A stretch of 64,000 nucleotides of DNA, taken from positions 620,001 to 684,000 of the forward strand of contig NZ_CP094974.1 of NCBI RefSeq assembly GCF_022869805.1, in the 5' to 3' direction. Position numbers and translations under genes: made by a program. Position 1 is the stretch's first letter. Every line of letters starts with the position of its first letter. Under the pieces are notes generated by a model. It saw only the letters and a list, made by a program, of their open reading frames with translations. It had not been told where the DNA came from and did not search any database. Positions 1-64,000 of the stretch are shown here, in pieces. The stretch comes from Halosolutus halophilus. GTDB lineage: Archaea > Halobacteriota > Halobacteria > Halobacteriales > Natrialbaceae.

Positions 1-771
1 GCCCGCCACATCTACGAGACGGCGGCGGCCAACGGGAAGCGCGTCCAGGCCCAGGGCGGCGCGAAGAACCACGTCATCGTCACCGAGAGCGCCGACCTCT
101 CGTACGCTGCCGAGAAGACGGTCTCCTCAGCCTGTGCCTGTGCTGGTGAGCGCTGTCTCTCGAACGATGTCGTCGTTGTCGAGGACTCGGTCTATGACGC
201 GTTTGCCGACGAGATGGTTGCGAAGATGCGCGACCAGACCGTCGGGTACGGCCTCGACGACGGAGTCGATATCGGCGCGATCATCAGCGCCGACCACGAG
301 GAGACGATCAGGAGATACGTCCAGTCTGGCGTGGACGAGGGTGCTGAGCTCCTCGTCGACGGGCGCGACGTGACCGTCGAGGGCTACGAGGACGGAAACT
401 TCGTTGGTCCGTCGCTGTTCGGCGAGGTGTCGCCGGAGATGACCATCGTCCGCGAGGAACACTTCGGCCCTATCGTGGGACTGGTCCGCGTCGAGGACTT
501 CGATGAGGCCGTCGACGTCGTCAACCGGAGCGACTTCGGCAACGCCGCGAGCCTGTTCACCGACAGCGGCCACAAGGCTAGTCGGTTCAAATGTGAAGTG
601 GAGGCCGGGAACCTGGGCGTGAACGTTGGCACGGCCGCACCGATGGCGTTCTTTGCGTTCGGGGGACGGAAGGACTCGTTCTTCGGCGACCTCCACGCCC
701 AGGGCTCGGACCTTGTCAACTTCTACACGGACAAAATGAGCTACATCGAGCGGTGGCCGGATCAGTCCTGA
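1..771 (+). CDS. mmsA: Methylmalonate-semialdehyde dehydrogenase, 3' part
   Basis: The reading frame is open from base 1 to a TGA at 769-771, so only the C-terminal 256 residues of an aldehyde dehydrogenase are in the window. The segment QAQGGAKNH near its start and the catalytic cysteine in GERCLSND (about residue 51) are typical of CoA-acylating methylmalonate-semialdehyde dehydrogenases, which act in valine, propionate and inositol catabolism. The late EEHFGP and FFAFGG motifs of the family are also present. No frameshift is seen. A general aldehyde dehydrogenase is the alternative, but the QGGAKNH signature favours MmsA. Confidence 0.85.
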   Translation, partial: ARHIYETAAANGKRVQAQGGAKNHVIVTESADLSYAAEKTVSSACACAGERCLSNDVVVVEDSVYDAFADEMVAKMRDQTVGYGLDDGVDIGAIISADHEETIRRYVQSGVDEGAELLVDGRDVTVEGYEDGNFVGPSLFGEVSPEMTIVREEHFGPIVGLVRVEDFDEAVDVVNRSDFGNAASLFTDSGHKASRFKCEVEAGNLGVNVGTAAPMAFFAFGGRKDSFFGDLHAQGSDLVNFYTDKMSYIERWPDQS

Positions 772-954
772 GCTGACCGACTGCCTACGAAGCGATTTCT
801 TGCACGGGGTGTGGGGGGGATGTGGTATTCGTCTTCTATGTATCCAGAGAGATTTGCTGAGGAAACTCGTCACCGTCGGCCGACACGTTCGTCTCGTCCA
901 TCTATTCATTTCGCACACGGCGCTATTCAGATTAGAGTTTGAAGGTGCAAGGCG

Positions 955-1605
955 GTGGAATTCGAGGTAATCTGGCCAGAATTCGACCGTCTCGGTGGAT
1001 CTAGCGTCGAGATCCAGTTAGACTTTGTGGACCGCGAGCAGACACCGCGCGAGCTGATGGAGTTGAGTATTCAGCCCTATCTACGCGGATTATCACTTTT
1101 AGATACTATCTCTGTCTTATAGAGTTTCGGTGTCGACGGGCGCGATCGATCGTCCATAATTAGGTGCAGAATGCCGATTTACAGCTGACAGACGACAAAC
1201 AACTGGATCACATCGTGCTCGACGAAACCGTGGTCCATCTCGACGACTAGCGCTACTGGCTTTACGCCGCTGTCGATCACGTAACGGACGAATTCCTCCA
1301 CGCCAGGCTCTTTTCAACGCGAATCATGGCCTAACTAAACGATTTCTCCAGGAACTTCGCGAAACACACGACGCCGACGACGCTGAGTTTTTCGTCGATT
1401 TTGGCCCGAGGCTCAAAGCCGCATACCACGTTCTCGACCTCCGATTTCGCCACGAGACATACGGAAATCGGAATGCAATCGAACGTATCATCCAAAAAGT
1501 GAAACATCGGACCTACCAGTTTGGAATTGTTTTAGAAACGCCGAACCGGGAACCGCCGAAACATGGTTGCAGAGCTTCACCTATGCATGGAATCAGCTAA
1601 TCTAA
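955..1605 (+). pseudogene. Decayed IS6-family transposase, copy A
   Basis: Pieced together over all three frames, this stretch reads as a haloarchaeal IS6-type DDE transposase. It has the N-terminal helix-turn-helix part (VDREQTPRELMELSI), the first Asp in VLDETVV, the segment RYWLYAAVD, the second Asp in FFVDFGP, and the last Glu in RNAIERIIQKVKHRT, ending at WNQLI plus stop. At least four stops or frameshifts interrupt it, so it is inactive. A second remnant of the same family lies at 9996-10642. No clear terminal inverted repeats were found. Confidence 0.8.
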
Positions 1606-1845
1606 ACAATGCCGGCATGACAGGGGCAAACTTCATGATCGCCGAGACCGGTTCGCTGGCGCTTATTACCAACGATGGAAATGCCAGGAAGGTGGTTGAG
1701 TCCAATGATGTCTACATTGCGATCGCAGGACTCGAGAAGATCATACCGTCGGTTGCCGACCTCGCACCACTTTTCGAACTTGTCGGGCGCTCGGGCACCG
1801 GGCAGGCGCTTACTTCCTATACGACAATCTTGACACCGGGCCGAT
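1606..1845 (+). pseudogene. LutB (lactate-utilisation iron-sulfur protein) fragment
   Basis: About 80 codons in one open frame match the LUD-domain part of LutB-type proteins: GANFMIAETGSLALITNDGN, then GLEKIIPSVADLAPL and GTGQALTSYTT. LutB belongs to the LutABC lactate-oxidation complex. The N-terminal part and the C-terminal ferredoxin part are missing. The fragment begins exactly where the IS6 remnant ends and runs in frame into the broken orc1 copy, so it is a recombination scar and not a working gene. Confidence 0.72.
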
Positions 1846-1857
1846 CGGCGCCAGTCG

Positions 1858-2340
1858 CGTACGGGCGATACGTTCATTGCTGGCACGCCACTACCACCGG
1901 CAGCGATCGCATGAGCAAGTACGACGACCTGTTCGCCGACACCGCACCGGACGAGAGCGTTGTCGTCGACAAGCGCGCACTCGATCCGCTGGCCGACCCG
2001 GCCGAGATCTACGCTCGCGAGAGCCAGGAACACGAGTTGGCGACCATCCTGAACGGCGTCCACGACGGTTCCCTGCCGCCGACCGTGTCGATCTACGGGC
2101 CGCCCGGCACGGGCAAAACGCTGACCACGAGACGGGTCTGCCGGGAGTTCGCTTCGCGCCACGACGAATCGCCGTCGAGTACGTCACCCTGACGGAGTGC
2201 CGGACGCTCGTTAGCGCCGCCACCGAGATTCTCTCTGCACTCTCCGGCGGAAAGAGAGGGAGACGCCTACGAGGGGCGGATGGCGTGTTCACGGGAACTG
2301 GACCGCCACCGAGGCCGATCCCGCGTGACCCGGCCTGTCG
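1858..2340 (+). pseudogene. Broken Orc1/Cdc6 replication initiator, copy A
   Basis: From the ATG at 1912 the frame encodes MSKYDDLF, then the Walker A motif GPPGTGKT, closely matching the intact Orc1 at 40507-41727. A frameshift near 2165 moves the match to another frame (EYVTLTECRTL), and it fades out after the DGVF segment near 2290. About two thirds of the protein, including Walker B and the winged helix, is lost. Roughly 50 bp before the ATG also match the DNA before the intact copy. The gene cannot make a working initiator. Confidence 0.85.
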
Positions 2341-2464
2341 TGTGATGAGCGGGCAGCGGCGTACCACTGCGGACTTCGAGGCCGGTTTCGAGACTGTCGA
2401 ACTCGTCGTGCCGGATCACTGCGCTCGGCAGACGTCGGTGTGGAGGGGGTTTATTTGATTGTGG

Positions 2465-2475
2465 GTACAATGTAC
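2465..2475. promoter_or_regulatory. Perfect palindrome before the toxin-antitoxin operon
   Basis: GTACA-A-TGTAC lies 18-28 bp upstream of the antitoxin ATG at 2493. RHH antitoxins commonly autorepress by binding such short palindromes, so it is a candidate operator. The assignment is by position and symmetry only. Confidence 0.45.
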
Positions 2476-2492
2476 ATACAGAGGAACGCACT

Positions 2493-2798
2493 ATGGGAAC
2501 GACTCGCGTCAACTTTCGACTCCCGGACGAATTGGTCGAAAAGGCCGATATCGCAGCGAAGATTACCCATAAGGATCGGACTGAGATCGTCACCGAAGCG
2601 CTTCGCGCGTATCTGGACGAGATCGAAGACGAGGAAGCGTTCAAAGAGGAGCTCGTCGAGTTGTATCTTGAGGACGAGCTCGGCTTCGAGGTGCTCAAAG
2701 CGTTCGTCGGCCGGCAGGACGCCGAAGCAGTCCGCGCCTCGAAGACCGTCCTCGACCAGGGTGAAGCCCTCGCTGACGAGCTCGCGGAGCTGGAATGA
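2493..2798 (+). CDS. Ribbon-helix-helix antitoxin
   Basis: This 101-residue protein opens with a ribbon-helix-helix fold: the strand TRVNFRLPDELVEKAD followed by two helices to about residue 45, including RTEIVTEALRAYLDE. The C-terminal half is acidic and helical and probably wraps the partner toxin. The TGA overlaps the ATG of the PIN gene (ATGA at 2795-2798), so the two are translationally coupled. It likely binds the palindrome at 2465-2475 and represses its own operon. The pair is intact although the flanking genes are broken. Confidence 0.82.
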   Translation: MGTTRVNFRLPDELVEKADIAAKITHKDRTEIVTEALRAYLDEIEDEEAFKEELVELYLEDELGFEVLKAFVGRQDAEAVRASKTVLDQGEALADELAELE

Positions 2799-3286
2799 TC
2801 GTTGCCGATACGAGTGCCCTCATTTCGCTCGCCACGGCGGAGGTGGACGAACTCGTCTTCGCCGAGTTCGAGGTGGAGACGACGAGGACGGTCATCCGAG
2901 AACTCGAGGACACGGCCGAGTACGATGATCCACATGGCCGGGCCGCACAGCGAGTCCTCGATCACCGGGCGCAGTTCACCGTCCACGACGTCGCTGGTGG
3001 TGGGTTTCAATCGTCACGGATCGATCGCGGGGAAGCAAGCTGTGCGACGCTGGCCCACCAACTCGAGCCTGCGTTTCTCCTGACCGATGATCTCCGCGCG
3101 CTTCCGGAACTCCAGAACGTGACGGCGGCACAGGTCGCCCTCTCACCGATCGTCCTCCGTGCGCTCGTCAAACGCGGTGCGCTCGAGAACGGGGAGGCCC
3201 GAGAGCGACTTGAACAAATTGCGGCGGCGCGAGACTGGCTCGGCGCACCGATCTATCGACGTGCAACACGGTTGTTCGAGGAGTAG
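2795..3286 (+). CDS. PIN-domain toxin (DUF3368/VapC-like)
   Basis: The 163-residue protein begins MIVADTSALISL, the first acidic site of PIN ribonucleases. The later acidic residues fit DRGEASCATLA (about residue 76) and LLTDDLRAL (about residue 100), the expected order for a Mg-dependent RNA nuclease. It follows an RHH antitoxin with a four-base overlap, the standard order of such modules. Its length is typical of the DUF3368 branch, which is somewhat longer than classic VapC. Whether it is toxic cannot be seen. Confidence 0.8.
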   Translation: MIVADTSALISLATAEVDELVFAEFEVETTRTVIRELEDTAEYDDPHGRAAQRVLDHRAQFTVHDVAGGGFQSSRIDRGEASCATLAHQLEPAFLLTDDLRALPELQNVTAAQVALSPIVLRALVKRGALENGEARERLEQIAAARDWLGAPIYRRATRLFEE

Positions 3287-3346
3287 GCGTGGCGGTGCTA
3301 TTCGCTGGCCGACGCGCTGTTGGGATCGCGGTCGGTTCCGAGCGGG

Positions 3347-3590
3347 TTGTCGATCTACATCGCGATTCGATCGAACGGCACGACGGGCTGCAGGGCCCCA
3401 CCAGGTCTTCTTCTTCGACGTCGAGGATACCGAGGACGTCCAGCCGGTTGCGATCCGAATTGACATCGGACGCGTCGCGATCGACCAGTCGGGCAGCCTC
3501 GCATACACTCTGGGGGTCGTGCTCGGCGATCACCTCGCTGAGTGGCAGGCACAGTGGCGTGAGGGTGGCAACGAGATCCTCGGTCGAGTT
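3347..3590 (-). pseudogene. Remnant of a COG4190-type HTH regulator
   Basis: On the minus strand the frame reads LSEVIAEHDPQSVCEAARLVDRD and then a long-helix part, LGILDVEEED, the core of the short haloarchaeal regulators of COG4190. A frameshift follows, and the expected tail (QPVVPFDRIAM) continues in another frame. The start is lost. It is a dead gene lying inside the broken orc1-terminase block, on the opposite strand. Confidence 0.6.
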
Positions 3591-3816
3591 GACGGGCGCA
3601 AAGCAGGGCGCTTACGAAGGGTTGGACGGCGTGTTCGCCGGGATCTGGACCCCCTGGAGGATTCGACGGCCGCGTCGGCCTGCTCGTCGCCGAGCGCTGC
3701 GAGCACCTGTCCGGGGGTTCTTCAGTTACAAGGAGGACCACGTCGGGGCGACGGGCGCCCAGGATCACTGCCTCGACGCGCTCCGCTACGCCGTGATGGG
3801 CGTCGCCGGGACGTGA
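3591..3816 (+). pseudogene. Orc1 scrap joined to a terminase C-terminal remnant
   Basis: The first 70 bases encode AYEGLDGVFAGIW, an internal Orc1 segment (AYAGLDGVFAGIW in the intact copy). They are followed, in shifted frames, by VGLLVAERCEHL and then YKEDHVGATGAQDHCLDALRYAVMGVAG, the end of the nuclease domain of a terminase large subunit. The same terminase end occurs at 43394-43541. The join of Orc1 and terminase pieces means the genes between them were deleted. It is not functional. Confidence 0.72.
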
Positions 3817-3859
3817 TCGGCGGCCACCGGTAGCAGTCGGCCCGCGCGGTCGTCGGGCT

Positions 3860-4246
3860 GTGCGCCCGATCGTGTCGATCGGTCCTCTCCATCTTTCTTG
3901 CCGGGCGACAAAGATCGCCGTGGGAAAGACTAACACTGACCACACCGTGGAGGCAGCCGACGACCGGGGTATCGTCACCAGGTGTATCCACGCCGTCACG
4001 GTACTCGGCATGGCGCTGCTCGTCGGGCTCTTCGCCGCGTGGGTCACGCCGACCCTCGGCGTCGCGGGCCCGGCGTTCGGCGGTGCCGTTCTCGTGAGCG
4101 CGGTCTACCTGTCTCGCAACCCGATTCCGAGAGCGGCCGGTGCAGAACGGAAGACCACAACTGAGAGAGGTATCGATGTCGGGCCTCCCGATGTCGCCGC
4201 ACCGTCCGGTCGTTTTTTGCGGGAACAAAATTCCGCACATCGATAA
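3860..4246 (+). CDS. Small membrane protein of unknown function
   Basis: The 128-residue frame has a central hydrophobic block (about residues 43-83, VTVLGMALLVGLFAAWV and then AFGGAVLVSAVYL) that should form two membrane helices, with charged ends. No family is recognised. A GTG at 3920 could be the true start and would remove about 20 residues. It lies between a dead terminase remnant and a Tat-exported phosphatase. Its codon use resembles that of intact neighbours, but expression is unproven. Confidence 0.45.
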   Translation: MRPIVSIGPLHLSCRATKIAVGKTNTDHTVEAADDRGIVTRCIHAVTVLGMALLVGLFAAWVTPTLGVAGPAFGGAVLVSAVYLSRNPIPRAAGAERKTTTERGIDVGPPDVAAPSGRFLREQNSAHR

Positions 4247-4344
4247 TATTATTTATATATTTATATACAACACAACTAATATATGTGGCTGAAATTTAAC
4301 TCAATTAAATTTAAATAACTGATCGTTGCCGTCCGAAATGCACC

Positions 4345-5427
4345 ATGTCAGACGACAATGGTGACCGCGAACGCAGAGACGGTACCGAGAGCGAAGCTCG
4401 CCGACGGTTTCTCAAGTTGGCTGGCGTGACCGGGACTGCCGGGGCGGCAGGAATCGTCGGCTCCAACGGTGTTCTCAGCGCCCTCGCCGCAGAAGGCGAT
4501 GGCGACGACGAGGGGGTCGAGATCGAGGACCTCCAGGGGCAGATGCCGATCGAGAATCGTTACCTCAGGATCGCCGTCCTGGCCGCGGCGAAGGCGGCGC
4601 AGCTTCACCAGAACTACTTCGGCAAGATCGGAGAGGCCGAGGAAAAGGACCCACAGAACCTCCTCACGGAGGTTGACACGGAAGCGGAGACGCTGATCCG
4701 TGACACGATCAGGGAAGAGCTCGGCGACGACTTCGAGGACGAGAATCACGCGCTGTACGGCGAGGAGCAGGGCGGCCAACTCGAAGGGGGGTACGTCTGG
4801 ATCATCGACCCGCTCGACGGGACGACGAACTTCTCCAAGGGCATCCCCCACTTCGGCGTCAACATCGCCGTTACGAAAGACGGCGAACTGTACGCTGGTG
4901 TGATGTATTACTCGCTCCGGGACGAAGTGTACGTCGCGGTTCGGGACGAAGGCGCCTACAAGTTCCGGAGCGATGGCTATGACCTCGTCGCCGAGGACTC
5001 GGAGCCGACGGAGTTGTCCGTCACCGACACCGAGGTCATCGAGGACTCGTTCCACGGGGTCGGGTTCTACCTCAAGGAGACGGCCGACGACTACGACTAC
5101 ATGGGCCTGTGGCGATACCTCTTCGCGTACACGCAGGGGACGCGACTGCTCGGAGCCGCCGCACCCGACCTGGCGTTCGTCGCCGAGGGCGTGTTCGACA
5201 CGGTCTCGGTGAAGGACCTCAAGCCGGTCGACGTCGCGCCCGAGGCGCTGCTCGTCCGAGAGGCGGGCGGGACGGTGACCGACTTCGACGGAAACACCGA
5301 CCTCGACAGCATACTCGAGGGGAGCGTCGTCGCCTCGAACGGCGAACTCCACGACGACTTCTTCAACCTGCTCGAGGACTCCGGAAAAGACTGGCTCACC
5401 AGACCGATCGACACGCTCGAACGCTAG
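4345..5427 (+). CDS. Tat-exported inositol-monophosphatase-family protein
   Basis: The 360-residue protein has a Tat signal (RRRFLK at residues 19-24, then an Ala/Gly-rich segment), so it should act outside the membrane. The mature part is an FIG-fold phosphatase: GEEQGG near residue 138, WIIDPLDGTTNF at about 152-163 with the metal-binding Asp residues, and a late Asp in KPVDVAPEALLVREAGG near 295. The usual WD before the last motif is VD here. Known members hydrolyse inositol or sugar phosphates, usually in the cytoplasm, so export is unusual. An AT-rich stretch (4240-4320) upstream should carry the promoter. The next gene is a Tat-exported phosphodiesterase, which suggests extracellular phosphate or polyol scavenging. 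Confidence 0.85.
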   Translation: MSDDNGDRERRDGTESEARRRFLKLAGVTGTAGAAGIVGSNGVLSALAAEGDGDDEGVEIEDLQGQMPIENRYLRIAVLAAAKAAQLHQNYFGKIGEAEEKDPQNLLTEVDTEAETLIRDTIREELGDDFEDENHALYGEEQGGQLEGGYVWIIDPLDGTTNFSKGIPHFGVNIAVTKDGELYAGVMYYSLRDEVYVAVRDEGAYKFRSDGYDLVAEDSEPTELSVTDTEVIEDSFHGVGFYLKETADDYDYMGLWRYLFAYTQGTRLLGAAAPDLAFVAEGVFDTVSVKDLKPVDVAPEALLVREAGGTVTDFDGNTDLDSILEGSVVASNGELHDDFFNLLEDSGKDWLTRPIDTLER

Positions 5428-5566
5428 CCAGCGACCCCGTCCGCCGGGAGGTCGCGCGGTCCGCTGCGGCCGTCGTCCGTAGCGGGCAGCGACAGGTAAT
5501 AATAAATATATTAAAATAAATTTATAAAATATTTTATTAGTGGGGACGTAGTCACCGTCTGATGCA

Positions 5567-6559
5567 ATGTTCGGAATTCCCAACATCGGTCGGCGGACCG
5601 TGCTGAAGGCGACGAGCGCAGCGGTACTCGGATCGTCCGTCGGAGGGGTTGTGAGCGCGGAGGGTCGCGACGACGGCACGTTGTCGGACGACGAGTCGAC
5701 GACGCTGATTGCGCATCGTGGGTTCGCGGGCGTGTATCCAGAAAACACGGTTGCCGCCGTGGAACAGGCTTCCAGAGGGGGGAGAGGCGACGACGCGGCC
5801 AGGCGCGGCGCCGAGATGATCGAGATCGACGTGGTGCCCTGCGGCGGGCGCCCCCACGAGGGCGACGACTTCGAGGTCGTGGTCTTCCACGACGACCGGC
5901 TTGCTTCGCGCGACGGCGGGGAGCGCGGTCTCACCGACCATGAGAACACGCTCGTGTGGGAGACACCCTGTTCGGAGGTGCGAACCGCCGAGGTCCTCGA
6001 GAGCGGGGAGACAGTGCCGACGCTGCGGGAGGTTCTGTCGGTGATCCCGTCGAATGTGGCCGTCAACATCGAACTGAAGAATCCAGGCGATACCGACGTT
6101 CGATTCGCCGAGAAGTTGGAAGGTGGCGAACTCGAGGACCGGAAAGACGTCTGGCGGCCGTTCACCCGGCGCGTGCTCGACATTGCGGCCGAGTTCGAGA
6201 ACCGCGTCCTCGTGTCGTCGTTCATGGAGGCCGCGCTCGCGACGACGCGCGAGTACGACGCCGACGTCCCGATCGCGTTCCTGTTCTGGGACTCGATCGG
6301 CGTCGGGCTCGAGATTACCAACAAGTACGATTGCGAAGCGCTCCACCCGCCGTACAACATGGTCGTCGGATCGCCGTTCTTCAACGACTCCTACTACATC
6401 GACGACCCCGGATTCGCCGATATCGACCTGATAGAGCGAGCCCACGACGAGGGGCGGGCGGTAAACACGTGGACAGTCGGGACCTGGTATCAGGCGGAGC
6501 AGCTCGTCGACGCGGGGGTCGACGGAGTCATCGCCGACTATCCCGGCGTGCTCGACTGA
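5567..6559 (+). CDS. Tat-exported glycerophosphodiester phosphodiesterase
   Basis: The 330-residue protein starts with a Tat signal (GRRTVLKATS at residues 8-17) and then shows the GDPD motifs: HRGFAGVYPENT at about 49-60, the metal-binding pair in IEIDV at about 85-89, and FHD near 106. It should split glycerophosphodiesters from lipid head groups into glycerol phosphate and an alcohol outside the cell. It follows the exported phosphatase on the same strand with a separate AT-rich promoter region (5500-5545). A role in phosphate supply is inferred from this pairing. Confidence 0.86.
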   Translation: MFGIPNIGRRTVLKATSAAVLGSSVGGVVSAEGRDDGTLSDDESTTLIAHRGFAGVYPENTVAAVEQASRGGRGDDAARRGAEMIEIDVVPCGGRPHEGDDFEVVVFHDDRLASRDGGERGLTDHENTLVWETPCSEVRTAEVLESGETVPTLREVLSVIPSNVAVNIELKNPGDTDVRFAEKLEGGELEDRKDVWRPFTRRVLDIAAEFENRVLVSSFMEAALATTREYDADVPIAFLFWDSIGVGLEITNKYDCEALHPPYNMVVGSPFFNDSYYIDDPGFADIDLIERAHDEGRAVNTWTVGTWYQAEQLVDAGVDGVIADYPGVLD

Positions 6560-7056
6560 GTCGTCGGGCCCGCCATCGGCGACACCGACAGCAGCAGCGG
6601 TTCTTTGCCGGCGACAGCGATCTCTCGACACCGCAGTGTCCGGTTCCAGGCGCGGCAGTCCGCTCCGTCTCGAAACGGCCTCTGCGGACTACGGCTGGTC
6701 GAGAAACAGGGTGAAGTGGCTGATGATAGTTCGGCTCTCGAATCCGCCCGCCAACATCTCCGAGAGGCCACCGTTGGTGCTCTGGATCACGGAGCCGTCC
6801 AGCGCGGCGTGACTCGGCCACTTCCCCTCGGCCGGCTGGAACTCGGCCTTCCGCACTCAGTCGTGAACTAACGAATATAGAGACAGTATTCGAAAATCAC
6901 AACCCGGCCAGATAGTGCGGGATACGTGATCGCAGTAGTTCACGCGATGTCGCTTCGCTCCTCAACCAATCCCGCTAATCCAATAATAGTCGTTTCGAAC
7001 CTCGTCCAGACCACATGTACGCCATGAGCGGCGACGTGAGCCTCAACGAGACGCTG
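6560..7056. other. Gene-poor stretch with a minus-strand coding scrap
   Basis: No intact gene is seen. On the minus strand about 6700-6845 a frame reads AEGKWPSHAALDGSVIQSTN and ends FTLFLDQP plus stop. It looks like the tail of a lost protein that I do not recognise. The right part holds repeat copy A (6877-6926). Confidence 0.35.
6877..6926 (+). repeat. Dispersed repeat copy A
   Basis: The core CAGTATTCGAAA (6884-6895), preceded by ATATAGA and followed about 24 bases later by GGATACG, recurs at 40000-40049 with the same layout. The 12-base core is exact; the rest is diverged. It could be the promoter of a lost minus-strand gene or the edge of a mobile element. Confidence 0.4.
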
Positions 7057-7061
7057 GAAAA

Positions 7062-7495
7062 GTGCCAGCGGTCAACGCCAAGATCCGCACGGAACTCGAC
7101 GAACCCGCCGACGAGGAGGGGAACCGCGTCGAGATCCGCGAGGCCACCTCTCGACGGACAGTCAGCAGCGATGGAGCAACAGACCGCCGCCGAGCGCAAG
7201 TGCCGGGCACTGATCCGCGAAGCCCAGGGCGACGCGATCGCGACCGTGCTCCGGGCGCGGGCGGCCGAAGCGATGGGCGAACGCGCCGTGATCGACGCGG
7301 GCTGCAGACGCTCGTCGAGCTCGGCCGAAGCGAGGCGACCACGTTCGTCCTCCCGCAGGAGCTCACCACGCTGCTCGGCCGCTACGGCACGCACCTCACT
7401 GGGAGCGGCGTCGCCGATCACGACGGCGACCTCGAGAACGTGGAGTTCGACGCGGAGACGCGCGCGTTGGATGAAATGACCCCCGATACGACCGA
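7062..7495 (+). pseudogene. SPFH/band-7 protein remnant
   Basis: Three frames together give the later part of an archaeal stomatin/prohibitin-like protein: VNAKIRTELDEPADE, then the coiled-coil start MEQQTAAERK, then AQGDAIATVLRARAAEAMGERAVID, then ESTTFVLPQELT-type tail (here EATTFVLPQELTTLLGRYG). The membrane anchor and first half are missing, part of the coiled coil is deleted and frameshifts lie between the blocks. It is inactive. Confidence 0.75.
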
Positions 7496-7562
7496 CCCGT
7501 GGGTTGGTAGCGCCGCTCCAACGTCGACCAAGCGGCGATCAGCATTACCGAGAGAGGACCCG

Positions 7563-7925
7563 TCAGTCGGCCGCCGGCGTCTCCATGGACCCGTCGCGGC
7601 GCCGGCGGGCGAGCCCCCAGACGAGCGCCGCCCCAGTCCCACGACGAGGGCCGGCCAGCGATCGCTGCTGAGATACAGGGTCGGTGCCGGGAAGTGAGCG
7701 CCCGACAGCGGCCAGAGTACGGGATAGGCATAAGCCGGTTACGGTCAGCAACAGCACGTCGAGGGCGTGATGCGAGGCGGCCCCGAGCGCGACCAGGGCG
7801 ATCGGCTGGCGGCGGTGGTCGGACGCCACGAGCAGGGCGCCCAGGCCGACCACGAGGATGGAGCCGCCGAGGGTATATTGGGCGCAGGGTGCTCGGCGAC
7901 TATCGGGTTCGACAGTGCACGTGAG
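7563..7925 (-). pseudogene. DUF457 membrane metal-hydrolase remnant A
   Basis: On the minus strand the frame holds ALVALGAASHHALDVLLLTVTG, the conserved SHhxxD block of DUF457 (YdjM-like, membrane-bound predicted metal-dependent hydrolases), and then GAALVWGLARRR after a garbled middle. The N-terminal third and the reading frame between the blocks are lost. Other DUF457 remnants lie at 9245-9712 and 43780-44270. Confidence 0.65.
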
Positions 7926-7942
7926 ATGATCCCTCGTCCACC

Positions 7943-8248
7943 CTAGCTGCTTCGAACCCACTCTGCCGTGCGCTCGAGTCCCTCGCGGAACGCGACCGTC
8001 GGCGCGTAGCCGAGGTGGTCCGCGGCGTTCGCAATGTCCGCTTCCGAGTGCTCGATATCGCCCGGCCGGGGCTCGGTGTGGACGATCTCCGCGTCCGTGT
8101 CCGTGATCTCCGGGACCGCTTCGGCCAGTTCGCGGATCGTGACCGCGGAACCGGTCCCGATGTTGTACGCTGCGCCGACGGCGTCGGTCGTCGTCGCGAG
8201 CCATCGCGCACGGGAGACGGCGGCCATCGGCTCGCAGAGAGGGTTTAC
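7943..8248 (-). pseudogene. Nucleotide-sugar epimerase, C-terminal fragment
   Basis: About 100 residues on the minus strand match the C-terminal third of extended SDR nucleotide-sugar epimerases (UDP-glucose 4-epimerase type): AAYNIGTGSAVTIRELAEAV, then PRPGDIEHSEADI and a terminal LERTAEWV. The Rossmann fold and the YxxxK site are absent, because homology stops near 8248. It is a truncated gene, probably from a former glycan locus. Confidence 0.72.
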
Positions 8249-8329
8249 ACAACGGGATCTGTAACTCTCTGGCCGGGAGATTCGCTTCACCACGGCGAAC
8301 GCCACGTCCTGAGCCCATACTGTTATATA

Positions 8330-8665
8330 GTGAAATTTCGTGACTACAGTCAGCTCTGTTTGCGCTATGCGGAGCGGCCAGCGATCAAAACGCCGGACCG
8401 AACACTGACCTACGCAGACCTCGAGACCCAGTCGGCCAAACTAGCGAACGCATTTCGATCGATGGGACTCAGAGATGGGGATCGGATCGCCGTTCTGATG
8501 CGCAACTACCCCGAGTTCATCGCCTCGGAAATCGCCGCTGCTCGTGCCGGCGTCGTCGTTGTCCCATCGAACGATCAGCATGATGGGGACGACCTCGAAC
8601 GCGCGATCGTCCGCGCAAACGTCAGAACGCTCGTCGTTGGGCCCGGGTTTTTCGTCACCGTCGAT
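8330..8665 (+). pseudogene. AMP-dependent acyl-CoA synthetase, N-terminal fragment
   Basis: A possible GTG start at 8330 opens about 110 codons that match the beginning of AMP-forming acyl-CoA synthetases: the aromatic-rich start, RTLTYADLETQSAKLANAF, GLRDGDRIAVLMRNYPEF and AAARAGVVVVPSN. The match breaks off near 8660, before the AMP-binding P-loop motif, so the product could not be active. The following 300 bases show no recognisable continuation. Confidence 0.75.
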
Positions 8666-8960
8666 CGTATCTGGCAGGGCCCATGGTTTGTGGGGATGGC
8701 GTAAGAGATGCTCAGACGCCCAAATACGGCACTTATTCTATTACAGAACTCTTCGATTTGACGGGACCATCCACAATGTGAGGGGTTCTGAGCCAGTCGA
8801 ATTCCGGTGATTCCAGGTCTCATCGAAACTTTCAATATTAGTGAATGCAGGTTCCAGTTCGACTATCAAACAGATTAACATTTGCGGCGTGAAATTCCTG
8901 CATACGAGGCGATGAGATGCACCGAGAGACACAGTATTCTGTGTCTCCATAAGAATCTGT

Positions 8961-9191
8961 ATGCCCAGTATCACGGTCAACGTGGACGACGACCTCAAAG
9001 AGCGAATGGAAAAGCACCCGGAGATCAACTGGAGCGAGGTCACGCGACAGGCCATTCAGGAGAAGATCGAGGCGCTCGAAATGATGGACGAACTCACCAG
9101 TGAGAGCGAACTCACCGAGCGCGACGTTCAGGAAATCGCCGATAGAATCAACGAACGTGGACGCAAGCGCGTCGAAGAAGAATCGGAGTAG
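8961..9191 (+). CDS. Orphan VapB-like antitoxin
   Basis: The 76-residue protein has an RHH-type N-terminus (PSITVNVDDDLKERMEKH, then WSEVTRQAIQEKIEAL) and a charged helical tail with ELTERDVQEIADRINERG, typical of haloarchaeal VapB antitoxins. No PIN toxin follows: the next 60 bases carry no frame of that kind and then a DUF457 scrap begins. The toxin gene was probably lost. The antitoxin frame is intact. Confidence 0.7.
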   Translation: MPSITVNVDDDLKERMEKHPEINWSEVTRQAIQEKIEALEMMDELTSESELTERDVQEIADRINERGRKRVEEESE

Positions 9192-9244
9192 ACTCGACGA
9201 ATGAAGCCAGCTATCTGTCCGGACGTCTCTCGTCGTCCCGTTGG

Positions 9245-9712
9245 ACTAATGGTCTTCATCGCGGTCCCGCTTTCGGGTGCCACCCTCGCGGTCGCCCGCC
9301 GCTACGGGAGGCCGAGCACGGTCGGCGCGCCGCTCTCGTAGGGTTCGACGGCGAGGGTGGGCCAGAGCAGGAAAATAGGGGTCGGTCGGCCCCCACAGCG
9401 CGGGCAGAGTGTCGACCAGAGCGTGGGCGAGCGCGCCGGTCGCGAACGCAACGCCGTACGCACGGCGAGTGACCTGCCGCGCAAGGAGGACGACCGCGAG
9501 CGTGACAGGCCCCCAACACGAGCAGCGAGTGCACGAGAGTGCGACCGGTCGGCAACGCGCCTAGACGCCAGCGGTTTGTCGACCAGATCCGGAACCTGCG
9601 TTCCGACCACGAGAAGGAAGACAGGGAGGTGGCTGGGCGAACGCTCGAACCGCGTGCAGGTCGACAGCGTGTCCAGGAGAGAGCCGATCGCCACGTGTCC
9701 GAGTGGCCACAT
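9245..9712 (-). pseudogene. DUF457 membrane hydrolase remnant B, partly inverted
   Basis: From an ATG at 9712 on the minus strand the frame reads MWPLGHVAIGSLL and then LPVFLLVVGTQVPDLVDKPLA, the start of a DUF457 protein. The next block, PTGRTLVHSLLV, is in another frame and the rest is scrambled. The left end (9245-9310) carries the next family block on the plus strand (FIAVPLSGATLAVARRYGRPS), matching VPFSGVVLAIARRYGKP at 43908. So the gene is frameshifted and part of it is inverted, or two remnants abut. Confidence 0.65.
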
Positions 9713-9995
9713 GCTGGCGAGGAGACTGCGGCGGGTCGGTATGGGTTTCCTGCTTGCTGGGTGCTCACGAGCGAGACGGTACGCAACCGAATCGAAAGCG
9801 TGCTCTTGGACCACGGGTGTGAACAGGACCAGTGTATCGTCACATCCGGGACCGCGGGAGCCCGCGCCCACGAGTCGGGCTCCGGGCCGCTGGAAGCACA
9901 CGTGCCGATTCTTATCGACATCTTTCCTCACGCCACTCGCTCGTCATGTTTCTCAGTAAAGGTTTCAACAAGACCAGTTTGAAGGAACGAGGCGG

Positions 9996-10642
9996 TGGAA
10001 TTCGTGGTGCCTTGCCAGAATTCGCCCGCCTCAGTAGAACTAGTACCGAGATTCAGTAGGGTTTGTGGAGCGAGAAGCGACACTGCGAGCTGATGCGGCT
10101 GAGCTTCCGACTCCATCTCCGAGTATTGTCAATATTAAATACTATTTCTGACTTGGAGAGCTTTGGTGTCGAACGCGCTCGTTCAACCATCCATAACGGG
10201 ATACAAAAGATGATCCACAGCCGACTACTGAACGGAGTTCGAAGCATGTCGCGATCAACGAGCCCGTGATCCAACTTAGGCCCGAACACTACTGGCTGTA
10301 CGCTGCTGTCGATCCCGAGACGAACGAATTTACCCACACAAGACTCTTTACTTCCAGAAACGAAGGCGTTATCTCGATCTCCCTCTCTGGACTCACCGAG
10401 AAATATGACATCAAGAACACCGTGTTTCTAGTCAATTTTGCACCCTAGTTGAAGTCCGAACTTCTCTGACACGAACTCCGATTTTGATATGAACGACACG
10501 AAAATCGATACACCGACAAACGTCTATTTCAAGAGATAAAAAGACGATCCTTACAGTTTAGATACTGCTTCAGAAACGCCAATCCGACGACCGCGAAACC
10601 TGGCTGCAATCCTATACATACCTTTGGAATCGTCCAATCTAG
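9996..10642 (+). pseudogene. Decayed IS6-family transposase, copy B
   Basis: This copy shares the layout of copy A (955-1605): a related leader (GAGGCGGTGGAATTCG), the block FGVERARSTIHN, the segment YWLYAAVDPETNEF, a FLVNFAP that should be FLVDGAP, and a degraded end. Stops and frameshifts break it at several points, and the second catalytic Asp reads Asn. It lies directly before the sugar region, as copy A lies before the LutB/orc1 scraps. Confidence 0.78.
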
Positions 10643-10749
10643 ATAATATTCTAGTAATACTATACAAAATCTAACTTGACCTCGATGCTATATCCCCTGG
10701 ATCAGTCGGATTCGGTCATATCCCCGACGAATTCCTCCGTCTTACTCCT

Positions 10750-11307
10750 TCAATATCTAATCTGAACAGTGCCCTCCTCGTCGGTCCTCACCCACGGATA
10801 TCGCAACGAGACGATAATGAGGTCGGTAGACGGCCGACAGCCGACGCCGTCCGCTGTCACCTCCATAGCGTGCTTGGCGATGCCGTACGGATCGTCTGGG
10901 GGTCCACGGATGGGTTTCGTCGACTGGGAGATACCACACGTTGGCATTCCGTTCCTAATGGCATTGATACTGGAGGGGAGACAGACAGACTCAAGCCCCA
11001 GGGAGTCGGCTGCTTTGAGGACGTGCTTTGTGGCCATGACATTGCTCTCGTAAACCCGATAATTGGGGTTGCTGTTACGGATCGGGGATCGATCCCATGT
11101 GGATCACTGTGTCAGCACCGGTCTTCGCGATGGCGCCGTACGTCTCGCCGGCATTGAGAAGATCGATCGTAACGTATGTGTCAGAGATTTCCCCAGCCGT
11201 TTCCCGCGCGAGATGTCCGCCGTTTCGCAGCCATAGTCGGCGAGGTGTTCGAGAATCGCCGATCCGATCCTGCTGTTGCTTCCGGTTACTGCGATAGTGG
11301 AAGTCAT
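10750..11307 (-). pseudogene. Uronate-dehydrogenase-like epimerase, broken
   Basis: The minus-strand ATG at 11307 begins MTSTIAVTGSNSRIGSAI, a Rossmann nucleotide-binding loop. After a frameshift near 11220 the match resumes with NVMATKHVLKAADSLGLESV and DDPYGIAKHAMEV, which holds the YxxxK-type site. The frame ends after about 185 residues, so the C-terminus is missing. The best fit is the uronate/aldose dehydrogenase branch of extended SDRs. It begins 31 bp after the mannonate dehydratase stop, so it was probably the third gene of that operon. Confidence 0.65.
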
Positions 11308-11337
11308 TGTGGCCGTGTCGGGTCGTGTTCGGAGTCG

Positions 11338-12282
11338 CTATTCGAGCAATCCTTTGATGTAGCCGATGGCGAACAAGCGGCCCATGTCAGTGTAACCTGA
11401 CATCGCCTCGTCACGGTCCTCCTCACCGACCATTCGCGGCACGTGATCGGGACGAATGGGTCCCTCGAAGCCGACCTCCCGGTACGCTTCGATGGCGGCC
11501 CTCATGTCGGTCGGTCCCTCGTCGTGCCACGTCTCGACGAAGTCTTGGGCGTCGCCCTCGACGTCGCGGAAGTGAACGAAGTGGATTCGATCGCCGAACT
11601 CGTGGATCGTCTCCGGGATGTCCGCGCCCATGGCGGCGAAGTTGCCCTGACAGAACGTCACCCCGTGACGTGGACTGTCATACATATCGAGGATCCGATG
11701 GTAGTCATTGACAGATGTGACGATGCGGGGGACGCCCCGAACGGGCGAGGTCGGCGGATCGTCGGGGTGAAGCGCGAGGTTTACGCCTGCCTCCTCCGCG
11801 ACGGGGACGACTTCGTCGAGAAAGTACTCGAGATTCTCCCACAGTTCTGCTTCAGTGAGATCCGCCGCCTCGTGATCGGGGGCGCGCTCCATCCACTCGT
11901 GGTCGTAGCCGATGCGCTGCGAGTCGCCGCGACCCGGCAGCGAGTCGGAAGTCCGGATGACACCCAGGGGGTTCTCGGTCCACACCCAGCAGTAGGTGTC
12001 GATGCCGAGTCGTCCCATGTTGTGGAGCAGTCGCTTGACCGTTGCGATCTCCTCGTCGCGCCCCTCTTTTCCGAGGACGGTCTTCTCCATCGGTGGACGG
12101 TCCTCAACGACGTCAAGTGAGAAGCCGTGGTCGGCGAACCGCGTCGTCGTGCGCATCAACGTCTCGTAGTCCCACCATTCCTCGACGCCCCAGAACCGGA
12201 CGACGGCCGTGTCGAGGCCGAGCTGTTTGGCGATCGTCCAGCGGCGATCCGGTCGCGGCGGTAGCACGACGGTCGGGTTCAT
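11338..12282 (-). CDS. uxuA: Mannonate dehydratase family protein 1
   Basis: The 314-residue TIM-barrel protein carries the UxuA set of metal and active-site motifs: HPDDPP near residue 197, TFCQGNFAAMG near 240, HFVHFRDVEGD near 266 and IRPDHVP near 293. UxuA dehydrates D-mannonate to 2-keto-3-deoxygluconate. It is shorter than the E. coli enzyme (about 394 residues), as is usual for archaeal forms, so related aldonates are possible substrates. It lies between a broken AGE isomerase gene and a broken uronate-dehydrogenase-like gene, which may leave it as the only working gene of its operon. It is a paralogue of 14016-14981. Confidence 0.85.
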   Translation of the reverse strand: MNPTVVLPPRPDRRWTIAKQLGLDTAVVRFWGVEEWWDYETLMRTTTRFADHGFSLDVVEDRPPMEKTVLGKEGRDEEIATVKRLLHNMGRLGIDTYCWVWTENPLGVIRTSDSLPGRGDSQRIGYDHEWMERAPDHEAADLTEAELWENLEYFLDEVVPVAEEAGVNLALHPDDPPTSPVRGVPRIVTSVNDYHRILDMYDSPRHGVTFCQGNFAAMGADIPETIHEFGDRIHFVHFRDVEGDAQDFVETWHDEGPTDMRAAIEAYREVGFEGPIRPDHVPRMVGEEDRDEAMSGYTDMGRLFAIGYIKGLLE

Positions 12283-12349
12283 CTTGCTCGCTCCGTTTTC
12301 CCCGTTTTCGTCGGTGTTACGGAATCCACATCGGTCTTGCCGTCTTCAC

Positions 12350-13557
12350 TCACGCTCTCTCACCTTCAGTGCGGACCGCCAACTCTCGTAGTACGCGCTC
12401 GCGGGGTGGTAATCGGATTCGACGCCCGGTGGGTCCGGAGGGATCGATTTCCCGCCGTCCTTCGGGCGAAGCGCTTCTCGTACCAGAGTCCAGCCGGCCC
12501 GCGATACGCATCCGCACAGGCGACGAACCGACGTTCCTAGTCGCGGAGGCGATCAATCTCGTCTTCATGTCCGTACGCGTCTGCGCGCTCGGCGAGTACT
12601 GCCGAGGCGCCGAGCGTCTCCGCAAGAGCCCAGCCGTAACGGTCGGGAACGATCGGACTCCCGTCGGGTTCAACGGTGTATGCGAACCCGTTCTCCGTCC
12701 AGCCAAGATCGCAGCGTCGAACAGGTCGATTGCACGATCGTCCATCTCCGCCGCGCTGGTCGCGTTTACGTCGACTCCGTAGCGATCGAGCAGGCCGAGA
12801 AACTTCGCCCACTTCACATGGTGGGCGGGCTGATACCCCGGCGGACGGAACTGGTGACCAGGCTCGTCCTCGTTGTAAGCGAAGTCGCAGCCCCACTCGT
12901 CAGTGTAGTGTTCCCACAGCAGCCCGCCGGTCTCCTCCGCGAAACCGACGGTGATCGCGTCTGCGATGTGGCGTGCGCGCTCCAGGTAGCGGTCTTCACC
13001 CGTCGCCTCACAGGCAGCGATGTACGCCTCGCACGCGTGCATGTTGGCGTTCTGGCCCCGATACGCCTTCAGTTCTTCCCAGTCGCTCTCACAGTCACTG
13101 CGGAACAGTCCCGCGTCGTCGCGGAAGCGCTCTTCGAGCAGTCCGTGGGTTGCCTCGAGATCTGCCGCGGCGCCGTCAAGTCCGGCAACCGCCGCTCGGG
13201 CGTACGCGAGCAGGACGAAAGCGTGGCCGCACGCCGACCGCGTTCGATCGATAGACTCGCCGTCGTCATCAATAACGAGGTGGTACCCGCCGTCTGCAGC
13301 GCGGTAGTCCGCTCGCAGGATCCGTAGTCCGTGTTCGGCCGTGTCGAGACACCACTTCGGACACTCCGCGGTAGCGCCGAGTGCGAAGTTCGAGATCGAG
13401 CGACACGTCGCGACGAGGTGTCGGCGCTCGTCGGTGTACCGCTCGCCCGTCTCCGGATGAAGCACCCGGAACCCGCGATTAGCGAGCACGTCCGGATACT
13501 GAATTCGTAGCCACGCTACGAATTTCGCTCGCCGTGCGGCTAATCGATCTGCTATCA
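12350..13557 (-). pseudogene. AGE-family aldose isomerase/epimerase, frameshifted
   Basis: From an ATG near 13557 about 280 residues match N-acylglucosamine-2-epimerase-family proteins (RSACGHAFVLLAYA, YRGQNANMHACEA, LLWEHYTDEW). The frame shifts near 12710 into WTENGFAYTVEPDG, meets a stop at 12538, and the last block (GPAGLWYEKRF, then TTPRA) is in a third frame. The active-site segment that reads GHFVEWAKLL in the intact paralogue (21386-22564) is AHHVKWAKFL here, so the Glu is lost. Decay is therefore likely real and not only a sequencing slip. Confidence 0.8.
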
Positions 13558-13927
13558 TACGGGATAGATACAACGTTATGAATAAAAGGTTCCGGAACGG
13601 ATATCTAAATCGACAGGACGTCGATCGAATGGGCGGAGACGAACGACGGCGACTCCACGCGAGGAACCGACGATGCCGACGACAACGATTCGTCGCACGA
13701 TGTCCGAGCCGAGGACGTGGAACTGTAACAGCCGTCGATACCCTTCGATCGGTCACGCCGGACGGATCGGTGGCGATTCGGTCGGTCGTATTCTTCCCAG
13801 CCTCGGACAGGTCGGGTGGGAAGGTGTTCGTGAGACGGTGGATGCAGTTCGAGATAACCGCTCGCGTCACTCTCTGTCGCCGAGCGATCGACCATCCGAG
13901 ACCACTTCCGGATAACTGACGTATATG

Positions 13928-13952
13928 TGACGTTATCTGGGTGACAACGTCA
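13928..13952. promoter_or_regulatory. Inverted repeat upstream of mannonate dehydratase 2
   Basis: TGACGTT and AACGTCA are separated by 11 bases, 64-88 bp upstream of the ATG at 14016, with a further TGACGTA at 13918-13924. It lies between the divergent broken AGE gene and uxuA copy 2, so it is a candidate operator. The rest of 13558-13927 shows no convincing gene. Confidence 0.4.
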
Positions 13953-14015
13953 GTAGTCGGTAAGATGAATTGTCTACGTCGATGGGTATATGTCCCCCTC
14001 GTGCACTTACTCTAT

Positions 14016-14981
14016 ATGGTTCAGACAGCGTTAATATTGCCGCCTGAGCCGGACGAACGGTGGCATTTGGCAGCACAGATGGGCGTTTCGAAGGCCGTGA
14101 TTCACCCGCTCGAGATCGGCAACGGCCGAACGCACTGGTCGCGCGACGATCTTCTCGGACTCTCGAACTGGCTCGAGGAAGTCGATCTCGAATTTTCGGT
14201 GCTCGAAGGCTCCGTGCCGATCTCCGATCGGGTTCGGTTGGGCCGAGACGGCCGCGACGAGGATATCGAGATCTTCAAGCAATTCCTTCGGGACTGTGGT
14301 GCCGTCGGCATCGATACCGTCTGTTACGACTGGATGGTCGGCGTTCGATGGGCGCGGACGAAAGCCCACGTCGAATCGAGAGGCGGGTCGTACGTGACCG
14401 CGTTCGACATCGACGATACGATCGACGTCGCACCGAACGAGACGCCCGACGCCACCAGAGAAGACCTCTGGGAGGCGCTCGAGTACTTCCTCCAGGAGGT
14501 CGTTCCGGTCGCGGAGGAGGCGGGGGTGAAACTCGGCTTGCACCCGGACGATCCACCGCGGCCAAAACTCAGCGGCATTCCCCGGATCGTCACGTCCGTC
14601 GAGGCGTACGATCGGCTACTCGAGTTACATCCGAGCCCACACAACGGGATCACGTTCTGTCAGGGGAACTTCGCCGCGATGGGGGCGGACATTCCGGCGG
14701 CGATCGAACGGTTCGGCGACAGGGTTCACTTCGTCCATTTCCGCGACGTCGAAGGGGACGCTGATCGGTTCGTCGAAACGTGGCACGACGAGGGGCCCAC
14801 CGACATGCTCGCGGCCATGCGCGCGTACGAGCGATACGTCGACGACGACGTGCCGATCCGACCGGACCACGTGCCGACGATGGCCGGCGAAGACAACTCG
14901 AATCCGGGGTATCACACGAACGGCCGACTGTTCGCCGTCGGGTACATGGCGGGACTGCTCGAGGCCGCTCGGGAGAGCTAG
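14016..14981 (+). CDS. uxuA: Mannonate dehydratase family protein 2
   Basis: I chose the ATG at 14016 (MVQTALILPPEPDERW) because it aligns with the start of the paralogue at 11338-12282; the frame is open further upstream. The 321 residues hold the same motifs: HPDDPP, TFCQGNFAAMG, HFVHFRDVEGD and IRPDHVP. Substrate and product should be those of UxuA (D-mannonate to 2-keto-3-deoxygluconate) or a close aldonate. The convergent mutarotase gene ends 8 bp downstream. Two divergent dehydratase paralogues suggest either duplication or two different substrates. Confidence 0.85.
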   Translation: MVQTALILPPEPDERWHLAAQMGVSKAVIHPLEIGNGRTHWSRDDLLGLSNWLEEVDLEFSVLEGSVPISDRVRLGRDGRDEDIEIFKQFLRDCGAVGIDTVCYDWMVGVRWARTKAHVESRGGSYVTAFDIDDTIDVAPNETPDATREDLWEALEYFLQEVVPVAEEAGVKLGLHPDDPPRPKLSGIPRIVTSVEAYDRLLELHPSPHNGITFCQGNFAAMGADIPAAIERFGDRVHFVHFRDVEGDADRFVETWHDEGPTDMLAAMRAYERYVDDDVPIRPDHVPTMAGEDNSNPGYHTNGRLFAVGYMAGLLEAARES

Positions 14982-14988
14982 CGATCGC

Positions 14989-16026
14989 TCAGCTCCGAGC
15001 CGAGTGGGTCGTCACCGAGATCGTGGCGGATACCGATGTTTTCGGTTCAAGGCGGTTCGCCGTCCCGTTTTCCTGCGCCGCGGCCAACCCGGCGTTCGGG
15101 ATGGACGTGCACGGTTCGAGCCCGACCGCGTAGGCCCGACCGAAAAACGGTGAGACGTCGAACCCGCCGAGAGGCTGCCAGTACCAGACGTACTCATAGA
15201 GCGATCGCGGAAATCGTACGGTGACGCCGAGGTCAACCGACGGATTCGACAGCGTGTAACGGCCCTCCGTCAGGTCACAGAGCGCGACCAAGTCGTGAAC
15301 CGGCGTCTCGCGGGGCGGAAAGCGCCGAAGGTCGACCGGCTCGTCTCCCGCGTCCCAGATCGGCCAGTCGAAGCGTTCGCCAGCCGGGAGACGAGCAGTT
15401 TCGGCGTCGTGATCCGGATCGACCCGAACCGTCCGGCACGGAACGTTGAGGACGGCGTTCGGGCCGACGAGTGGCGGGCCGAACGCGAGGTGTTGTAACC
15501 AGGAGTAGTCGATCGGAACCGATCCCTCGTTGATCGCGGTCGTCCGAACGGAGAGCGTCGGGTCGTCGGCCCGAAGTGTGAGGACGCGCGAGAGACGAAG
15601 CGGATACCGGGTCAGCTGCGCCGTCAGTTCGACGCTGGCGATCGATCGTGTTTCGGCCGTCACCTCAACGTCGAAAGGAACGAGACTCGACTCGCCGTGA
15701 AGAGCGAGCGACGCACCCGCCGATTCGCTCGGACCGCCCGCGGCGGGGAGCACGTCCTGCCACCCGCCCGGGTAGTGATCGAGAAACGTGAACGCGCCGT
15801 CGGGCGCCCCGACGGTCCGCGTCGGCGGGCGCCACTCGTGGGGCGCTTCGAACAGGACGTTCGTGTCGGTGCGCTTGTCCCGGAACTCGGTGATATCGCC
15901 GCCCTTGCCGGCGAGAATTTCGACGTGGACGTGATCGTTCTCGAGGAACACGACGTCGAGACCCTTTCGACGATACTCCGTCCTGGCGTGAGGTGACATG
16001 CCGACCGTTTCGACGGCGTCCGACAT
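14989..16026 (-). CDS. Aldose 1-epimerase-like (galactose mutarotase fold) protein
   Basis: The protein (about 345 residues from the ATG at 16026; a longer frame from 16086 adds 20) resembles the aldose-epimerase/DUF4432 group: an early VEILAGKGGDITEFRDKRTD block, a central SYSWLQHLAF-like segment (here DYSWLQHLAFGPP) and YEYVWYWQPLGGF near the end, with GLEPCTSIPN. Such enzymes interconvert anomers of free aldoses. The gene is the second of a minus-strand pair after the SMP-30 lactonase (gap about 200 bp). Its sugar is not determinable. Confidence 0.7.
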   Translation of the reverse strand: MSDAVETVGMSPHARTEYRRKGLDVVFLENDHVHVEILAGKGGDITEFRDKRTDTNVLFEAPHEWRPPTRTVGAPDGAFTFLDHYPGGWQDVLPAAGGPSESAGASLALHGESSLVPFDVEVTAETRSIASVELTAQLTRYPLRLSRVLTLRADDPTLSVRTTAINEGSVPIDYSWLQHLAFGPPLVGPNAVLNVPCRTVRVDPDHDAETARLPAGERFDWPIWDAGDEPVDLRRFPPRETPVHDLVALCDLTEGRYTLSNPSVDLGVTVRFPRSLYEYVWYWQPLGGFDVSPFFGRAYAVGLEPCTSIPNAGLAAAQENGTANRLEPKTSVSATISVTTHSARS

Positions 16027-16232
16027 AACGTGGCCGGTACGCCCAGACAGGCGGCGAATCGCCGTCGGATCGCCGACGAGGGCCAACGAGGGCTGACCCG
16101 GACTGCCAGCGACTCGTTCGGGGAACCTCCTCAGCGCGGATCAAGGACGATCGGGCCGGACGCAGAACGATCTAAGACCTGTCGAGAGGCTCGGCGTCGG
16201 TCCCAGAGCCGGGTAGAGACTCGACAACGTGC

Positions 16233-17129
16233 TCACTCGTTACCGATCGCCGATCGGAACTCCGGTCGACCGGAGACGCCCAGATCGACGCGGTAGAGGC
16301 TGCCGGCGGTTTCTCCCTCGGCGGGTCGATCGTCGCCGCCGGCGGTCGTGACGTACGCGTCGCTCGCGTCGGGTCCGCCGAAGGTGATCGCGGAGACTTT
16401 TTTGGGTTCGAACTCGACGACCCGGTCGCGGCTGCCGTCCGGCGCGTACCGCACGAGTTTGTGCCCGTCCCAGAACGCCGACCAGACGTACCCCTCCTCG
16501 TCGACCGTCATCCCGTCGGTGAGGCCCTCGAGCGCCGCCTCGACGAAAACTTCCCGATCGGAGAGCGTACCGGTCTCCTGATCGTACTCGTACCGGTAGA
16601 TGATACCGGGGTCGTCGCTGTAGTAACACGTATCGGTAAAGTACAGCCGGGTGCGGTCCGGCGTAAACCCGAACCCGTTGGGGAGATCGATCTCCCGTTC
16701 GATGCACTCGAACGTTCCGTCGCGGTCAAGGCGGTACATCCGGCCCGGGATTCCGGCGTCCGGATCCGGCATCACGCCGCAGTAGACCCGGCCCTCGGGA
16801 TCGGCGATGACGTCGTTGAACCGCTCGTGGAACTCGTCCGGATCCGGTTCGACGACCGTCTCGACGTCGCCGTCGGCGTACCGTCGAACGGCGCCGGCCT
16901 CCTGAAACAGCAGCAACGACCCGTCGGTCTGGAAGGTGAATCCGCCGATACGTTCGTCGGGATCCTCGTACAGCAGGTCGTACGTGTCGGTCTCCGGATC
17001 GTACGCGTACAGGCGGCCCCGAGGGATGTCACACCAGTAGAGTCGCCCGTCGTCGACGTTCCAGAGCGGGTTCTCACCGGTTTCGCACGGTTCATCTACC
17101 ACTACGGTCGGGTTGTCACGTTCACCCAT
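16233..17129 (-). CDS. SMP-30/gluconolactonase-family lactonase
   Basis: The 298-residue six-bladed propeller has the metal ligands expected for the family: Glu in ETGENPLW (about residue 18), Asn in RFNDVIADPEGRVYCG (about 104), Asn in LPNGFGFTPD (about 151) and Asp in LTDGMTVDEEGYVWSAFWDG (about 205). Members hydrolyse aldonolactones such as gluconolactone to the free acid. Together with an SDR, an ABC importer and mannonate dehydratases it suits an oxidative sugar route. The start codon lies just after a T-rich, TATA-like stretch on its strand. Confidence 0.85.
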   Translation of the reverse strand: MGERDNPTVVVDEPCETGENPLWNVDDGRLYWCDIPRGRLYAYDPETDTYDLLYEDPDERIGGFTFQTDGSLLLFQEAGAVRRYADGDVETVVEPDPDEFHERFNDVIADPEGRVYCGVMPDPDAGIPGRMYRLDRDGTFECIEREIDLPNGFGFTPDRTRLYFTDTCYYSDDPGIIYRYEYDQETGTLSDREVFVEAALEGLTDGMTVDEEGYVWSAFWDGHKLVRYAPDGSRDRVVEFEPKKVSAITFGGPDASDAYVTTAGGDDRPAEGETAGSLYRVDLGVSGRPEFRSAIGNE

Positions 17130-17447
17130 ACTGGTGAGTCACAAGTCGATTAAAAAAAACTATCTCTCGGGATCGTTCCGCGCCGAGACGTCCCTCCCGG
17201 AGCGGCCGGGGCACGCGGAAAATCGATCGGGCGAGTGGCCTACGGGCGTTCGAGTCCGCCGTTCAGAGCCGGCGTTCCCAGCACGTTCTCGAGTTGCACT
17301 CAGGAAACGCGAGACACTGCGGCAGTCTGCTCCGCGCGTGCGAACGTATCTCGGCCGAGTTCGGGAGTCGGCTATGAATGCGTCGTTCGCCGGAGCGACG
17401 GTGGTTTGCCGAAACGGACGCGAAACCGAGTTACGACGACGCGAAAC
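17130..17447. other. Intergenic stretch without a gene
   Basis: Nothing convincing is coded between the SMP-30 start and the ABC ATPase stop. A poly-A run at 17153-17160 probably belongs to the SMP-30 promoter. Confidence 0.5.
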
Positions 17448-18269
17448 TCAGTCGTCTTTCTGTATTCCGGTCGTCATCAGCTGGGTCAACTGTTCGAGGG
17501 ATGATTCCTCCGGAGTCCGGACATCGATGAGGTTCCCCTGGTAGAGGACGCCGATTCGGTCGGCGATCTCGAGAACCGATTCGATGTTGTGGCTGACGAT
17601 GATGATCGTCATTCCCTCGTCTTCTTTGAGCTTCTGCAGGGTCGTGTGGACCATGTCAGTCGCGTCGACGGAGAGCGCGCTCGTCGGCTCGTCAAGGATG
17701 ATCACCTCGGGATCGAACGCGAGCGCGCGGCTGATCGCGAACAGTTGGCGTTCGCCGCCAGAAAAGAATTCGACCTCCGTCTCGATGTTGAGGTCGCGAC
17801 CGAGCGTGTCGTTGACGATTTCGTCGGCTCGCTTGTACGTCTCCTCCCAGTCGATCTGTTTTAGCGGACCGATGCCCTTGGTCGGGAACTGTCCCATGAA
17901 GATGTTCGTCGCGACGTCCAGGTCGTCCATCAACGCCAGGTCCTGGTAGACGGTCTCGATGCCGATGGCGCGAGCGTCGCTCGGACTGGAGAACGTGACC
18001 GGTTCTCCCTCGTAGTACAGTTGGCCGTCAGTCGGCGCGTGAACGCCACAGAGGACGTTCATCAACGTCGACTTTCCAGCGCCGTTATCCCCGACGAGCG
18101 CAAAGATCTCGTTATCACGGATCTCGAGGTCGATGTCTTCGATCGCGATAATTCGCCCGAACTGCTTCTTGACGTTCCTGGCGACGACCTTCCCGTCACC
18201 CTCGGGCGGCGAGCCGCTCCCGGCCGCGCCCGACGAGACGTCGAGTTCCGCGGTTTCGTCTACGCTCAT
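17448..18269 (-). CDS. Sugar ABC transporter ATP-binding protein
   Basis: The 273-residue protein has one nucleotide-binding domain: Walker A GDNGAGKST (about residue 58), Q-loop in TVYQDLAL, signature FSGGERQLF, Walker B VIILDEPTSAL and the switch His in IVSHN. It belongs to the CUT2 (ribose/fructose type) group but has a single domain, like FrcA, and not the tandem domain of RbsA. Its ATG overlaps the permease stop (ATGA), so it is the last gene of a binding protein - permease - ATPase operon. Confidence 0.9.
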   Translation of the reverse strand: MSVDETAELDVSSGAAGSGSPPEGDGKVVARNVKKQFGRIIAIEDIDLEIRDNEIFALVGDNGAGKSTLMNVLCGVHAPTDGQLYYEGEPVTFSSPSDARAIGIETVYQDLALMDDLDVATNIFMGQFPTKGIGPLKQIDWEETYKRADEIVNDTLGRDLNIETEVEFFSGGERQLFAISRALAFDPEVIILDEPTSALSVDATDMVHTTLQKLKEDEGMTIIIVSHNIESVLEIADRIGVLYQGNLIDVRTPEESSLEQLTQLMTTGIQKDD

Positions 18270-19279
18270 GCGGCACCACTCGCGAGGATGCGACTGCGAA
18301 GTTTCGACTGCGTACTGTACAGGAGTATCGCGACCAGCAACACGATTCCGTTGTACATCTGAATCTCGGTTGCGCCCACACTGGCAGTGTTGCTCAGTGC
18401 GGATCGAACGACTTCGATGAGGATGACGCCCCCGAGAGCGCCGGTGATCATCCCTCGGCCGCCGAAGAGGCTGATTCCGCCGATAACCGCGCCCGCGAAG
18501 GCCTGGAAGACGAGTCCCTCTCCGATCAAGGGCGGGACGACGCCGGTGAATCCGGTGATCATGAGTCCCGCAATCGCGGCGAGGATTCCGCTGATCGTGT
18601 ACACGGCGATGATCATTCGCTCGGTGTTGATACCGACGTCCCGGGCGGCCTTCTCGTTACTGCCGATCGCGTACACCGCCTGGCCGAACGTGGTGAACTT
18701 CATCACGTATCCGAACAGGGCGAACGCGGCGAGCATGATCCCGATCGCGACCCACGGTTCGCCGCCGGGGTACAGATACGCGTCGGGAAGTCCGCTGATC
18801 GGTTGCGTGTTCAATGCCGTTTTCGCCCCCTGGAAGATGATGAGGAACGCGAGCGTCTGCAGGAACGGGTTCAGCCCGAACTTGCCGATCATGACGCCGT
18901 TGACCAGGCCGATCGTGGCGCCGACGAGGACGATGATTGCGAATCCGAGAAAGGGGTTCGAGATGACGCCCCAGCAGCTCGGGCACGACCCGAGGAGCAT
19001 CCCGGTGAAAATCGCGGAGAACCCGGCGATAGATCCGATCGACAGATCGAAATTCCCGGAGAGTAGGCAGAGACTCTCGGCGAGAACGAGCAGGCCGAGC
19101 GGTACCGCCGCCCACAGGATGAGTTCGATCGACCGAAAGTTTCGGAACGTCTGGGGGGCGAGGACGAGGATAGCGGCGATCACAATGGCCAGTATCGGCC
19201 AGATCATATTATCCAGCAGTGTTAACGCCATATCGTCTGTCCCGTCGAAACGGTTACTTATTCGGTTTTGTATAGCCAT
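18266..19279 (-). CDS. Sugar ABC transporter permease (RbsC-like)
   Basis: The 337-residue protein is almost wholly hydrophobic, with 8-10 predicted membrane helices, the family segment SGNFDLSIGSIAGFSAI near residue 75 and AIGSNEKAARDVGIN near 205, the cytoplasmic loop that meets the ATPase. It is a CUT2 permease. A second ATG at 19231 would trim 16 residues. It lies 45 bp after the binding-protein gene and overlaps the ATPase gene by four bases. Confidence 0.9.
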   Translation of the reverse strand: MAIQNRISNRFDGTDDMALTLLDNMIWPILAIVIAAILVLAPQTFRNFRSIELILWAAVPLGLLVLAESLCLLSGNFDLSIGSIAGFSAIFTGMLLGSCPSCWGVISNPFLGFAIIVLVGATIGLVNGVMIGKFGLNPFLQTLAFLIIFQGAKTALNTQPISGLPDAYLYPGGEPWVAIGIMLAAFALFGYVMKFTTFGQAVYAIGSNEKAARDVGINTERMIIAVYTISGILAAIAGLMITGFTGVVPPLIGEGLVFQAFAGAVIGGISLFGGRGMITGALGGVILIEVVRSALSNTASVGATEIQMYNGIVLLVAILLYSTQSKLRSRILASGAA

Positions 19280-19324
19280 GGCAATGACTTTCGTGGTAAA
19301 TACTTAAATATCGGTGTCGGACGG

Positions 19325-20449
19325 TTATCCCCAGACGTTCCCCCAGAGGTACGGCTGGTCCGCGTTCTCTTCGGTGATGATAATGTTGTTCGTCTTGAAC
19401 CAGGGGTGGCCGTTCTGTTCGTCGATTTCGGCGGGGGCCCAGATGTCCTCGGACCATAATTCAACGTCCTTGTAGTCCCCGGTCTGGATGTCGAGATCGC
19501 CCGATTCCACGGTCGACCCGACCTCCGGAATGGCGTCGGAGCCGTCCTCGTGGTACATCCGCAGGTACTCGATCGCGATCGGGTTGTAGAAGTAGTTCGG
19601 TTGGTCGGCCGCCGCGTCGATCACGCCGTCGCCGATCAACTCGTTTACTTCTCCGCTGCCGTCCATCTGCGTGAGGATGATGTGGTCGTCCTCTCCCTTC
19701 GGCGCGTCGAGTCCGAGATTCTCGAGTGCGCGCACGACGCCGAGCCCCATCGAGAGGTTGCCCGAGTAGATGCCGTCGACTTCGTCGTTGGCGTTAATCC
19801 ACTCCTGGGTGACTTCCTGCGCCGTATCGCGCGCGAACTTGCCGTTGAGCACGTCGCTAACGACGACGCGGTCGTCCTCCTCCATCACGTCGAGAAAGCC
19901 CTGACTCCGTTGGTTCGCCGATTGGTTCCCCTGCGGTCCGCGAACGTCCAGCACCGTCCACTCGTCCTGATCGCCGCGCTGTTCTTCGAGCGAAGCGATC
20001 ATCTCCTGTGCACACGCTTCGCCGCCCGCGTAGTTGCTAAAGCCGACGTACAGTGGTATCTCCGAGCTGGAGGTATCGGCGTTCGTGGCGATCACGGGAA
20101 TTCCGTCGTCGATTGCGTTGTTGATCGCACCTTCCGCCGCACCTGTGTCCCAGACGCCGACGATGATGCCGTCGTAGCCCTGGTTGGCCATGTCTCGAAT
20201 GTCCGAGACCTGTTGCTGAGCGGATTGCTCGTTCGGCCGCACGTCGAGGTCGACGCCGATCTGCTCGGCGTAGAATTCGGCCGCCTCGATGTAGGCCGTG
20301 ATCCAGGATCCGCCACGGACGTACGCCGAGAGGCCGATCTGGTTGAATTCGCTGTCGCCACCCCCCGCACCGGTACAGCCCGCAACCATTCCCACAACAG
20401 CCGTAGCGCTGGCTCGCTTGAGGAACTGCCTTCTGTCAGGGTATGTCAT
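19325..20449 (-). CDS. Sugar ABC transporter substrate-binding lipoprotein
   Basis: The 374-residue protein begins with a Tat-type signal (DRRQFLKRAS) ending in the lipobox VAGC at residues 22-25, so it should be a lipid-anchored extracellular binding protein. The remainder is a periplasmic-binding-protein type 1 fold (RbsB-like) with DGIIVGVWDTGAAEGAI and GIPVIATNADTS. It is the first gene of the importer operon. Its promoter shows TTTATT about 25-30 bp before the ATG and two direct TGATTGTCA repeats further upstream, shared with the divergent SDR operon. Confidence 0.9.
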   Translation of the reverse strand: MTYPDRRQFLKRASATAVVGMVAGCTGAGGGDSEFNQIGLSAYVRGGSWITAYIEAAEFYAEQIGVDLDVRPNEQSAQQQVSDIRDMANQGYDGIIVGVWDTGAAEGAINNAIDDGIPVIATNADTSSSEIPLYVGFSNYAGGEACAQEMIASLEEQRGDQDEWTVLDVRGPQGNQSANQRSQGFLDVMEEDDRVVVSDVLNGKFARDTAQEVTQEWINANDEVDGIYSGNLSMGLGVVRALENLGLDAPKGEDDHIILTQMDGSGEVNELIGDGVIDAAADQPNYFYNPIAIEYLRMYHEDGSDAIPEVGSTVESGDLDIQTGDYKDVELWSEDIWAPAEIDEQNGHPWFKTNNIIITEENADQPYLWGNVWG

Positions 20450-20490
20450 ACATAGCAGAGACTAAACCAATACCAAATAAAGCTTTTTTA

Positions 20491-20519
20491 TGATTGTCAT
20501 ACATATTTATTGATTGTCA
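20491..20519. promoter_or_regulatory. Direct repeats in the divergent importer/SDR promoter
   Basis: TGATTGTCA occurs at 20491-20499 and again at 20511-20519, exactly 20 bp apart, or about two helical turns. The site lies upstream of the TATA-like boxes of both the importer (start 20449) and the SDR operon (start 20598; TTAATA at 20567-20572). This suits binding of a dimeric regulator that co-controls uptake and catabolism. The regulator is unknown. Confidence 0.5.
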
Positions 20520-20597
20520 GATTTGCGATCGGCACAGTTGTGAACTGGCTGACAGTCACCGTGAGATTAATACCTTCGACTCGAGTTGGCTCCGACC

Positions 20598-21383
20598 ATG
20601 TCAGATTCGCTAACGGGGCGGACAGCCTTGATCACCGGGGCAGCTTCCGGAATCGGACGCGGAATTGCAACGACGCTCGCAGAGGCGGGCACCGACATCG
20701 TCGTCGCCGACGTTCGGCGCGAGCCGAAACGGGGCAAGTACTACCAATCGGACCTCGAAACGCCGACGGACGCTCTCGTCGAAGAGGCTCACGGCGTGGA
20801 GTCACTGTACGTCGAGACCGATATCGGGACAGAATCCGACGTCCGCGAGTTGATCGACGCGACGGTCGATCGGTTCGGGGGACTGGATATCCTCGTGAAC
20901 AACGCCGGCATCCAGATACTCGGCGAAACCAGCGACCTCACGGCCGAGGACTGGCATCGAGTGATGGACGTGAACATCACCAGCTGCTTCCTGACCGCGA
21001 AGTACGGAATGGAACACCTCCGCGAGTCGGAGAGCGGGCGGATCATCAACGTCTCGAGTATCAACGCGTACTTCGGCGGCGGCGGTGCGCCGTACGCGGC
21101 CAGTAAGGCAGGCATGGTGAATCTCACCCGGGACCTCGCGATCGAGGCGGCCCGAAGCGACGTCACCGTCAATTCGATTCTCCCGGGCGTGATCAAGACG
21201 CCGATGCAAGATCAGAACGACGAAGAGACCCAACGAGAACAGCGGGAGGCGACGTTGCTGTCACGCCTCGGAACACCGGAAGACGTCGGAAAAGCCGTCC
21301 GTTTCCTCGCGAGCGACGACGCAGAGTGGATCACGGGGGCCGAGTTACTGGTCGACGGCGGCTACTGCGCGGCCGGCTACTGA
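20598..21383 (+). CDS. SDR-family oxidoreductase
   Basis: I chose the ATG at 20598 because it gives a compact Rossmann start and sits about 25 bp after TTAATA, as in leaderless haloarchaeal transcripts. The 261 residues show TGAASGIGRG (cofactor loop), NNAG, the catalytic Ser in NVSSINAY, and YAASK near residue 166, ending with LLVDGGY. This is a classical NAD(P)-dependent short-chain dehydrogenase, as in sugar or sugar-acid dehydrogenases. It is the first gene of a four-gene operon with an AGE isomerase, an FSA-like aldolase and a PfkB kinase; only 2 bp separate it from the next start. Confidence 0.88.
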   Translation: MSDSLTGRTALITGAASGIGRGIATTLAEAGTDIVVADVRREPKRGKYYQSDLETPTDALVEEAHGVESLYVETDIGTESDVRELIDATVDRFGGLDILVNNAGIQILGETSDLTAEDWHRVMDVNITSCFLTAKYGMEHLRESESGRIINVSSINAYFGGGGAPYAASKAGMVNLTRDLAIEAARSDVTVNSILPGVIKTPMQDQNDEETQREQREATLLSRLGTPEDVGKAVRFLASDDAEWITGAELLVDGGYCAAGY

Positions 21384-21385
21384 CG

Positions 21386-22564
21386 ATGTGCCCGACGCAC
21401 ACCGCTGACGTGTGGGATCCGAAGTGGCTTCGGGAACGCGGGAACGAGATCCTCGAATTTTACTATCCCGCCTGTCTCAACGACGACGGGTATCGCCACC
21501 GGTTCCGCGCGGACGGGACGGCCGAACCGTCGGTCGAACCCCTCGTCGGAACCTGCCGGTTCATCTACGGATTTGCCGAAGGGGTCCACCTCGACGGACC
21601 GGCGTGGTGCGTCCACGCGGCGCGACACGGAATCGATCGGCTTCGAACCGCGTTCGCCGACGACGTCCACGGCGGATTCTACTGGGAACTCGCCGAGGAC
21701 GGATCGATCGACGAGACGAAATACGCGTACGGCCACGCGTTCGCGCTGCTCGCCCTCTCGCAGGCGAGCAGTGCCGACGTGGCGGCCGTCGACGCGGAGA
21801 TCGCCGCCGTCTACGACCTCCTCGACGATCGCCTCTTCGAGCCGGAGTACGGGCTGTACGCCGTCGAAGCGACGCGAGAGTGGGAGCCGATCACGTACCG
21901 CGGGCAGAACGCGAACATGCACCTGTGCGAAGCCTGTCTCGCGGCGTACGAGGCGACCGGCGACGAGCGGTACCTCGAGCGGGCGAGCACGATCGCGACG
22001 GCCGTCGTGCGCTGTCTGTCGACCGGCGAGGGCAACATCTGGGAGCACTTCGACGAGGAGTGGACCGCTGACTGGACGTACAACGCCGACGACCCCGACA
22101 ACCTCTTTCGACCCCACGGCTACCTCCCCGGTCACTTCGTCGAGTGGGCGAAACTGCTCTGCCTGCTCGATCAACACGAGCCGACCGACTGGCGGATCCC
22201 GGCCGCGGTGAGGCTGTTCGAATCGGCGGTCGACGTCGCCTGGGACGAGCGCCACGGCGGCCTTCAGTACGCGTTCGATCGCGACGGGCGAATCACGAAC
22301 GACCGCAAGTACTACTGGGTCACCGCCGAGCAGTTGGCCGCGGCCGCGACGCTGATGGCCGCCGGGGAGCCGTTCGAGGCGTGGTACGAGCGAACCTGGG
22401 CGTACGCGTTGGATACCCACGTCGCCGCCGACGCGCCGGTCTGGCACCGCGTCCTCGCCCGCGACGGATCGACGGTTCCGGAGAGTACGCCGTTGTCGCC
22501 GCCGAACAAGACCGACTACCACGTCCTGAGCGCGCTCAAGACGTGTCGAGACGCCGTACTGTGA
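21386..22564 (+). CDS. AGE-family aldose-ketose isomerase (YihS/mannose isomerase type)
   Basis: The 392-residue (alpha/alpha)6-barrel protein has YGHAFALLALS, YRGQNANMHLCEA, the pair His250 and Glu253 in PGHFVEWAKLL, and a late His379 in KTDYH. These match the positions of the catalytic His248/Glu251 and His383 of E. coli YihS, which isomerises mannose and sulfoquinovose to their ketoses, better than renin-binding-protein-type epimerases. With an FSA-like aldolase and a PfkB kinase directly downstream it probably feeds an aldose into a ketose-phosphate route. A frameshifted paralogue lies at 12350-13557. Confidence 0.82.
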   Translation: MCPTHTADVWDPKWLRERGNEILEFYYPACLNDDGYRHRFRADGTAEPSVEPLVGTCRFIYGFAEGVHLDGPAWCVHAARHGIDRLRTAFADDVHGGFYWELAEDGSIDETKYAYGHAFALLALSQASSADVAAVDAEIAAVYDLLDDRLFEPEYGLYAVEATREWEPITYRGQNANMHLCEACLAAYEATGDERYLERASTIATAVVRCLSTGEGNIWEHFDEEWTADWTYNADDPDNLFRPHGYLPGHFVEWAKLLCLLDQHEPTDWRIPAAVRLFESAVDVAWDERHGGLQYAFDRDGRITNDRKYYWVTAEQLAAAATLMAAGEPFEAWYERTWAYALDTHVAADAPVWHRVLARDGSTVPESTPLSPPNKTDYHVLSALKTCRDAVL

Positions 22565-22596
22565 ATTTATACGATCGAAGCCGTAGTGAGGAGCAC

Positions 22597-23259
22597 ATGC
22601 AGTTGTACATCGATACGGCGTCAGAATCCGACGCTCGCGAATTCGCCCGGTACGGGTTCATCGACGGCGTGACGACGAACCCGTCCCTCGTGGCGTCGAC
22701 GGACTCGTCGTACAGAACGGTCGTGGAAACGCTCGCTGACGCGGTCGATGGTCCCGTGTTCGCCCAGGTACTCGCGGAGGACGCCGACGGGATGGTCGAA
22801 CAGGCCCGGACGTACGACGCGTGGGCCGACGATGTCGTCGTCAAACTGCCGGCGACGCGGGCCGGGTACGAGGCGCTCGGCCGGATTCGCGCCGACGGCA
22901 TCGAAGCCGGCATCACGGTGTTGTTTTCGGTCACGCAGGCGATCCTCGCCGCGAAGAACGACGCGACGTTCGTCGCGCCGTACGTCGGCAGGCTCGACGA
23001 CGCCGGCGAGGACGGCCTCGAGGTCGTTGCCGGCATCCAAACGGCGTTCGACGAGTACGGGTTCGAGACGGAGGTCCTCGCCGCGAGCGTCCGAAACCGG
23101 CGGCAGGCGACCGCGCTCTACCGCGCGGGCGTCGACGCGGTGACGCTCCCGCCGACCGTCCTGGAAGCGCACTTTGACCACCACAAGACCGCCGAGGGCG
23201 TCGCGGGCTTCCTGTCCGACTGGGGAACCCGCGGAAACCCGATCGAGAGCGACGACTGA
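22597..23259 (+). CDS. Transaldolase / fructose-6-phosphate aldolase-like protein
   Basis: The 220-residue TIM-barrel protein is the size of E. coli FSA/TalC. It has GVTTNPSLV (residues 24-32), the Schiff-base Lys83 in VVVKLPAT, TVLFSVTQA near 109, and ASVRNRRQATALYRAGVDAVTLPP near 168-190. Such enzymes cleave or transfer dihydroxyacetone units from ketose (phosphates). Its place between an aldose-ketose isomerase and a sugar kinase suggests it splits the ketose phosphate made by its neighbours. Confidence 0.85.
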   Translation: MQLYIDTASESDAREFARYGFIDGVTTNPSLVASTDSSYRTVVETLADAVDGPVFAQVLAEDADGMVEQARTYDAWADDVVVKLPATRAGYEALGRIRADGIEAGITVLFSVTQAILAAKNDATFVAPYVGRLDDAGEDGLEVVAGIQTAFDEYGFETEVLAASVRNRRQATALYRAGVDAVTLPPTVLEAHFDHHKTAEGVAGFLSDWGTRGNPIESDD

Positions 23260-23271
23260 CGAGGACTACCG

Positions 23272-24237
23272 ATGACGCAACAACTACTGGTCGCCGGAGA
23301 CACGCTGGTCGACTTCCTGCCGAACCGGCCGGGACGGATCGCCGACGTGGAGTCGTTCTCGCCGAAGTTCGGCGGTTCGGCGGCGAACGTCGCCGTCGCG
23401 CTCGAGCGGATCGGCCATCCGCCGCTGTTCTGGACGCGGATCGCTCGAGACCGCTTCGGAGACTACCTCGCTGACGCTCTGCACGAGAGCGCGATCCCCG
23501 ACCGATTCGTCGTCAGAGATCCCGACGCGAAAACGACGCTGGCGTTCGTCTCCAACGACGAGGACGGGGAGCGACAGTTCGACTTCTACCGGGCCGGAAC
23601 CGCGGACACCCGCATGCAGACCGGCACCGTGCCGGACGAGACGCTGGCCGACGTCTCGTGGGTACACCTCACCGGCGTCACGATGAGCGTCGAACCGAGC
23701 AGAGGCGCGATGCTCGATCTCGCCGCTCGCGCCCGACGCCAGGGCTGTACCGTTTCGCTCGACCCGAACACGCGCCCGGAGATGTGGGCCTCGGAAGACG
23801 AGTTCGCGACCGTTATCCGGGACGTGCTCGAGCAGGTCGACGTGGTGAAAGCGACCCCCGAGGATCTCGAGGCCGCCGGCTTCGACGACGACGATCCAGA
23901 GGCGCTCGCGGCCGCCGTCGCAGCGTTCGGCCCGCACACGGTGTTGCTCACCCTCGGCGGGGAGGGCGCGTTCTCGTACGGAACGAGCGAGAGTCCGCTG
24001 TCCGGTATCGAAACCCACGGCGGCTACGACGTCGATGTCGTCGACACCACCGGCGCGGGCGACGGCTTCCTCGCCGGTGCGATCGCGTCGCTCGCCGCCG
24101 GCGTCGAGAGCCCGGAACGGGTCCTCGCGGTTGCGAACGCCGTCGGCGCGATCACCACGACGAAGCAGGGATCGGTAACCGCGCTCACCGGAGCCGATCC
24201 CATCCGGGAGCTGGTCGGACCGCTCCCCTGGGACTGA
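23272..24237 (+). CDS. PfkB-family sugar kinase (ketohexokinase-like)
   Basis: The 321-residue ribokinase-fold protein has the substrate lid GGSAANVAVALERIG near residue 36 and the ATP/anion-hole motif DTTGAGDGF near 257-265 with the catalytic Asp. The start (VAGDTLVDFLPNRPG) and SLDPNTRPEMW resemble haloarchaeal ketohexokinase and 2-keto-3-deoxygluconate kinase. Since UxuA products also need such a kinase, both substrates are possible. It is the last gene of the SDR-AGE-aldolase-kinase operon, 12 bp after the aldolase. Confidence 0.85.
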   Translation: MTQQLLVAGDTLVDFLPNRPGRIADVESFSPKFGGSAANVAVALERIGHPPLFWTRIARDRFGDYLADALHESAIPDRFVVRDPDAKTTLAFVSNDEDGERQFDFYRAGTADTRMQTGTVPDETLADVSWVHLTGVTMSVEPSRGAMLDLAARARRQGCTVSLDPNTRPEMWASEDEFATVIRDVLEQVDVVKATPEDLEAAGFDDDDPEALAAAVAAFGPHTVLLTLGGEGAFSYGTSESPLSGIETHGGYDVDVVDTTGAGDGFLAGAIASLAAGVESPERVLAVANAVGAITTTKQGSVTALTGADPIRELVGPLPWD

Positions 24238-24372
24238 GCGATCAGACGGTCGGCGACACCGATCGGCCGTCGTCGATCGCCGCGAGTCGAATCGCACACC
24301 CTCGCCATAACGAAGCGTCTTCCGGGTCGGCTACCTGAACAGTAATGATCATCGGCGCTGATTGTCCGACGT

Positions 24373-24552
24373 ATGTCGGAAGAACCGTCAACCACCGAAC
24401 TGTGTGACAGGTACGCGGCGCTGTACCCGGGCGCGGTCACGGACGTCCTCGTCGAAGCGGAATCGATCGCGGTGACGGAATCCGTGGTTCGGACGGCGAT
24501 CGAAGACGGTGTCGCGCCGGTCGACGCCTACGATCGGTTCGGGGAGTTCTGA
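24373..24552 (+). pseudogene. Internally deleted RraA-family gene (59 codons)
   Basis: The frame reads MSEEPSTTELCDRYAALYPGA then VTDVL, the N-terminus of RraA/dimethylmenaquinone-methyltransferase-like proteins, and joins in frame to AESIAVTESVVRTAIEDGV and AYDRFGEF, the C-terminus of the same family. The middle, roughly 150 residues including the substrate-binding Gly-rich loops, has been removed. RraA-fold proteins often act as aldolases in sugar-acid clusters, so this is probably the stub of a lost pathway gene. A deliberate miniprotein is unlikely. Confidence 0.65.
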
Positions 24553-24614
24553 CGCCGCTTCGACGACTCTCCTTGGCGGTTCGTAGAGGACCCCACACGG
24601 CAGTTCACGGAGGG

Positions 24615-24662
24615 GGTACCTTGAAAGTTCGTAGACGAGCCAGCTCGTCGGTTCATGGTACC
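24615..24662. promoter_or_regulatory. Nested inverted repeat before the second SDR
   Basis: GACGAGC-CA-GCTCGTC (24634-24649) is framed by GGTACC at 24615-24620 and 24657-24662, ending 45 bp before the SDR start at 24707. It could be an operator or a terminator hairpin. Confidence 0.35.
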
Positions 24663-24706
24663 AAGAGACACTAGATTTATTCGATGCGTCTGCGTACCCC
24701 GAGACG

Positions 24707-25519
24707 ATGCCAGGAGAGGCTACTTTCGACTTTACGGGAGAGACGGCGATCGTAACCGGATCAACCAGCGGTATCGGGCGCGGGATCGCCACGGCGCTGG
24801 CAGATGCCGGCGCGAACGTCGTCGTGAACTCGCGATCGGAATCGGACGTGGAGGAGACGGCGGCCGACCTCGACGAGCTCGGAGCCGGGACGGTCGTCGG
24901 TGTGGCGGCGGATCTCTCCGATCCTGCCGGCATCGAGCGGCTCGTCGAGACCGCGATCGATCGGTTCGGGACGGTCGCGATACTCGTGAACAACGCGGCG
25001 GTCTGGCCCGAAGAGGAATCGATGGTGACGGCGGACCTCGAGGACTGGGAGTTCACCATGGCCGTCAACGTCCGCGCGCAGTACTATGCCTCCAAGCTGG
25101 TTGGCCAACACATGGTCGAGGAGGAGATCGAGGGATCGATCGTCAACATCACCAGCCAAACCGGCGACAGGCGAACCGGCGGCCGCGGGTTCTACGGCGC
25201 GTCGAAGACGGCGGTAAACGGGCTCACGTGGCGGATGGCACACGATCTCGCGCAGGAGGGAATCCGAATGAACGCGATCTCGACGGACGTCACCGAATCG
25301 CGCCAGCTCCGCTACGAGGCGGAAAACGTCGCTCGGGAGGATCCGGATCCGGAGAAAACGGGCGAAGACGTCCTGACCGAGTGGGGCGAAGCCAGACCGC
25401 TCGGGCGGCTCGGGCAGCCGTCGGACATCGCAGACGCGGTGCTCTACCTCTGTAGCGATCGAGCGTCGTACGTCGTCGGGACGATCCTGCGCGTCAGCGG
25501 CGGGGGCAATCTCCAGTAG
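24707..25519 (+). CDS. SDR-family oxidoreductase, pathway of module c
   Basis: The 270-residue protein has TGSTSGIGRG near residue 18, NNAA near 96, ITSQ with the catalytic Ser near 148, and YGASK near 163, so it is a classical NAD(P)-dependent short-chain dehydrogenase. A longer C-terminal loop (NVAREDPDPEKTGEDVL) may shape the substrate pocket. The next gene is a COG3618 lactonase, so a role as an aldose dehydrogenase making the lactone, or as a 2-keto-3-deoxy sugar-acid dehydrogenase, is inferred. Confidence 0.85.
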   Translation: MPGEATFDFTGETAIVTGSTSGIGRGIATALADAGANVVVNSRSESDVEETAADLDELGAGTVVGVAADLSDPAGIERLVETAIDRFGTVAILVNNAAVWPEEESMVTADLEDWEFTMAVNVRAQYYASKLVGQHMVEEEIEGSIVNITSQTGDRRTGGRGFYGASKTAVNGLTWRMAHDLAQEGIRMNAISTDVTESRQLRYEAENVAREDPDPEKTGEDVLTEWGEARPLGRLGQPSDIADAVLYLCSDRASYVVGTILRVSGGGNLQ

Positions 25520-25592
25520 GACCGCGGCGCCGATGCGATCCACCACGTACGCTTATGAGCACGTCACGAATACTGAGAGTCTGTAGCCAAGT

Positions 25593-26462
25593 ATGAAGAT
25601 CGTTGATGCACACACGCACACCTGGGACGCGTCGAGAGCCGAACTCCCCTGGCAGGCGGAGGTCCTCCCGCCGGGGTGGGATGGGGCCTACACGCACGCA
25701 GACCTGATCGAGGATATGGACCGCCCAGGCGTGTCGGAGGCGGTCATCGTCACCACGCCGCTGTACGGCCGCGGGCCGCGCGCGAACGAGTACACGATGC
25801 GGAGCATCGAGGCGCACCCGGATCGACTGTACGGCGTCGGGCTGATGGAGTTCTTCCCGGACGATCCCGATGCAGCCGTGGAGTCACTCGAGCGCGTCGT
25901 CGGTCACCCCCGGATGCTCGGGGTCCGCATGCACGCCGCGCTCGAGTACGACGAGACGCCGACCGAACTCGATCGCCACGGCGAGTGGATCTCGGACGAG
26001 CGCCTCGAGCCGATCTGGCGAGCCGCCGGCCGATTGGACACGTGTATTTTCGTCTTCCCGAAGGCCCAGCAGCTCGACCAGGTCGAGCGGCTCGCCGCCC
26101 GGTACCCCGAGACGACGATCGTCGTCGATCACATGGCCTGGCCGGACGAGACGACGGCCCCGGACGACGCGCCGTGGACGACGTTCGAAGCGGTCGCGGA
26201 ACACGACAACGTCTACGTGAAGGTCAGCTCGATCCCGCGGTCGGCCGACGAACCGTGGCCGTACGAGAGCGTCCACGGCTACGTCCGTAACCTCGTCGAG
26301 TGGTTCGGTCCCGAGCGATTGCTGCTCGGCTCGGACTATCCGTGGATGGACAGCTGGGCGGACTACGAGTCCTGCCTCTCGTGGATCGAAACCGTCGAGG
26401 GGCTGAGCCGCCGCGATCGAGCCTTCCTCTCTCACCGGACGTTCGAACGGCTCCACGGGTAG
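25593..26462 (+). CDS. Amidohydrolase of the COG3618 sugar-lactonase group
   Basis: The 289-residue TIM-barrel protein begins MKIVDAHTHTWD, the HxH metal motif, has VVDHMAWPD near residue 180 and ends the barrel with LLLGSDYPW near 243, which holds the last metal-binding Asp. COG3618 members include L-rhamnono- and L-fuconolactonases and 2-pyrone-4,6-dicarboxylate lactonase. The rhamnose-mutarotase-like gene and dehydrogenases nearby favour an aldonolactone substrate. It starts 73 bp after the SDR stop with its own TATA-like stretch. Confidence 0.8.
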   Translation: MKIVDAHTHTWDASRAELPWQAEVLPPGWDGAYTHADLIEDMDRPGVSEAVIVTTPLYGRGPRANEYTMRSIEAHPDRLYGVGLMEFFPDDPDAAVESLERVVGHPRMLGVRMHAALEYDETPTELDRHGEWISDERLEPIWRAAGRLDTCIFVFPKAQQLDQVERLAARYPETTIVVDHMAWPDETTAPDDAPWTTFEAVAEHDNVYVKVSSIPRSADEPWPYESVHGYVRNLVEWFGPERLLLGSDYPWMDSWADYESCLSWIETVEGLSRRDRAFLSHRTFERLHG

Positions 26463-26510
26463 CTGCGGACGCTACGGCACCGAATTTCGGCTCGATCGGA
26501 GCCGCTTCGA

Positions 26511-26849
26511 TTATGGCTCGAACGACCAGATCTCCTCCATGTAGGGGATCTGATCGTCGGGATCGGCGTCGACGTCGACGCCGTCGGTCTTGAACTGTGC
26601 GACGTATCGCTCCCACTCCTCGACCGCCTGATCCTCGGCCATCACCTCGTTGTAGGTGTCGAGATCAGCCACGTCCAGAATGCAGACCGCAATATCGTCG
26701 CGAACGAACAGCTGAAACTCTTCGACGCCGCCGCGTTCCATCGCGTCCGTGACGCCCGCGGGGACGTCGTCGTGCGCTTCGATATATTCGTCCTTTCTGT
26801 CGGGATCGATGCGCTGTACGTACACGGCTCGCTCAGTTTCTGCTGCCAT
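26511..26849 (-). CDS. L-rhamnose mutarotase-family protein
   Basis: The 112-residue protein from the ATG at 26849 matches the dimeric ferredoxin-like RhaM/DUF718 family: ERAVYVQRIDPDRKDEYIEAHDDVP, then the FQLFVRDDIAVCILDVADLD core and the C-terminal WERYVAQ and EEIWSF. RhaM converts anomers of L-rhamnose. Here the catalytic His of RhaM appears to be the one in EAHDDVP. L-rhamnose, L-fucose or a related 6-deoxyhexose is a reasonable substrate, but family members are also found in other sugar clusters. Confidence 0.75.
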   Translation of the reverse strand: MAAETERAVYVQRIDPDRKDEYIEAHDDVPAGVTDAMERGGVEEFQLFVRDDIAVCILDVADLDTYNEVMAEDQAVEEWERYVAQFKTDGVDVDADPDDQIPYMEEIWSFEP

Positions 26850-27057
26850 GGCTTGAGTGAGAATTCCAGGGAAAAAGAATGTTTCTCTGACCGTGGCGCA
26901 CTTTTGGAGACCCATCTGCCGGCCACCGAGACGATCTTCGGTCCGCGATCGCTCGTCGTCGATAGCCGAAGCGTCCCGAGGTCGCTGGTCCAAGTCGATT
27001 CGCCGAACGCAGCGGGAAAACGGGATCGACGCAAATCGAGCGACGAGGACCTGGAAC

Positions 27058-28158
27058 TCACCAGGACGTAATGCGGACGTCGCGCAACGGTCTGTCGAGG
27101 GGGATCTCGACTTGGCCGGTCGTGCTGTGCGAGAGGTAGAAGGCGACGATGATCTCGAGCGATCGCGTCGCGTCTTCGCCGGTGGAGGCGTTCTCGGCGC
27201 GACCGTCGAGCACGTCGACGACGTGTTCGGCAGCGTTCGCGAACGCCCGCTGGTAATCGTCGTCCCACGTCCAGGCGCCCTCGATTCCGGGGAGGGGTTC
27301 CTCGACGTGCTCTCCGTCGTCGGTGAGCCGCCAGTACCGCCACTCGCCGTCGTCGTTGTTCATGTAGAGCTTCCCTTCCGTACCGATAACCGAGAAGTTC
27401 ATCGAGGAAACGTGCCGCGGAAGGGTGCAATCGACGGTGACGAACGTTCCGTCGTCCATCACGACGAAGCCGCCGCCGCCGGCGTCGTCGACCTGCTGAG
27501 CCGCATCGAGGCTGTCGACCGCCTCGTTCTCGCCCGTGATGTGCCCGGCGACCGTTTCCGCGCGCGCGTCCAGTAGGTACGCGAGCGTATCGAGCAGGTG
27601 CGTTGAGTTCCGCAGGAGTTCCATGCGGAACTGGGTGCTGACCGACAGGATCTCGCCGAGGATCGCCTCCTCGTGAATCAACTCCCGGAGTCGCTGGAGC
27701 TTGTCGGTGAACCGGAACGAGTGGTTGACGAGGAGTTCGGTATCCGTCTCCTCACAGACCTCGACCATTTCGTTTGCGGCACTCACCTGCGACGCGATCG
27801 GCTTTTCGCACCAGATGAGATCGGGATCCGCGGGCGAGCGGGCCGCGTCGACGACGTGCCGGTGGTGGAGGTACGACGGCGTGCAGACGGAGACGATGTC
27901 GAGATCCTCGGCCTCGAGCATCGCCTCGTGGCCGACGTAGCGTGTTTCAGGGGGAATCTCCCACGCCGTTCCGAACCGCTCGAGTTTTTCCTCGTCCACG
28001 TCGGCGATCGCGACGAGTTCGATTTCCTCCTGCGCGTCGAAGCCGCCCGCGTGGCTCGCGTCGATCTTCTTGCGACCGATGTCCGCTTCGTCGTGCATCC
28101 CGAGGATTCCCATGCCTGCGATACCGCCAGTTCCGATAATGCCTGCCTTGTATGTCAT
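27058..28158 (-). CDS. Gfo/Idh/MocA-family dehydrogenase
   Basis: About 366 residues from the ATG at 28158 (a GTG at 28167 overlaps the previous stop, GTGA, and is also possible). The Rossmann loop is GIIGTGGIAGMG and the conserved Glu-Lys-Pro site is CEKPIAS near residue 117. Haloferax xylose dehydrogenase belongs to this family, so an aldose dehydrogenase role is possible; inositol- or scyllo-inositol-type oxidation is the main alternative. It is the second gene of an operon behind the enolase-superfamily dehydratase. Confidence 0.82.
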   Translation of the reverse strand: MTYKAGIIGTGGIAGMGILGMHDEADIGRKKIDASHAGGFDAQEEIELVAIADVDEEKLERFGTAWEIPPETRYVGHEAMLEAEDLDIVSVCTPSYLHHRHVVDAARSPADPDLIWCEKPIASQVSAANEMVEVCEETDTELLVNHSFRFTDKLQRLRELIHEEAILGEILSVSTQFRMELLRNSTHLLDTLAYLLDARAETVAGHITGENEAVDSLDAAQQVDDAGGGGFVVMDDGTFVTVDCTLPRHVSSMNFSVIGTEGKLYMNNDDGEWRYWRLTDDGEHVEEPLPGIEGAWTWDDDYQRAFANAAEHVVDVLDGRAENASTGEDATRSLEIIVAFYLSHSTTGQVEIPLDRPLRDVRITSW

Positions 28159-28163
28159 GCTGG

Positions 28164-29339
28164 TCACTCGTAAACGTGTAGCGAACCGGTCTGGTTATCC
28201 TCGATGTACTCCCAGTCGTAGTCGACGCCGAGTCCCGGTCCGTCGGGAACGCTGACTCGACCGCGATCGTCGATCGCGTCGATCATGTCCGAGTAGTCGC
28301 CGCGGTACACCGGCGGCTGCGTGTTCGCACAGTTCGGGTGCACCAGCGCCAACTCGTAGTAGTTCGTGTTCCGGGTCGCGGCGATGCAGTGACGCTGGGC
28401 CGGGCCCGGCGCGTGGAACTCGACGTCGAGCCCGAACGCCTCCGCCACGTGGACGATCTTCATCGCACCGGTGATCCCCGCGTCGTACTCGGGATCCGCC
28501 CGGACGAAATCGGTCCCGTCGTTGGCGATGAAGTCCGCGTGCGGTTCGAGGCCGCGGACGTGTTCGGTCTGGAGGATCGGCGTCTCGAGCAGTTCCCGGA
28601 GCTTTCGGTGCCCGTGCTGGGAGATGCCGCCGTCGCGGTAGGGGTCCTCGTACCAGAGGAACCCCTGCTCGTCGAGCGCCTGCCCGATCTTGTACGCCTC
28701 GGCGAAGGTTTCGTACTCGCAGGCGGGGTCGAACATGAGGTCCATCTCGTTGCCGACTCGCTCCCCGACCGCGTGGATCGACGCGATCTCCCGATCGATG
28801 TCGCGGCTCTCGTCCCCGCCGCCCCACCCGTGAATCTTGTACGCGGAGTACCCCGCGTCAAGACACTCCTCGGCGAAGTCGGCGAACGCCTCCGGCGAAT
28901 CGAGGCCGCCGTTCTCGTCGCCGTGATAGGTCGACGCGTACGCGGGGATCTCCGTTCTGTACGTCCCGAGCAGTTCGTGGATCGGCGCGTCGTAGTACTT
29001 TCCGGCGAAGTCCCACAGGGCGATATCGATCGGGCCGATCCCCATGCGATCGTACTTGCGCAGCGCGCGTTTGATCTCGCTCCAGTGTTTCTCCCGCTCG
29101 AGGGGGTTTTTCCCGACGAGATAGTCGGCGAACATGTTGATCTGGGCGGCCGCCGGGGAGTTCCCGCCGACGTACTCACCCGTGATCCCGGTATCCGTGT
29201 GGATCTTGATACCGAAGAGCTTTCGCCACGTCGTTTCACCCGGTTCGTAGATCAAGTTGAACCCGTTCGCGTCCGTCCCGACGTCTTCGAGCGGGTACCG
29301 GAATTCACGACTCTCGATACGAGTAATGGTCAGTCCCAT
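28164..29339 (-). CDS. Enolase-superfamily sugar-acid dehydratase (MR/MLE type)
   Basis: The 391-residue protein has the mandelate-racemase-type catalytic KIHGW motif near residue 170, metal ligands Asp in MFDPACEY, Glu in WYEDPYRD and Glu in QTEHVRG, and a late His in EFHAPGP. Such enzymes dehydrate aldonates to 2-keto-3-deoxy acids. It differs from Haloferax xylonate dehydratase in most of its length, so the substrate is open; rhamnonate, fuconate or a pentonate would fit the neighbours. TATA (TTTATTA) lies about 25 bp before the ATG, with the inverted repeat 29377-29397 just upstream. Confidence 0.83.
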   Translation of the reverse strand: MGLTITRIESREFRYPLEDVGTDANGFNLIYEPGETTWRKLFGIKIHTDTGITGEYVGGNSPAAAQINMFADYLVGKNPLEREKHWSEIKRALRKYDRMGIGPIDIALWDFAGKYYDAPIHELLGTYRTEIPAYASTYHGDENGGLDSPEAFADFAEECLDAGYSAYKIHGWGGGDESRDIDREIASIHAVGERVGNEMDLMFDPACEYETFAEAYKIGQALDEQGFLWYEDPYRDGGISQHGHRKLRELLETPILQTEHVRGLEPHADFIANDGTDFVRADPEYDAGITGAMKIVHVAEAFGLDVEFHAPGPAQRHCIAATRNTNYYELALVHPNCANTQPPVYRGDYSDMIDAIDDRGRVSVPDGPGLGVDYDWEYIEDNQTGSLHVYE

Positions 29340-29376
29340 ACATCGACCACTGGAAGGAACCGTAATAAAACCCCTG

Positions 29377-29397
29377 TTACATATTGGCCTACTGTAA
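29377..29397. promoter_or_regulatory. TTACA-N11-TGTAA inverted repeat, proximal
   Basis: TTACA at 29377-29381 and TGTAA at 29393-29397 lie directly upstream of the TATA box of the dehydratase gene (start 29339), the usual place for an activator site in haloarchaea. The neighbouring IclR protein is the obvious candidate binder. Confidence 0.45.
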
Positions 29398-29796
29398 TAC
29401 CGAGGAGTCCGTTCTAAAATCTTGATCTAGTTTTCCGAATTGCCGGATTCGATTCGTTATAGGTGAACGCGCCGTCCGTCGGAACGAGTATGTTACACGC
29501 GACCAGAAGAAAACGCATCTCCGTCGAGTAGATATCGTCCGAAATACCCCACAAAAAACGGCATTCGGCACGAGAAATCGCGAAAAAACGGCGTTCTCGA
29601 CGATTCGAACTCATCCGGAGCAACGTTCGAAAATGGTGAACCTCTCTGCGTCAATTACTCAGACCGCATTCGGTCCGTGATTATCCGAACGAATCAGATA
29701 CGCCTACGCTTCGATCCGGTTCAACAATCGTGCAGCCGTCCGTCTATTTACATCAGTACAGGTGTAATCAGCCCTCACAGACGCGTTTGAAGGCCA

Positions 29797-29816
29797 TTAC
29801 ACTAGTACTACTGTAA
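29797..29816. promoter_or_regulatory. TTACA-N10-TGTAA inverted repeat, distal
   Basis: TTACA at 29797-29801 and TGTAA at 29812-29816, with the shared right half CTACTGTAAT seen also in the proximal site. It lies midway between the dehydratase and regulator genes. Confidence 0.4.
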
Positions 29817-30109
29817 TTCCCTGGACGGGCCGAAATTTCGGAGCGAACACCGTGCCTGCAAGCGTTAACACACGCCGCGCAGCCGGGTTCGGGTAAGATT
29901 CCTGACCGGATTCCCACGTTCGGGCCGGGCTATTCGCAGCGACGGCTGGCACAGGATTCTCCCGGGACGATCGCGCCGATTGAAACCGAATCGGCGCCCC
30001 TCGGCGCCCCCAATTCGCGAGATCCGATTTCGGCGTACATCGACCCAGAGCCGGACTAACAGCGGTTAATTCACTGGTTTGAATGTCGGTTCAGTATACT
30101 TGAACGGCG

Positions 30110-30874
30110 CTACGAGTACGTTACGTTCAGTTCGATCACGTTTACCGTCTCGAGAATTTTCTTCGGCAGTTCTTCTTCGAAGTACATCCCACGCATCCGG
30201 TTTACCGGCCCGGAGACGCTGACCGCGCCGAGAGGACGTCCGTCGTTGCTCAAAATGGGCGCCGCGATGCAGCGCAGCCCTTCGAGTCGCTCCTCGTCGT
30301 CGATCGCGTACCCGTTCTCCCGAACGGTTTCGAGTTCCGCCTCGAGTTCCTCGCGAGTGCTGACGGTTCGCTCGGTGCTCTGCGGAAGGCCGTGACGGTC
30401 GATAATCTTGTCGACCCGGCTCTCGGGCGAGTGGGCGAGGATGGCCTTTCCGAGGGCCGTTCCGTGGAGGTAGACTCTCGTTCCGACGTTCGAATCGACG
30501 CGGACTGCGCGATCGCCCTTCGCCTGGTGGATGTACACGCCACGTCCGTGTTCCTCGACCAGTAAGTTCGCAAGCTCGCCCGTCTCGTCGGCGAGTCGAT
30601 CGACTTCCGGCTTGGCGATGTCGTAGATCTGGACGCAGCCGCGGGCGTACGCGCCCAGTTCGAGAAACCGGATCCCCACCTTGTACTCCGTCCCGTTTTT
30701 CACGACGTACTCTTCCTGCTCGAGGGTGCTGAGGTAGTTGTGCACCGTGCTTTTCGGTAACTCGAGGTAATCGGCGAGTTCGGTCACGCCGCAGCCGTTC
30801 AGTTTCCGCAAGGCTTCGACGATCGTAAACGTCATTTCCGTCGTTTTCACCGGGTTTTTGGCTCGTTTCGTCAT
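30110..30874 (-). CDS. IclR-family transcriptional regulator
   Basis: The 254-residue protein has an N-terminal winged helix (TFTIVEALRKLNGCGVTELADYL, then LPKSTVHNYLSTLEQEEYV, residues 14-60) and the IclR effector domain to the end (GTALGKAILAHSPE, RCIAAPILSNDGRPLGAVSVSGP). In Haloferax an IclR protein (XacR) activates pentose-oxidation genes. The XacE/XacF-like genes next door make a similar role likely here. A partly palindromic GTTCACC-type site (30915-30931) lies just upstream of its TATA-like TTAAATACT, which may allow autoregulation. Confidence 0.88.
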   Translation of the reverse strand: MTKRAKNPVKTTEMTFTIVEALRKLNGCGVTELADYLELPKSTVHNYLSTLEQEEYVVKNGTEYKVGIRFLELGAYARGCVQIYDIAKPEVDRLADETGELANLLVEEHGRGVYIHQAKGDRAVRVDSNVGTRVYLHGTALGKAILAHSPESRVDKIIDRHGLPQSTERTVSTREELEAELETVRENGYAIDDEERLEGLRCIAAPILSNDGRPLGAVSVSGPVNRMRGMYFEEELPKKILETVNVIELNVTYS

Positions 30875-31295
30875 TCGTCGGCCGACTTTGTCGTCCAGGG
30901 TTAAATACTATCTTGTTCACCACTGTGGAACGACGTTTCGTTATACTGGACTCGATTCAGGCGGGCCCCGTCGATCGAGCCGGATATCACAGCTGAAGGG
31001 GCACACCGTCGAGAGGGTTCTCGGACGGGCATCGAACGAACTTCCCCGTCCGCGCGCGGCGGAAGAGAGCGATTCCACCTCGGGCCTCGCGCGGTCCGAA
31101 ACCACCGACCGCGACAGCGGTGGCCGGCTGCGGTGAGACGCTCCGTCACACCGACCGACGCGTGCGGCTGCGGACCTCATCCGCCGACGCGTCCACTTAC
31201 GACGACCGGCGAAAAACCAACTCTGTATCCAGTGACGGCACGATCGCGATCGAAATCGGGAGAAGCAGCACGCTCGAGCGCGACCGCCTCGACGC
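30875..31295. other. Intergenic stretch with the IclR promoter
   Basis: No gene is recognised. The left end carries the regulator's TATA-like stretch (30900-30910) and the imperfect palindrome GTTCACCACTGTGGAAC (30915-30931, 12 of 17 symmetric). Confidence 0.45.
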
Positions 31296-32165
31296 CTACA
31301 CGACCGTTACCGTGTTCTCGAGGCGGCCGATTCCGTCGATTTCGATCGCGACTCGATCGCCCGCTTCGAGCGTGAAGTCGTCGTCGGGGACGAGCGAGGT
31401 GCCCGTCAACAGGACCGTCGTCTCGGGGATCGCGTTATGGCGGGCGAGATACGAGACGAGTTCGTCGTGCGATCGGACCATTTCGGAGGTCGACGTTCGA
31501 TCGTCGTACATCGTCTCCCCATCGCGTTCAATCGTCATCCGTATCTCGAGGTCGTCCCAGTCGTCGCGAACGGACGCCGGGACGACACACGGCCCGATCG
31601 AGCAACTCCTGTCGTACACCTTTGCCTGCGGAAGATACAGCGGATTGTCCCCCTCGATCGACCGACTGCTCATGTCGTTGCCGATCGTGTACCCGACGAT
31701 CTCCCCGCGGTGAAGCACGATTCCGAGTTCCGGTTCCGGGACGTCCCACGACGAATCACCGCGGATGCCGACGGCGTCGTTCGGGCCCACGAGGCGGCCG
31801 GGCGTCGCCTTGAAGAACAGTTCCGGCCGATCCGCTTCGTAGACGTCGAGATAGACCTCCGGCAGTCCGGACTCGGCTTCGCGCGCGGCCTCGCTGATCT
31901 CGTAGGTGACCCCCGCGGCCCACACCTCCTCGGGGACGACGGGAAGCGCCGCGTCCTCGACACCCGTGAAATCGCGAGCGATCGGCGCGTCGCCCGCGAG
32001 TCGTCGAAGATAGGATTCGAGCGTACGGCCCTCGGCCGCCGCCGTTCGAGCGGCGTCAGAAATGCCTCGGGGCGAGTCGGTCGTTTCCGTGAGGTCGTAG
32101 GCGGTTTCGTCGATGACGGTGACGAGTCGGTACCCGTCGGACCGGTGGCTCCGGTAACAGCGCAT
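31296..32165 (-). CDS. FAH-family 2-keto-3-deoxypentonate dehydratase (XacE/KdaD-like)
   Basis: The 289-residue protein has RPELFFKATPGRLVGP, DSSWDVPEPELGIV with the metal-binding Glu residues, and GYTIGNDMSSRSIEGDNPLY then LPQAKVYDRS. These segments are typical of archaeal 2-keto-3-deoxyarabinonate/xylonate dehydratases, which make alpha-ketoglutarate semialdehyde. The gene is divergent from a XacF-like dehydrogenase that would use this product. A TATA-like TTATTATAGG lies about 27 bp before the ATG, with the palindrome 32202-32216 just upstream of it. Confidence 0.83.
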   Translation of the reverse strand: MRCYRSHRSDGYRLVTVIDETAYDLTETTDSPRGISDAARTAAAEGRTLESYLRRLAGDAPIARDFTGVEDAALPVVPEEVWAAGVTYEISEAAREAESGLPEVYLDVYEADRPELFFKATPGRLVGPNDAVGIRGDSSWDVPEPELGIVLHRGEIVGYTIGNDMSSRSIEGDNPLYLPQAKVYDRSCSIGPCVVPASVRDDWDDLEIRMTIERDGETMYDDRTSTSEMVRSHDELVSYLARHNAIPETTVLLTGTSLVPDDDFTLEAGDRVAIEIDGIGRLENTVTVV

Positions 32166-32201
32166 ATGACACGATTTATCGCCACCCTATAATAACGTTC
32201 C

Positions 32202-32216
32202 GTACAACTGTTGTAC
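32202..32216. promoter_or_regulatory. Perfect palindrome in the divergent xacE/xacF-like promoter
   Basis: GTACAAC-T-GTTGTAC lies between the divergent dehydratase (start 32165) and dehydrogenase (start 32260) genes, upstream of the dehydratase TATA box. Its TACA/TGTA half-sites resemble those of 29377-29397, so one IclR-type regulator could control both. Confidence 0.55.
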
Positions 32217-32259
32217 TGACCGGAAGAAGTGTATGTAAGGAGGGCAAATAGGTGATCGG

Positions 32260-33702
32260 ATGCCGACAGAGTACTCCAACTACGTTGACGGCAAGTGGAC
32301 GGAATCACGAACGGGCAACGTCTTCGAGACGTCGAATCCGGCACACCCCGGCGAGACGGTCGGCGTGTATCAGCAATCGTCGGAAGCAGACGCCGAAGCT
32401 GCCGTCGAGGCCGCGGCGGCGGCTGCACCCGAGTGGGCGAACACGCCGGGGCCGGCCCGTGGAAAGATTCTCACGGAGACGGCGTCGATTCTCTCCGATC
32501 GCGCGGACGAGCTGACCGAGACGCTCGTTCGCGAGGAGGGCAAGACGAAGCCCGAAGCGAGCGGAGAAGTACAACGGGCGATCGACATCTTCGCGTACTA
32601 CGGCGCGAAGGCCGCGGACGTCGGCGGAACGGTCAAGGCGCCCAGCGGGCGCGATTCGCGGCTGTACACGGTGAACGAACCGGTCGGGGTGGCCGCGCTC
32701 ATCACGCCGTGGAACTATCCCATCGCGATTCCGGCGTGGAAGCTCGCGCCGGCGCTCGCGGCGGGGAACGCGGTCGTCACCAAACCCGCCTCGCTCGCCC
32801 CGGCTGTCGCGATCGGAATCGTCGAGGCCCTCGAGTCGGCTGGGCTCCCCGACGGCGTGGTCAACCTGGTCACCGGGCCGGGCAGCAGCGTCGGCTCGAC
32901 GTTCGTCACCCACGAGGCGGTGGACGCGGTGTCGTTCACCGGGAGCACGAAGGTCGGAAACACCGTCTACGGGCAAGCCGCGCCGGACCAAAAGCGCGTT
33001 CAGCTCGAGCTGGGTGGCAAGAATCCGGCGATCGTGATGCCGAGCGCCGACGTCGACGAGGCGGTGGAGATCGCTGCGACAGGTGCCTTCGGCGTCACGG
33101 GCCAGGCGTGTACCGCGACCTCGCGCGCGATCGTCCACGAGGACGTCTACGACGAGTTCGTCGAGGGCGTCGTCTCGTACGGCGAGGGGCTCTCGATCGG
33201 CGACGGACTCGAGGGCGCCGACATGGGGCCCCACGTCAGCGAGTCGGAACTCGAGGGCACGCTCGACTACGTCGACGCCGGCCGTAGGGAGGGCGCGACG
33301 CTCGAAACCGGCGGCGAGCGAGCCGACGCCGGAGAGGGCTACTTCGTCGAGCCGACCATCTTCTCCGACGTATCGTCGGAGATGCGAATCGCGCAGGAGG
33401 AGATATTCGGGCCGGTACTCGCCGTCATCCCCGTTTCCGATTTCGACGAAGCGGTTGCGGTCGCCAACGACGTCGAGTACGGTCTCTCCGCGAGCATCGT
33501 CACGAACGATCACCGCGAGGCCAACCGCTTCGTCGACGAGATCGAGGCCGGCGTCGTCAAGATCAACGAAAAGACGACCGGGCTCGAACTGCACGTCCCG
33601 TTCGGCGGGATGAAAGCGTCCTCGAGCGAGACGTATAGGGAGCAAGGCGACGCGGGACTGGACTTCTTCACGATCTCGAAGACGGTCTACGATAATTACT
33701 GA
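32260..33702 (+). CDS. Alpha-ketoglutarate semialdehyde dehydrogenase (XacF-like)
   Basis: The 480-residue aldehyde dehydrogenase has FTGSTKVGN, the general base Glu in LELGGKNPAIV near residue 252 and the catalytic Cys in GQACTATSR near 283. It ends with LHVPFGGMKASSSETYREQG and DFFTISKTVY, typical of the alpha-ketoglutarate-semialdehyde dehydrogenases of the pentose-oxidation pathway. It would form alpha-ketoglutarate from the product of the divergent XacE-like enzyme. Other aldehydes (lactaldehyde, glycolaldehyde) cannot be excluded. Confidence 0.84.
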   Translation: MPTEYSNYVDGKWTESRTGNVFETSNPAHPGETVGVYQQSSEADAEAAVEAAAAAAPEWANTPGPARGKILTETASILSDRADELTETLVREEGKTKPEASGEVQRAIDIFAYYGAKAADVGGTVKAPSGRDSRLYTVNEPVGVAALITPWNYPIAIPAWKLAPALAAGNAVVTKPASLAPAVAIGIVEALESAGLPDGVVNLVTGPGSSVGSTFVTHEAVDAVSFTGSTKVGNTVYGQAAPDQKRVQLELGGKNPAIVMPSADVDEAVEIAATGAFGVTGQACTATSRAIVHEDVYDEFVEGVVSYGEGLSIGDGLEGADMGPHVSESELEGTLDYVDAGRREGATLETGGERADAGEGYFVEPTIFSDVSSEMRIAQEEIFGPVLAVIPVSDFDEAVAVANDVEYGLSASIVTNDHREANRFVDEIEAGVVKINEKTTGLELHVPFGGMKASSSETYREQGDAGLDFFTISKTVYDNY

Positions 33703-33839
33703 GGGCGGTTCCGCGGCCGGACGATCGGGATCGGGAGTCGATCCTGATTCGATCGGTCGGTACCGCGTCACGACCGGCATCGATTCGGTCGACCGGCTTC
33801 ACGCTTCGACCGGGATCGGGTAGATAGGAGCTCGATCGG

Positions 33840-34925
33840 TCACATCGACGGGCCGGCCCGCTCGATGGCGAACGACGTGACGCCGTGACGCTCGGCCCGA
33901 CACGGCGCTCCCGTCGCTACGGACCGGACCTGCTCGACGAGCCCATCGACGTCGGTCGTCCTCGCATCCACGTCGATATCCGCGCCGACGGCGTCCAGCG
34001 TACTCGGCGTCGCGCTCACTTTGATAACCGGCGCGATCGGGTGGCCGCTCGGGATGCCGTCGCCGGTCACGTGGACGATCAGCTCTGCGCCGGCAGCGAC
34101 GAGCGCGGTCGCCGCCTCCTCGAATCGAGACGACGAATCGACGAGCGCAACGTCGGTACTCGGCTCCGGGGACTCGCCGTACGCGACGATCTCGTCGATG
34201 GGTGCGTTCCCCCACGCTCGCGTCGCCTCGTCGAACGAGCGCTCGCCAGCCTGGCGGCGAACGCGTGGTGCCCGTGGCGGTCCGCCTTGCGCGTTCGCGA
34301 GCACCCCCTCGATATCGAGGCCGTTCCGCTCGTTCGCCGCGTCCGGGTGCGCATTGACCCGTTCGATTCCGGCGACTGCGACCGTTCCCCCGGCCGCCAC
34401 GACTCGATCTGCGAAGTCCCCGACGAGCGGATCCGCCGTGTCGACGGTTGGGTCGTCGAGGTCCGTGCTCACGATTCCGACGGTGCGGTCGTCGAGGTCG
34501 AGGTCGGTCGGCGTGGACGCCGAACGCTTTCTGAGTTCGGTCGCCAGCTCGACGCCGCGTTCGACGCAGGCTTCCGTGCCGCCGACGCCCTGGATGGTGA
34601 GTTCGCGAACGGGGACGCCCCGATCCGCGAGCTCCTCGGCCACCACGTCGCTCTGGACGTGCTCGCAGCCGAGGCCGACGACGACCGCACCGACGACGTT
34701 GGGGTGTGCGCCCATCGCGATCAGCGTCTGCTTCGTCCGGTCGTTGTCCCTCCCGATCTGCGCACAGCCGTGATCGTGCGGCGTGGCGACGCAGCCGTCG
34801 ACGCGGTCGGCGATGCGCTCCGCGACCGTGTGCGAGCAGATGACCGACGGAAGGACGAGCACCACGTCTCTGACACCGGGTGCGGTCGCGGTGCTCCCAT
34901 CGGCGGCTGGCTGGCTTCGGCTCAT
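33840..34925 (-). CDS. UxaA-family dehydratase large subunit, paralogue 2
   Basis: About 361 residues from the ATG at 34925, which overlaps the stop of the SAF-domain gene by four bases. It aligns with the catalytic domain of altronate/galactarate dehydratases: VVLVLPSVICSH, TPHDHGCAQIGRDNDRTKQTL, GLGCEHVQ, GVGGTEACVERGVEL and GIPSGHPIAPVIKVSATP. The usual RPDGRxGxRN start is reduced to GVRDV, and the first domain is shorter than in paralogue 1. A sulfolactate sulfo-lyase large subunit (SuyB) has the same fold and is an alternative. It is the last gene of the operon. Confidence 0.75.
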   Translation of the reverse strand: MSRSQPAADGSTATAPGVRDVVLVLPSVICSHTVAERIADRVDGCVATPHDHGCAQIGRDNDRTKQTLIAMGAHPNVVGAVVVGLGCEHVQSDVVAEELADRGVPVRELTIQGVGGTEACVERGVELATELRKRSASTPTDLDLDDRTVGIVSTDLDDPTVDTADPLVGDFADRVVAAGGTVAVAGIERVNAHPDAANERNGLDIEGVLANAQGGPPRAPRVRRQAGERSFDEATRAWGNAPIDEIVAYGESPEPSTDVALVDSSSRFEEAATALVAAGAELIVHVTGDGIPSGHPIAPVIKVSATPSTLDAVGADIDVDARTTDVDGLVEQVRSVATGAPCRAERHGVTSFAIERAGPSM

Positions 34926-35206
34926 TGACGGCCCTCCGCCTTTCCGCGAACGCTGTCGCAGTTGTGGACGTGAACCCACTCGCCTTGCACGATCCGCTCG
35001 GTCGCGACGCCGATGACCTCGCCGTACTTTCGAATTTCGTCCCCGGGAGCGAGGTCGTCGATCGCTACCTTGTGGCCGAACGCGACCGATTCGACCAGTT
35101 CCACGTCACCCCGGTTCGTCTCGACCGTGTTTCCCGCGGTTGTGTCTTCGAGAACCGTTACGACCGTGTCCGACTCGTCGAGTTGAATGGATTGGTGCCT
35201 CGTCAT
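34922..35206 (-). CDS. SAF-domain small subunit of a UxaA-type dehydratase
   Basis: This 94-residue protein matches the N-terminal SAF domain of UxaA/GarD dehydratases: GHKVAIDDLAPGDEIRKYGE, VIGVATERIVQGEWVHVHNCDS. In E. coli this domain is fused to the large domain; here it is a separate gene lying between two large-subunit genes, with four-base overlaps on both sides. SuyA of sulfolactate sulfo-lyase has the same size and fold. It probably forms the lid of the active site in a complex with one or both large subunits. Confidence 0.78.
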   Translation of the reverse strand: MTRHQSIQLDESDTVVTVLEDTTAGNTVETNRGDVELVESVAFGHKVAIDDLAPGDEIRKYGEVIGVATERIVQGEWVHVHNCDSVRGKAEGRQ

Positions 35207-36402
35207 AGCGCGTTTTCGAAGTATCCCAGTTCGTTCGGCTGCACTTCGTTGATGGCGAACTCGCGGAGCCCGTGTACCTCCGCGTTGGTCGGCCGCCCGT
35301 CCGCCGTTTCGACGATCGTGTCGAAGATCCTGCCCCCGACGGCTTCGAGGTCGTCGCCCTCGATGACGGTGCTCGCGTTGACGTCCATGTTGGAGGCCAT
35401 CCGGTTCCAGGTCTGGGGATTCCCGCAAACCTTGATCACGGGCGCGATCGGATTGCCGGTCGTGCTGCCGCGCCCGGTCGTGAACACAATCACCTGCGCC
35501 CCGCCGGCGACTTTGCCGACGACGCTCTCGATGTCGTAGCCGGGCGTGTCCATAAGCACGAGTCCCCCACCGACGGGAAGCGCCTCGCCGTAGGGCACGA
35601 TGTCGCGAATCGGCTTCGTGCCGCCCTTCGAGATGGCCCCGAGACTCTTCTCCTCGATCGTCGTCAGGCCGCCCTCCTGGTTGCCGGGCGACGGCTGCGC
35701 ACCGCGGAGGTCCGTCCCCATCATCTCGGCCATCGACTCGCGTCGCTCGACGTAGTCGAGGAGCTTCTGGCGTACCTCGTCGTCGGCGCAACGTTCGGCG
35801 AGGACGTGTTCGGCGCCGATAAACTCCGGCGTCTCGCTGAACGATGCCGTCCCACCGGCTTCGATGAGCCGATCGCAGGCGTTCCCGACGGCGGGATTCG
35901 ACGCGAGCCCGCTCGTCGCATCGCTGCCCCCGCACTCCACGCCGAGCACGAGTTCCGAAACGTCGGCCGATTCCCGGCGTGCGCCGTCGGTTTCCTCGAC
36001 AAGACGATCGATCGCTTCCAGACCGGCCTCGACGGCGGCTTCTGTACCGCCGGTTTCACGCACCGAGAGCGTCTTCACGGGGCGTCCGGTGGCAGCGACA
36101 GCATCCGCGAGTTCGTCTGCGTCGATTCGCTCGGTTCCTAATTCGATGACGAGCACGCCGGCCACGTTGGGATTCGTCGCCGTCCCTTCGAGCACGCGCT
36201 TCGTTTGCGCGAGGGTAGCTTCCGGCGCATCCGCCGCCAGTTGATGCGGCGTCGCACAGACGCGCTCGGATCGGTTCTTCGAGATCTGCGTCGCGATAGC
36301 GCTCACCGCGACCGAGAGTGGAATGACAGCGACGACGTTTCGGACGCCGATCCGACCGCTCGGACGGCGATATCCGTCAAACGTTTCCATACCAATCGGC
36401 AT
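35203..36402 (-). CDS. UxaA-family dehydratase large subunit, paralogue 1
   Basis: About 399 residues from the ATG at 36402 (36390 also possible). METFDGYRRPSGRIGVRNVVAVIP is split here as METFDGYRRPSGRIG and VRNVVAVIP, the typical start of the UxaA catalytic domain. Further motifs are ETGGTEAAVEAGLEAI, VECGGSDATSGLASNPAVG, and GRGSTTGNPIAPVIKVCGNP. The family dehydrates sugar acids (altronate, galactarate) using iron. It precedes the SAF subunit with an ATGA overlap. The coupling implies one multi-subunit enzyme. Confidence 0.82.
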   Translation of the reverse strand: MPIGMETFDGYRRPSGRIGVRNVVAVIPLSVAVSAIATQISKNRSERVCATPHQLAADAPEATLAQTKRVLEGTATNPNVAGVLVIELGTERIDADELADAVAATGRPVKTLSVRETGGTEAAVEAGLEAIDRLVEETDGARRESADVSELVLGVECGGSDATSGLASNPAVGNACDRLIEAGGTASFSETPEFIGAEHVLAERCADDEVRQKLLDYVERRESMAEMMGTDLRGAQPSPGNQEGGLTTIEEKSLGAISKGGTKPIRDIVPYGEALPVGGGLVLMDTPGYDIESVVGKVAGGAQVIVFTTGRGSTTGNPIAPVIKVCGNPQTWNRMASNMDVNASTVIEGDDLEAVGGRIFDTIVETADGRPTNAEVHGLREFAINEVQPNELGYFENAL

Positions 36403-36547
36403 ACCGGTCGGAAGTGATAACTGTTCGGGGTTGATCCCGGCGACCGCGACGACAGCGGCGTGACAGAGGTCCGTCGGGCGTACCGATCGGTACGCTCGAG
36501 CAAAAAACGCGTCGCAAGGTGTCTCGGAGAACCAGCCGGCGCGACGA

Positions 36548-37390
36548 TCAGTCGTCGACGGCCTCGACGGTGTTTTCCAGCGTTCCGATTCCCTGGATTT
36601 CCACTTCGACGGTGTCGCCGTCCTCGAGTTTAATGTCTTGGAAGGTTCCGACCCCTTCGGGGGTTCCGGTCGCGATGATATCACCGGGTGAGAGTTCGAC
36701 GCGGCTCGACGCGAACGAGACGAGTTCCGCGACGGAGCGGATCATCATCTCCGTGTTGTCGTCCTGGAGGACATCGCCGTTGACGCGCGAAACGATGTCC
36801 AGAGATTGGGGGTCGTCGATCTCATCGATGACGACTGTTGGACCGGCCGGCGTCGTATCGCGCATCGTCTTACCGGAGAACCAATCGATCAGGTCGTCGT
36901 CGCCCACTTGGAGCCCTAACTGGAGGTCTCTGGCCGACGTGTCGTTCAGAATCGTATATCCGGCGACGTAGTCGAGAGCGTCCTCCGGATCGATGTGACG
37001 CGCCGAGTCGCCGATGACGGCCGCGAGTTCGGCTTCGTAGTCGATCTCCTGGGTAACGCTCGTGTGATACGAGATCGGTTCCCCGTGTCCCACGAGTGTC
37101 TGTGGCAGTTTCATAAACAGGAGCGGCCACTCCGGAACCGCGATATCCGATTCCTCGGCGTGGGCCTCGTAGTTGAGCGCGGCACAGAAGACGGTGTTTC
37201 GCTCGGTCGTCGGTGGGAGGTAGGTAATCTCCGAGACTTCGAAGGTTTCTTCGTCCGCGCCAGCGGCGTCGCCGGGGCGCGAGAGGGCGTCGCGAAACGA
37301 GTCAAACGCCGTCGTGACGTCTCGGACGACGTCGTCTTCGAAATACCCGATTCGGTCCTGTCCGTCTGCGTGAAAGCGTACAAGTTGCAC
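36548..37390 (-). CDS. FAH-family hydrolase (FAHD1/diketo-acid type)
   Basis: The 280-residue protein has an N-terminal RIGYFEDD domain and the FAH catalytic domain: NTVFCAALNYEAHAEE, the metal-binding EIDYEAELAAVIG, YTILNDTSARDLQL and IIATGTPEGVG. This type includes acylpyruvases and the 2,4-diketo-3-deoxy-sugar-acid hydrolases of L-rhamnose/L-fucose degradation. It lies 145 bp upstream of the UxaA genes on the same strand, so it may be the first gene of that operon. It is not close to the XacE-like FAH protein at 31296-32165. Confidence 0.8.
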   Translation of the reverse strand: MQLVRFHADGQDRIGYFEDDVVRDVTTAFDSFRDALSRPGDAAGADEETFEVSEITYLPPTTERNTVFCAALNYEAHAEESDIAVPEWPLLFMKLPQTLVGHGEPISYHTSVTQEIDYEAELAAVIGDSARHIDPEDALDYVAGYTILNDTSARDLQLGLQVGDDDLIDWFSGKTMRDTTPAGPTVVIDEIDDPQSLDIVSRVNGDVLQDDNTEMMIRSVAELVSFASSRVELSPGDIIATGTPEGVGTFQDIKLEDGDTVEVEIQGIGTLENTVEAVDD

Positions 37391-37580
37391 GATAGGCCCA
37401 TCATGCTAAGACACAATGACTCTTCCGGCTTTTTGACGCGACGCTAATCCACGTGAAGGGTAACGGATTTTCTGGGTCGAAATTTTCCGGGCCGATACGT
37501 TTAGTATTGAGGTTAATTTGTAGTGATATCATCAGCTGTCTTAGTTTCACATGGACTGGGCCTTGTTTAGACGCCTGGAA

Positions 37581-37885
37581 TCACCTGCTTGAGGCGCTAA
37601 GCGCTAGTTCGATGTTTCTGACGGCACACTTGAGAACGAGTTCGCGGAACTGTCCGAACCAGGCTCTCGCTCGAACGATCTCACCGTATTTGCGGCGGAG
37701 CACGAAAAACGCCGATTCGATATTTGACCGTTGATGATGGGTCGTATCATCGAGTAAGATATTGTTGGCGATGCCGTGCCAGCTGAATTCGCGGTACTTG
37801 ATAACGGGTTTGGCCCCGTCTGAACGGAGTTTGTGGTGGAGTAGCTCCCAGTCGTAGCCTTTGTCGCGGTCAGTTCGTCTCCACT
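37581..37885 (-). pseudogene. IS5-family transposase, C-terminal fragment
   Basis: About 100 minus-strand codons read YDWELLHHKLRSDGAKPVIK, then HHQRSNIESAFFVLRRKYGE with the last catalytic Glu, and AWFGQFRELVLKCAVRNIE, the end of a haloarchaeal IS5-type transposase. The N-terminal two thirds are missing. Confidence 0.78.
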
Positions 37886-37942
37886 CAACGGATTAGTTTC
37901 GTTCTTTAAAACGAAGTAGCTGACGCGATAGCGTGAATCGAC

Positions 37943-38959
37943 TCAGTGCCCCCGGAGTGTCCCGTCCGATCGATACCGCGCATCCATGATGCGGTCCCAC
38001 TGCTCCTCGCTGATAGTGATATCGGTTGCACCGACGTTTTCCGTCAATTGTTCGGGTGTCCGCGCGCCGATTATCGGAATGCACGTGAACTCGTCCCAGT
38101 CCATTAGCCATCGGAGGGCTACCTGTGCCGGCGTTGCGTCTACTTCGTCGGCCACAGTACGGACCTGATCGAGAACGTTCCACCCACGTTCAGATGCGTA
38201 CCAGTCACCGAACATTTCGTCGAAGCTCCCGCGAGCACCGTCCGGCGCGACGACTGCCTCCGGATCGTCCGGGTCCGCGCGCTCGTATTTGCCCGTGAGG
38301 AACCCACCGGCGAGCGGGGAGTAATTGCAGACGGCAAGATCCTGGTCAGCACAGACGTCGAGATAGTCGCTGACGTCCTCGTAGTAGCCCGCGTGGTGAA
38401 GGGGTTGTGTAACATCGAACGTCGTTAATCCTTCGAGTTCGGCAGTTAGCTGTGCCTTCGTGAGCTGCCACGCGGCCATGGTCGAAACGCCAAGGTAATT
38501 CACTTTGCCATCCTCGACAAGCTGGTGCAACGCCCGGAGCGTCTCTTCGATCGGTGTGTGTTCGTCCCATCGGTGGAGGTAGTAGATGTCGAGGTATTCG
38601 GTGTCAAGCCGGTTCAGGGTTCCTTCAACTTGGTCGAAAACGTGTTTCCGGGAGAGTCCACGACCGTTGGGATTGTCCTCATCGAACGGGAAGTACACCT
38701 TCGACGCGATGACGAAATCCTCACGGTCGTGGTCAGTGAGCCACTCGCCGATGAACTCCTCACTGCGTCCGTTCGGCGTCCCGTAGACGTTGGCCGTATC
38801 GATGAAGTTGATGCCGTGTTCCCAAGCCGCGTCCAGTAACCCGTGGGCTTCGTCACGAGTCGTTTCGACGACGCCGTTCGTTTCTTTCCCAAATCGCCAC
38901 GTTCCAAGGCAGAGTTCCGAGACCCGCGTCCCGGTATTACCGAGTTGTCGGTACTGCAT
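37943..38959 (-). CDS. Aldo/keto reductase
   Basis: The 338-residue protein from the ATG at 38959 (MQYRQLGNTGTRVSELCLG) is an NADPH-dependent TIM-barrel reductase. It has the tetrad residues Asp and Tyr in DTANVYG, Lys in IASKVYFPF and His in YYLHRWDEHTP, and the cofactor part IIGARTPEQLTENVGA. The group resembles the general-stress/glyceraldehyde reductase branch. It is separated from the sugar operons by an IS5 fragment, so a link with them is uncertain. Confidence 0.88.
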   Translation of the reverse strand: MQYRQLGNTGTRVSELCLGTWRFGKETNGVVETTRDEAHGLLDAAWEHGINFIDTANVYGTPNGRSEEFIGEWLTDHDREDFVIASKVYFPFDEDNPNGRGLSRKHVFDQVEGTLNRLDTEYLDIYYLHRWDEHTPIEETLRALHQLVEDGKVNYLGVSTMAAWQLTKAQLTAELEGLTTFDVTQPLHHAGYYEDVSDYLDVCADQDLAVCNYSPLAGGFLTGKYERADPDDPEAVVAPDGARGSFDEMFGDWYASERGWNVLDQVRTVADEVDATPAQVALRWLMDWDEFTCIPIIGARTPEQLTENVGATDITISEEQWDRIMDARYRSDGTLRGH

Positions 38960-39201
38960 CGCGTTGATCACTGTAGGCCAGAGTCTAAATTGTTTCCCAA
39001 CGGTTCTGGGACTACCCTGTCAACGATGCGGCTACATACTGCCCGTCATCGAATTCAATGGGGACCGCTTGTCGACGACGCGAAGATCGTCCCGCGCCCG
39101 CTCACGGGCTACCTCAATCGATGCTAACGAGGCGTACACCCGATAGAAATACATCGTATCTGCTGTGCGGAGCACGCCCGACGGACTGCGGCAGCAGCCT
39201 A

Positions 39202-39567
39202 CTAGGTCCGGCCTTCGTAGTCGATATCCTCGGTGGGTTCGACGATGCCCCGGCCGTCGACGACGACCGGATTCGTCATGGTCTGGAATTCGTCCTCGAG
39301 GGCGGCGAACTCGTCCCAGTCGGTGACGACGACGGCGGCGTGGGCATCCGCAAGGGGGTCGGCGGCACTTCCGGCGTACTCGAGGTCCGGAAAGCGTTCC
39401 TTCATGTTCTCCGCGGCGACGGGGTCATACGCAACGACGTTTTCTTCGAATGGGAGACCGTGACCACACTCGCCGAGTTTCGCTGTGTCTGCCAGCCCCG
39501 CGATTGCCACCACGACCCGTGCTTCTCCGACAGCGGTGATAGCGGTCACCCGCTCTGAGAGGGTCAT
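39202..39567 (-). pseudogene. UDP-glucose 6-dehydrogenase, C-terminal fragment
   Basis: On the minus strand the frame reads [11 protein letters not shown], then [40 protein letters not shown] and [10 protein letters not shown], the C-terminal UDP-binding domain of nucleotide-sugar dehydrogenases. The NAD domain and catalytic Cys are absent, and the expected GLAFKP motif is altered to GLADTA. It is a stub of a glycan-precursor gene. Confidence 0.72.
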
Positions 39568-40455
39568 CGACCAGGTCCACAGTGGGGTTCGAAACAATAT
39601 CTAAATTGGGACATTCACCATCCTATCGTTAGAATGAAGTATTTTATTGCGTTTTGATTTCTGGGTTTCGTGTGACGAAGGTGAAACTCCTACCGGTAGA
39701 GTGATGCTTGTGCTCGGGGGGCTGAATCACTGAGAACCAGGCGTCTGCGGCGGTGTGTCCCGCTGTGGGTACGCGGAGGCCCCTTCCAGCACGTACTGGT
39801 AGGCACGTTGCATGCCGCCGTGGACGGTGGAATCGGTTCGTGTCGAAATTGACAGCAAAATACCGCTACTGGCGATAACTGACGAGTCAGAGCCGTTGAT
39901 CGGACCATGATCCAGCTGGGTCCCGGCGATCGGCTGTCGAACTATGTTCTGGCTCCCCGTGGAGCGTCGATCGGGCTCCACTTCGCCCTATATTTAATAT
40001 ATAGATACAGTATTCGAAAGTGGTAGTTCAGATGGATGGGCTGGATACGCACTTGTATCCGTTCGCACGCTTTCGCGTCTCACATCACACGGCTACCTGA
40101 CTGCTCCTGATGCCGATAAGGCGGGTGACTGTAACATGGACACCAAAAATTCCGACCAACTCGGTTTTTAAAGTATGTGAATATATCCACCGACCTCGCG
40201 GCGTAGGACGCTCGGCGACGGAACGGAGCCGACGGGTCAGAGCGCTCGCGTGAGGGGATCTTAGACTGGGTTCAGGCGTGCTTCTCCCGTGGGTCGCCGA
40301 CGAGCGGGGCGGAGCAGGTGGCTACGGAGTTGTCGCTCGGTGGGGCGACCCCCGTTCGACGGAGGGCGGAGGAACCCGACTCGGCGTCACGACACCGCTA
40401 CGGAGGTCACGCGCTGAGTACGCACGGCGTAACCGGGGCCAGTGTCCGACCACGT
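39568..40455. other. Non-coding stretch before the intact orc1
   Basis: No intact gene is seen. A minus-strand frame ending at 39730 encodes about 85 residues (MEPDRRSTGSQ then GTQLDHGPINGSDSS) that I do not recognise and that is probably a scrap. Repeat copy B lies at 40000-40049. I looked for the long G-rich origin-recognition boxes of haloarchaeal origins and saw none. Confidence 0.4.
40000..40049 (+). repeat. Dispersed repeat copy B
   Basis: The core CAGTATTCGAAA (40008-40019), preceded by ATATAGA-type bases and followed about 24 bases later by GGATACG, has the same orientation and layout as copy A at 6877-6926. Confidence 0.4.
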
Positions 40456-40506
40456 ATGCGATACGTTCTTTGCTGGCACGCTACTACCGCTGGCAATCGC
40501 GATCGC

Positions 40507-41727
40507 ATGAGCAAGTACGACGAGCTCTTCGCCGCGACGGCACCGGACGACAGCGTCTTCGTCGACAAGCGCGTGCTCGACCCGCTAGCCGATCCGGACG
40601 AGATCCACGCCCGCGAGGAGCAGGAACACGAGTTGGCGACGATGTTGAACGGCGTCCACGAGGACTACCTGCCGCCGACGGTCTCGATCTACGGGCCGCC
40701 GGGGACAGGCAAGACGCTGACGACGCGACGTGTCTGCGGGGAGTTCGTGGCCCGCCACGACGAACTCGCCGTCGAGTACGTCAACCTGAAGGAGTGCCGG
40801 ACGCTCTTTTCGGCGGCCAACGAGATCCACTTCGAACTGACGGGCGACCGGAAGAAAGCCTACGCCGGCCTCGACGGCGTCTTCGCGGGCATCTGGGACG
40901 CCCTCGCCGACTACCCCGCGTGGACCGTCCTCCTGCTGGACGAGATCGACCACGTCCGCCACGATACGAACTACGATCCGAACGACTTCTTCTACCGGTT
41001 GCTCCGCGGCGAGGGGAAACTGGCTCGTGAAATCGATCTCTCGGTCTGGCTCCTGAGCAACGAGTTGCTCGAGGTCGACCTCCGCCTGGACAGCCGCGTC
41101 GAGAGCGCGATGAGCGACGAACACGTGTTCTTCCCGCCCTACGACGCTACTGATCTCGAGGCGGTGCTCGCGCCGCGCCTCGAGCGGGCGTTCCGCGACG
41201 GCGCGCTCCCGGCCGACGTCCAGCAGTACGGCATTCGGGAGGCCGCCCGGCGCTGGGGCGACGCCCGGAAGGCGCTCACCCTGTTCCGGCAGGCCGGCGA
41301 GACGGCCACCGAGCGCGGCCTCGACCGGGTGACCCGCGAGTGTATCGACGCGAACCTCGAGACGACCGAGCGCGAGGCCACGATCGAGAAACTGCTCGCC
41401 CTGCCGGCCAACCACTTCGTCGTCCTCACGGCCATCACGGGCCGGGATCGGGGCGGCGAGATCAAACAGCCCGTGACGACCCGCGAGATCCACGCCCTCC
41501 TGCAGACCGACGCCTACCCGGCCGCCCTGCGCCTCGGCGAGCGCACCATCCAGACGGTCGTCACGGATCTCGAGACGATGGGCCTCGTCGAGACGTGGCT
41601 CGAGTCCCGCGGGCGTGACGGCCGGGCGAAACAGATCGAGACGCCGTTCGACCCGCAGTGGGTCCGCGACGCGATCGCACCGTACGCCACGGACTCGTCG
41701 TATCTCGCCACGGCGTTCGATAGTTAA
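40507..41727 (+). CDS. orc1: Orc1/Cdc6 replication initiator
   Basis: The 406-residue AAA+ protein has Walker A GPPGTGKT (about 63-70), Walker B VLLLDEIDH (about 142-150), a sensor region LLSNELLEVDLRLDSRVESAM with the initiator-specific Arg, and a C-terminal winged helix (LPANHFVVLTAI to the end). It would bind origin DNA and load MCM. I chose the ATG at 40507 (MSKYDELF), which matches usual haloarchaeal starts; the frame is open to an ATG at 40456. Its neighbours are element-like, so it may belong to a plasmid- or virus-derived replicon. A broken copy lies at 1858-2340. Confidence 0.93.
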   Translation: MSKYDELFAATAPDDSVFVDKRVLDPLADPDEIHAREEQEHELATMLNGVHEDYLPPTVSIYGPPGTGKTLTTRRVCGEFVARHDELAVEYVNLKECRTLFSAANEIHFELTGDRKKAYAGLDGVFAGIWDALADYPAWTVLLLDEIDHVRHDTNYDPNDFFYRLLRGEGKLAREIDLSVWLLSNELLEVDLRLDSRVESAMSDEHVFFPPYDATDLEAVLAPRLERAFRDGALPADVQQYGIREAARRWGDARKALTLFRQAGETATERGLDRVTRECIDANLETTEREATIEKLLALPANHFVVLTAITGRDRGGEIKQPVTTREIHALLQTDAYPAALRLGERTIQTVVTDLETMGLVETWLESRGRDGRAKQIETPFDPQWVRDAIAPYATDSSYLATAFDS

Positions 41728-41944
41728 GTCGGGGAGTAAATCTCGATATAGTCGTATACTTCCTCCTTACCCCGATATATGCAGAGGTAGGCCATCCCCA
41801 CGACCACGTTCACTTTGGGTCCCGGCAAATTAAAGAGGGTTTCTCCCGAACCTACACGTATGAGGTGCCGCCGGCCGTCAACGGTCGCCCCCTGTCGCCA
41901 CGTGAGCCCATGCCGGTGGGTCGGCCGCAGCTCTCACATCATCT

Positions 41945-42214
41945 ATGGAATCGACTAACTCTTCTCCCGAACGCACCGACCGCGAGGACGTCCTTGCGCT
42001 CCTCGCCGACACCATCGAGGCCACCCACACGCGGATCGCGGCCACCGAGGCCGAGACCGTCGAGGAACAGGAACTGCAGATCAAGTGGATCCGCGCGCTG
42101 GGCTACCTGGTCGGGCAGTACCGCCAACTCCTGAAAGACGAGGACCTCGACGAGATGGCCACGGAACTCGACCTCCTCCGCCGGGCGGCCGACCTCGACG
42201 AGCGAGCGCCATGA
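41945..42214 (+). CDS. Small coiled-coil protein of unknown function
   Basis: The 89-residue protein is acidic and almost wholly helical (ALLADTIEATHTRIAATEAE, then KWIRALGYLVGQYRQLLKDED). No family is recognised. Its stop overlaps the next ATG (ATGA at 42211-42214), so the two are coupled. It lies between orc1 and a terminase remnant, so a small terminase-subunit or DNA-packaging role is conceivable but not shown. Confidence 0.6.
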   Translation: MESTNSSPERTDREDVLALLADTIEATHTRIAATEAETVEEQELQIKWIRALGYLVGQYRQLLKDEDLDEMATELDLLRRAADLDERAP

Positions 42215-42837
42215 CGAAGCGCCAAGTCGAATCCGGGCTCGAGGAGTTGCGCCCGCAGCTCGCGGACCTGCGTCACGCCGAGCGGCTCCAACTCGCGCTC
42301 GAGGCGGCCGCCGCCGACGAACCGGCGCAACTCGAGCGGCTGTTCGAGACCTGTCCGACCCGCAGCTCCCCCCGACTGGATCCCGCGTTCGAGCGCTGCT
42401 TCCGGCAGACCACCGTCGAGGCGATGCAGGCGCTGTACGACCTCCAGAGGGTGTGGCTTCGGTTTCGGGGGGTCCACCAACGCTGGTGCCAACAGCGCCT
42501 CTGGGTGCTGTTGACCGACGCGGAACCGCCCGAGCCCGTGCCGCTGCAGGTCAGCGAAGAGACGGTCGCCGACTGCTACGCGGACTGTGCGATCTACTAC
42601 CGGGCGTACGACCGGCTCGCGACCGACGTGCTGGGCGTCGATCTAGAGACGTGGCTCGGGGCGTTCCATCCGCACGGGCCGCCGCTCGTTCGAACCTTGT
42701 CGGAGGACCTCGAGGCGTATCCCGGCTTCCGTGAGCGGGCGGAGGCCGCCCTGCGCGAGGCCACCGACGACGAGACAGCGCCACGCTCGATCGACGATCT
42801 CGCCGATAAAGTCTATGCCGAGCGGGCCGCGACCTGA
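42211..42837 (+). CDS. Hypothetical protein of the orc1-terminase module
   Basis: The 208-residue protein is mostly helical with aromatic-rich parts (TVEAMQALYDLQRVWLRFRG, HQRWCQQRLWVLLTDAE, DCYADCAIYYRAYDRLATDV). I do not recognise a family. It is translationally coupled to the small coiled-coil gene and is followed by the terminase nuclease remnant. Base composition is like intact chromosomal genes and the frame is undamaged, so it may still be expressed. Confidence 0.6.
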   Translation: MTKRQVESGLEELRPQLADLRHAERLQLALEAAAADEPAQLERLFETCPTRSSPRLDPAFERCFRQTTVEAMQALYDLQRVWLRFRGVHQRWCQQRLWVLLTDAEPPEPVPLQVSEETVADCYADCAIYYRAYDRLATDVLGVDLETWLGAFHPHGPPLVRTLSEDLEAYPGFRERAEAALREATDDETAPRSIDDLADKVYAERAAT

Positions 42838-42839
42838 AC

Positions 42840-43541
42840 CGTGTCGTGAGGTGGCGCCCACCGGAGGACGAGGGCACGAACGCCCGGCTGGCGATCGGGC
42901 GGCGGCGGCACGTCCCAACGTGGCCCACTAGTGGGGCCAAACGGGCGGGTCTACGGCTCCGACGCCGGCCGGACGGATCCGGTCGTCCGGCTCGCGTTCG
43001 GCCGAACGCCGCGCGACCAGCTGGGCGTCCGCGACGCGTGCGACGAGGCCGAGGCCCCCATCGACGACGGCCGCGCCGGGTTCGCTGCCGGCGACCGGCC
43101 TGCGGGCCGCGTCTCCTGCGAGCACGACCCCGCTCACGTCGGCACACTCCGGCGGGCGGGTACGCCGCCGAAGAGGCGACGACGGCCCTCGACGCCGGGA
43201 TCGCGGGGGTGCGCAAACACTTCGGGGCCGACGGCAACCTCGGGGTGACCCAACCGCCCGGCAAGCGCACGGCTCGTCGACCGTTCGTGGGGCTTCCTGA
43301 CCCCGATCGGTCACGCTTGAGCCGGGCTCGGTCGCACTCGAGCGGGCCCGAGACCGAGGACTCGCCCGAGGAGGCGCCCGACGCCGACGAATCCGCGGTT
43401 GGTCTGCTGGTCTCTGCGCGCTGCCAGCACCTGATCCGGGAGTTCCTCGGTTACAAGGAAGCGCACGTCGGCAAAGCGGTCGCACAGGACCACGCGCTCG
43501 ACGCGCTGCGCTACGCCTGTATGGGCGTCGCCGGGCGGTAA
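42840..43541 (+). pseudogene. Terminase large subunit, nuclease-domain remnant
   Basis: Across frames the region reads GRVYGSDAGRTDPVVRLAFG, CEHDPAHVGTLRRAGY, EATTALDAGIAGVRKHFGADG, SAVGLLVSARCQHLIREFLGYKE and AQDHALDALRYACMGVAG. This is the RNase H-like nuclease of viral TerL, with the late Asp residues in QDHALDALRYA. The ATPase domain is missing and several frameshifts break the rest. The same end occurs at 3661-3816 in the other module. Confidence 0.75.
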
Positions 43542-43558
43542 GCCGGGCCGACTGGTGC

Positions 43559-43583
43559 CCCCGTCCGGGCTTCACGGACGGGG
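43559..43583. terminator. GC-rich hairpin after the terminase remnant
   Basis: CCCCGTCC and GGACGGGG form a perfect 8-bp stem around a 9-base loop (43567-43575), starting 18 bases after the terminase stop. It lacks a following T-run, so it may be an element end and not a terminator. Confidence 0.35.
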
Positions 43584-43779
43584 CGCGCGCCGCCCACGCA
43601 CGGGCTCGATCGGCGGCCGGCGGGCAGTACCGCGGCGGTAGCGGTCGCTCGCACGGCGCGACCAGACGCGATGTCCCGGGCTGTCTCGGGATTGAACCGC
43701 CCACTACGTCTCCTGGGAGTACGCCGTCGCGTCTCTGGGTAATGCGGGTGACGAGCGGTAGCACGAAGGGGCGACGCCG

Positions 43780-44270
43780 GTGGGCTGGGCCATTCTCGTC
43801 GTCCTATTCGCCTCACCGTTCCCGGATCTGCTCGACAAGCCGCAAACTGGCAGGTGGTGCTCCTCCCGAGCGGCCGTGCGCTCACTCATTCGCTGGTCGT
43901 CGCGGTTCCGTTCTCGGGCGTCGTCCTCGCGATCGCGCGACGGTACGGGAAGCCCACGTTAGGCGTCGCGTTCGCAATCGGCTACCTTTCACATCTGGCG
44001 ACCGATGCTGTCGCACGCTCTCCGGGTGGCTCGACGAGTGTCGAGAGTGTGTTCTGGCCGATCGTCGGCTCCGACTCGTCGACCGACCCGCCGCGAGCGA
44101 CGGGGGGCGGCCGCCGAGACGGGAACCAGTCTGTTCGGCACCGCCCGCGCGCTGGCCACGGGCGACCCGACGCGCGCGGTGGCCGGCCGCCCCGGGGTCG
44201 TCGCGCTGGTGGGCGTCGGCTGGCTCGCCGTGGGTCGCTTGGGCGTCCATAGATGTCTGGACGTAGTTTG
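43780..44270 (+). pseudogene. DUF457 membrane metal-hydrolase, frameshifted (copy C)
   Basis: The pieces read VGWAILVVLFASPFPDLLDKP, then in another frame LPSGRALTHSLVVAVPFSG, VLAIARRYGKPTLGVAFAIGYLSHLATDAV, then VESVFWPIVGSDSS, and in a third frame a C-terminal hydrophobic block GVVALVGVGWLAVGRLGVH. These are the blocks of haloarchaeal DUF457 proteins in order. Two frameshifts make it inactive, though it is the best preserved of the three copies. Confidence 0.72.
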
Positions 44271-44322
44271 ACTATTAGTAGCAGCCAGTCGGTGGTTGGT
44301 GAATGAGTTCCAGTATAAAGTA

Positions 44323-44559
44323 TCAGTTTTCTCTTGGGTCGTTGACAAAGCGATAAAGTCCACGATTTACTTTTTCGATCCAGCCTGCGTCGATAAGTCC
44401 TTGCAGTGCCCGATTGATGTATTGACGTCGCGTATCAAGTTCTTCTTCGAGGCGTTTCGGATTTGCATAACCCCATGGTATTCCCTCTTCCCGCCCTTCT
44501 TTTAGCACGTCAAGGATAGCTTCTTGTCGGTCGTTGGGTTCGAAATTCTCATTCACCAT
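44323..44559 (-). CDS. Winged-helix DNA-binding protein
   Basis: About 78 residues from the ATG at 44559 (44580 also possible) form one winged helix: NDRQEAILDVLKEGREEGIP, NPKRLEEELDTRRQYINRALQGL with the recognition helix, and IEKVNRGLYRFVNDP as the wing. Such single-domain proteins are common in haloarchaeal viruses and plasmids as regulators. It stands alone on the minus strand between the DUF457 remnant and a divergent zinc-binding protein. Confidence 0.75.
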   Translation of the reverse strand: MVNENFEPNDRQEAILDVLKEGREEGIPWGYANPKRLEEELDTRRQYINRALQGLIDAGWIEKVNRGLYRFVNDPREN

Positions 44560-44667
44560 CTTAGCGCTGGCTACTCTCATGCAACACTAAACATTTCGGT
44601 GGTAGTTCAGCTCTTCATTACAAACACTGTTACAAAATAAGTTACAATGTAACTACTAAGTGGGTCG

Positions 44668-45294
44668 ATGTACTATGTCGAAACGAGAAGCCGGGAATTC
44701 CAAGTAAAACTGGACGGTGCTGGGACACCGCCCGCGCTTCTCGAGGCTGAGAAGCAATGGGAGATACAATTCGAAGCGGTGAAATACGTATTGTTCGCCA
44801 ATCATGCGGAAACGACGGGTGTCACGACCCAACCGGCCATGGTCACTCCCGTCCCGCGTGCTTCGCGACACACTATGCAGGTGATTATGATGTCCAATGA
44901 CGAGTTCTGTCGATCGCTCACCGAACTGGCGACTGCGCTCGGGAACGGACCGGCAGTGATCGCGACACCGGAACAGGTTTTGACGGGGCACCCAGTCGGC
45001 CCTCGCGCGGATGCCGCTTTCTGTATCGGCTGTGGCACGCCACTACACGAGACCGATATCGCGTTCGCGTACGCGTACCGCTGTGCCGAGTCCGCGGAAT
45101 GGACCGTCTCGCGCCTGTACTGCCACGGCTGTGTACCGGACTCGATAACATCGCCAACGCTCGGAGCGACAGAGGTCCTCGTCGGTGGGCGCCTTGGGAC
45201 GATTACGCTACCCACGGTTCGCCGATATCGACTGTGTCTAACCGAACTCGCGCTTCAATCGTTTAGCCCGGCGACCGAGGGGTGTCCACCATGA
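44668..45294 (+). CDS. Putative zinc-binding protein of unknown function
   Basis: The 208-residue protein has two CxxC pairs, FCIGCGTPL near residue 116 and YCHGCVPD near 150, that could bind one zinc ion. The N-terminal part (MYYVETRSREFQVKLDGAG, then FEAVKYVLFAN) may be a separate small domain. I do not recognise a named function; similar proteins occur in haloarchaeal accessory regions. It is divergent from the winged-helix gene and lies 51 bp before an HNH-type gene. Confidence 0.6.
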   Translation: MYYVETRSREFQVKLDGAGTPPALLEAEKQWEIQFEAVKYVLFANHAETTGVTTQPAMVTPVPRASRHTMQVIMMSNDEFCRSLTELATALGNGPAVIATPEQVLTGHPVGPRADAAFCIGCGTPLHETDIAFAYAYRCAESAEWTVSRLYCHGCVPDSITSPTLGATEVLVGGRLGTITLPTVRRYRLCLTELALQSFSPATEGCPP

Positions 45295-45345
45295 ACGAGC
45301 TGCTATCAGGGGGCGATTTTACCTGCGGAATAACTTACTCGAAAA

Positions 45346-45825
45346 ATGAGTGTTGAGTGTCCACAGTGTAACCGTAGCTTCGATTCACACCGAGCAAAAT
45401 CGGTTCACGCATCACAGGTTCACAACGGCCGAATGCCATCAATTCATTGTGATCCTTACGGCCACAGAGAACTCACTACAAAACACAAAGGAGAACGGTT
45501 TCGCGTTCAGCTTCATCGGTTGCATGCTACACTGCTTGTAGACGATGTTTCGGAACTCGCCAGTAAGGAAGTACACCATCTCAACGGCTGCCCATTCGAT
45601 AATCGACTGGAAAATTACGAACTTATTGACATAGATGAGCATCGGGCGAAATCGCGGAAGGTCTATCGAAATCTCTCAGGATTCAAACTACTTTGTCGAG
45701 CATGTGGGAACGCAACGCAGGTAAACACTAATAGATGCGTTAACTTCTGTCCGACGTGTGCTTCGTCACTGGATGAGGTTGAGATAGTACGCTCAGAGTC
45801 GATTGATTGGAGAATACCACATTAA
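45346..45825 (+). CDS. HNH-type nuclease-like protein with zinc fingers
   Basis: The 159-residue protein starts with a C2H2-like finger (CPQCNRSFDSHRAKSVHASQVH), continues with VHHLNGCPFDNRLENYELID and DEHR, which fits an HNH/HNHc homing-type nuclease core, and ends with a four-cysteine knuckle (LLCRACGN, FCPTCASS). Such proteins occur in viruses and mobile elements. The surrounding DNA is less GC-rich than the backbone. Nuclease activity is inferred from the motif only. Confidence 0.72.
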   Translation: MSVECPQCNRSFDSHRAKSVHASQVHNGRMPSIHCDPYGHRELTTKHKGERFRVQLHRLHATLLVDDVSELASKEVHHLNGCPFDNRLENYELIDIDEHRAKSRKVYRNLSGFKLLCRACGNATQVNTNRCVNFCPTCASSLDEVEIVRSESIDWRIPH

Positions 45826-46077
45826 TATATCCGAGACATTCTCTATCGATAACAGACCGCCAGTAGGAGGTGAGTGCGATTGAATCGACAAACTCGCCAA
45901 CCACCTGATCGACTACGACGTATAATATTCAGATACAATAGGGGCAAGATAAAGTTACATTTAGCCCGCCGAGGGGTATTTGCCGTGAGTTCAAACTTCT
46001 AATTGAGTGGTTTCTGGTCCTGTGTAGTTAATCACCGAACAGTCGACCACCGGGATATGTGAGCCCATGTATCGTGG

Positions 46078-46365
46078 ATGAACGAGGCAGACGACGCGAT
46101 TTTGGAGTACTTGCAGGAATTGGAGACAGACACGGGCCACCGGGTTTCGCTCCCGCCGACTGCCGTGTGGTACAATCTGGTCGAGGAACTCGGTGTCTTG
46201 GAGCGGAGCCAGAATACAATCTCTCGTCGCATGAACGTGCTCTCGGACGCCGGGTTGCTCGAGAAAACCAACGAGAAACGCGGCTACTACAGAATTACCG
46301 ATACGGGACTTGCCTATCTAAATGGTGAACTGGTTGCAAGCGACCTCGAACGGCCTAAAGAGTAA
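46078..46365 (+). CDS. Winged-helix transcriptional regulator (PhiH1-repressor-like)
   Basis: The 95-residue protein has one winged helix: DDAILEYLQELETDTGHRVSL, VWYNLVEELGVLERSQNTISRRMNVL as helix-turn-helix, and GLLEKTNEKRGYYRITDTG as wing, plus a short tail. Small repressors of this kind are frequent in haloarchaeal viruses. It marks the right edge of the element-like region; the next gene belongs to the glycan locus. Confidence 0.75.
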   Translation: MNEADDAILEYLQELETDTGHRVSLPPTAVWYNLVEELGVLERSQNTISRRMNVLSDAGLLEKTNEKRGYYRITDTGLAYLNGELVASDLERPKE

Positions 46366-46541
46366 TCGATCGACATTCTATATATAAGAACAACCAGAAA
46401 GGCCTAACGTTCTCGAGGGCTGTGACTCGAGGTCGTCGCTCCTTTCAGTCTCATCCAGGGGTTTTACCGAACAGTGACAAGAATCAAGGTTGTTCCAAAT
46501 ATTGGCCTTCGAGTATCTCGACTGAGAGGCTGTTGGGTCAG

Positions 46542-47003
46542 TCAGAGAAGGTTTGAGTCCTTCAGATATAATTTCACGTATTCGTGTAGATCATCCTCGA
46601 TTTCAGAAATCCATTGTATCTCACTATGTTGTTGATCGAGAGAAATTGACGGAGAATCATCAATCGGGCTCACATGATAGACAACGTTGACGGTATGTCT
46701 ACTAGGGTTGTTCTCCTCTGCACTAGTGTCCCAGAAGTGAGCGTATACTCCAATCTGATCTAAGATGTTCACATCGATACCGAGTTCTTCGGTTGCGATC
46801 CGATGAGCGGCGTCCTCAAAGCGTTCTCCCTTGTATAATCGTCCTCCCGGCCAAAACCATTCGCCCTGTACCGGTTTATTTGTCCGCTTTGCTAGGAGAA
46901 TCTCGCCATCGTTTTCGACGACGGTTTCGACACAGACTTCAGGCATTTGAGTGATGAATTCTGAGAAAAGCTCGTCCGGAATCCGATCATTGTGAACTTC
47001 CAT
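46542..47003 (-). CDS. Nudix hydrolase, GDP-mannose mannosyl hydrolase-like
   Basis: The 153-residue protein has a Nudix box at residues 53-76 (GGRLYKGERFEDAAHRIATE then ELG). The usual REUxEE core is RIATEELG, the kind of altered box found in GDP-mannose mannosyl hydrolase, and the preceding EWFWPGGRL also fits that group. It would release mannose or fucose from GDP-sugars. It is divergent from the dehydratase/fucose-synthase operon, so it may tune the GDP-sugar pool. The terminal Tyr/His-rich part is ordinary. Confidence 0.78.
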   Translation of the reverse strand: MEVHNDRIPDELFSEFITQMPEVCVETVVENDGEILLAKRTNKPVQGEWFWPGGRLYKGERFEDAAHRIATEELGIDVNILDQIGVYAHFWDTSAEENNPSRHTVNVVYHVSPIDDSPSISLDQQHSEIQWISEIEDDLHEYVKLYLKDSNLL

Positions 47004-47113
47004 ATGGCCAGTTGGATCTGGACTAGCAAAATGGCTTTTGGTGTTGTGACACTATAAACGATGAATCTAGTGATAGTAAGGTAGAAGTGGGGGTCATCTA
47101 AATCAGACATATA

Positions 47114-48175
47114 ATGGATATCGACTCCAAAGTTGCTGGCCGACCGGTTTTTGTTACTGGTGCAGATGGATTCGTTGGCTCGCACCTCGTCGACCGGCTC
47201 GTCGATGCAGGTGCAGACGTCCACGTCTTCGTCCGGGCGACGTCTAGCGGCGAACTGAACAACATCGTTCACCAATCGGAAGAGGTCACCGTCCATCGGG
47301 GTGACCTCCGGGACAGCCATTCCGTTCGAGAGGCCCTCTCGGACTTTCAGGATTACAGTGATTCGCTCATCTTCCATCTCGCCGCTCAGGCTCACGTCGG
47401 CGAATCCTGGGACCGACCCTATGAAACCATCGAGACGAACGTCACTGGAACACTGAATCTCTTGCAGGCTGTTGTCGATCTTGATCTTGACGTTACGAAG
47501 ATCGACACTGCCGGTACCAGCGAGGAGTACGGGAACATCAAGAAAGAAATGGAGGACAAGCACAACTTCGAAGAGGACGGCCGCGTCATTCTGGACGAAC
47601 GGTCGCCTGTGAACCCGACGAGCATTTACGCCACCTCCAAACTGGCGTCAGACTTCCTGACGATGAACTTCCACGACGGGTACGGATTGCCGACCGTCAC
47701 GACCCGAATGTTCAACAACTACGGTCCTCGCCAGAACCCGCGCTATATCACCGGGACGATCATCACCCAAGCACTTGAGAGGGATGTTGTCGAACTCGGT
47801 AACCTGCAGCCGAAGCGTGACATGTGTTACGTGAGCGACGGCGTCCGAGGTCACCTGCACGTAGCGCTTGAGGGGTCCCCCGGCGAACAGTATGTCTATG
47901 GGTACGGCGAGAACATCTCCATGCGGGACTGGACCGAGCTCATTCTCGAGGTAGGGAGCAAGTACAATTACTGGGACAGGCCCGAAATCGTCCAACGGGA
48001 GGACCGTTACCGTCCCGGCGATAGCGACGTCGAAGAACTGCTTGTCGGATACGAGAAACTCAACGAAGAGACGGGTTGGGAACCGGAAGTCGATTGGCGG
48101 CAGGGCGTCCGACAAACAATCGACTGGTACGCGACGAACCGCGAACAGTGGTACGGGAGGGTCGACTGGCGATGA
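47114..48175 (+). CDS. NDP-sugar 4,6-dehydratase (GDP-mannose dehydratase-like)
   Basis: The 353-residue extended SDR has [11 protein letters not shown] near residue 15, the 4,6-dehydratase site GTSEEYG near 136 (the TSE form seen in GDP-mannose 4,6-dehydratases), YATSK near 175, and [12 protein letters not shown]. The start GADGFVGSH differs from classic GMD (GxTGQDGS), so dTDP- or CDP-sugar use is possible. The next gene, which overlaps it by four bases, is a GDP-L-fucose-synthase homologue that would use the GDP-4-keto-6-deoxymannose product; this favours GDP-mannose. Confidence 0.78.
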
Positions 48176-49134
48176 GCTACGATTACTGGGATGGGAAAAC
48201 CGTCATGGTAACCGGCGGTTCCGGGTTCCTTGGCAGCCATCTCGTCGAGGAACTCGAATCACGCTCCGATAACGTAGAGGTGTTCATCCCTCGTAGCGAA
48301 GACTACGATCTTCGCGAACGGAGTAATATTAGACGGGCGTTCCAGAAGTCCGGTGCCGATGTCGTCCTTCACCTCGCCGCAACTGTCGGTGGGATCGGTG
48401 CGAATCGCAAGAACCCAGGACGGTACTTCTACGATAACGCCATCATGGGTATCGAACTGATGGAGATGGCCAGACAGTTCGACGTCGAGAAGTTCACCAT
48501 TCTCGGGACCATTTGCGCGTATCCCGAGGACACACCCGTACCGTTCAACGAAGAGGATCTCTTCGAAGGGTATCCCGAACCGACCAACGCACCGTACGGG
48601 ATCGCAAAAAAGGCTCTTCTCACCCAGTCGAAGGCGTACCGCAAGCAGTATGATTTCAATAGCATTTACCTCATGCCAGTTAATCTCTACGGGCCGCGGG
48701 ACGACTTCGACCTCGAGACGTCGCATGTGATCCCCGCGATCATTCGTAAGTGCGTCGAAGCGCGCGAACGTGGCGACGACTCGATCACTGCCTGGGGTAC
48801 TGGAGAACCGACCCGAGAATTCCTTTACGTCGAAGATGCAGCTAAGGGAATTCTCGACGCAACGGAACGCTACGACAGAAGTGAGCCGGTTAATCTCGGA
48901 AGCGGTGACGAGATTAGTATCCGCGACCTCGTCAAGATGATCGCAGATGTGACGAACTTCGAGGGAGATATCGAGTGGGACACGTCGAAGCCCGACGGCC
49001 AAATGCGACGTCGGCTAGACGTTTCTCGAGCCAAAGAGTACTTCAGCTGGGTAGCGGATACTGACTTCAAAGATGGATTGCGGGAAACAGTCGAATGGTA
49101 CGAAGCTAACTGCAATGAAATCATTGATCAATAA
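48172..49134 (+). CDS. fcl: GDP-L-fucose synthase (epimerase/reductase)
   Basis: I chose the ATG at 48172 because it overlaps the previous stop (ATGA) and gives a normal Rossmann start ([11 protein letters not shown]). The 320 residues have the GMER marks: [10 protein letters not shown] with the catalytic Cys, [13 protein letters not shown] with Yxxx[14 protein letters not shown] and [11 protein letters not shown] with the catalytic His. Together with the upstream 4,6-dehydratase it would make GDP-L-fucose, or a related 6-deoxyhexose, for surface glycans. Confidence 0.85.
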
Positions 49135-49813
49135 CCCCGCGAGGATCTGGTAAATCGATAGACAGTTCCGATTTGATCCGTCACAACTAGGGGGTTGGAG
49201 CGGAAGACGGTGGAGGGTTCATGTTCAAAATTTCCCGCTTGACTGGTAAGGTCGTGACGTTGGCTAGAAGTGGTGGTACCTGAGGTGAATCCGCCGCTGA
49301 CAGCGACTGACCGGTGCCGAAACACACCGTCACTATTGTTCCGAAGGTCGTCTGGGCATTGCATCTACAGATTTAGCGCCTATTGGACGAGATTGTGAGT
49401 ATCTCGATGTGATTAACTGAAATTGACAGTTTGAGGTGCGGACAAACGTTTCAACTCGCGATACTGTTGACACTGGGGCTGCAGCACAGAACGAGACGGC
49501 CGAATTGCGCTCAATTACGACGACAATGGTACGTGATTTTGCAACATCGGGGATCAACAGGCTGCCGAAATCTCAGATAGTGGGTTAGATATTCATGAGA
49601 GCATGTGGTGATATCTGGAGACTACCGACACGAGCACCGAAGATTGGTAGATACGTACGGTTCAGGCGCTCAAATATGTCATTGGGTAAAACCGAGACAA
49701 CCAGCACCTGAATTAACGACCGGATTGGTGGCACGACAACCAACACGCGGACGCAGAGATTTAGTGGCGATTGATGGAAACACATATACAGATATAGATT
49801 TCTATGTCATCCA
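49135..49813. other. Gene-free stretch in the glycan locus
   Basis: No complete gene is visible. A short open stretch around 49435-49560 (FEVRTNVSTRDTVDTGAAAQ then NETAELRS) has coding-like codons but neither start nor family match. The following bases are AT-rich and should carry the promoter of 49814. Confidence 0.35.
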
Positions 49814-50719
49814 ATGAGTAATACTCTGACAATATTGGGAATTGACGCGGCCGACTACGCGTTATGTCATGAGTGGGGATGTTCGAATCTGTTGCTCGAT
49901 CGCGATCAGAAGCTCGAATCATTTGCACATTCGACTGATGTCCCAGCGACATTGGAGGTCTGGCCGTCGATCGCAACAGGTCAGCGGCCGACAGAACACG
50001 GCGTCCTTTTGAACGCAGAAGATCGGGACACGGGGAGTTCGTTGTACCGTCTTGCTGTGAGTGCGAATAAAGCACTCCCAGACCTGCTCAGCGATCGGAT
50101 TCGGGCACTAAAGGAACAACAGGTTGGAACATCGTTCCCACAAACTTCCGCCCAAACGATCTTTACCGAAACTGGTGGAACTGCCTACAACTGGCCGGGT
50201 GTAACGCCATGTCACGACTGGGATCGTGAAGGTGAGTGGTTCCAATCAGTTATTGAAGGCGATCTTCCCGAACAAGAGTTTTATCGACGTCAGCTCGGCG
50301 ATGCTGGAAAAGGAGTTGGATGGCTGGCTGCACAGGCCCAAGCAGATGTCCCCGTCGCTGGCGCTCATATCCATATTCTGGATCATATGGGTCATCTCTA
50401 CGGCGAACGCCCAGAGAAACTTCGACAATCCTACGACGCTGTAGATGAGTTGGTAGGATGGCTTCAAGAACGAGTAGACTCGCTCATAATTATTTCTGAC
50501 CACGGAATGCAATCAACGGCTGTTGATAGTGATGATGATCCAGGGGTCCATTCCTGGCGGGCAATGGTGGCAGCCACCGACGACATCGAGACGCTTCCAG
50601 ATGGAGTTCTTGATGTCTACGAATGGCTATTGATGCAGATCAACGACGAAGAAGTTGACGAGACGACAACGACAGTAGATGCGCCAATGGAGCATCTCAA
50701 GGATTTGGGATACTTGTAG
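49814..50719 (+). CDS. Alkaline-phosphatase-superfamily (phosphodiesterase-type) protein
   Basis: The 301-residue protein begins LTILGIDAADYAL, an alkaline-phosphatase-fold start with a metal-binding Asp. It continues with WPSIATGQRPTEHGVL, HILDHMGHLYGE and IIISDHGMQ, the later metal-binding Asp/His sites. It ends with EHLKDLGYL, a C-terminal tag also seen in 58313-59542. Such proteins are common in haloarchaeal glycan loci, where the substrate is unknown; transfer of phosphate or another group to lipid-linked sugars has been suggested for relatives. It is shorter than typical members. Confidence 0.75.
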   Translation: MSNTLTILGIDAADYALCHEWGCSNLLLDRDQKLESFAHSTDVPATLEVWPSIATGQRPTEHGVLLNAEDRDTGSSLYRLAVSANKALPDLLSDRIRALKEQQVGTSFPQTSAQTIFTETGGTAYNWPGVTPCHDWDREGEWFQSVIEGDLPEQEFYRRQLGDAGKGVGWLAAQAQADVPVAGAHIHILDHMGHLYGERPEKLRQSYDAVDELVGWLQERVDSLIIISDHGMQSTAVDSDDDPGVHSWRAMVAATDDIETLPDGVLDVYEWLLMQINDEEVDETTTTVDAPMEHLKDLGYL

Positions 50720-50739
50720 ACGTTCTAAGTAATACTGTA

Positions 50740-51960
50740 TCAGTCAGTGACAGGATGTCGGCAGCCGAGATTAACGATGCTATCGAGGCAAATTTACAAG
50801 TCGGAAGGGGAAATGTTGTATTCGACCCAGCACGTACACAACTGAGTCAGAACCAATTGACCTATCGAAATCTTACCGCCCCACTTTGAAGCAGATAGAA
50901 ATGTGACAATCGCGATCAGCGACAGCCTGCACGACAACGTTATCGCTAACGTCTCCGACCAGTCAAACGGATTATTTCGGCGCGGAGAGCATTGAAGTGG
51001 TCGGAAACTAACAAAGCGACAGAAGTAATGAGGTGTCGTCGAACCAGGCCGGGATCAGAGTACAACATACAGTCAATATGAGAACAGATTCACGCCTTTG
51101 AATGGGAACACTCTCAAATACGACGGTCTACCGCCGAGTCCGTGAATACGGCTGCAAGTCGGTGACTTCGTTCGTGATCGGCTTCCTGGAACGAACGCAG
51201 ACACTGTCGTTCCTGACGGAACGAAGTGTCATAGCCAGCAGGATCACTGCTCCTACCATGATGTTAACGTCACCCTTGGGCAAACGGCCGAGGGTGACGA
51301 CACAGAAACTACACTCTTAGACGTCCACGTCAACGGATCCTGGGAGGAAACAGCAGAAGCCCTCGAAGAGACTGAGGCGGTCACTGACGACGCCACGGTC
51401 GTCAGTGACGCCGAAAAAGCGCTCGTCGATGCGTTCGAAAGTGGAGACCAATCTCACCAGCTCGATCTCGTTCGCGTCGGTCGAACGCTCAGGTACAAGC
51501 TCTGGAAAGACGATGCGTTTCCGCTCGGAGAGCAGAAAGCGATCGTCTCTGGTGTTACGGATGATCTGTTCCATCTGAAAAACTCTGTCGCACTCCATGC
51601 ACCGAGGAATGAGCGTTTGGTCGATCCGCTCGCGGATCGCCAAACGCTCGAAAATCTCGGGAAGGAAGCCTGTAGGTTAGAGCGTCAAGACTCCCCGAAA
51701 GCTACGGCGTACCTCCGGGAATGGGTAGAAGCAACCGTGACGTTCGCGGAACTCGCGCTTGACCAACAGCAGGTTCCGTGGACGTCAAACGTGGTCGAAC
51801 GAGCCATGGGTGAAGTTTCGAAGCGGTGTAAGAATCAATGGATGCGGTGGTCTGAAGCGGGGTTAGAGTCGCTTTTCTGGTTGAATCTGGTGCAGTATGC
51901 CGATCCCGAGCAGCCAAAACAGCCATCACAATGGAGGTGTCAGTCGACGCTACCAGAGGC
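50740..51960 (+). pseudogene. ISH6-type transposase remnant
   Basis: Scattered frames give VVPDGTKCHSQ, YHDVNVTLGQ, LLDVHVNGSWEETAEALEE, VSDAEKALVDAFESG, the long middle DLVRVGRTLRYKLWKDDAFP and the C-terminal VPWTSNVVERAMGEVSKRCK and WSEAGLESLFWLNLVQYADP. This is the large ISH6 (ISNCY) transposase of haloarchaea, with its catalytic acidic residues in separate pieces. The first part (50757-50890, VGRGNVVFDPARTQLSQNQL) is detached by deletions. It is dead, and the membrane-protein gene at 52051 begins just beyond it. Confidence 0.75.
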
Positions 51961-52050
51961 GAACTCTCTAGACGAGTTTGGGACGGGACCAATAACTTTA
52001 CCGCCACTACCAGCCGATCTAATAGGCAAAATATATTGCGCAAGAATCTA

Positions 52051-53562
52051 ATGGACCGTTTTGTGAAACAATCGAGACAGTGGAAAGTTGCGACAATCGC
52101 TGCTGCGATTGGACTGGCCGCTGTAGCGGTCCTCTGGCAAACATCAATCGAACCAGGGTTCTTTGTCCGAAACTTCGCTGCTGCACTCTGGGGTGACCTT
52201 CAGAGCGGTACACTCACGATTAACATCTTGTCGAACGTCCCCGGGATGAAACCATGGCTGGCGATACTCTCTACCGTCACAGGAATCCCGCTCGATCAGA
52301 TCCATAACCTGCCGTTCGGGGCAGCCATGCGCGCCGTCCTTTATTTTTCGATTGTCATGCATCTAACAGACAGGGCTGATATCGCATCCATGATGGGTTT
52401 GTTGACGCTTGTTTACCCGTGGGGCGGCTGGGGATTCAACTCAATTTATGTCCACTCTTTGGGGGGGTTCGTGTTCCTCTCGTTAGTTCTTCTTATGTTG
52501 ATTATGGCAGACAGTCGCAATCGACCTGCCTATTCGATGGCTGGTATCTTGCTAATTACCGCGCTATTCTTCTTCGATTACACGGCAAGCGTTTGGGCAG
52601 GAGTCATGCTCGTCGTTCTGGCCGCGATCGCGTATTACCGGCGGGAGTTACGGTTTGGGAGTCTGCTGATCCTCTCAATCTGTGCGGCCGTCCTCTATTC
52701 GCTAAAGCGGACAATCACCCCGTTCATCAGGTTATGGCAGGATACCGGCCCGCTGGGCGTTCTATTTGGAACCTCTAAGTCACCTACCTCTCATGAGTAT
52801 CCTCACATGGCCGAGTCAGTTGGATTGGGACTGTCAAAAATCATTTATTTGCTTATCGGGCTGGCATGCCTTGGCTACGTGTCCTCGATCGGCTATCATC
52901 TATACCGGCGACGAGATATCCGGCGCACCCTTGCAGATATCTCCGGGCGAGAGTACGTTATCGGAGCGGCATTGATTGGTGGCGTCGTTGGAACCGGTCT
53001 CTACACTCTCATGGATCGATTCACACAATTTTTCATCTTTCTGATGGCACCGATAGTCGGTCTCGTTGCCATTTGGTATCTACCCCGATATCTTCCCCTT
53101 CCGGCAGTCCGAGAGCATCGGTCCGTCATTGCGCTAGTGTTCGTCGTCGCGCTCACAGGATTTGTTGGTATCGAGTTCGTATACCAAATGCAAACTGGCG
53201 ATATTGACCGCAACTCACAGATGGATGGCGAGCCGATTGGAACATGGCTCGGCACTCATGGCGACGGAGATGAGGTCCAGACGGATTTGATGACAGCTGG
53301 ACGACTCCGAATGTCCGAGGAGAAGCATGACATGGCGATTGAGTGGCAGTGGTACGACAACGAGAGTTACGCGACCGTTGTCGAGGGTGGGGACCCACCG
53401 CCTGACTACACGATTGTTGACCTCGAGTCAGAGGCCGGTGTGCGGGCGATCGGCGGGTCGTGGCTACGGTTCGAGTCACTCGGACACTATGAGAGGGAGA
53501 TCAACAACAATCCAAACATGAACCGTGTTTACCACGACGGGACTTATGCAACGTACACATAG
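52051..53562 (+). CDS. Polytopic membrane protein of the glycan locus
   Basis: The 503-residue protein from the ATG at 52051 has about 10-11 hydrophobic segments (first VATIAAAIGLAAVAVLW at 13-29, last ALVFVVALTGFVGIEFVY near 380) and a C-terminal soluble tail of about 120 residues. A frame open to 51931 comes from the IS remnant and is not used. The layout resembles membrane-embedded glycosyltransferases (GT-C-like) or polymerases, but no DxD-type loop is clear. It could be an O-unit polymerase or a transferase; I cannot tell which. Confidence 0.6.
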   Translation: MDRFVKQSRQWKVATIAAAIGLAAVAVLWQTSIEPGFFVRNFAAALWGDLQSGTLTINILSNVPGMKPWLAILSTVTGIPLDQIHNLPFGAAMRAVLYFSIVMHLTDRADIASMMGLLTLVYPWGGWGFNSIYVHSLGGFVFLSLVLLMLIMADSRNRPAYSMAGILLITALFFFDYTASVWAGVMLVVLAAIAYYRRELRFGSLLILSICAAVLYSLKRTITPFIRLWQDTGPLGVLFGTSKSPTSHEYPHMAESVGLGLSKIIYLLIGLACLGYVSSIGYHLYRRRDIRRTLADISGREYVIGAALIGGVVGTGLYTLMDRFTQFFIFLMAPIVGLVAIWYLPRYLPLPAVREHRSVIALVFVVALTGFVGIEFVYQMQTGDIDRNSQMDGEPIGTWLGTHGDGDEVQTDLMTAGRLRMSEEKHDMAIEWQWYDNESYATVVEGGDPPPDYTIVDLESEAGVRAIGGSWLRFESLGHYEREINNNPNMNRVYHDGTYATYT

Positions 53563-53689
53563 CCAATCGGTACTGAGGACCAGATCTAACGCCTAAATCA
53601 CCTCGCAGGCAGTGTAACTATTAATTCTTTTGGCGATATAATAATTATTATTTCTGAATGTTAATATGAAGACTATCAATTTAAGCAGA

Positions 53690-54330
53690 ACGCTCTGAAC
53701 CAGCACGAGTTCGAACAGATAATCCAAAGAACACATAGATCGGACGACTATTACTCACTGCAGGCGCGGTTCGTACTCTATCTTGCGGGCCGGCTAGGGA
53801 TCCGAAAGAGAAAGATCACGCACCTCATCGAGTGATGGGTTGGTTTCGATCGGAAAATAATCTGCATTCCGGCCTACAAACGGTATATCAAGGGACGGAA
53901 TTCGATGAGGGCCCGTAGACACTGCCGACAAAGCACGATACAATGGGAAAGCCAAACAAAGACATGACGGGAAAAGACGCCAAGAGACTGTCTTATATTC
54001 TGGAAATCGAGTCCGCTATCTGAGACATTCCGTTCGGTTTTCATCACCGAGTCTCGCTAGTTATCAAAGAGTTTTTCAAGGAATACGACGCGTGGCTGAT
54101 GGGCGCACACACAATCACGCGGCGAGTCAAGAAGGCAGCCGAAAAGTCTGATTTCGTCTGTCGAGTGTATCCCACGCACTTTGTGCCACAACAGCAAGCC
54201 ATCACACCGGACGCGGGTTAGACGTGACAGAACTTCTTGGCTGGGCGCAAGTTACAACCACGCATCGATATGTGAAAATGAACGGAACCAACACCGCTAG
54301 AGCATTCCACGAGATCCACTGACGATAAAA
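53690..54330 (+). pseudogene. Tyrosine-recombinase (phage-type integrase) remnant
   Basis: Pieces in several frames read ALNQHEFEQIIQRTHRSDDY, then LQARFVLYLAGRLGIRKRKI with the first catalytic Arg region, DRKIICIPAY, EFFKEYDAW, HTITRRVKKAAEKSDF and a final GWAQV-type stretch with VKMNGTNT. These are the blocks of haloarchaeal integrases in order. Stops and frameshifts are frequent and the HxxR box is degraded. It sits at the left edge of the AT-rich glycan genes. Confidence 0.68.
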
Positions 54331-54567
54331 AGAGAGGCGGACACACGGATAAGTTTTGGGACGAGCATGACAAAAATGACTACACTTGCCCGTGTTGTGA
54401 TCAAGACGCGAGCGAGGTCGGCCGCTTCAAGGTGTATCACAAAGACAGGAACCTGTAGCCGATAAGTCAATGAAGCTTTACCTTTCGATCCTTGTCTGAA
54501 GACGACCATGATGATAAAGAGAGGTCTTAAATAGTTAAAGCAGATTATCTTGGATAGATTGACAACG

Positions 54568-55731
54568 ATGTCTGCTAAGTCTATCGTACTCGTTGTCATT
54601 GTTGACGAGTTAGATGAAAATAATGCAGTGTATAGTGCAGTGCAAAATTTTATTGATGTATATGAGGACGAAGTAGATCGAATAGCCATCATCGGACCAA
54701 GTAGTATTGATATTGATCGACGTATAGTAGACCCTGTGCCTGTTAAGTGGCCATCAGCGTCGCACACGCTTTTTTCGGCTTTGAATTTTGTCAGATATCA
54801 AATACGTATCGCAAAAAATCTTCGACAGGAAAAAGAACAATCTGAGCTAGTCTTTTTTCATATTGGTGGTACTCTGCTTCTCCTACCAATGGTCACGAAT
54901 CGCCTCTCGAAATTTCGATCACTGGTTTTCATTACTGGATCAACGGAGAAAGGGATCTATGCACGCCACGGTCAAGGGCTATTATCAAAAATTGCAGCCA
55001 AGAGTATCAAAACTGTCGAGTCTTGTACCTGCCTTCTTGCGGACAGGGTAATACTCCTCTCTGAAAGTATGAAACCACCATCAATCTCGTGGCCAATTTC
55101 ATCAAATAAAATAGTTGCTAATTTTAATTTTATAAACACTAAAGTATTTAAAAAACAAACCCCTATAGAAGACCGTACAGCTGATATTATATTTGTCGGC
55201 CGTCTTGAACATGTGAAAGGTGTGGAAAATATCGTCCACGCACTCCCCGGCCTCGTTGATCAACATCCAAACCTCCAAGTCATGTTTATTGGATCAGGTG
55301 AACAACAGGATGAACTTGAAGACTTTGTCAAACGACACGGCCTTAATAACCATGTGACATTCACTGGTTGGGTTGATCGAGAAAATCTACCGGAATATAT
55401 GGATAATGCTCAAACGCTACTCATGCCTTCTCTTTCTGAAGGAGTACCGAAAACTCTCCTTGAAGCGATGTCTTGTGGAACAATTCCTATCGCGTCTCGA
55501 GTCGGTGGGATCCCTGATATCGTTGATGATGAAAAAAACGGATTCTTATTACAGAATACAAATCCGGAGACGATTAAGCGCACAGTTTCATCTGTTCTTA
55601 ACCGTGACGATCTTGAGACTATTAGCAATAATGCCAGCCAATATATTGAAAGACATCATTCTTATACCAGTGTTCGCGAACAGTACCGTGAAATATTAAA
55701 TGTAGAGGATTCTAACGGTACCAAATCTTAG
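54568..55731 (+). CDS. GT4-family glycosyltransferase
   Basis: The 387-residue protein from the ATG at 54568 (six codons inside the longest frame) is a GT-B enzyme of family 4. The C-terminal half has DIIFVGRLEHVKGVENIV, VTFTGWVDRENLPEYM and PSLSEGVPKTLLEAMSCGTI with the retaining-GT4 E-x7-E pair. The DNA is strongly AT-rich compared with the backbone. It lies 18 bp before the flippase gene, so both probably act on the same lipid-linked glycan. Confidence 0.86.
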   Translation: MSAKSIVLVVIVDELDENNAVYSAVQNFIDVYEDEVDRIAIIGPSSIDIDRRIVDPVPVKWPSASHTLFSALNFVRYQIRIAKNLRQEKEQSELVFFHIGGTLLLLPMVTNRLSKFRSLVFITGSTEKGIYARHGQGLLSKIAAKSIKTVESCTCLLADRVILLSESMKPPSISWPISSNKIVANFNFINTKVFKKQTPIEDRTADIIFVGRLEHVKGVENIVHALPGLVDQHPNLQVMFIGSGEQQDELEDFVKRHGLNNHVTFTGWVDRENLPEYMDNAQTLLMPSLSEGVPKTLLEAMSCGTIPIASRVGGIPDIVDDEKNGFLLQNTNPETIKRTVSSVLNRDDLETISNNASQYIERHHSYTSVREQYREILNVEDSNGTKS

Positions 55732-55749
55732 AGTTGGTTAGAATAAACT

Positions 55750-57279
55750 ATGGGTCAAAACATTACACAAAAATTCATTTCTATATTTGGTTCTAAAGTA
55801 GTAATACTCTTTTTAACTGTTATCACTACACCCATAATTGTTCGTCTTCTCGATAGTGATGGGTACGGGGATTATTCATTTATTCTTTCAGCAGTCCAAG
55901 TACTATTTATTCTCATAACTGCTGGCTCTTTCAATGGAATTAGAAAGTATATTGCTGAAGATCGACCAATAGATGGATGGGCTGGTTCTGTCTATAGGTT
56001 CTACACAAAAGTTATTTTTGGAATTACAATACCAACTATTATAATTATAGTTGGATTTGCTCGATCTGATATCATTGTCTCAGTATTGGGTAAAGAGTTC
56101 TCCCCCTATTTCTATATTATAGCTCTTCTACTTCCGATGAGAGCTATTTTTAGAACTAGCCGAAGTGCGTTAATGGGTTTAAATCTTGAACATTACTCAG
56201 AATCACTTAAAGTACTTGATAGAGTCATATTCACTATATTTATAGTTACTTTCTTTCATTTCGGTGGGGATGTTGAAGCTATTTTAATAGGCCGGACGAC
56301 CGCATATACGATCGTCGGACTATCTGCTTTTATAATATTCGCACACTATGTTGGTTTTTCAACAATAAGGCATATACCGACATCATTACCAAAGAAGAAA
56401 TTACTGTCATATAGTGCTTATTCATCTATTCTTACATTTTTAATGGTGTCTCTTTACAATCTAGATATCATTTTGCTTCGAATAATGGTTGGAAGCACTG
56501 AAACAGGATATTACAGGGCGGCGCTTGTTGTAGCGGAGTTTCTCTGGTTCGTACCTCTCGCAGTACAAGCTACGTTGGTACACTCTACATCACGATTGTG
56601 GGTAGAAGAGAAGTTCAATCAACTCACTGTAATCGCAACTCAAGTGACACGATACACACTTTTATTCTTAGTCTTGCTTGTTTTAGGAGTTATGGGGCTG
56701 GCCCGACCCCTTTTAACAACTTATTTCGGGCCAGAATTTGAGGCTGCTACTATTCCACTATTGCTCTTACTTCCAGGTGTTCTTGGTTTTGCACTTATTC
56801 GACCGATACTTGCGATCAGTCAAGGACAAGAAAATCTACGTGTTTTAATTCTATCAACATCAGCGGCAGCCCTCCTAAATTTCGTGCTAAATATATCACT
56901 AATTCCGCTATATGGAATGAATGGAGCTGCAATTGCAACAAGTATTTCCTATGGATCAATGTTTTTCGCCCACGTTTGGAGCGCACGTTTCTTAGGTTTT
57001 GATCCACTTGCAGATATCCGCTTTGAACGAATTGTACTAACCGGTTTGATTGCTGGAATTCCAATTATTATTCTACCGATGTATATAAATTCAGATATAC
57101 TCGCATTGATTATCATTCCAGTGATGGGGTTCACCCTGTATTCTGTACTTGCGCTTAAATTTGGTGCAATTGACCTAAGCGAGATCCTGCACTTAATTCG
57201 GTCTAGTCCAGTTCCGATGAAGAAACTAACAAAACTAGTCCCAGAAAAATACGGGTCTGTATTTAGGAGTTTGGAATGA
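55750..57279 (+). CDS. Wzx-type oligosaccharide flippase
   Basis: The 509-residue protein has about 14 predicted membrane helices spread over its length, beginning VVILFLTVITTPIIVRLL, and the loop GYGDYSFILS typical of the MOP/Wzx polysaccharide exporters. It should move lipid-linked glycans across the membrane. It is AT-rich like its neighbours and follows a GT4 gene. The downstream 1 kb is filled with IS630 fragments. Confidence 0.87.
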   Translation: MGQNITQKFISIFGSKVVILFLTVITTPIIVRLLDSDGYGDYSFILSAVQVLFILITAGSFNGIRKYIAEDRPIDGWAGSVYRFYTKVIFGITIPTIIIIVGFARSDIIVSVLGKEFSPYFYIIALLLPMRAIFRTSRSALMGLNLEHYSESLKVLDRVIFTIFIVTFFHFGGDVEAILIGRTTAYTIVGLSAFIIFAHYVGFSTIRHIPTSLPKKKLLSYSAYSSILTFLMVSLYNLDIILLRIMVGSTETGYYRAALVVAEFLWFVPLAVQATLVHSTSRLWVEEKFNQLTVIATQVTRYTLLFLVLLVLGVMGLARPLLTTYFGPEFEAATIPLLLLLPGVLGFALIRPILAISQGQENLRVLILSTSAAALLNFVLNISLIPLYGMNGAAIATSISYGSMFFAHVWSARFLGFDPLADIRFERIVLTGLIAGIPIIILPMYINSDILALIIIPVMGFTLYSVLALKFGAIDLSEILHLIRSSPVPMKKLTKLVPEKYGSVFRSLE

Positions 57280-57329
57280 AATTTAAAAATTACTTCGCTC
57301 TATCAAATAATTATTTTTAATTATAGGTG

Positions 57330-57570
57330 AACTCTGGGTGAGGGTAATGTCGAAGGGTTATATCCGAGTCTTGGGGGCCTGCCGCCCCTAAAGCCCTCGA
57401 TTGATCAATTCGCGGACCTCTGTGACAGACTCGAAGTTGATCAACCGTGGACAACTCAAGAGATCCATGCACTTATCGAAGACAAATCGGCGTGACATAT
57501 AATCCAGTACACTTGAACCGAAAGTTCTGGGCGGCTAGAATGCGTTACACGAAGTCTCAGCTGATGGTAC
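57330..57570 (+). pseudogene. IS630-family transposase fragment, plus strand
   Basis: Plus-strand frames read PPLKPSIDQFADLCDRLEVD, QPWTTQEIHALIED and, after a shift, GVTYNPVHLNRKF and YTKSQLM, the second helix-turn-helix part of an IS630 transposase. It faces the longer minus-strand remnant at 57536-58110, giving a head-to-head arrangement of two partial copies. Confidence 0.6.
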
Positions 57571-58110
57571 TACACTGCTCAGCTGAGTTGATGCGAAGAG
57601 ATTCTCGTCGATAACCTGAACCGGGTGCTCGGCGCGAGTCTCTTCTGCATCGGCGGGTCGTCGTGGATTCATCGGCCGCTGTTTGGCGTAGTTCATTCCT
57701 GTCTCTCGGAATTTACGATTCAAATGGGCCGACTGGTACGTGACGTTATAGCACTCTTCGATAAGCGCGTGAATCTGCTTGGGAGTTCATGACTGGCCCT
57801 ATTCAAGAATGGCACAGAGTTCGTCCCACTGTTGTGGGGCGAACTTCGGCGGCCGGCAGCCGCCGAAGCGCGGACGGAAGCCCTTGACTTCACCCTCATT
57901 CCATGCGTGTGTCCAGCGACGCGTCGTGGATCAGGAAATCCCGACGCGTCGACCCGCTTGCTCGCGGGTATCGTCTTGAAAAAGGTTCTTGATGAAACAC
58001 AGCCGACGGACGAGACGGGTCTCGCCCGCCTTCTGGGCCGCTTTAATTGCTTGATCGAGTTCCTCCTCGGATAGATACCGCACTAATAAACCACGCTGAC
58101 TGTTGTTCAT
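57536..58110 (-). pseudogene. IS630-family transposase, first orf, broken
   Basis: From the ATG at 58110 the minus strand reads MNNSQRGLLVRYLSEEELDQ, AAQKAGETRLVRRLCFIKNL, then, after a stop, TTRRWTHAWNEGEVKGFRP, FAPQQWDELCAIL, TPKQIHALIEECYNVTYQSA and HLNRKFRETGMNYAKQRPMN. Three in-frame stops interrupt it and the catalytic half is missing. Confidence 0.72.
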
Positions 58111-58312
58111 CGATGGAGATACGCTTCTAGGGAGTCAACATTTCGTAAATCATTCATCTGGCGGAGGTCTTCTATAGAGACATTCTCCAACGTCGCCACA
58201 TCGTTCCTTGTGTGTTGACATCTATGAAATTTCAACAGTCAGTGTCAAACTGGCATAATTAGGTACTGCTGAGTATCGAAGGGTTTGTTATAGATGACTT
58301 GATAGAACCGGT

Positions 58313-59542
58313 ATGGAACACAACTCTAGTATCATAGAGAAAATAGAGGGTATAAATGTAGATAATGTCTTTATTTATGTAAGTGATGCGTTACGGTGGG
58401 ATTATCTCCCAGATCAAGTCAGCGATCAAGGTATAGCAATTAAATCAATAAGCGCTTCTACGCATAGTCCATCGTCATTTGCATCCATATTATCGGGTCA
58501 GCACCTACCGAACCATGGCGTAGAGTCATTTAGGCATCAACTGTCCCCATCGACGTCTACCCTTCTAGATATACCTGAATACCATTCGTTATTCCTCAAC
58601 TCTATATTTGAGTTCAGCGAGAGAAAACACAGTACCTCAACCGATCCAATCTATTCAGTTCTCAATATTGATGCTCCAAACGTTGATCACCCCTTTGAGG
58701 ACCTCCAAGAGCCCTTTTGTGTTGTAGAAAGAGGCCCCGGCGGCCATGCACCGTATGGTGAGTTCGATGGGACTGCCACTGAATATTTCCGAGAAAAAAG
58801 CACGAAGGACATTAAGACGATTCGAGACGATTATGCGAGGAGTGTCGAAAAGGATGCTGAATTATTCCTTAGCCGTGTTGAGAGACTCCAGGAAATGGGT
58901 CTCAGTGATGATACACTCGTAATATTTACTTCTGACCATGGTGAACTACTGGGTGAAGGTGGCGAGTTAGGTCATAGTTCCCCAATGCGATCAGAGCTCG
59001 TCTATGTACCGACTGTATTTATTCACTCGAACCTACCCGCAACTCGTGTTGATGATGTAACTCTTCACCACGTTGATCTTTTATCGACTATTATCGATGT
59101 CTTGGACATAGAACCTGAATTTTCAATGCCTAGTGACGGGAAATCGTTGGTGGAAGGCCTCCCGAAAAGTCCGAGACCGTCTTTCTACAAGAATACTTTC
59201 CTTCCAGATTGGCTCCCATCGGTTTCCGGAGCCCTAGAGTATGAGGGAGTATGGGACACGTCAGGAGGACATGTATCCGTGAAAAGCCCTAAACATGATC
59301 GATTGTTGGTTCTTGGTGGTAAAAGTCTGAGAAGTTCGAGAAGAAAGTTCATCATGCGGAATTTTAGGCGTGCAGTCAATGCATACTCCAAAAGTGGATT
59401 AGTTTCGTATGAAGATCCAAAATTCCCATCTCATGAGGCCGAGTCACTTCTAAAGGATGCTGTTAACACTGAGGTGGATGAACGTAAAATAACCCTCTCG
59501 GATGATGCTGAACAGCACTTACGTGATCTTGGGTACAAATAG
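58313..59542 (+). CDS. Sulfatase/alkaline-phosphatase-fold protein
   Basis: The 409-residue protein has the fold's first Asp in IYVSDALRWDYLP, the nucleophile-region STHSPSSFASILSGQHLPNHG near residue 50 (split motif STHSPSSFASILSG, where sulfatases have CxPSR; the Arg is absent), and IFTSDHGELLGEGGELGHSS near 205 with the metal-binding Asp/His. It ends with EQHLRDLGYK, like 49814-50719. The lack of a Cys/Ser-x-Pro-x-Arg site argues against a true sulfatase; a phosphotransferase acting on glycans is as likely. Confidence 0.76.
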   Translation: MEHNSSIIEKIEGINVDNVFIYVSDALRWDYLPDQVSDQGIAIKSISASTHSPSSFASILSGQHLPNHGVESFRHQLSPSTSTLLDIPEYHSLFLNSIFEFSERKHSTSTDPIYSVLNIDAPNVDHPFEDLQEPFCVVERGPGGHAPYGEFDGTATEYFREKSTKDIKTIRDDYARSVEKDAELFLSRVERLQEMGLSDDTLVIFTSDHGELLGEGGELGHSSPMRSELVYVPTVFIHSNLPATRVDDVTLHHVDLLSTIIDVLDIEPEFSMPSDGKSLVEGLPKSPRPSFYKNTFLPDWLPSVSGALEYEGVWDTSGGHVSVKSPKHDRLLVLGGKSLRSSRRKFIMRNFRRAVNAYSKSGLVSYEDPKFPSHEAESLLKDAVNTEVDERKITLSDDAEQHLRDLGYK

Positions 59543-59599
59543 AAAATGTATGAATCATAGTTATCATAATCACCGAAAGATGTTCTATCGAACTAACAC

Positions 59600-60766
59600 A
59601 TGATGCGTGTATTGAACAGTCTCGTTGAGCCTCGTATTGGAGGACCTCATTTACGGTCCTTAGCAGTCGCGAAGCAATTACGTGAGTATGATGTTGAAAC
59701 TGTGTTTCTACTTCCTGCCGGAAGTGATGAGTTTGAGGAATTAGCTACTGAGGCGGGGTTTGATGTTGTTCGACCTTCATTACCTCGTCTCCACCCGCCA
59801 AAAGATGTCGTTAAGAATTTGAAATATATGATGAAATATCTACCTGCAACTAAGCGAATTTGTGACGTCATAGAAGAATACAATATTGACATCATGTATG
59901 CAAGTATGACGCTAAATTTTCAGGCCGTTGTAGCCGCATATCGTAGTTCGACACCGATTGCTTGGTTCTTTAACGACACGAGTACTCCCTGGCCACTTAC
60001 CGAAATCACCGCACAGATGGCCGGATTCATGGCGGATGAGATCGCCGTTGCAGCGGATGCGGTACATGATTATTACTTTTCCAACGATGTTACTTCCCGG
60101 ACGATATATCCTCCTGTAGACACAGAAGAGTTCAACCCAGATAAAATAGACCAGGACAGCGTGAGTCTAAGAGAAGAGTTGGACATCGATGAGTCAACTC
60201 CAATTATCGGAACAGTCGGTAATATCAACCCAGTAAAAGGTCATAAATACCTGTTACGGTCACTTCCCGACGTAATCAATAAGATTGGTCAAGTTGCCGT
60301 TCCTATCGTCGGGAAAATACTTGACACGAGAGAAGAGTATATTACTGAGCTTAAACGCCTTCGATCGGATCTCGGATTAGAAGACAATGTATATTTCGTC
60401 GGACAGAGGTCCGATATACCGCGAATTATGGCAGACTTCGATATATTTGTGCTCCCGTCAGTTAGAGAAGCATGTCCAATGGCGGTACTCGAAGCCATGG
60501 CCATGCAAAAGCCCGTCGTCGCGACGAGGGTCGGTGGCACAGCGGAACAGATCGTGGATGGGGAACATGGCTGGTTAGTTCCGGCACGAAGCCCTAGTGT
60601 TCTTTCGAATGCACTGACGGAGGCACTGACCAACCCAGAAAAATCCTGGCAACGGGCCACCGCAGCTCGCAGTCGCGTCCAAGAAAAGTTTTCGCTCAAC
60701 CAGTGTGTTGAGTCGCATTATAAGATGTTCAAGGAACTAAACAACACCCAAAGCAAATATGACTGA
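59600..60766 (+). CDS. GT4-family glycosyltransferase
   Basis: The 388-residue GT-B enzyme begins VLNSLVEPRIGGPHLRSLAV, a donor/acceptor-side loop of GT4 proteins, and has IIGTVGNINPVKGHKYLLRS, VYFVGQRSDIPRIM and the retaining site PSVREACPMAVLEAMAMQKP. Two ATGs in a row (59600 and 59603) leave one residue in doubt. Its end overlaps the next gene by eight bases, so the two are coupled. Confidence 0.86.
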   Translation: MMRVLNSLVEPRIGGPHLRSLAVAKQLREYDVETVFLLPAGSDEFEELATEAGFDVVRPSLPRLHPPKDVVKNLKYMMKYLPATKRICDVIEEYNIDIMYASMTLNFQAVVAAYRSSTPIAWFFNDTSTPWPLTEITAQMAGFMADEIAVAADAVHDYYFSNDVTSRTIYPPVDTEEFNPDKIDQDSVSLREELDIDESTPIIGTVGNINPVKGHKYLLRSLPDVINKIGQVAVPIVGKILDTREEYITELKRLRSDLGLEDNVYFVGQRSDIPRIMADFDIFVLPSVREACPMAVLEAMAMQKPVVATRVGGTAEQIVDGEHGWLVPARSPSVLSNALTEALTNPEKSWQRATAARSRVQEKFSLNQCVESHYKMFKELNNTQSKYD

Positions 60767-62006
60767 TTCCGAGAAGGAAATTATCGTTCTCTCTGAACGA
60801 TTTCACCCAGATACGACGTCCGCTTCTGGACAATACATGACTGATATCTCTATCGGACTGCAAAAGCGTGGACTCGATGTAACTGTCCTCACACGTGCGA
60901 TAAACGGAGATGGGAGCGAATCAACTCGAGAGGGCATTGAAAACACAAATATAGATATCAAACGGGTTCCGATCTCAGGTGTAGATCGTGATCATTTCAT
61001 AAAGCGATTGTACAATTGGTTCACCTATCTAGCAATCGTTCTTCCACTGCTATTAGTGAGTAGCTCCAACAAAGAGCGTGAGATCGTATTTGTATCTTAT
61101 CCCACAATAATGCCCCCTTTCGTCTGGGCCGTTTGTAAACTGCGTGGATGGGACTACATGTATATTGTCCACGACTATCATCCAGAGGCTGCTATTGAGT
61201 TAGGATATATTAAGCGAAATGGGATTATCCATCGAATTTGGGAGCGAGTGAACCAGTATCTGTTGATCGATGCAACCCACATTGTGGCTCTCGGTCCGAA
61301 GATGAAGGATGAAATAATCAATAGCGTCGATAGGAAATACGAGAGAAAATTCGACCCCGAAAAAGTATCTGTCATACATAACTGGGCAGATGGCGAGTTT
61401 ATCGAACCAAAAGAGAAGGAGAACAATTGGTTTAGTAAGGAGCATGGCTTGGTGAATAAATTCAGTCTCGTATATTCAGGTAATATAGGGGAATTTCACG
61501 ATTTAGAGACGGTTATACGTGCAGTGGCGAAAATAGACCAAGACGATACACACCTTATGGTTATCGGAGAAGGTGATAATAAAGGTAACATTATAGAATT
61601 AGCAAAACGAACTGAGGTTTTAGGAGAGAAAGTAAGTGTATTACCCTATCAGCCCTGGGAAGACGTTCCTTACTCTATAACTGCCGGCGACGTCTCTATC
61701 GTGGCTGTAAACCCAGAATTCAAGGGCTTATGCGTCTCCAGCAAATTGTATTCTGCTCTCGCCTCGGGGCAGCCAGTTCTCGTAATCGCGGACGAACATG
61801 ATGATGAATCGCAGATCATATCTCGATATAATGCTGGAATCCAAGTCTCGCCAGGAGATCCTCAGGCAGCGATTGACGCGATCAATCAATGGAAAAATAA
61901 CCCAGAATTGGTAAGAGAGCACGGTGAAAATGCCAGAGAAGCGTTTGAGAACCATTTCACGCAGGAAAATTCGATAGATAAGTACTACAAATTACTGTCA
62001 GAATAG
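60759..62006 (+). CDS. GT4-family glycosyltransferase (WbuB-like)
   Basis: The 415-residue protein has a DTTSASGQYMTDISIGLQ N-terminal loop, a hydrophobic patch WFTYLAIVLPLLLVSSS near residue 85, IVHDYHPEAAIELGYI, SLVYSGNIGEFHDLETVIRA, and a C-terminal FKGLCVSSKLYSALASGQPV. These marks recall WbuB-type enzymes that add N-acetylfucosamine-like sugars. In a locus with GDP-fucose genes a deoxysugar transferase would be fitting. The typical second Glu of GT4 is not in the standard place. Confidence 0.84.
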   Translation: MTDSEKEIIVLSERFHPDTTSASGQYMTDISIGLQKRGLDVTVLTRAINGDGSESTREGIENTNIDIKRVPISGVDRDHFIKRLYNWFTYLAIVLPLLLVSSSNKEREIVFVSYPTIMPPFVWAVCKLRGWDYMYIVHDYHPEAAIELGYIKRNGIIHRIWERVNQYLLIDATHIVALGPKMKDEIINSVDRKYERKFDPEKVSVIHNWADGEFIEPKEKENNWFSKEHGLVNKFSLVYSGNIGEFHDLETVIRAVAKIDQDDTHLMVIGEGDNKGNIIELAKRTEVLGEKVSVLPYQPWEDVPYSITAGDVSIVAVNPEFKGLCVSSKLYSALASGQPVLVIADEHDDESQIISRYNAGIQVSPGDPQAAIDAINQWKNNPELVREHGENAREAFENHFTQENSIDKYYKLLSE

Positions 62007-62104
62007 GTGTTTATGGCAGTCAAAGCACTCGCTGACGTTTGAGACTCAGTTCGAAGTAGCAGAAGGTAGCTTTTGACCCCAGCGCAATTTGAGAAACCTT
62101 CCAA

Positions 62105-63127
62105 TTATCGGATCCAAGCAGTCAAAATTGTTCGAGTAATACCGAGAGCATACTTTATCTGGGGCTTCTTCGTCTCGCCAGCCTGTCGCTCTTCGATCGT
62201 GATCGGGATTTCCTGCATCCGAAGGCCGTTCTTTCGCGCCTCGATGATCAACTCGGGGGCACTGAATCGCTCTTCGGTCAGTTGCATCTCTTCGAGCCCG
62301 GTCGCCCGAATCGCGCGGAAGCCGTTCGTACAGTCCGTAATCGTGGACTTCGTCAGCACGTTGATCAGCCACGTAAAGACCTGGATCCCGCTTTCGCGGA
62401 CGAGACTGTTGCCGGAGTGGTCTTCCCCTTTGTACCGCGAGCCCATCACGTAGTCCGCCTCGTCGTCGATCACGGGCGAGACCAACCGCTCGAGTTCGTC
62501 CGCGGGATGCTGGCCATCGCCGTCCATCGTCACGACGATCGACGCGCCCCGATCGAGTGCGATCTGGAAGCCGGTTTTCAACGCCCCACCCTGGCCCTGA
62601 TTGACGGGATGTTCGACGACGGCGGTGCCGTTGTACTTGGCGTTCTCGGCGGTGTCGTCGGCGGAGCCATCCGAGACGACCACCGGTTGGACGGCGTAGC
62701 CCCGGATGGTCTCCGGCAACGATTGGACGACCGACCGGATCGTCGCCCCCTCGTTGTAGGCCGGAATGACGACGAAGATCGTGCGCTCCCCACCATCTGT
62801 TTCTGCGACTTGGTCGGCGGAGAGGTTGCGCACGAGGTCGCCAAACCGGGCGTTCGCCTCGCGAAGCGCCGCGAGGAGATAGAGCACGACCGCGAGCGTC
62901 GCCAAATGGGCCAGCAGCGACAGCAATACGAACCGCTGTTCGATATTCAGCGCATCGCCAACAACGTCGTACACGCCCGGGAGGACGACGAAGAGCAGAA
63001 TCCCCCCGGCGAGTACCCCCGCGATCAGGAGATCGGATTTTACGAATCGGGACCGGTAGCGCTCGAACCCCCAGACGAGGATTCCGATGGCGATCCCACC
63101 AAGCACCAGATCGAGGACGCCTACCAT
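62105..63127 (-). CDS. DUF2304 - GT2 glycosyltransferase fusion
   Basis: The 340-residue protein starts with about 110 residues holding three membrane helices (LDLVLGGIAIGILVWGF, LIAGVLAGGILLFVVLPGV, LLAHLATLAVVLYLLAAL), a DUF2304 domain. A GT2 domain follows: IFVVIPAYNEGATIRSVVQ, VVVSDGSADDTAE, GASIVVTMDGDGQHP with the DxD, and GSRYKGE. It resembles dolichyl-phosphate sugar transferases. In bacteria and archaea DUF2304 is often a separate gene next to such a transferase, so the fusion is notable. The DNA is GC-rich again, marking the return to backbone composition. Confidence 0.83.
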   Translation of the reverse strand: MVGVLDLVLGGIAIGILVWGFERYRSRFVKSDLLIAGVLAGGILLFVVLPGVYDVVGDALNIEQRFVLLSLLAHLATLAVVLYLLAALREANARFGDLVRNLSADQVAETDGGERTIFVVIPAYNEGATIRSVVQSLPETIRGYAVQPVVVSDGSADDTAENAKYNGTAVVEHPVNQGQGGALKTGFQIALDRGASIVVTMDGDGQHPADELERLVSPVIDDEADYVMGSRYKGEDHSGNSLVRESGIQVFTWLINVLTKSTITDCTNGFRAIRATGLEEMQLTEERFSAPELIIEARKNGLRMQEIPITIEERQAGETKKPQIKYALGITRTILTAWIR

Positions 63128-63315
63128 TCTAGTCTCACCCCCCGTGATCGGTAATCGCGACTAATCACACCAATTGGCTGGTATTACCTAATCGATATAA
63201 TTCTATCGGCCCGCCCGCGAAAAGTCACCTGTTCCACGCCACCCTTTAAGCAACCCGTCACATCAGAACAACAAGACTTATCACACAGACTTGTCATTCG
63301 GAACGTGAGTAACAG

Positions 63316-64000
63316 ATGACGATACTTTTGACTGGCGCCGATGGCTATCTCGGCTGGCCAACGGCACTGCGGATCGCAGCACGCACTGACGATCGGATCG
63401 TACTCGTCGACAACTGCGCGCGGCGGGAGTGGGTCGAGGAGGTCGGTAGCACGAGCGCCACGCCGATCGCCTCGCCCGAGGAGCGCCTCGACGCCGCGCG
63501 GGAGGTCCACGGCTGTCACAACCTCTCCTTTGTCGAGGGCGACCTCACGGAGAAGGCGTTCGTCGACGAACTCCTCGAGATCCACGAACCCGACACCGTC
63601 GTCCACACGGCGGCCCAGCCGTCGGCGCCGTACTCCCAGATCAACGGCGAGCGCGCCAACTACACCCAGCACAACAACCTGCAGGCGACCCGGAACCTGC
63701 TGTGGGGGCTGGAGGAACACGACCTGACTGACACGCACTTCATCGAGACGACGACGACGGGCATCTACGGCGCGCCGGAGTTCCCCATCCCGGAAGGTGG
63801 CGCGACGATGGAGCACGACGGCGCCCGCGACGAGGTCCCGTTCCCGGCGATGGCGGGCTCGTGGTACCACCTCACCAAGAGCCACGACGCCGCCAACATG
63901 CGGCTCGCGCACAAGCAGTTCGACATCCCGATCTCGGACGTCCGCACCGCGATCACCTACGGGACCCAGACCGCCGAGACTGCGGCGGATCCGCGACTGA
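63316..64000 (+). CDS. UDP-sulfoquinovose synthase-like epimerase, 5' part
   Basis: The frame from the ATG at 63316 stays open to the window end (228 codons). It reads GADGYLGWPTALRIA (residues 7-21), HTAAQPSAPYSQI near 98, ETTTTGIYGAPEFPIPEG near 142, and PFPAMAGSWYHLTKSHDAAN with Tyr184 and Lys188. These segments match SqdB/SQD1/Agl3 enzymes, which join sulfite to UDP-glucose to form UDP-sulfoquinovose for sulfolipids or N-glycans. It is divergent from the GT2 fusion gene. The catalytic Thr of the family fits TTTTGIYG. The C-terminal half lies beyond the window. Confidence 0.82.
   Translation, partial: MTILLTGADGYLGWPTALRIAARTDDRIVLVDNCARREWVEEVGSTSATPIASPEERLDAAREVHGCHNLSFVEGDLTEKAFVDELLEIHEPDTVVHTAAQPSAPYSQINGERANYTQHNNLQATRNLLWGLEEHDLTDTHFIETTTTGIYGAPEFPIPEGGATMEHDGARDEVPFPAMAGSWYHLTKSHDAANMRLAHKQFDIPISDVRTAITYGTQTAETAADPRL

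Follow-up and report, generated by a model that had tools for sequence, protein, structure and literature searches.

The question raised by this locus is whether short repeats in the gap between two divergent gene groups, an importer and a run of sugar-breakdown genes, form a control site that serves both. The window, meaning the whole analysed stretch of 64,000 nucleotides, belongs to a 5.06-Mb genome in a single contig, and within it a 148-bp gap (20450-20597) separates the importer on the minus strand from an SDR-AGE-aldolase-kinase run on the plus strand. The genes concerned are the following:

17448 to 18269, minus strand: importer ATPase, named by eye; aligns with orthologous loci
18266 to 19279, minus strand: importer permease, named by eye; aligns with orthologous loci
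19325 to 20449, minus strand: importer substrate-binding protein (Peripla_BP_4, family match), gene 1 of the importer, with its ATG at 20449
20598 to 21383, plus strand: SDR dehydrogenase (family match), with its ATG at 20598
21386 to 22564, plus strand: AGE-family epimerase (GlcNAc_2-epim, family match)
22591 to 23259, plus strand: TAL/FSA family aldolase; its top NCBIfam match, fructose-6-phosphate aldolase, lies under the cut-off of that family
23272 to 24237, plus strand: PfkB-family sugar kinase (family match)
30110 to 30874, minus strand: IclR-family regulator, candidate binder (PF01614, E 7.6e-43; PF09339, E 1.1e-13)

A large sugar-acid cluster spans 11338-38971. It includes two UxuA-like dehydratases (family matches) as well as lactonase-, rhamnose-mutarotase-, enolase-, FAH-, UxaA- and aldo-keto-reductase-like genes, which were named by eye or from matches below family cut-offs, and many genes of the cluster have relatives in Haloarcula and Salinigranum loci. 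The interval between the kinase and a second SDR gene (24365-24552) holds a reading frame of 59 aa (24373-24552, MSEEPSTTELCDRYAALYPGAV...), the start of which resembles a longer ORF in locus L041 by eye and which may be a truncated remnant. A 16-bp sequence with 6-bp inverted arms, TCCGACGTATGTCGGA, overlaps the start of this frame.

A preliminary description of this DNA had reported two 9-base repeats spaced by 20 bp, placed them between the importer and the SDR-AGE-aldolase-kinase genes, upstream of both TATA boxes, and proposed joint control of uptake and breakdown. The positional part was confirmed in full: both copies are exact and begin at 20491 and 20511 (20 bp from start to start), the gene assignments on either side of the 148 bp were upheld, and the boxes lie at 20476-20481 (importer) and 20567-20572 (SDR). 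The elements of the region are, in order:

20444 to 20454, plus strand: partial copy A, TGTCATACATA, a repeat of 20495-20505 at a spacing of 51 bp, overlapping with the start codon of the importer
20476 to 20481, minus strand: importer TATA box TTTATT, 32 nt before the ATG and in the same position as the boxes of the orthologs
20491 to 20499, minus strand: copy B, TGATTGTCA on the plus strand and TGACAATCA in the importer sense, 9 nt from the importer TATA box
20511 to 20519, minus strand: copy C, identical to B and 20 bp farther from the importer promoter
20535 to 20547, no strand: palindrome CAGTTGTGAACTG with 5-bp arms between C and D, read by eye with its place checked
20550 to 20558, plus strand: copy D, TGACAGTCA in the SDR sense and TGACTGTCA on the minus strand, 8 nt from the SDR TATA box
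20567 to 20572, plus strand: SDR TATA box TTAATA, 31 nt before the ATG
20599 to 20607, plus strand: partial copy E, TGTCAGATT, a repeat of 20515-20523 at a spacing of 84 bp, overlapping with the start codon of the SDR gene

When each copy is oriented with the closer of the two genes, the word reads TGACARTCA. Copy B is surrounded by a 13-mer, TATGATTGTCATA (20489-20501), with palindromic arms of 5 bp, and copy D is an inverted third copy with one mismatch. Partial copy A may be due to chance, because its 11-mer occurs four times on the plus strand of the window, 11676 and 61370 included; for the 9-mer of copy E, no third occurrence was found on that strand.

Copies B and D lie at nearly equal distances from their own TATA boxes (9 vs 8 nt), each in the sense of its gene. 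The combined pattern TGACARTCA-N6-11-TTWAT, which was picked after the sites had been seen, has two matches in the 5.06-Mb genome, one per promoter and both in sense, and its reversed control has none. Agreement of 9-mers at no more than one mismatch, 7-10 nt from both TATA boxes, was reached in 18 of 20000 shuffles in a test anchored on the two TATA positions. The sense-oriented copy D at the SDR promoter, its near-equal TATA distance, the uniqueness of the arrangement in the genome and the shuffling result thus leave the proposed joint control better supported than before, and one regulator probably switches the importer and the sugar-breakdown genes together.

AT-rich intergenic DNA might also have come to repeat a word by chance or drift, without any regulatory role, and this is unlikely in our estimate though far from negligible. 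Any 9-mer repeat arises in the 148-bp gap in 2.6% of 5000 dinucleotide shuffles, and repeats of at least 9 bp within 60 bp number 46 in the window (G+C-rich for the most part), so that a look-elsewhere effect counts. The 20-bp pair taken alone is evidence of modest weight, and it is not conserved. Five TGTCA cores are present, which is less striking since some 5-mer attains five copies in 4.4% of shuffles if any 5-mer is permitted. The recurrence of the copy A 11-mer elsewhere in the window points the same way, as does a test for 8-mer repeats in the 150 bp preceding the importer: applied in the same way to every promoter, it showed the window to be unexceptional (p 0.22). Same-face phasing of the TGTCA cores was tried and rejected: with the period fitted, five points gave 0.015 and four gave 0.054, a weak result.

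In the window, exact TGATTGTCA is found only in these two copies (expected 0.34; at least two are reached in 4 of 100 shuffles). Window-wide enrichment is absent when one mismatch is allowed (10 copies vs 9.75 expected) and for TGANNNTCA (13 vs 12.8 expected), and the case therefore depends on clustering. The whole genome has five exact copies vs 10 of the reversed control; the other three were considered as a regulon and rejected, two of them (L003, L005) lying within predicted reading frames and one (L004) near a low-complexity stretch. A looser 15-mer is likewise not enriched genome-wide (56 matches vs 80 for the control), a count more in keeping with a dedicated operator than with a global one.

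Clustering in the gap itself is what speaks against chance. When the gap is dinucleotide-shuffled 5000 times, a 9-mer repeat spaced 19-21 bp appears in 0.04% of cases, and a 9-mer pair with a third copy at no more than one mismatch in 0.08%. All three matches to TGAYTGTCA in the window lie in this gap (expected 0.67; 1 of 100 shuffles reaches three). Three separate repeats of at least 9 bp fall within 165 bp, a region drawn so as to take in the start-codon copies, and none of 5000 shuffles reaches even two. It is this combined geometry, rare at 18/20000 and 0/5000 and with both of its genome matches here, that chance explains poorly.

Another possibility is a duplicated core promoter, in which each copy, read in the importer sense, would supply a BRE-like flank, TGACAATC, to the A/T-rich box that follows, and the copies would mark tandem importer starts, not regulator sites; we consider it improbable. 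Scored with a promoter matrix built from 22 orthologous promoters, TGACAATC followed by AATAAATATG gives the top score of the region (6.65, at -50), and TGACAATC followed by ATAAAAAAGC (4.97, at -70) comes close to the 5.35 of the box expected at -32. However, the training promoters span 4.2-22.9 and 20 of the 22 outscore both copies; copy D has no directly attached box, standing 8 nt from the SDR TATA, and the importer box at -32 sits in the orthologous position.

Sequences related to this flank, possibly an older element, precede boxes elsewhere. CGACAAYC stands before 4 of the 22 boxes (L041, L053, L073, L074), and in the Haloarcula-like group (genus g47, so called by eye as L052 and L057 match L041 and L043) this or a similar sequence often stands ahead of the importer TATA. 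In the six g47 genomes searched, YRACAAYNTTTATRTA has seven matches, five of them at the importer promoter; of the other two, one (G286) lies before a PTS fructose permease-like gene (by eye) and one (G397) has no evident link. The genome of the window has no match. In 40 leaderless promoters drawn from L036-L048 and the window, the flank favours C-G-A-n-A-A, a trend that fits a BRE and the duplicated promoter, and GACAA precedes the box in two, both importers (L041, L043). As likeness of the CGACAAYC type could stem from a BRE as well as from an operator, it was not counted as conservation of the repeat. A related sequence, CGACAATCTTTATGTA, occurs at G286:C1:917865-917880 (L099), upstream of the PTS fructose permease-like gene and then an EIIA-like gene (by eye), as well as at the importer promoters L053 and L073, and might mark a shared sugar regulon.

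Thirteen named loci, all haloarchaeal, and loci in further genomes encode orthologs of the importer protein at 60-72%. Among 125 genomes of the family of the window, only its own has the importer at E 1e-110 or better, from which we infer acquisition by transfer; weaker relatives (43-45%) are present in the family. Plasmid records gave 21 with a match, and in none does one place cover 80% of the query; the 15 of these 21 matches that were listed comprise the importer or the SDR only, the best place covering 51% of the query.

The preliminary description had tied its reading to conservation of the repeats wherever the divergent gene order is kept, and for the pair this comparison goes against it. 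The nearest divergent gene among the 13 named loci is an SDR in L036 and L037 and an aldolase in L038, L041, L043, L044, L045 and L047, and none of these eight loci has the pair. The TGATTGTCA pair is likewise found in 0 of 20 non-redundant orthologous importer promoters, of which 17 were scanned at one mismatch over 260 bp and three (L071, L073, L074) were searched over 450 bp with a narrower regular expression only, to which they gave no match. Not included in the 20 were L039 (which lacks DNA upstream), L067 (for which no upstream sequence was recovered), L075 (whose contig number and coordinates equal those of L059), duplicates judged by eye to have the same sequence (L049, L052, L054, L057, L058, L059, L066, L068, L069, L072) and paralogs at about 53% (L062, L063, L064, L070). 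Single one-mismatch copies are present in 2 of the 17 scanned promoters, namely CGACAGTCA at -47 in L036 and TGACATTCA at about -65 in L040, for which the start used in the scan was wrong by 3 nt. L036 is the closest of the 13 named loci (70% in the importer protein) and keeps the divergent SDR, with its near copy beside the importer TATA and TGACTGTTG on the SDR side. On a wider scale, TGAYTGTCA-N11-TGAYTGTCA is found in the window's own genome and in none of the other 390 of 391 class genomes. Other repeats upstream of orthologous importers (8-mers, 150 bp) reached p<0.05 in only 1 of 24 promoters, four paralogs at about 53% included (L048, 0.04). The importer protein of the closest relative shares only 70% identity with that of the window, and so turnover of the site and absence of function are not separable by these comparisons. 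All in all, the region looks like a lineage-specific operator, a control region of an ordinary kind.

With moderate confidence, the gap is read as a shared operator of two divergent promoters. A sugar-responsive regulator would recognise TGACARTCA, with site B just upstream of the importer BRE/TATA and site D just upstream of that of the SDR, each in the sense of the gene served. Site C, two helical turns behind B, would seat a second protein unit side by side with the first at the importer, and the uptake and breakdown genes would switch together. Cooperative binding at this spacing is plausible and matches the published habit of IclR proteins. We infer binding and, as the most likely mode, activation exerted directly upstream of the BRE, although repression would also be possible. 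The regulator would probably be encoded locally.

Within the shared-operator reading, the IclR protein encoded at 30110-30874 is the best candidate binder, a tentative identification that we regard as possible rather than likely. Its gene is the only clear regulator gene in the sugar cluster among the ORFs scanned; outside the cluster, there are a ribbon-helix-helix protein (2493-2798, PF01402) and two winged-helix matches under Pfam cut-offs (44323-44580 and 46078-46365). The ribbon-helix-helix gene overlaps an ORF that is PIN-like by eye and has no Pfam match at 0.001, and the two (2493-3286) are perhaps a toxin-antitoxin pair. IclR relatives adjoining the kinase (54-55%; L037, L041, L043) are similar in the segment that we take to be the recognition helix (KSTVHNYL vs KSTVHNHL). 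The TGACARTCA word is absent from the promoters of these three loci, and also, within 220 bp, from the importer promoters of L010, L011 and L012, where IclR relatives of 62-68% lie on the same contigs and the importers are only 43-45% identical to that of the window.

This absence from promoters linked to related IclR genes would suit a different regulator, e.g. a general sugar regulator, binding the element, as would the occurrence of CGACAATCTTTATGTA both at the L053/L073 importer promoters and before the PTS fructose permease-like gene in G286 (by eye). However, no genome-wide promoter set emerges, the strict pattern having two matches and the loose one fewer than its control, and such a binder seems very doubtful.

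In IclR tandem sites the centres are 18-22 nt apart, and the published consensus types are GKTYCRYW3-4RYGRAMC and TGRAACAN1-2TGTTYCA, according to the part of Suvorova and Gelfand 2021 (PMC8222616) drawn on here. The gap shares with these operators the spacing of about two turns (20 bp from B to C, within that range), an IclR gene in the cluster (30110-30874) and sugar catabolism. The sites differ, however, in being only 9 bp long with TGA/TCA arms, and neither consensus is fitted by eye, as TATGATTGTCATA and TATTGATTGTCAGAT are without TTYC/GRAA or TGRAACA arms. The third spaced copy and the partial copies set the gap further apart, and that paper deals with bacterial genomes. Retention of the site with related regulator and target was not seen at L037, L041, L043, L010, L011 or L012.

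A TTTC-N5-8-GAAA palindrome was searched for in seven loci and in window positions 10001-40000; the importer promoter of the window has none, and a looser pattern likewise had no match there. An IclR-type palindrome, TTTCGATAGGTGAAA, lies before the importer TATA in L037 (9933-9951), where the IclR gene adjoins the kinase, and, by eye, in L050. The sole match in window positions 10001-40000 is an inverted repeat at 37467-37484, which resembles an IclR-type site and lies about 80 bp upstream of an FAH-like gene (36548-37390, minus strand). Another candidate operator is a perfect 15-bp palindrome, GTACAACTGTTGTAC, at 32202-32216, flanked by FAH-like (31296-32165, minus strand) and aldehyde-dehydrogenase-like (32260-33702, plus strand) genes, both named by eye.

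PcaU of Acinetobacter offers a further comparison. Three-box IclR sites alternate in direction, and PcaU is cited as an example in the part of PMC8222616 drawn on here; compared by that description, the gap is alike in its three boxes of mixed orientation and differs in the distance of 39 bp from C to its third copy. In haloarchaea, XacR, GacR, RhcR and MscR are IclR-like activators of sugar genes (PMC11519228, main text). They resemble the present case in a local IclR gene and in having importer and catabolic genes in one cluster, the regulator role here being that of a candidate, whereas the importer here is of the Peripla_BP_4 kind and MscEFGK is CUT1. The main text of PMC11519228 does not contain the terms palindrom-, consensus, promoter or binding site and so offers no operator for comparison. 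No operator motif for XacR, GfcR or GlpR was found in the literature at hand, nor any in that on haloarchaeal IclR proteins.

A more elaborate arrangement, quite improbable in our view, is an array of the 9-bp TGACARTCA word that brackets both TATA boxes, from B, C and D to the partial copies at the start codons, in roughly helical phase, so that a multimer could coat or loop 165 bp. If true, it would be a kind of site not found in the literature at hand on archaeal IclR proteins. The simpler shared operator, if true, would provide a compact, testable binding word for a haloarchaeal sugar regulator, together with a divergent promoter pair that is available for use and perhaps sugar-responsive.
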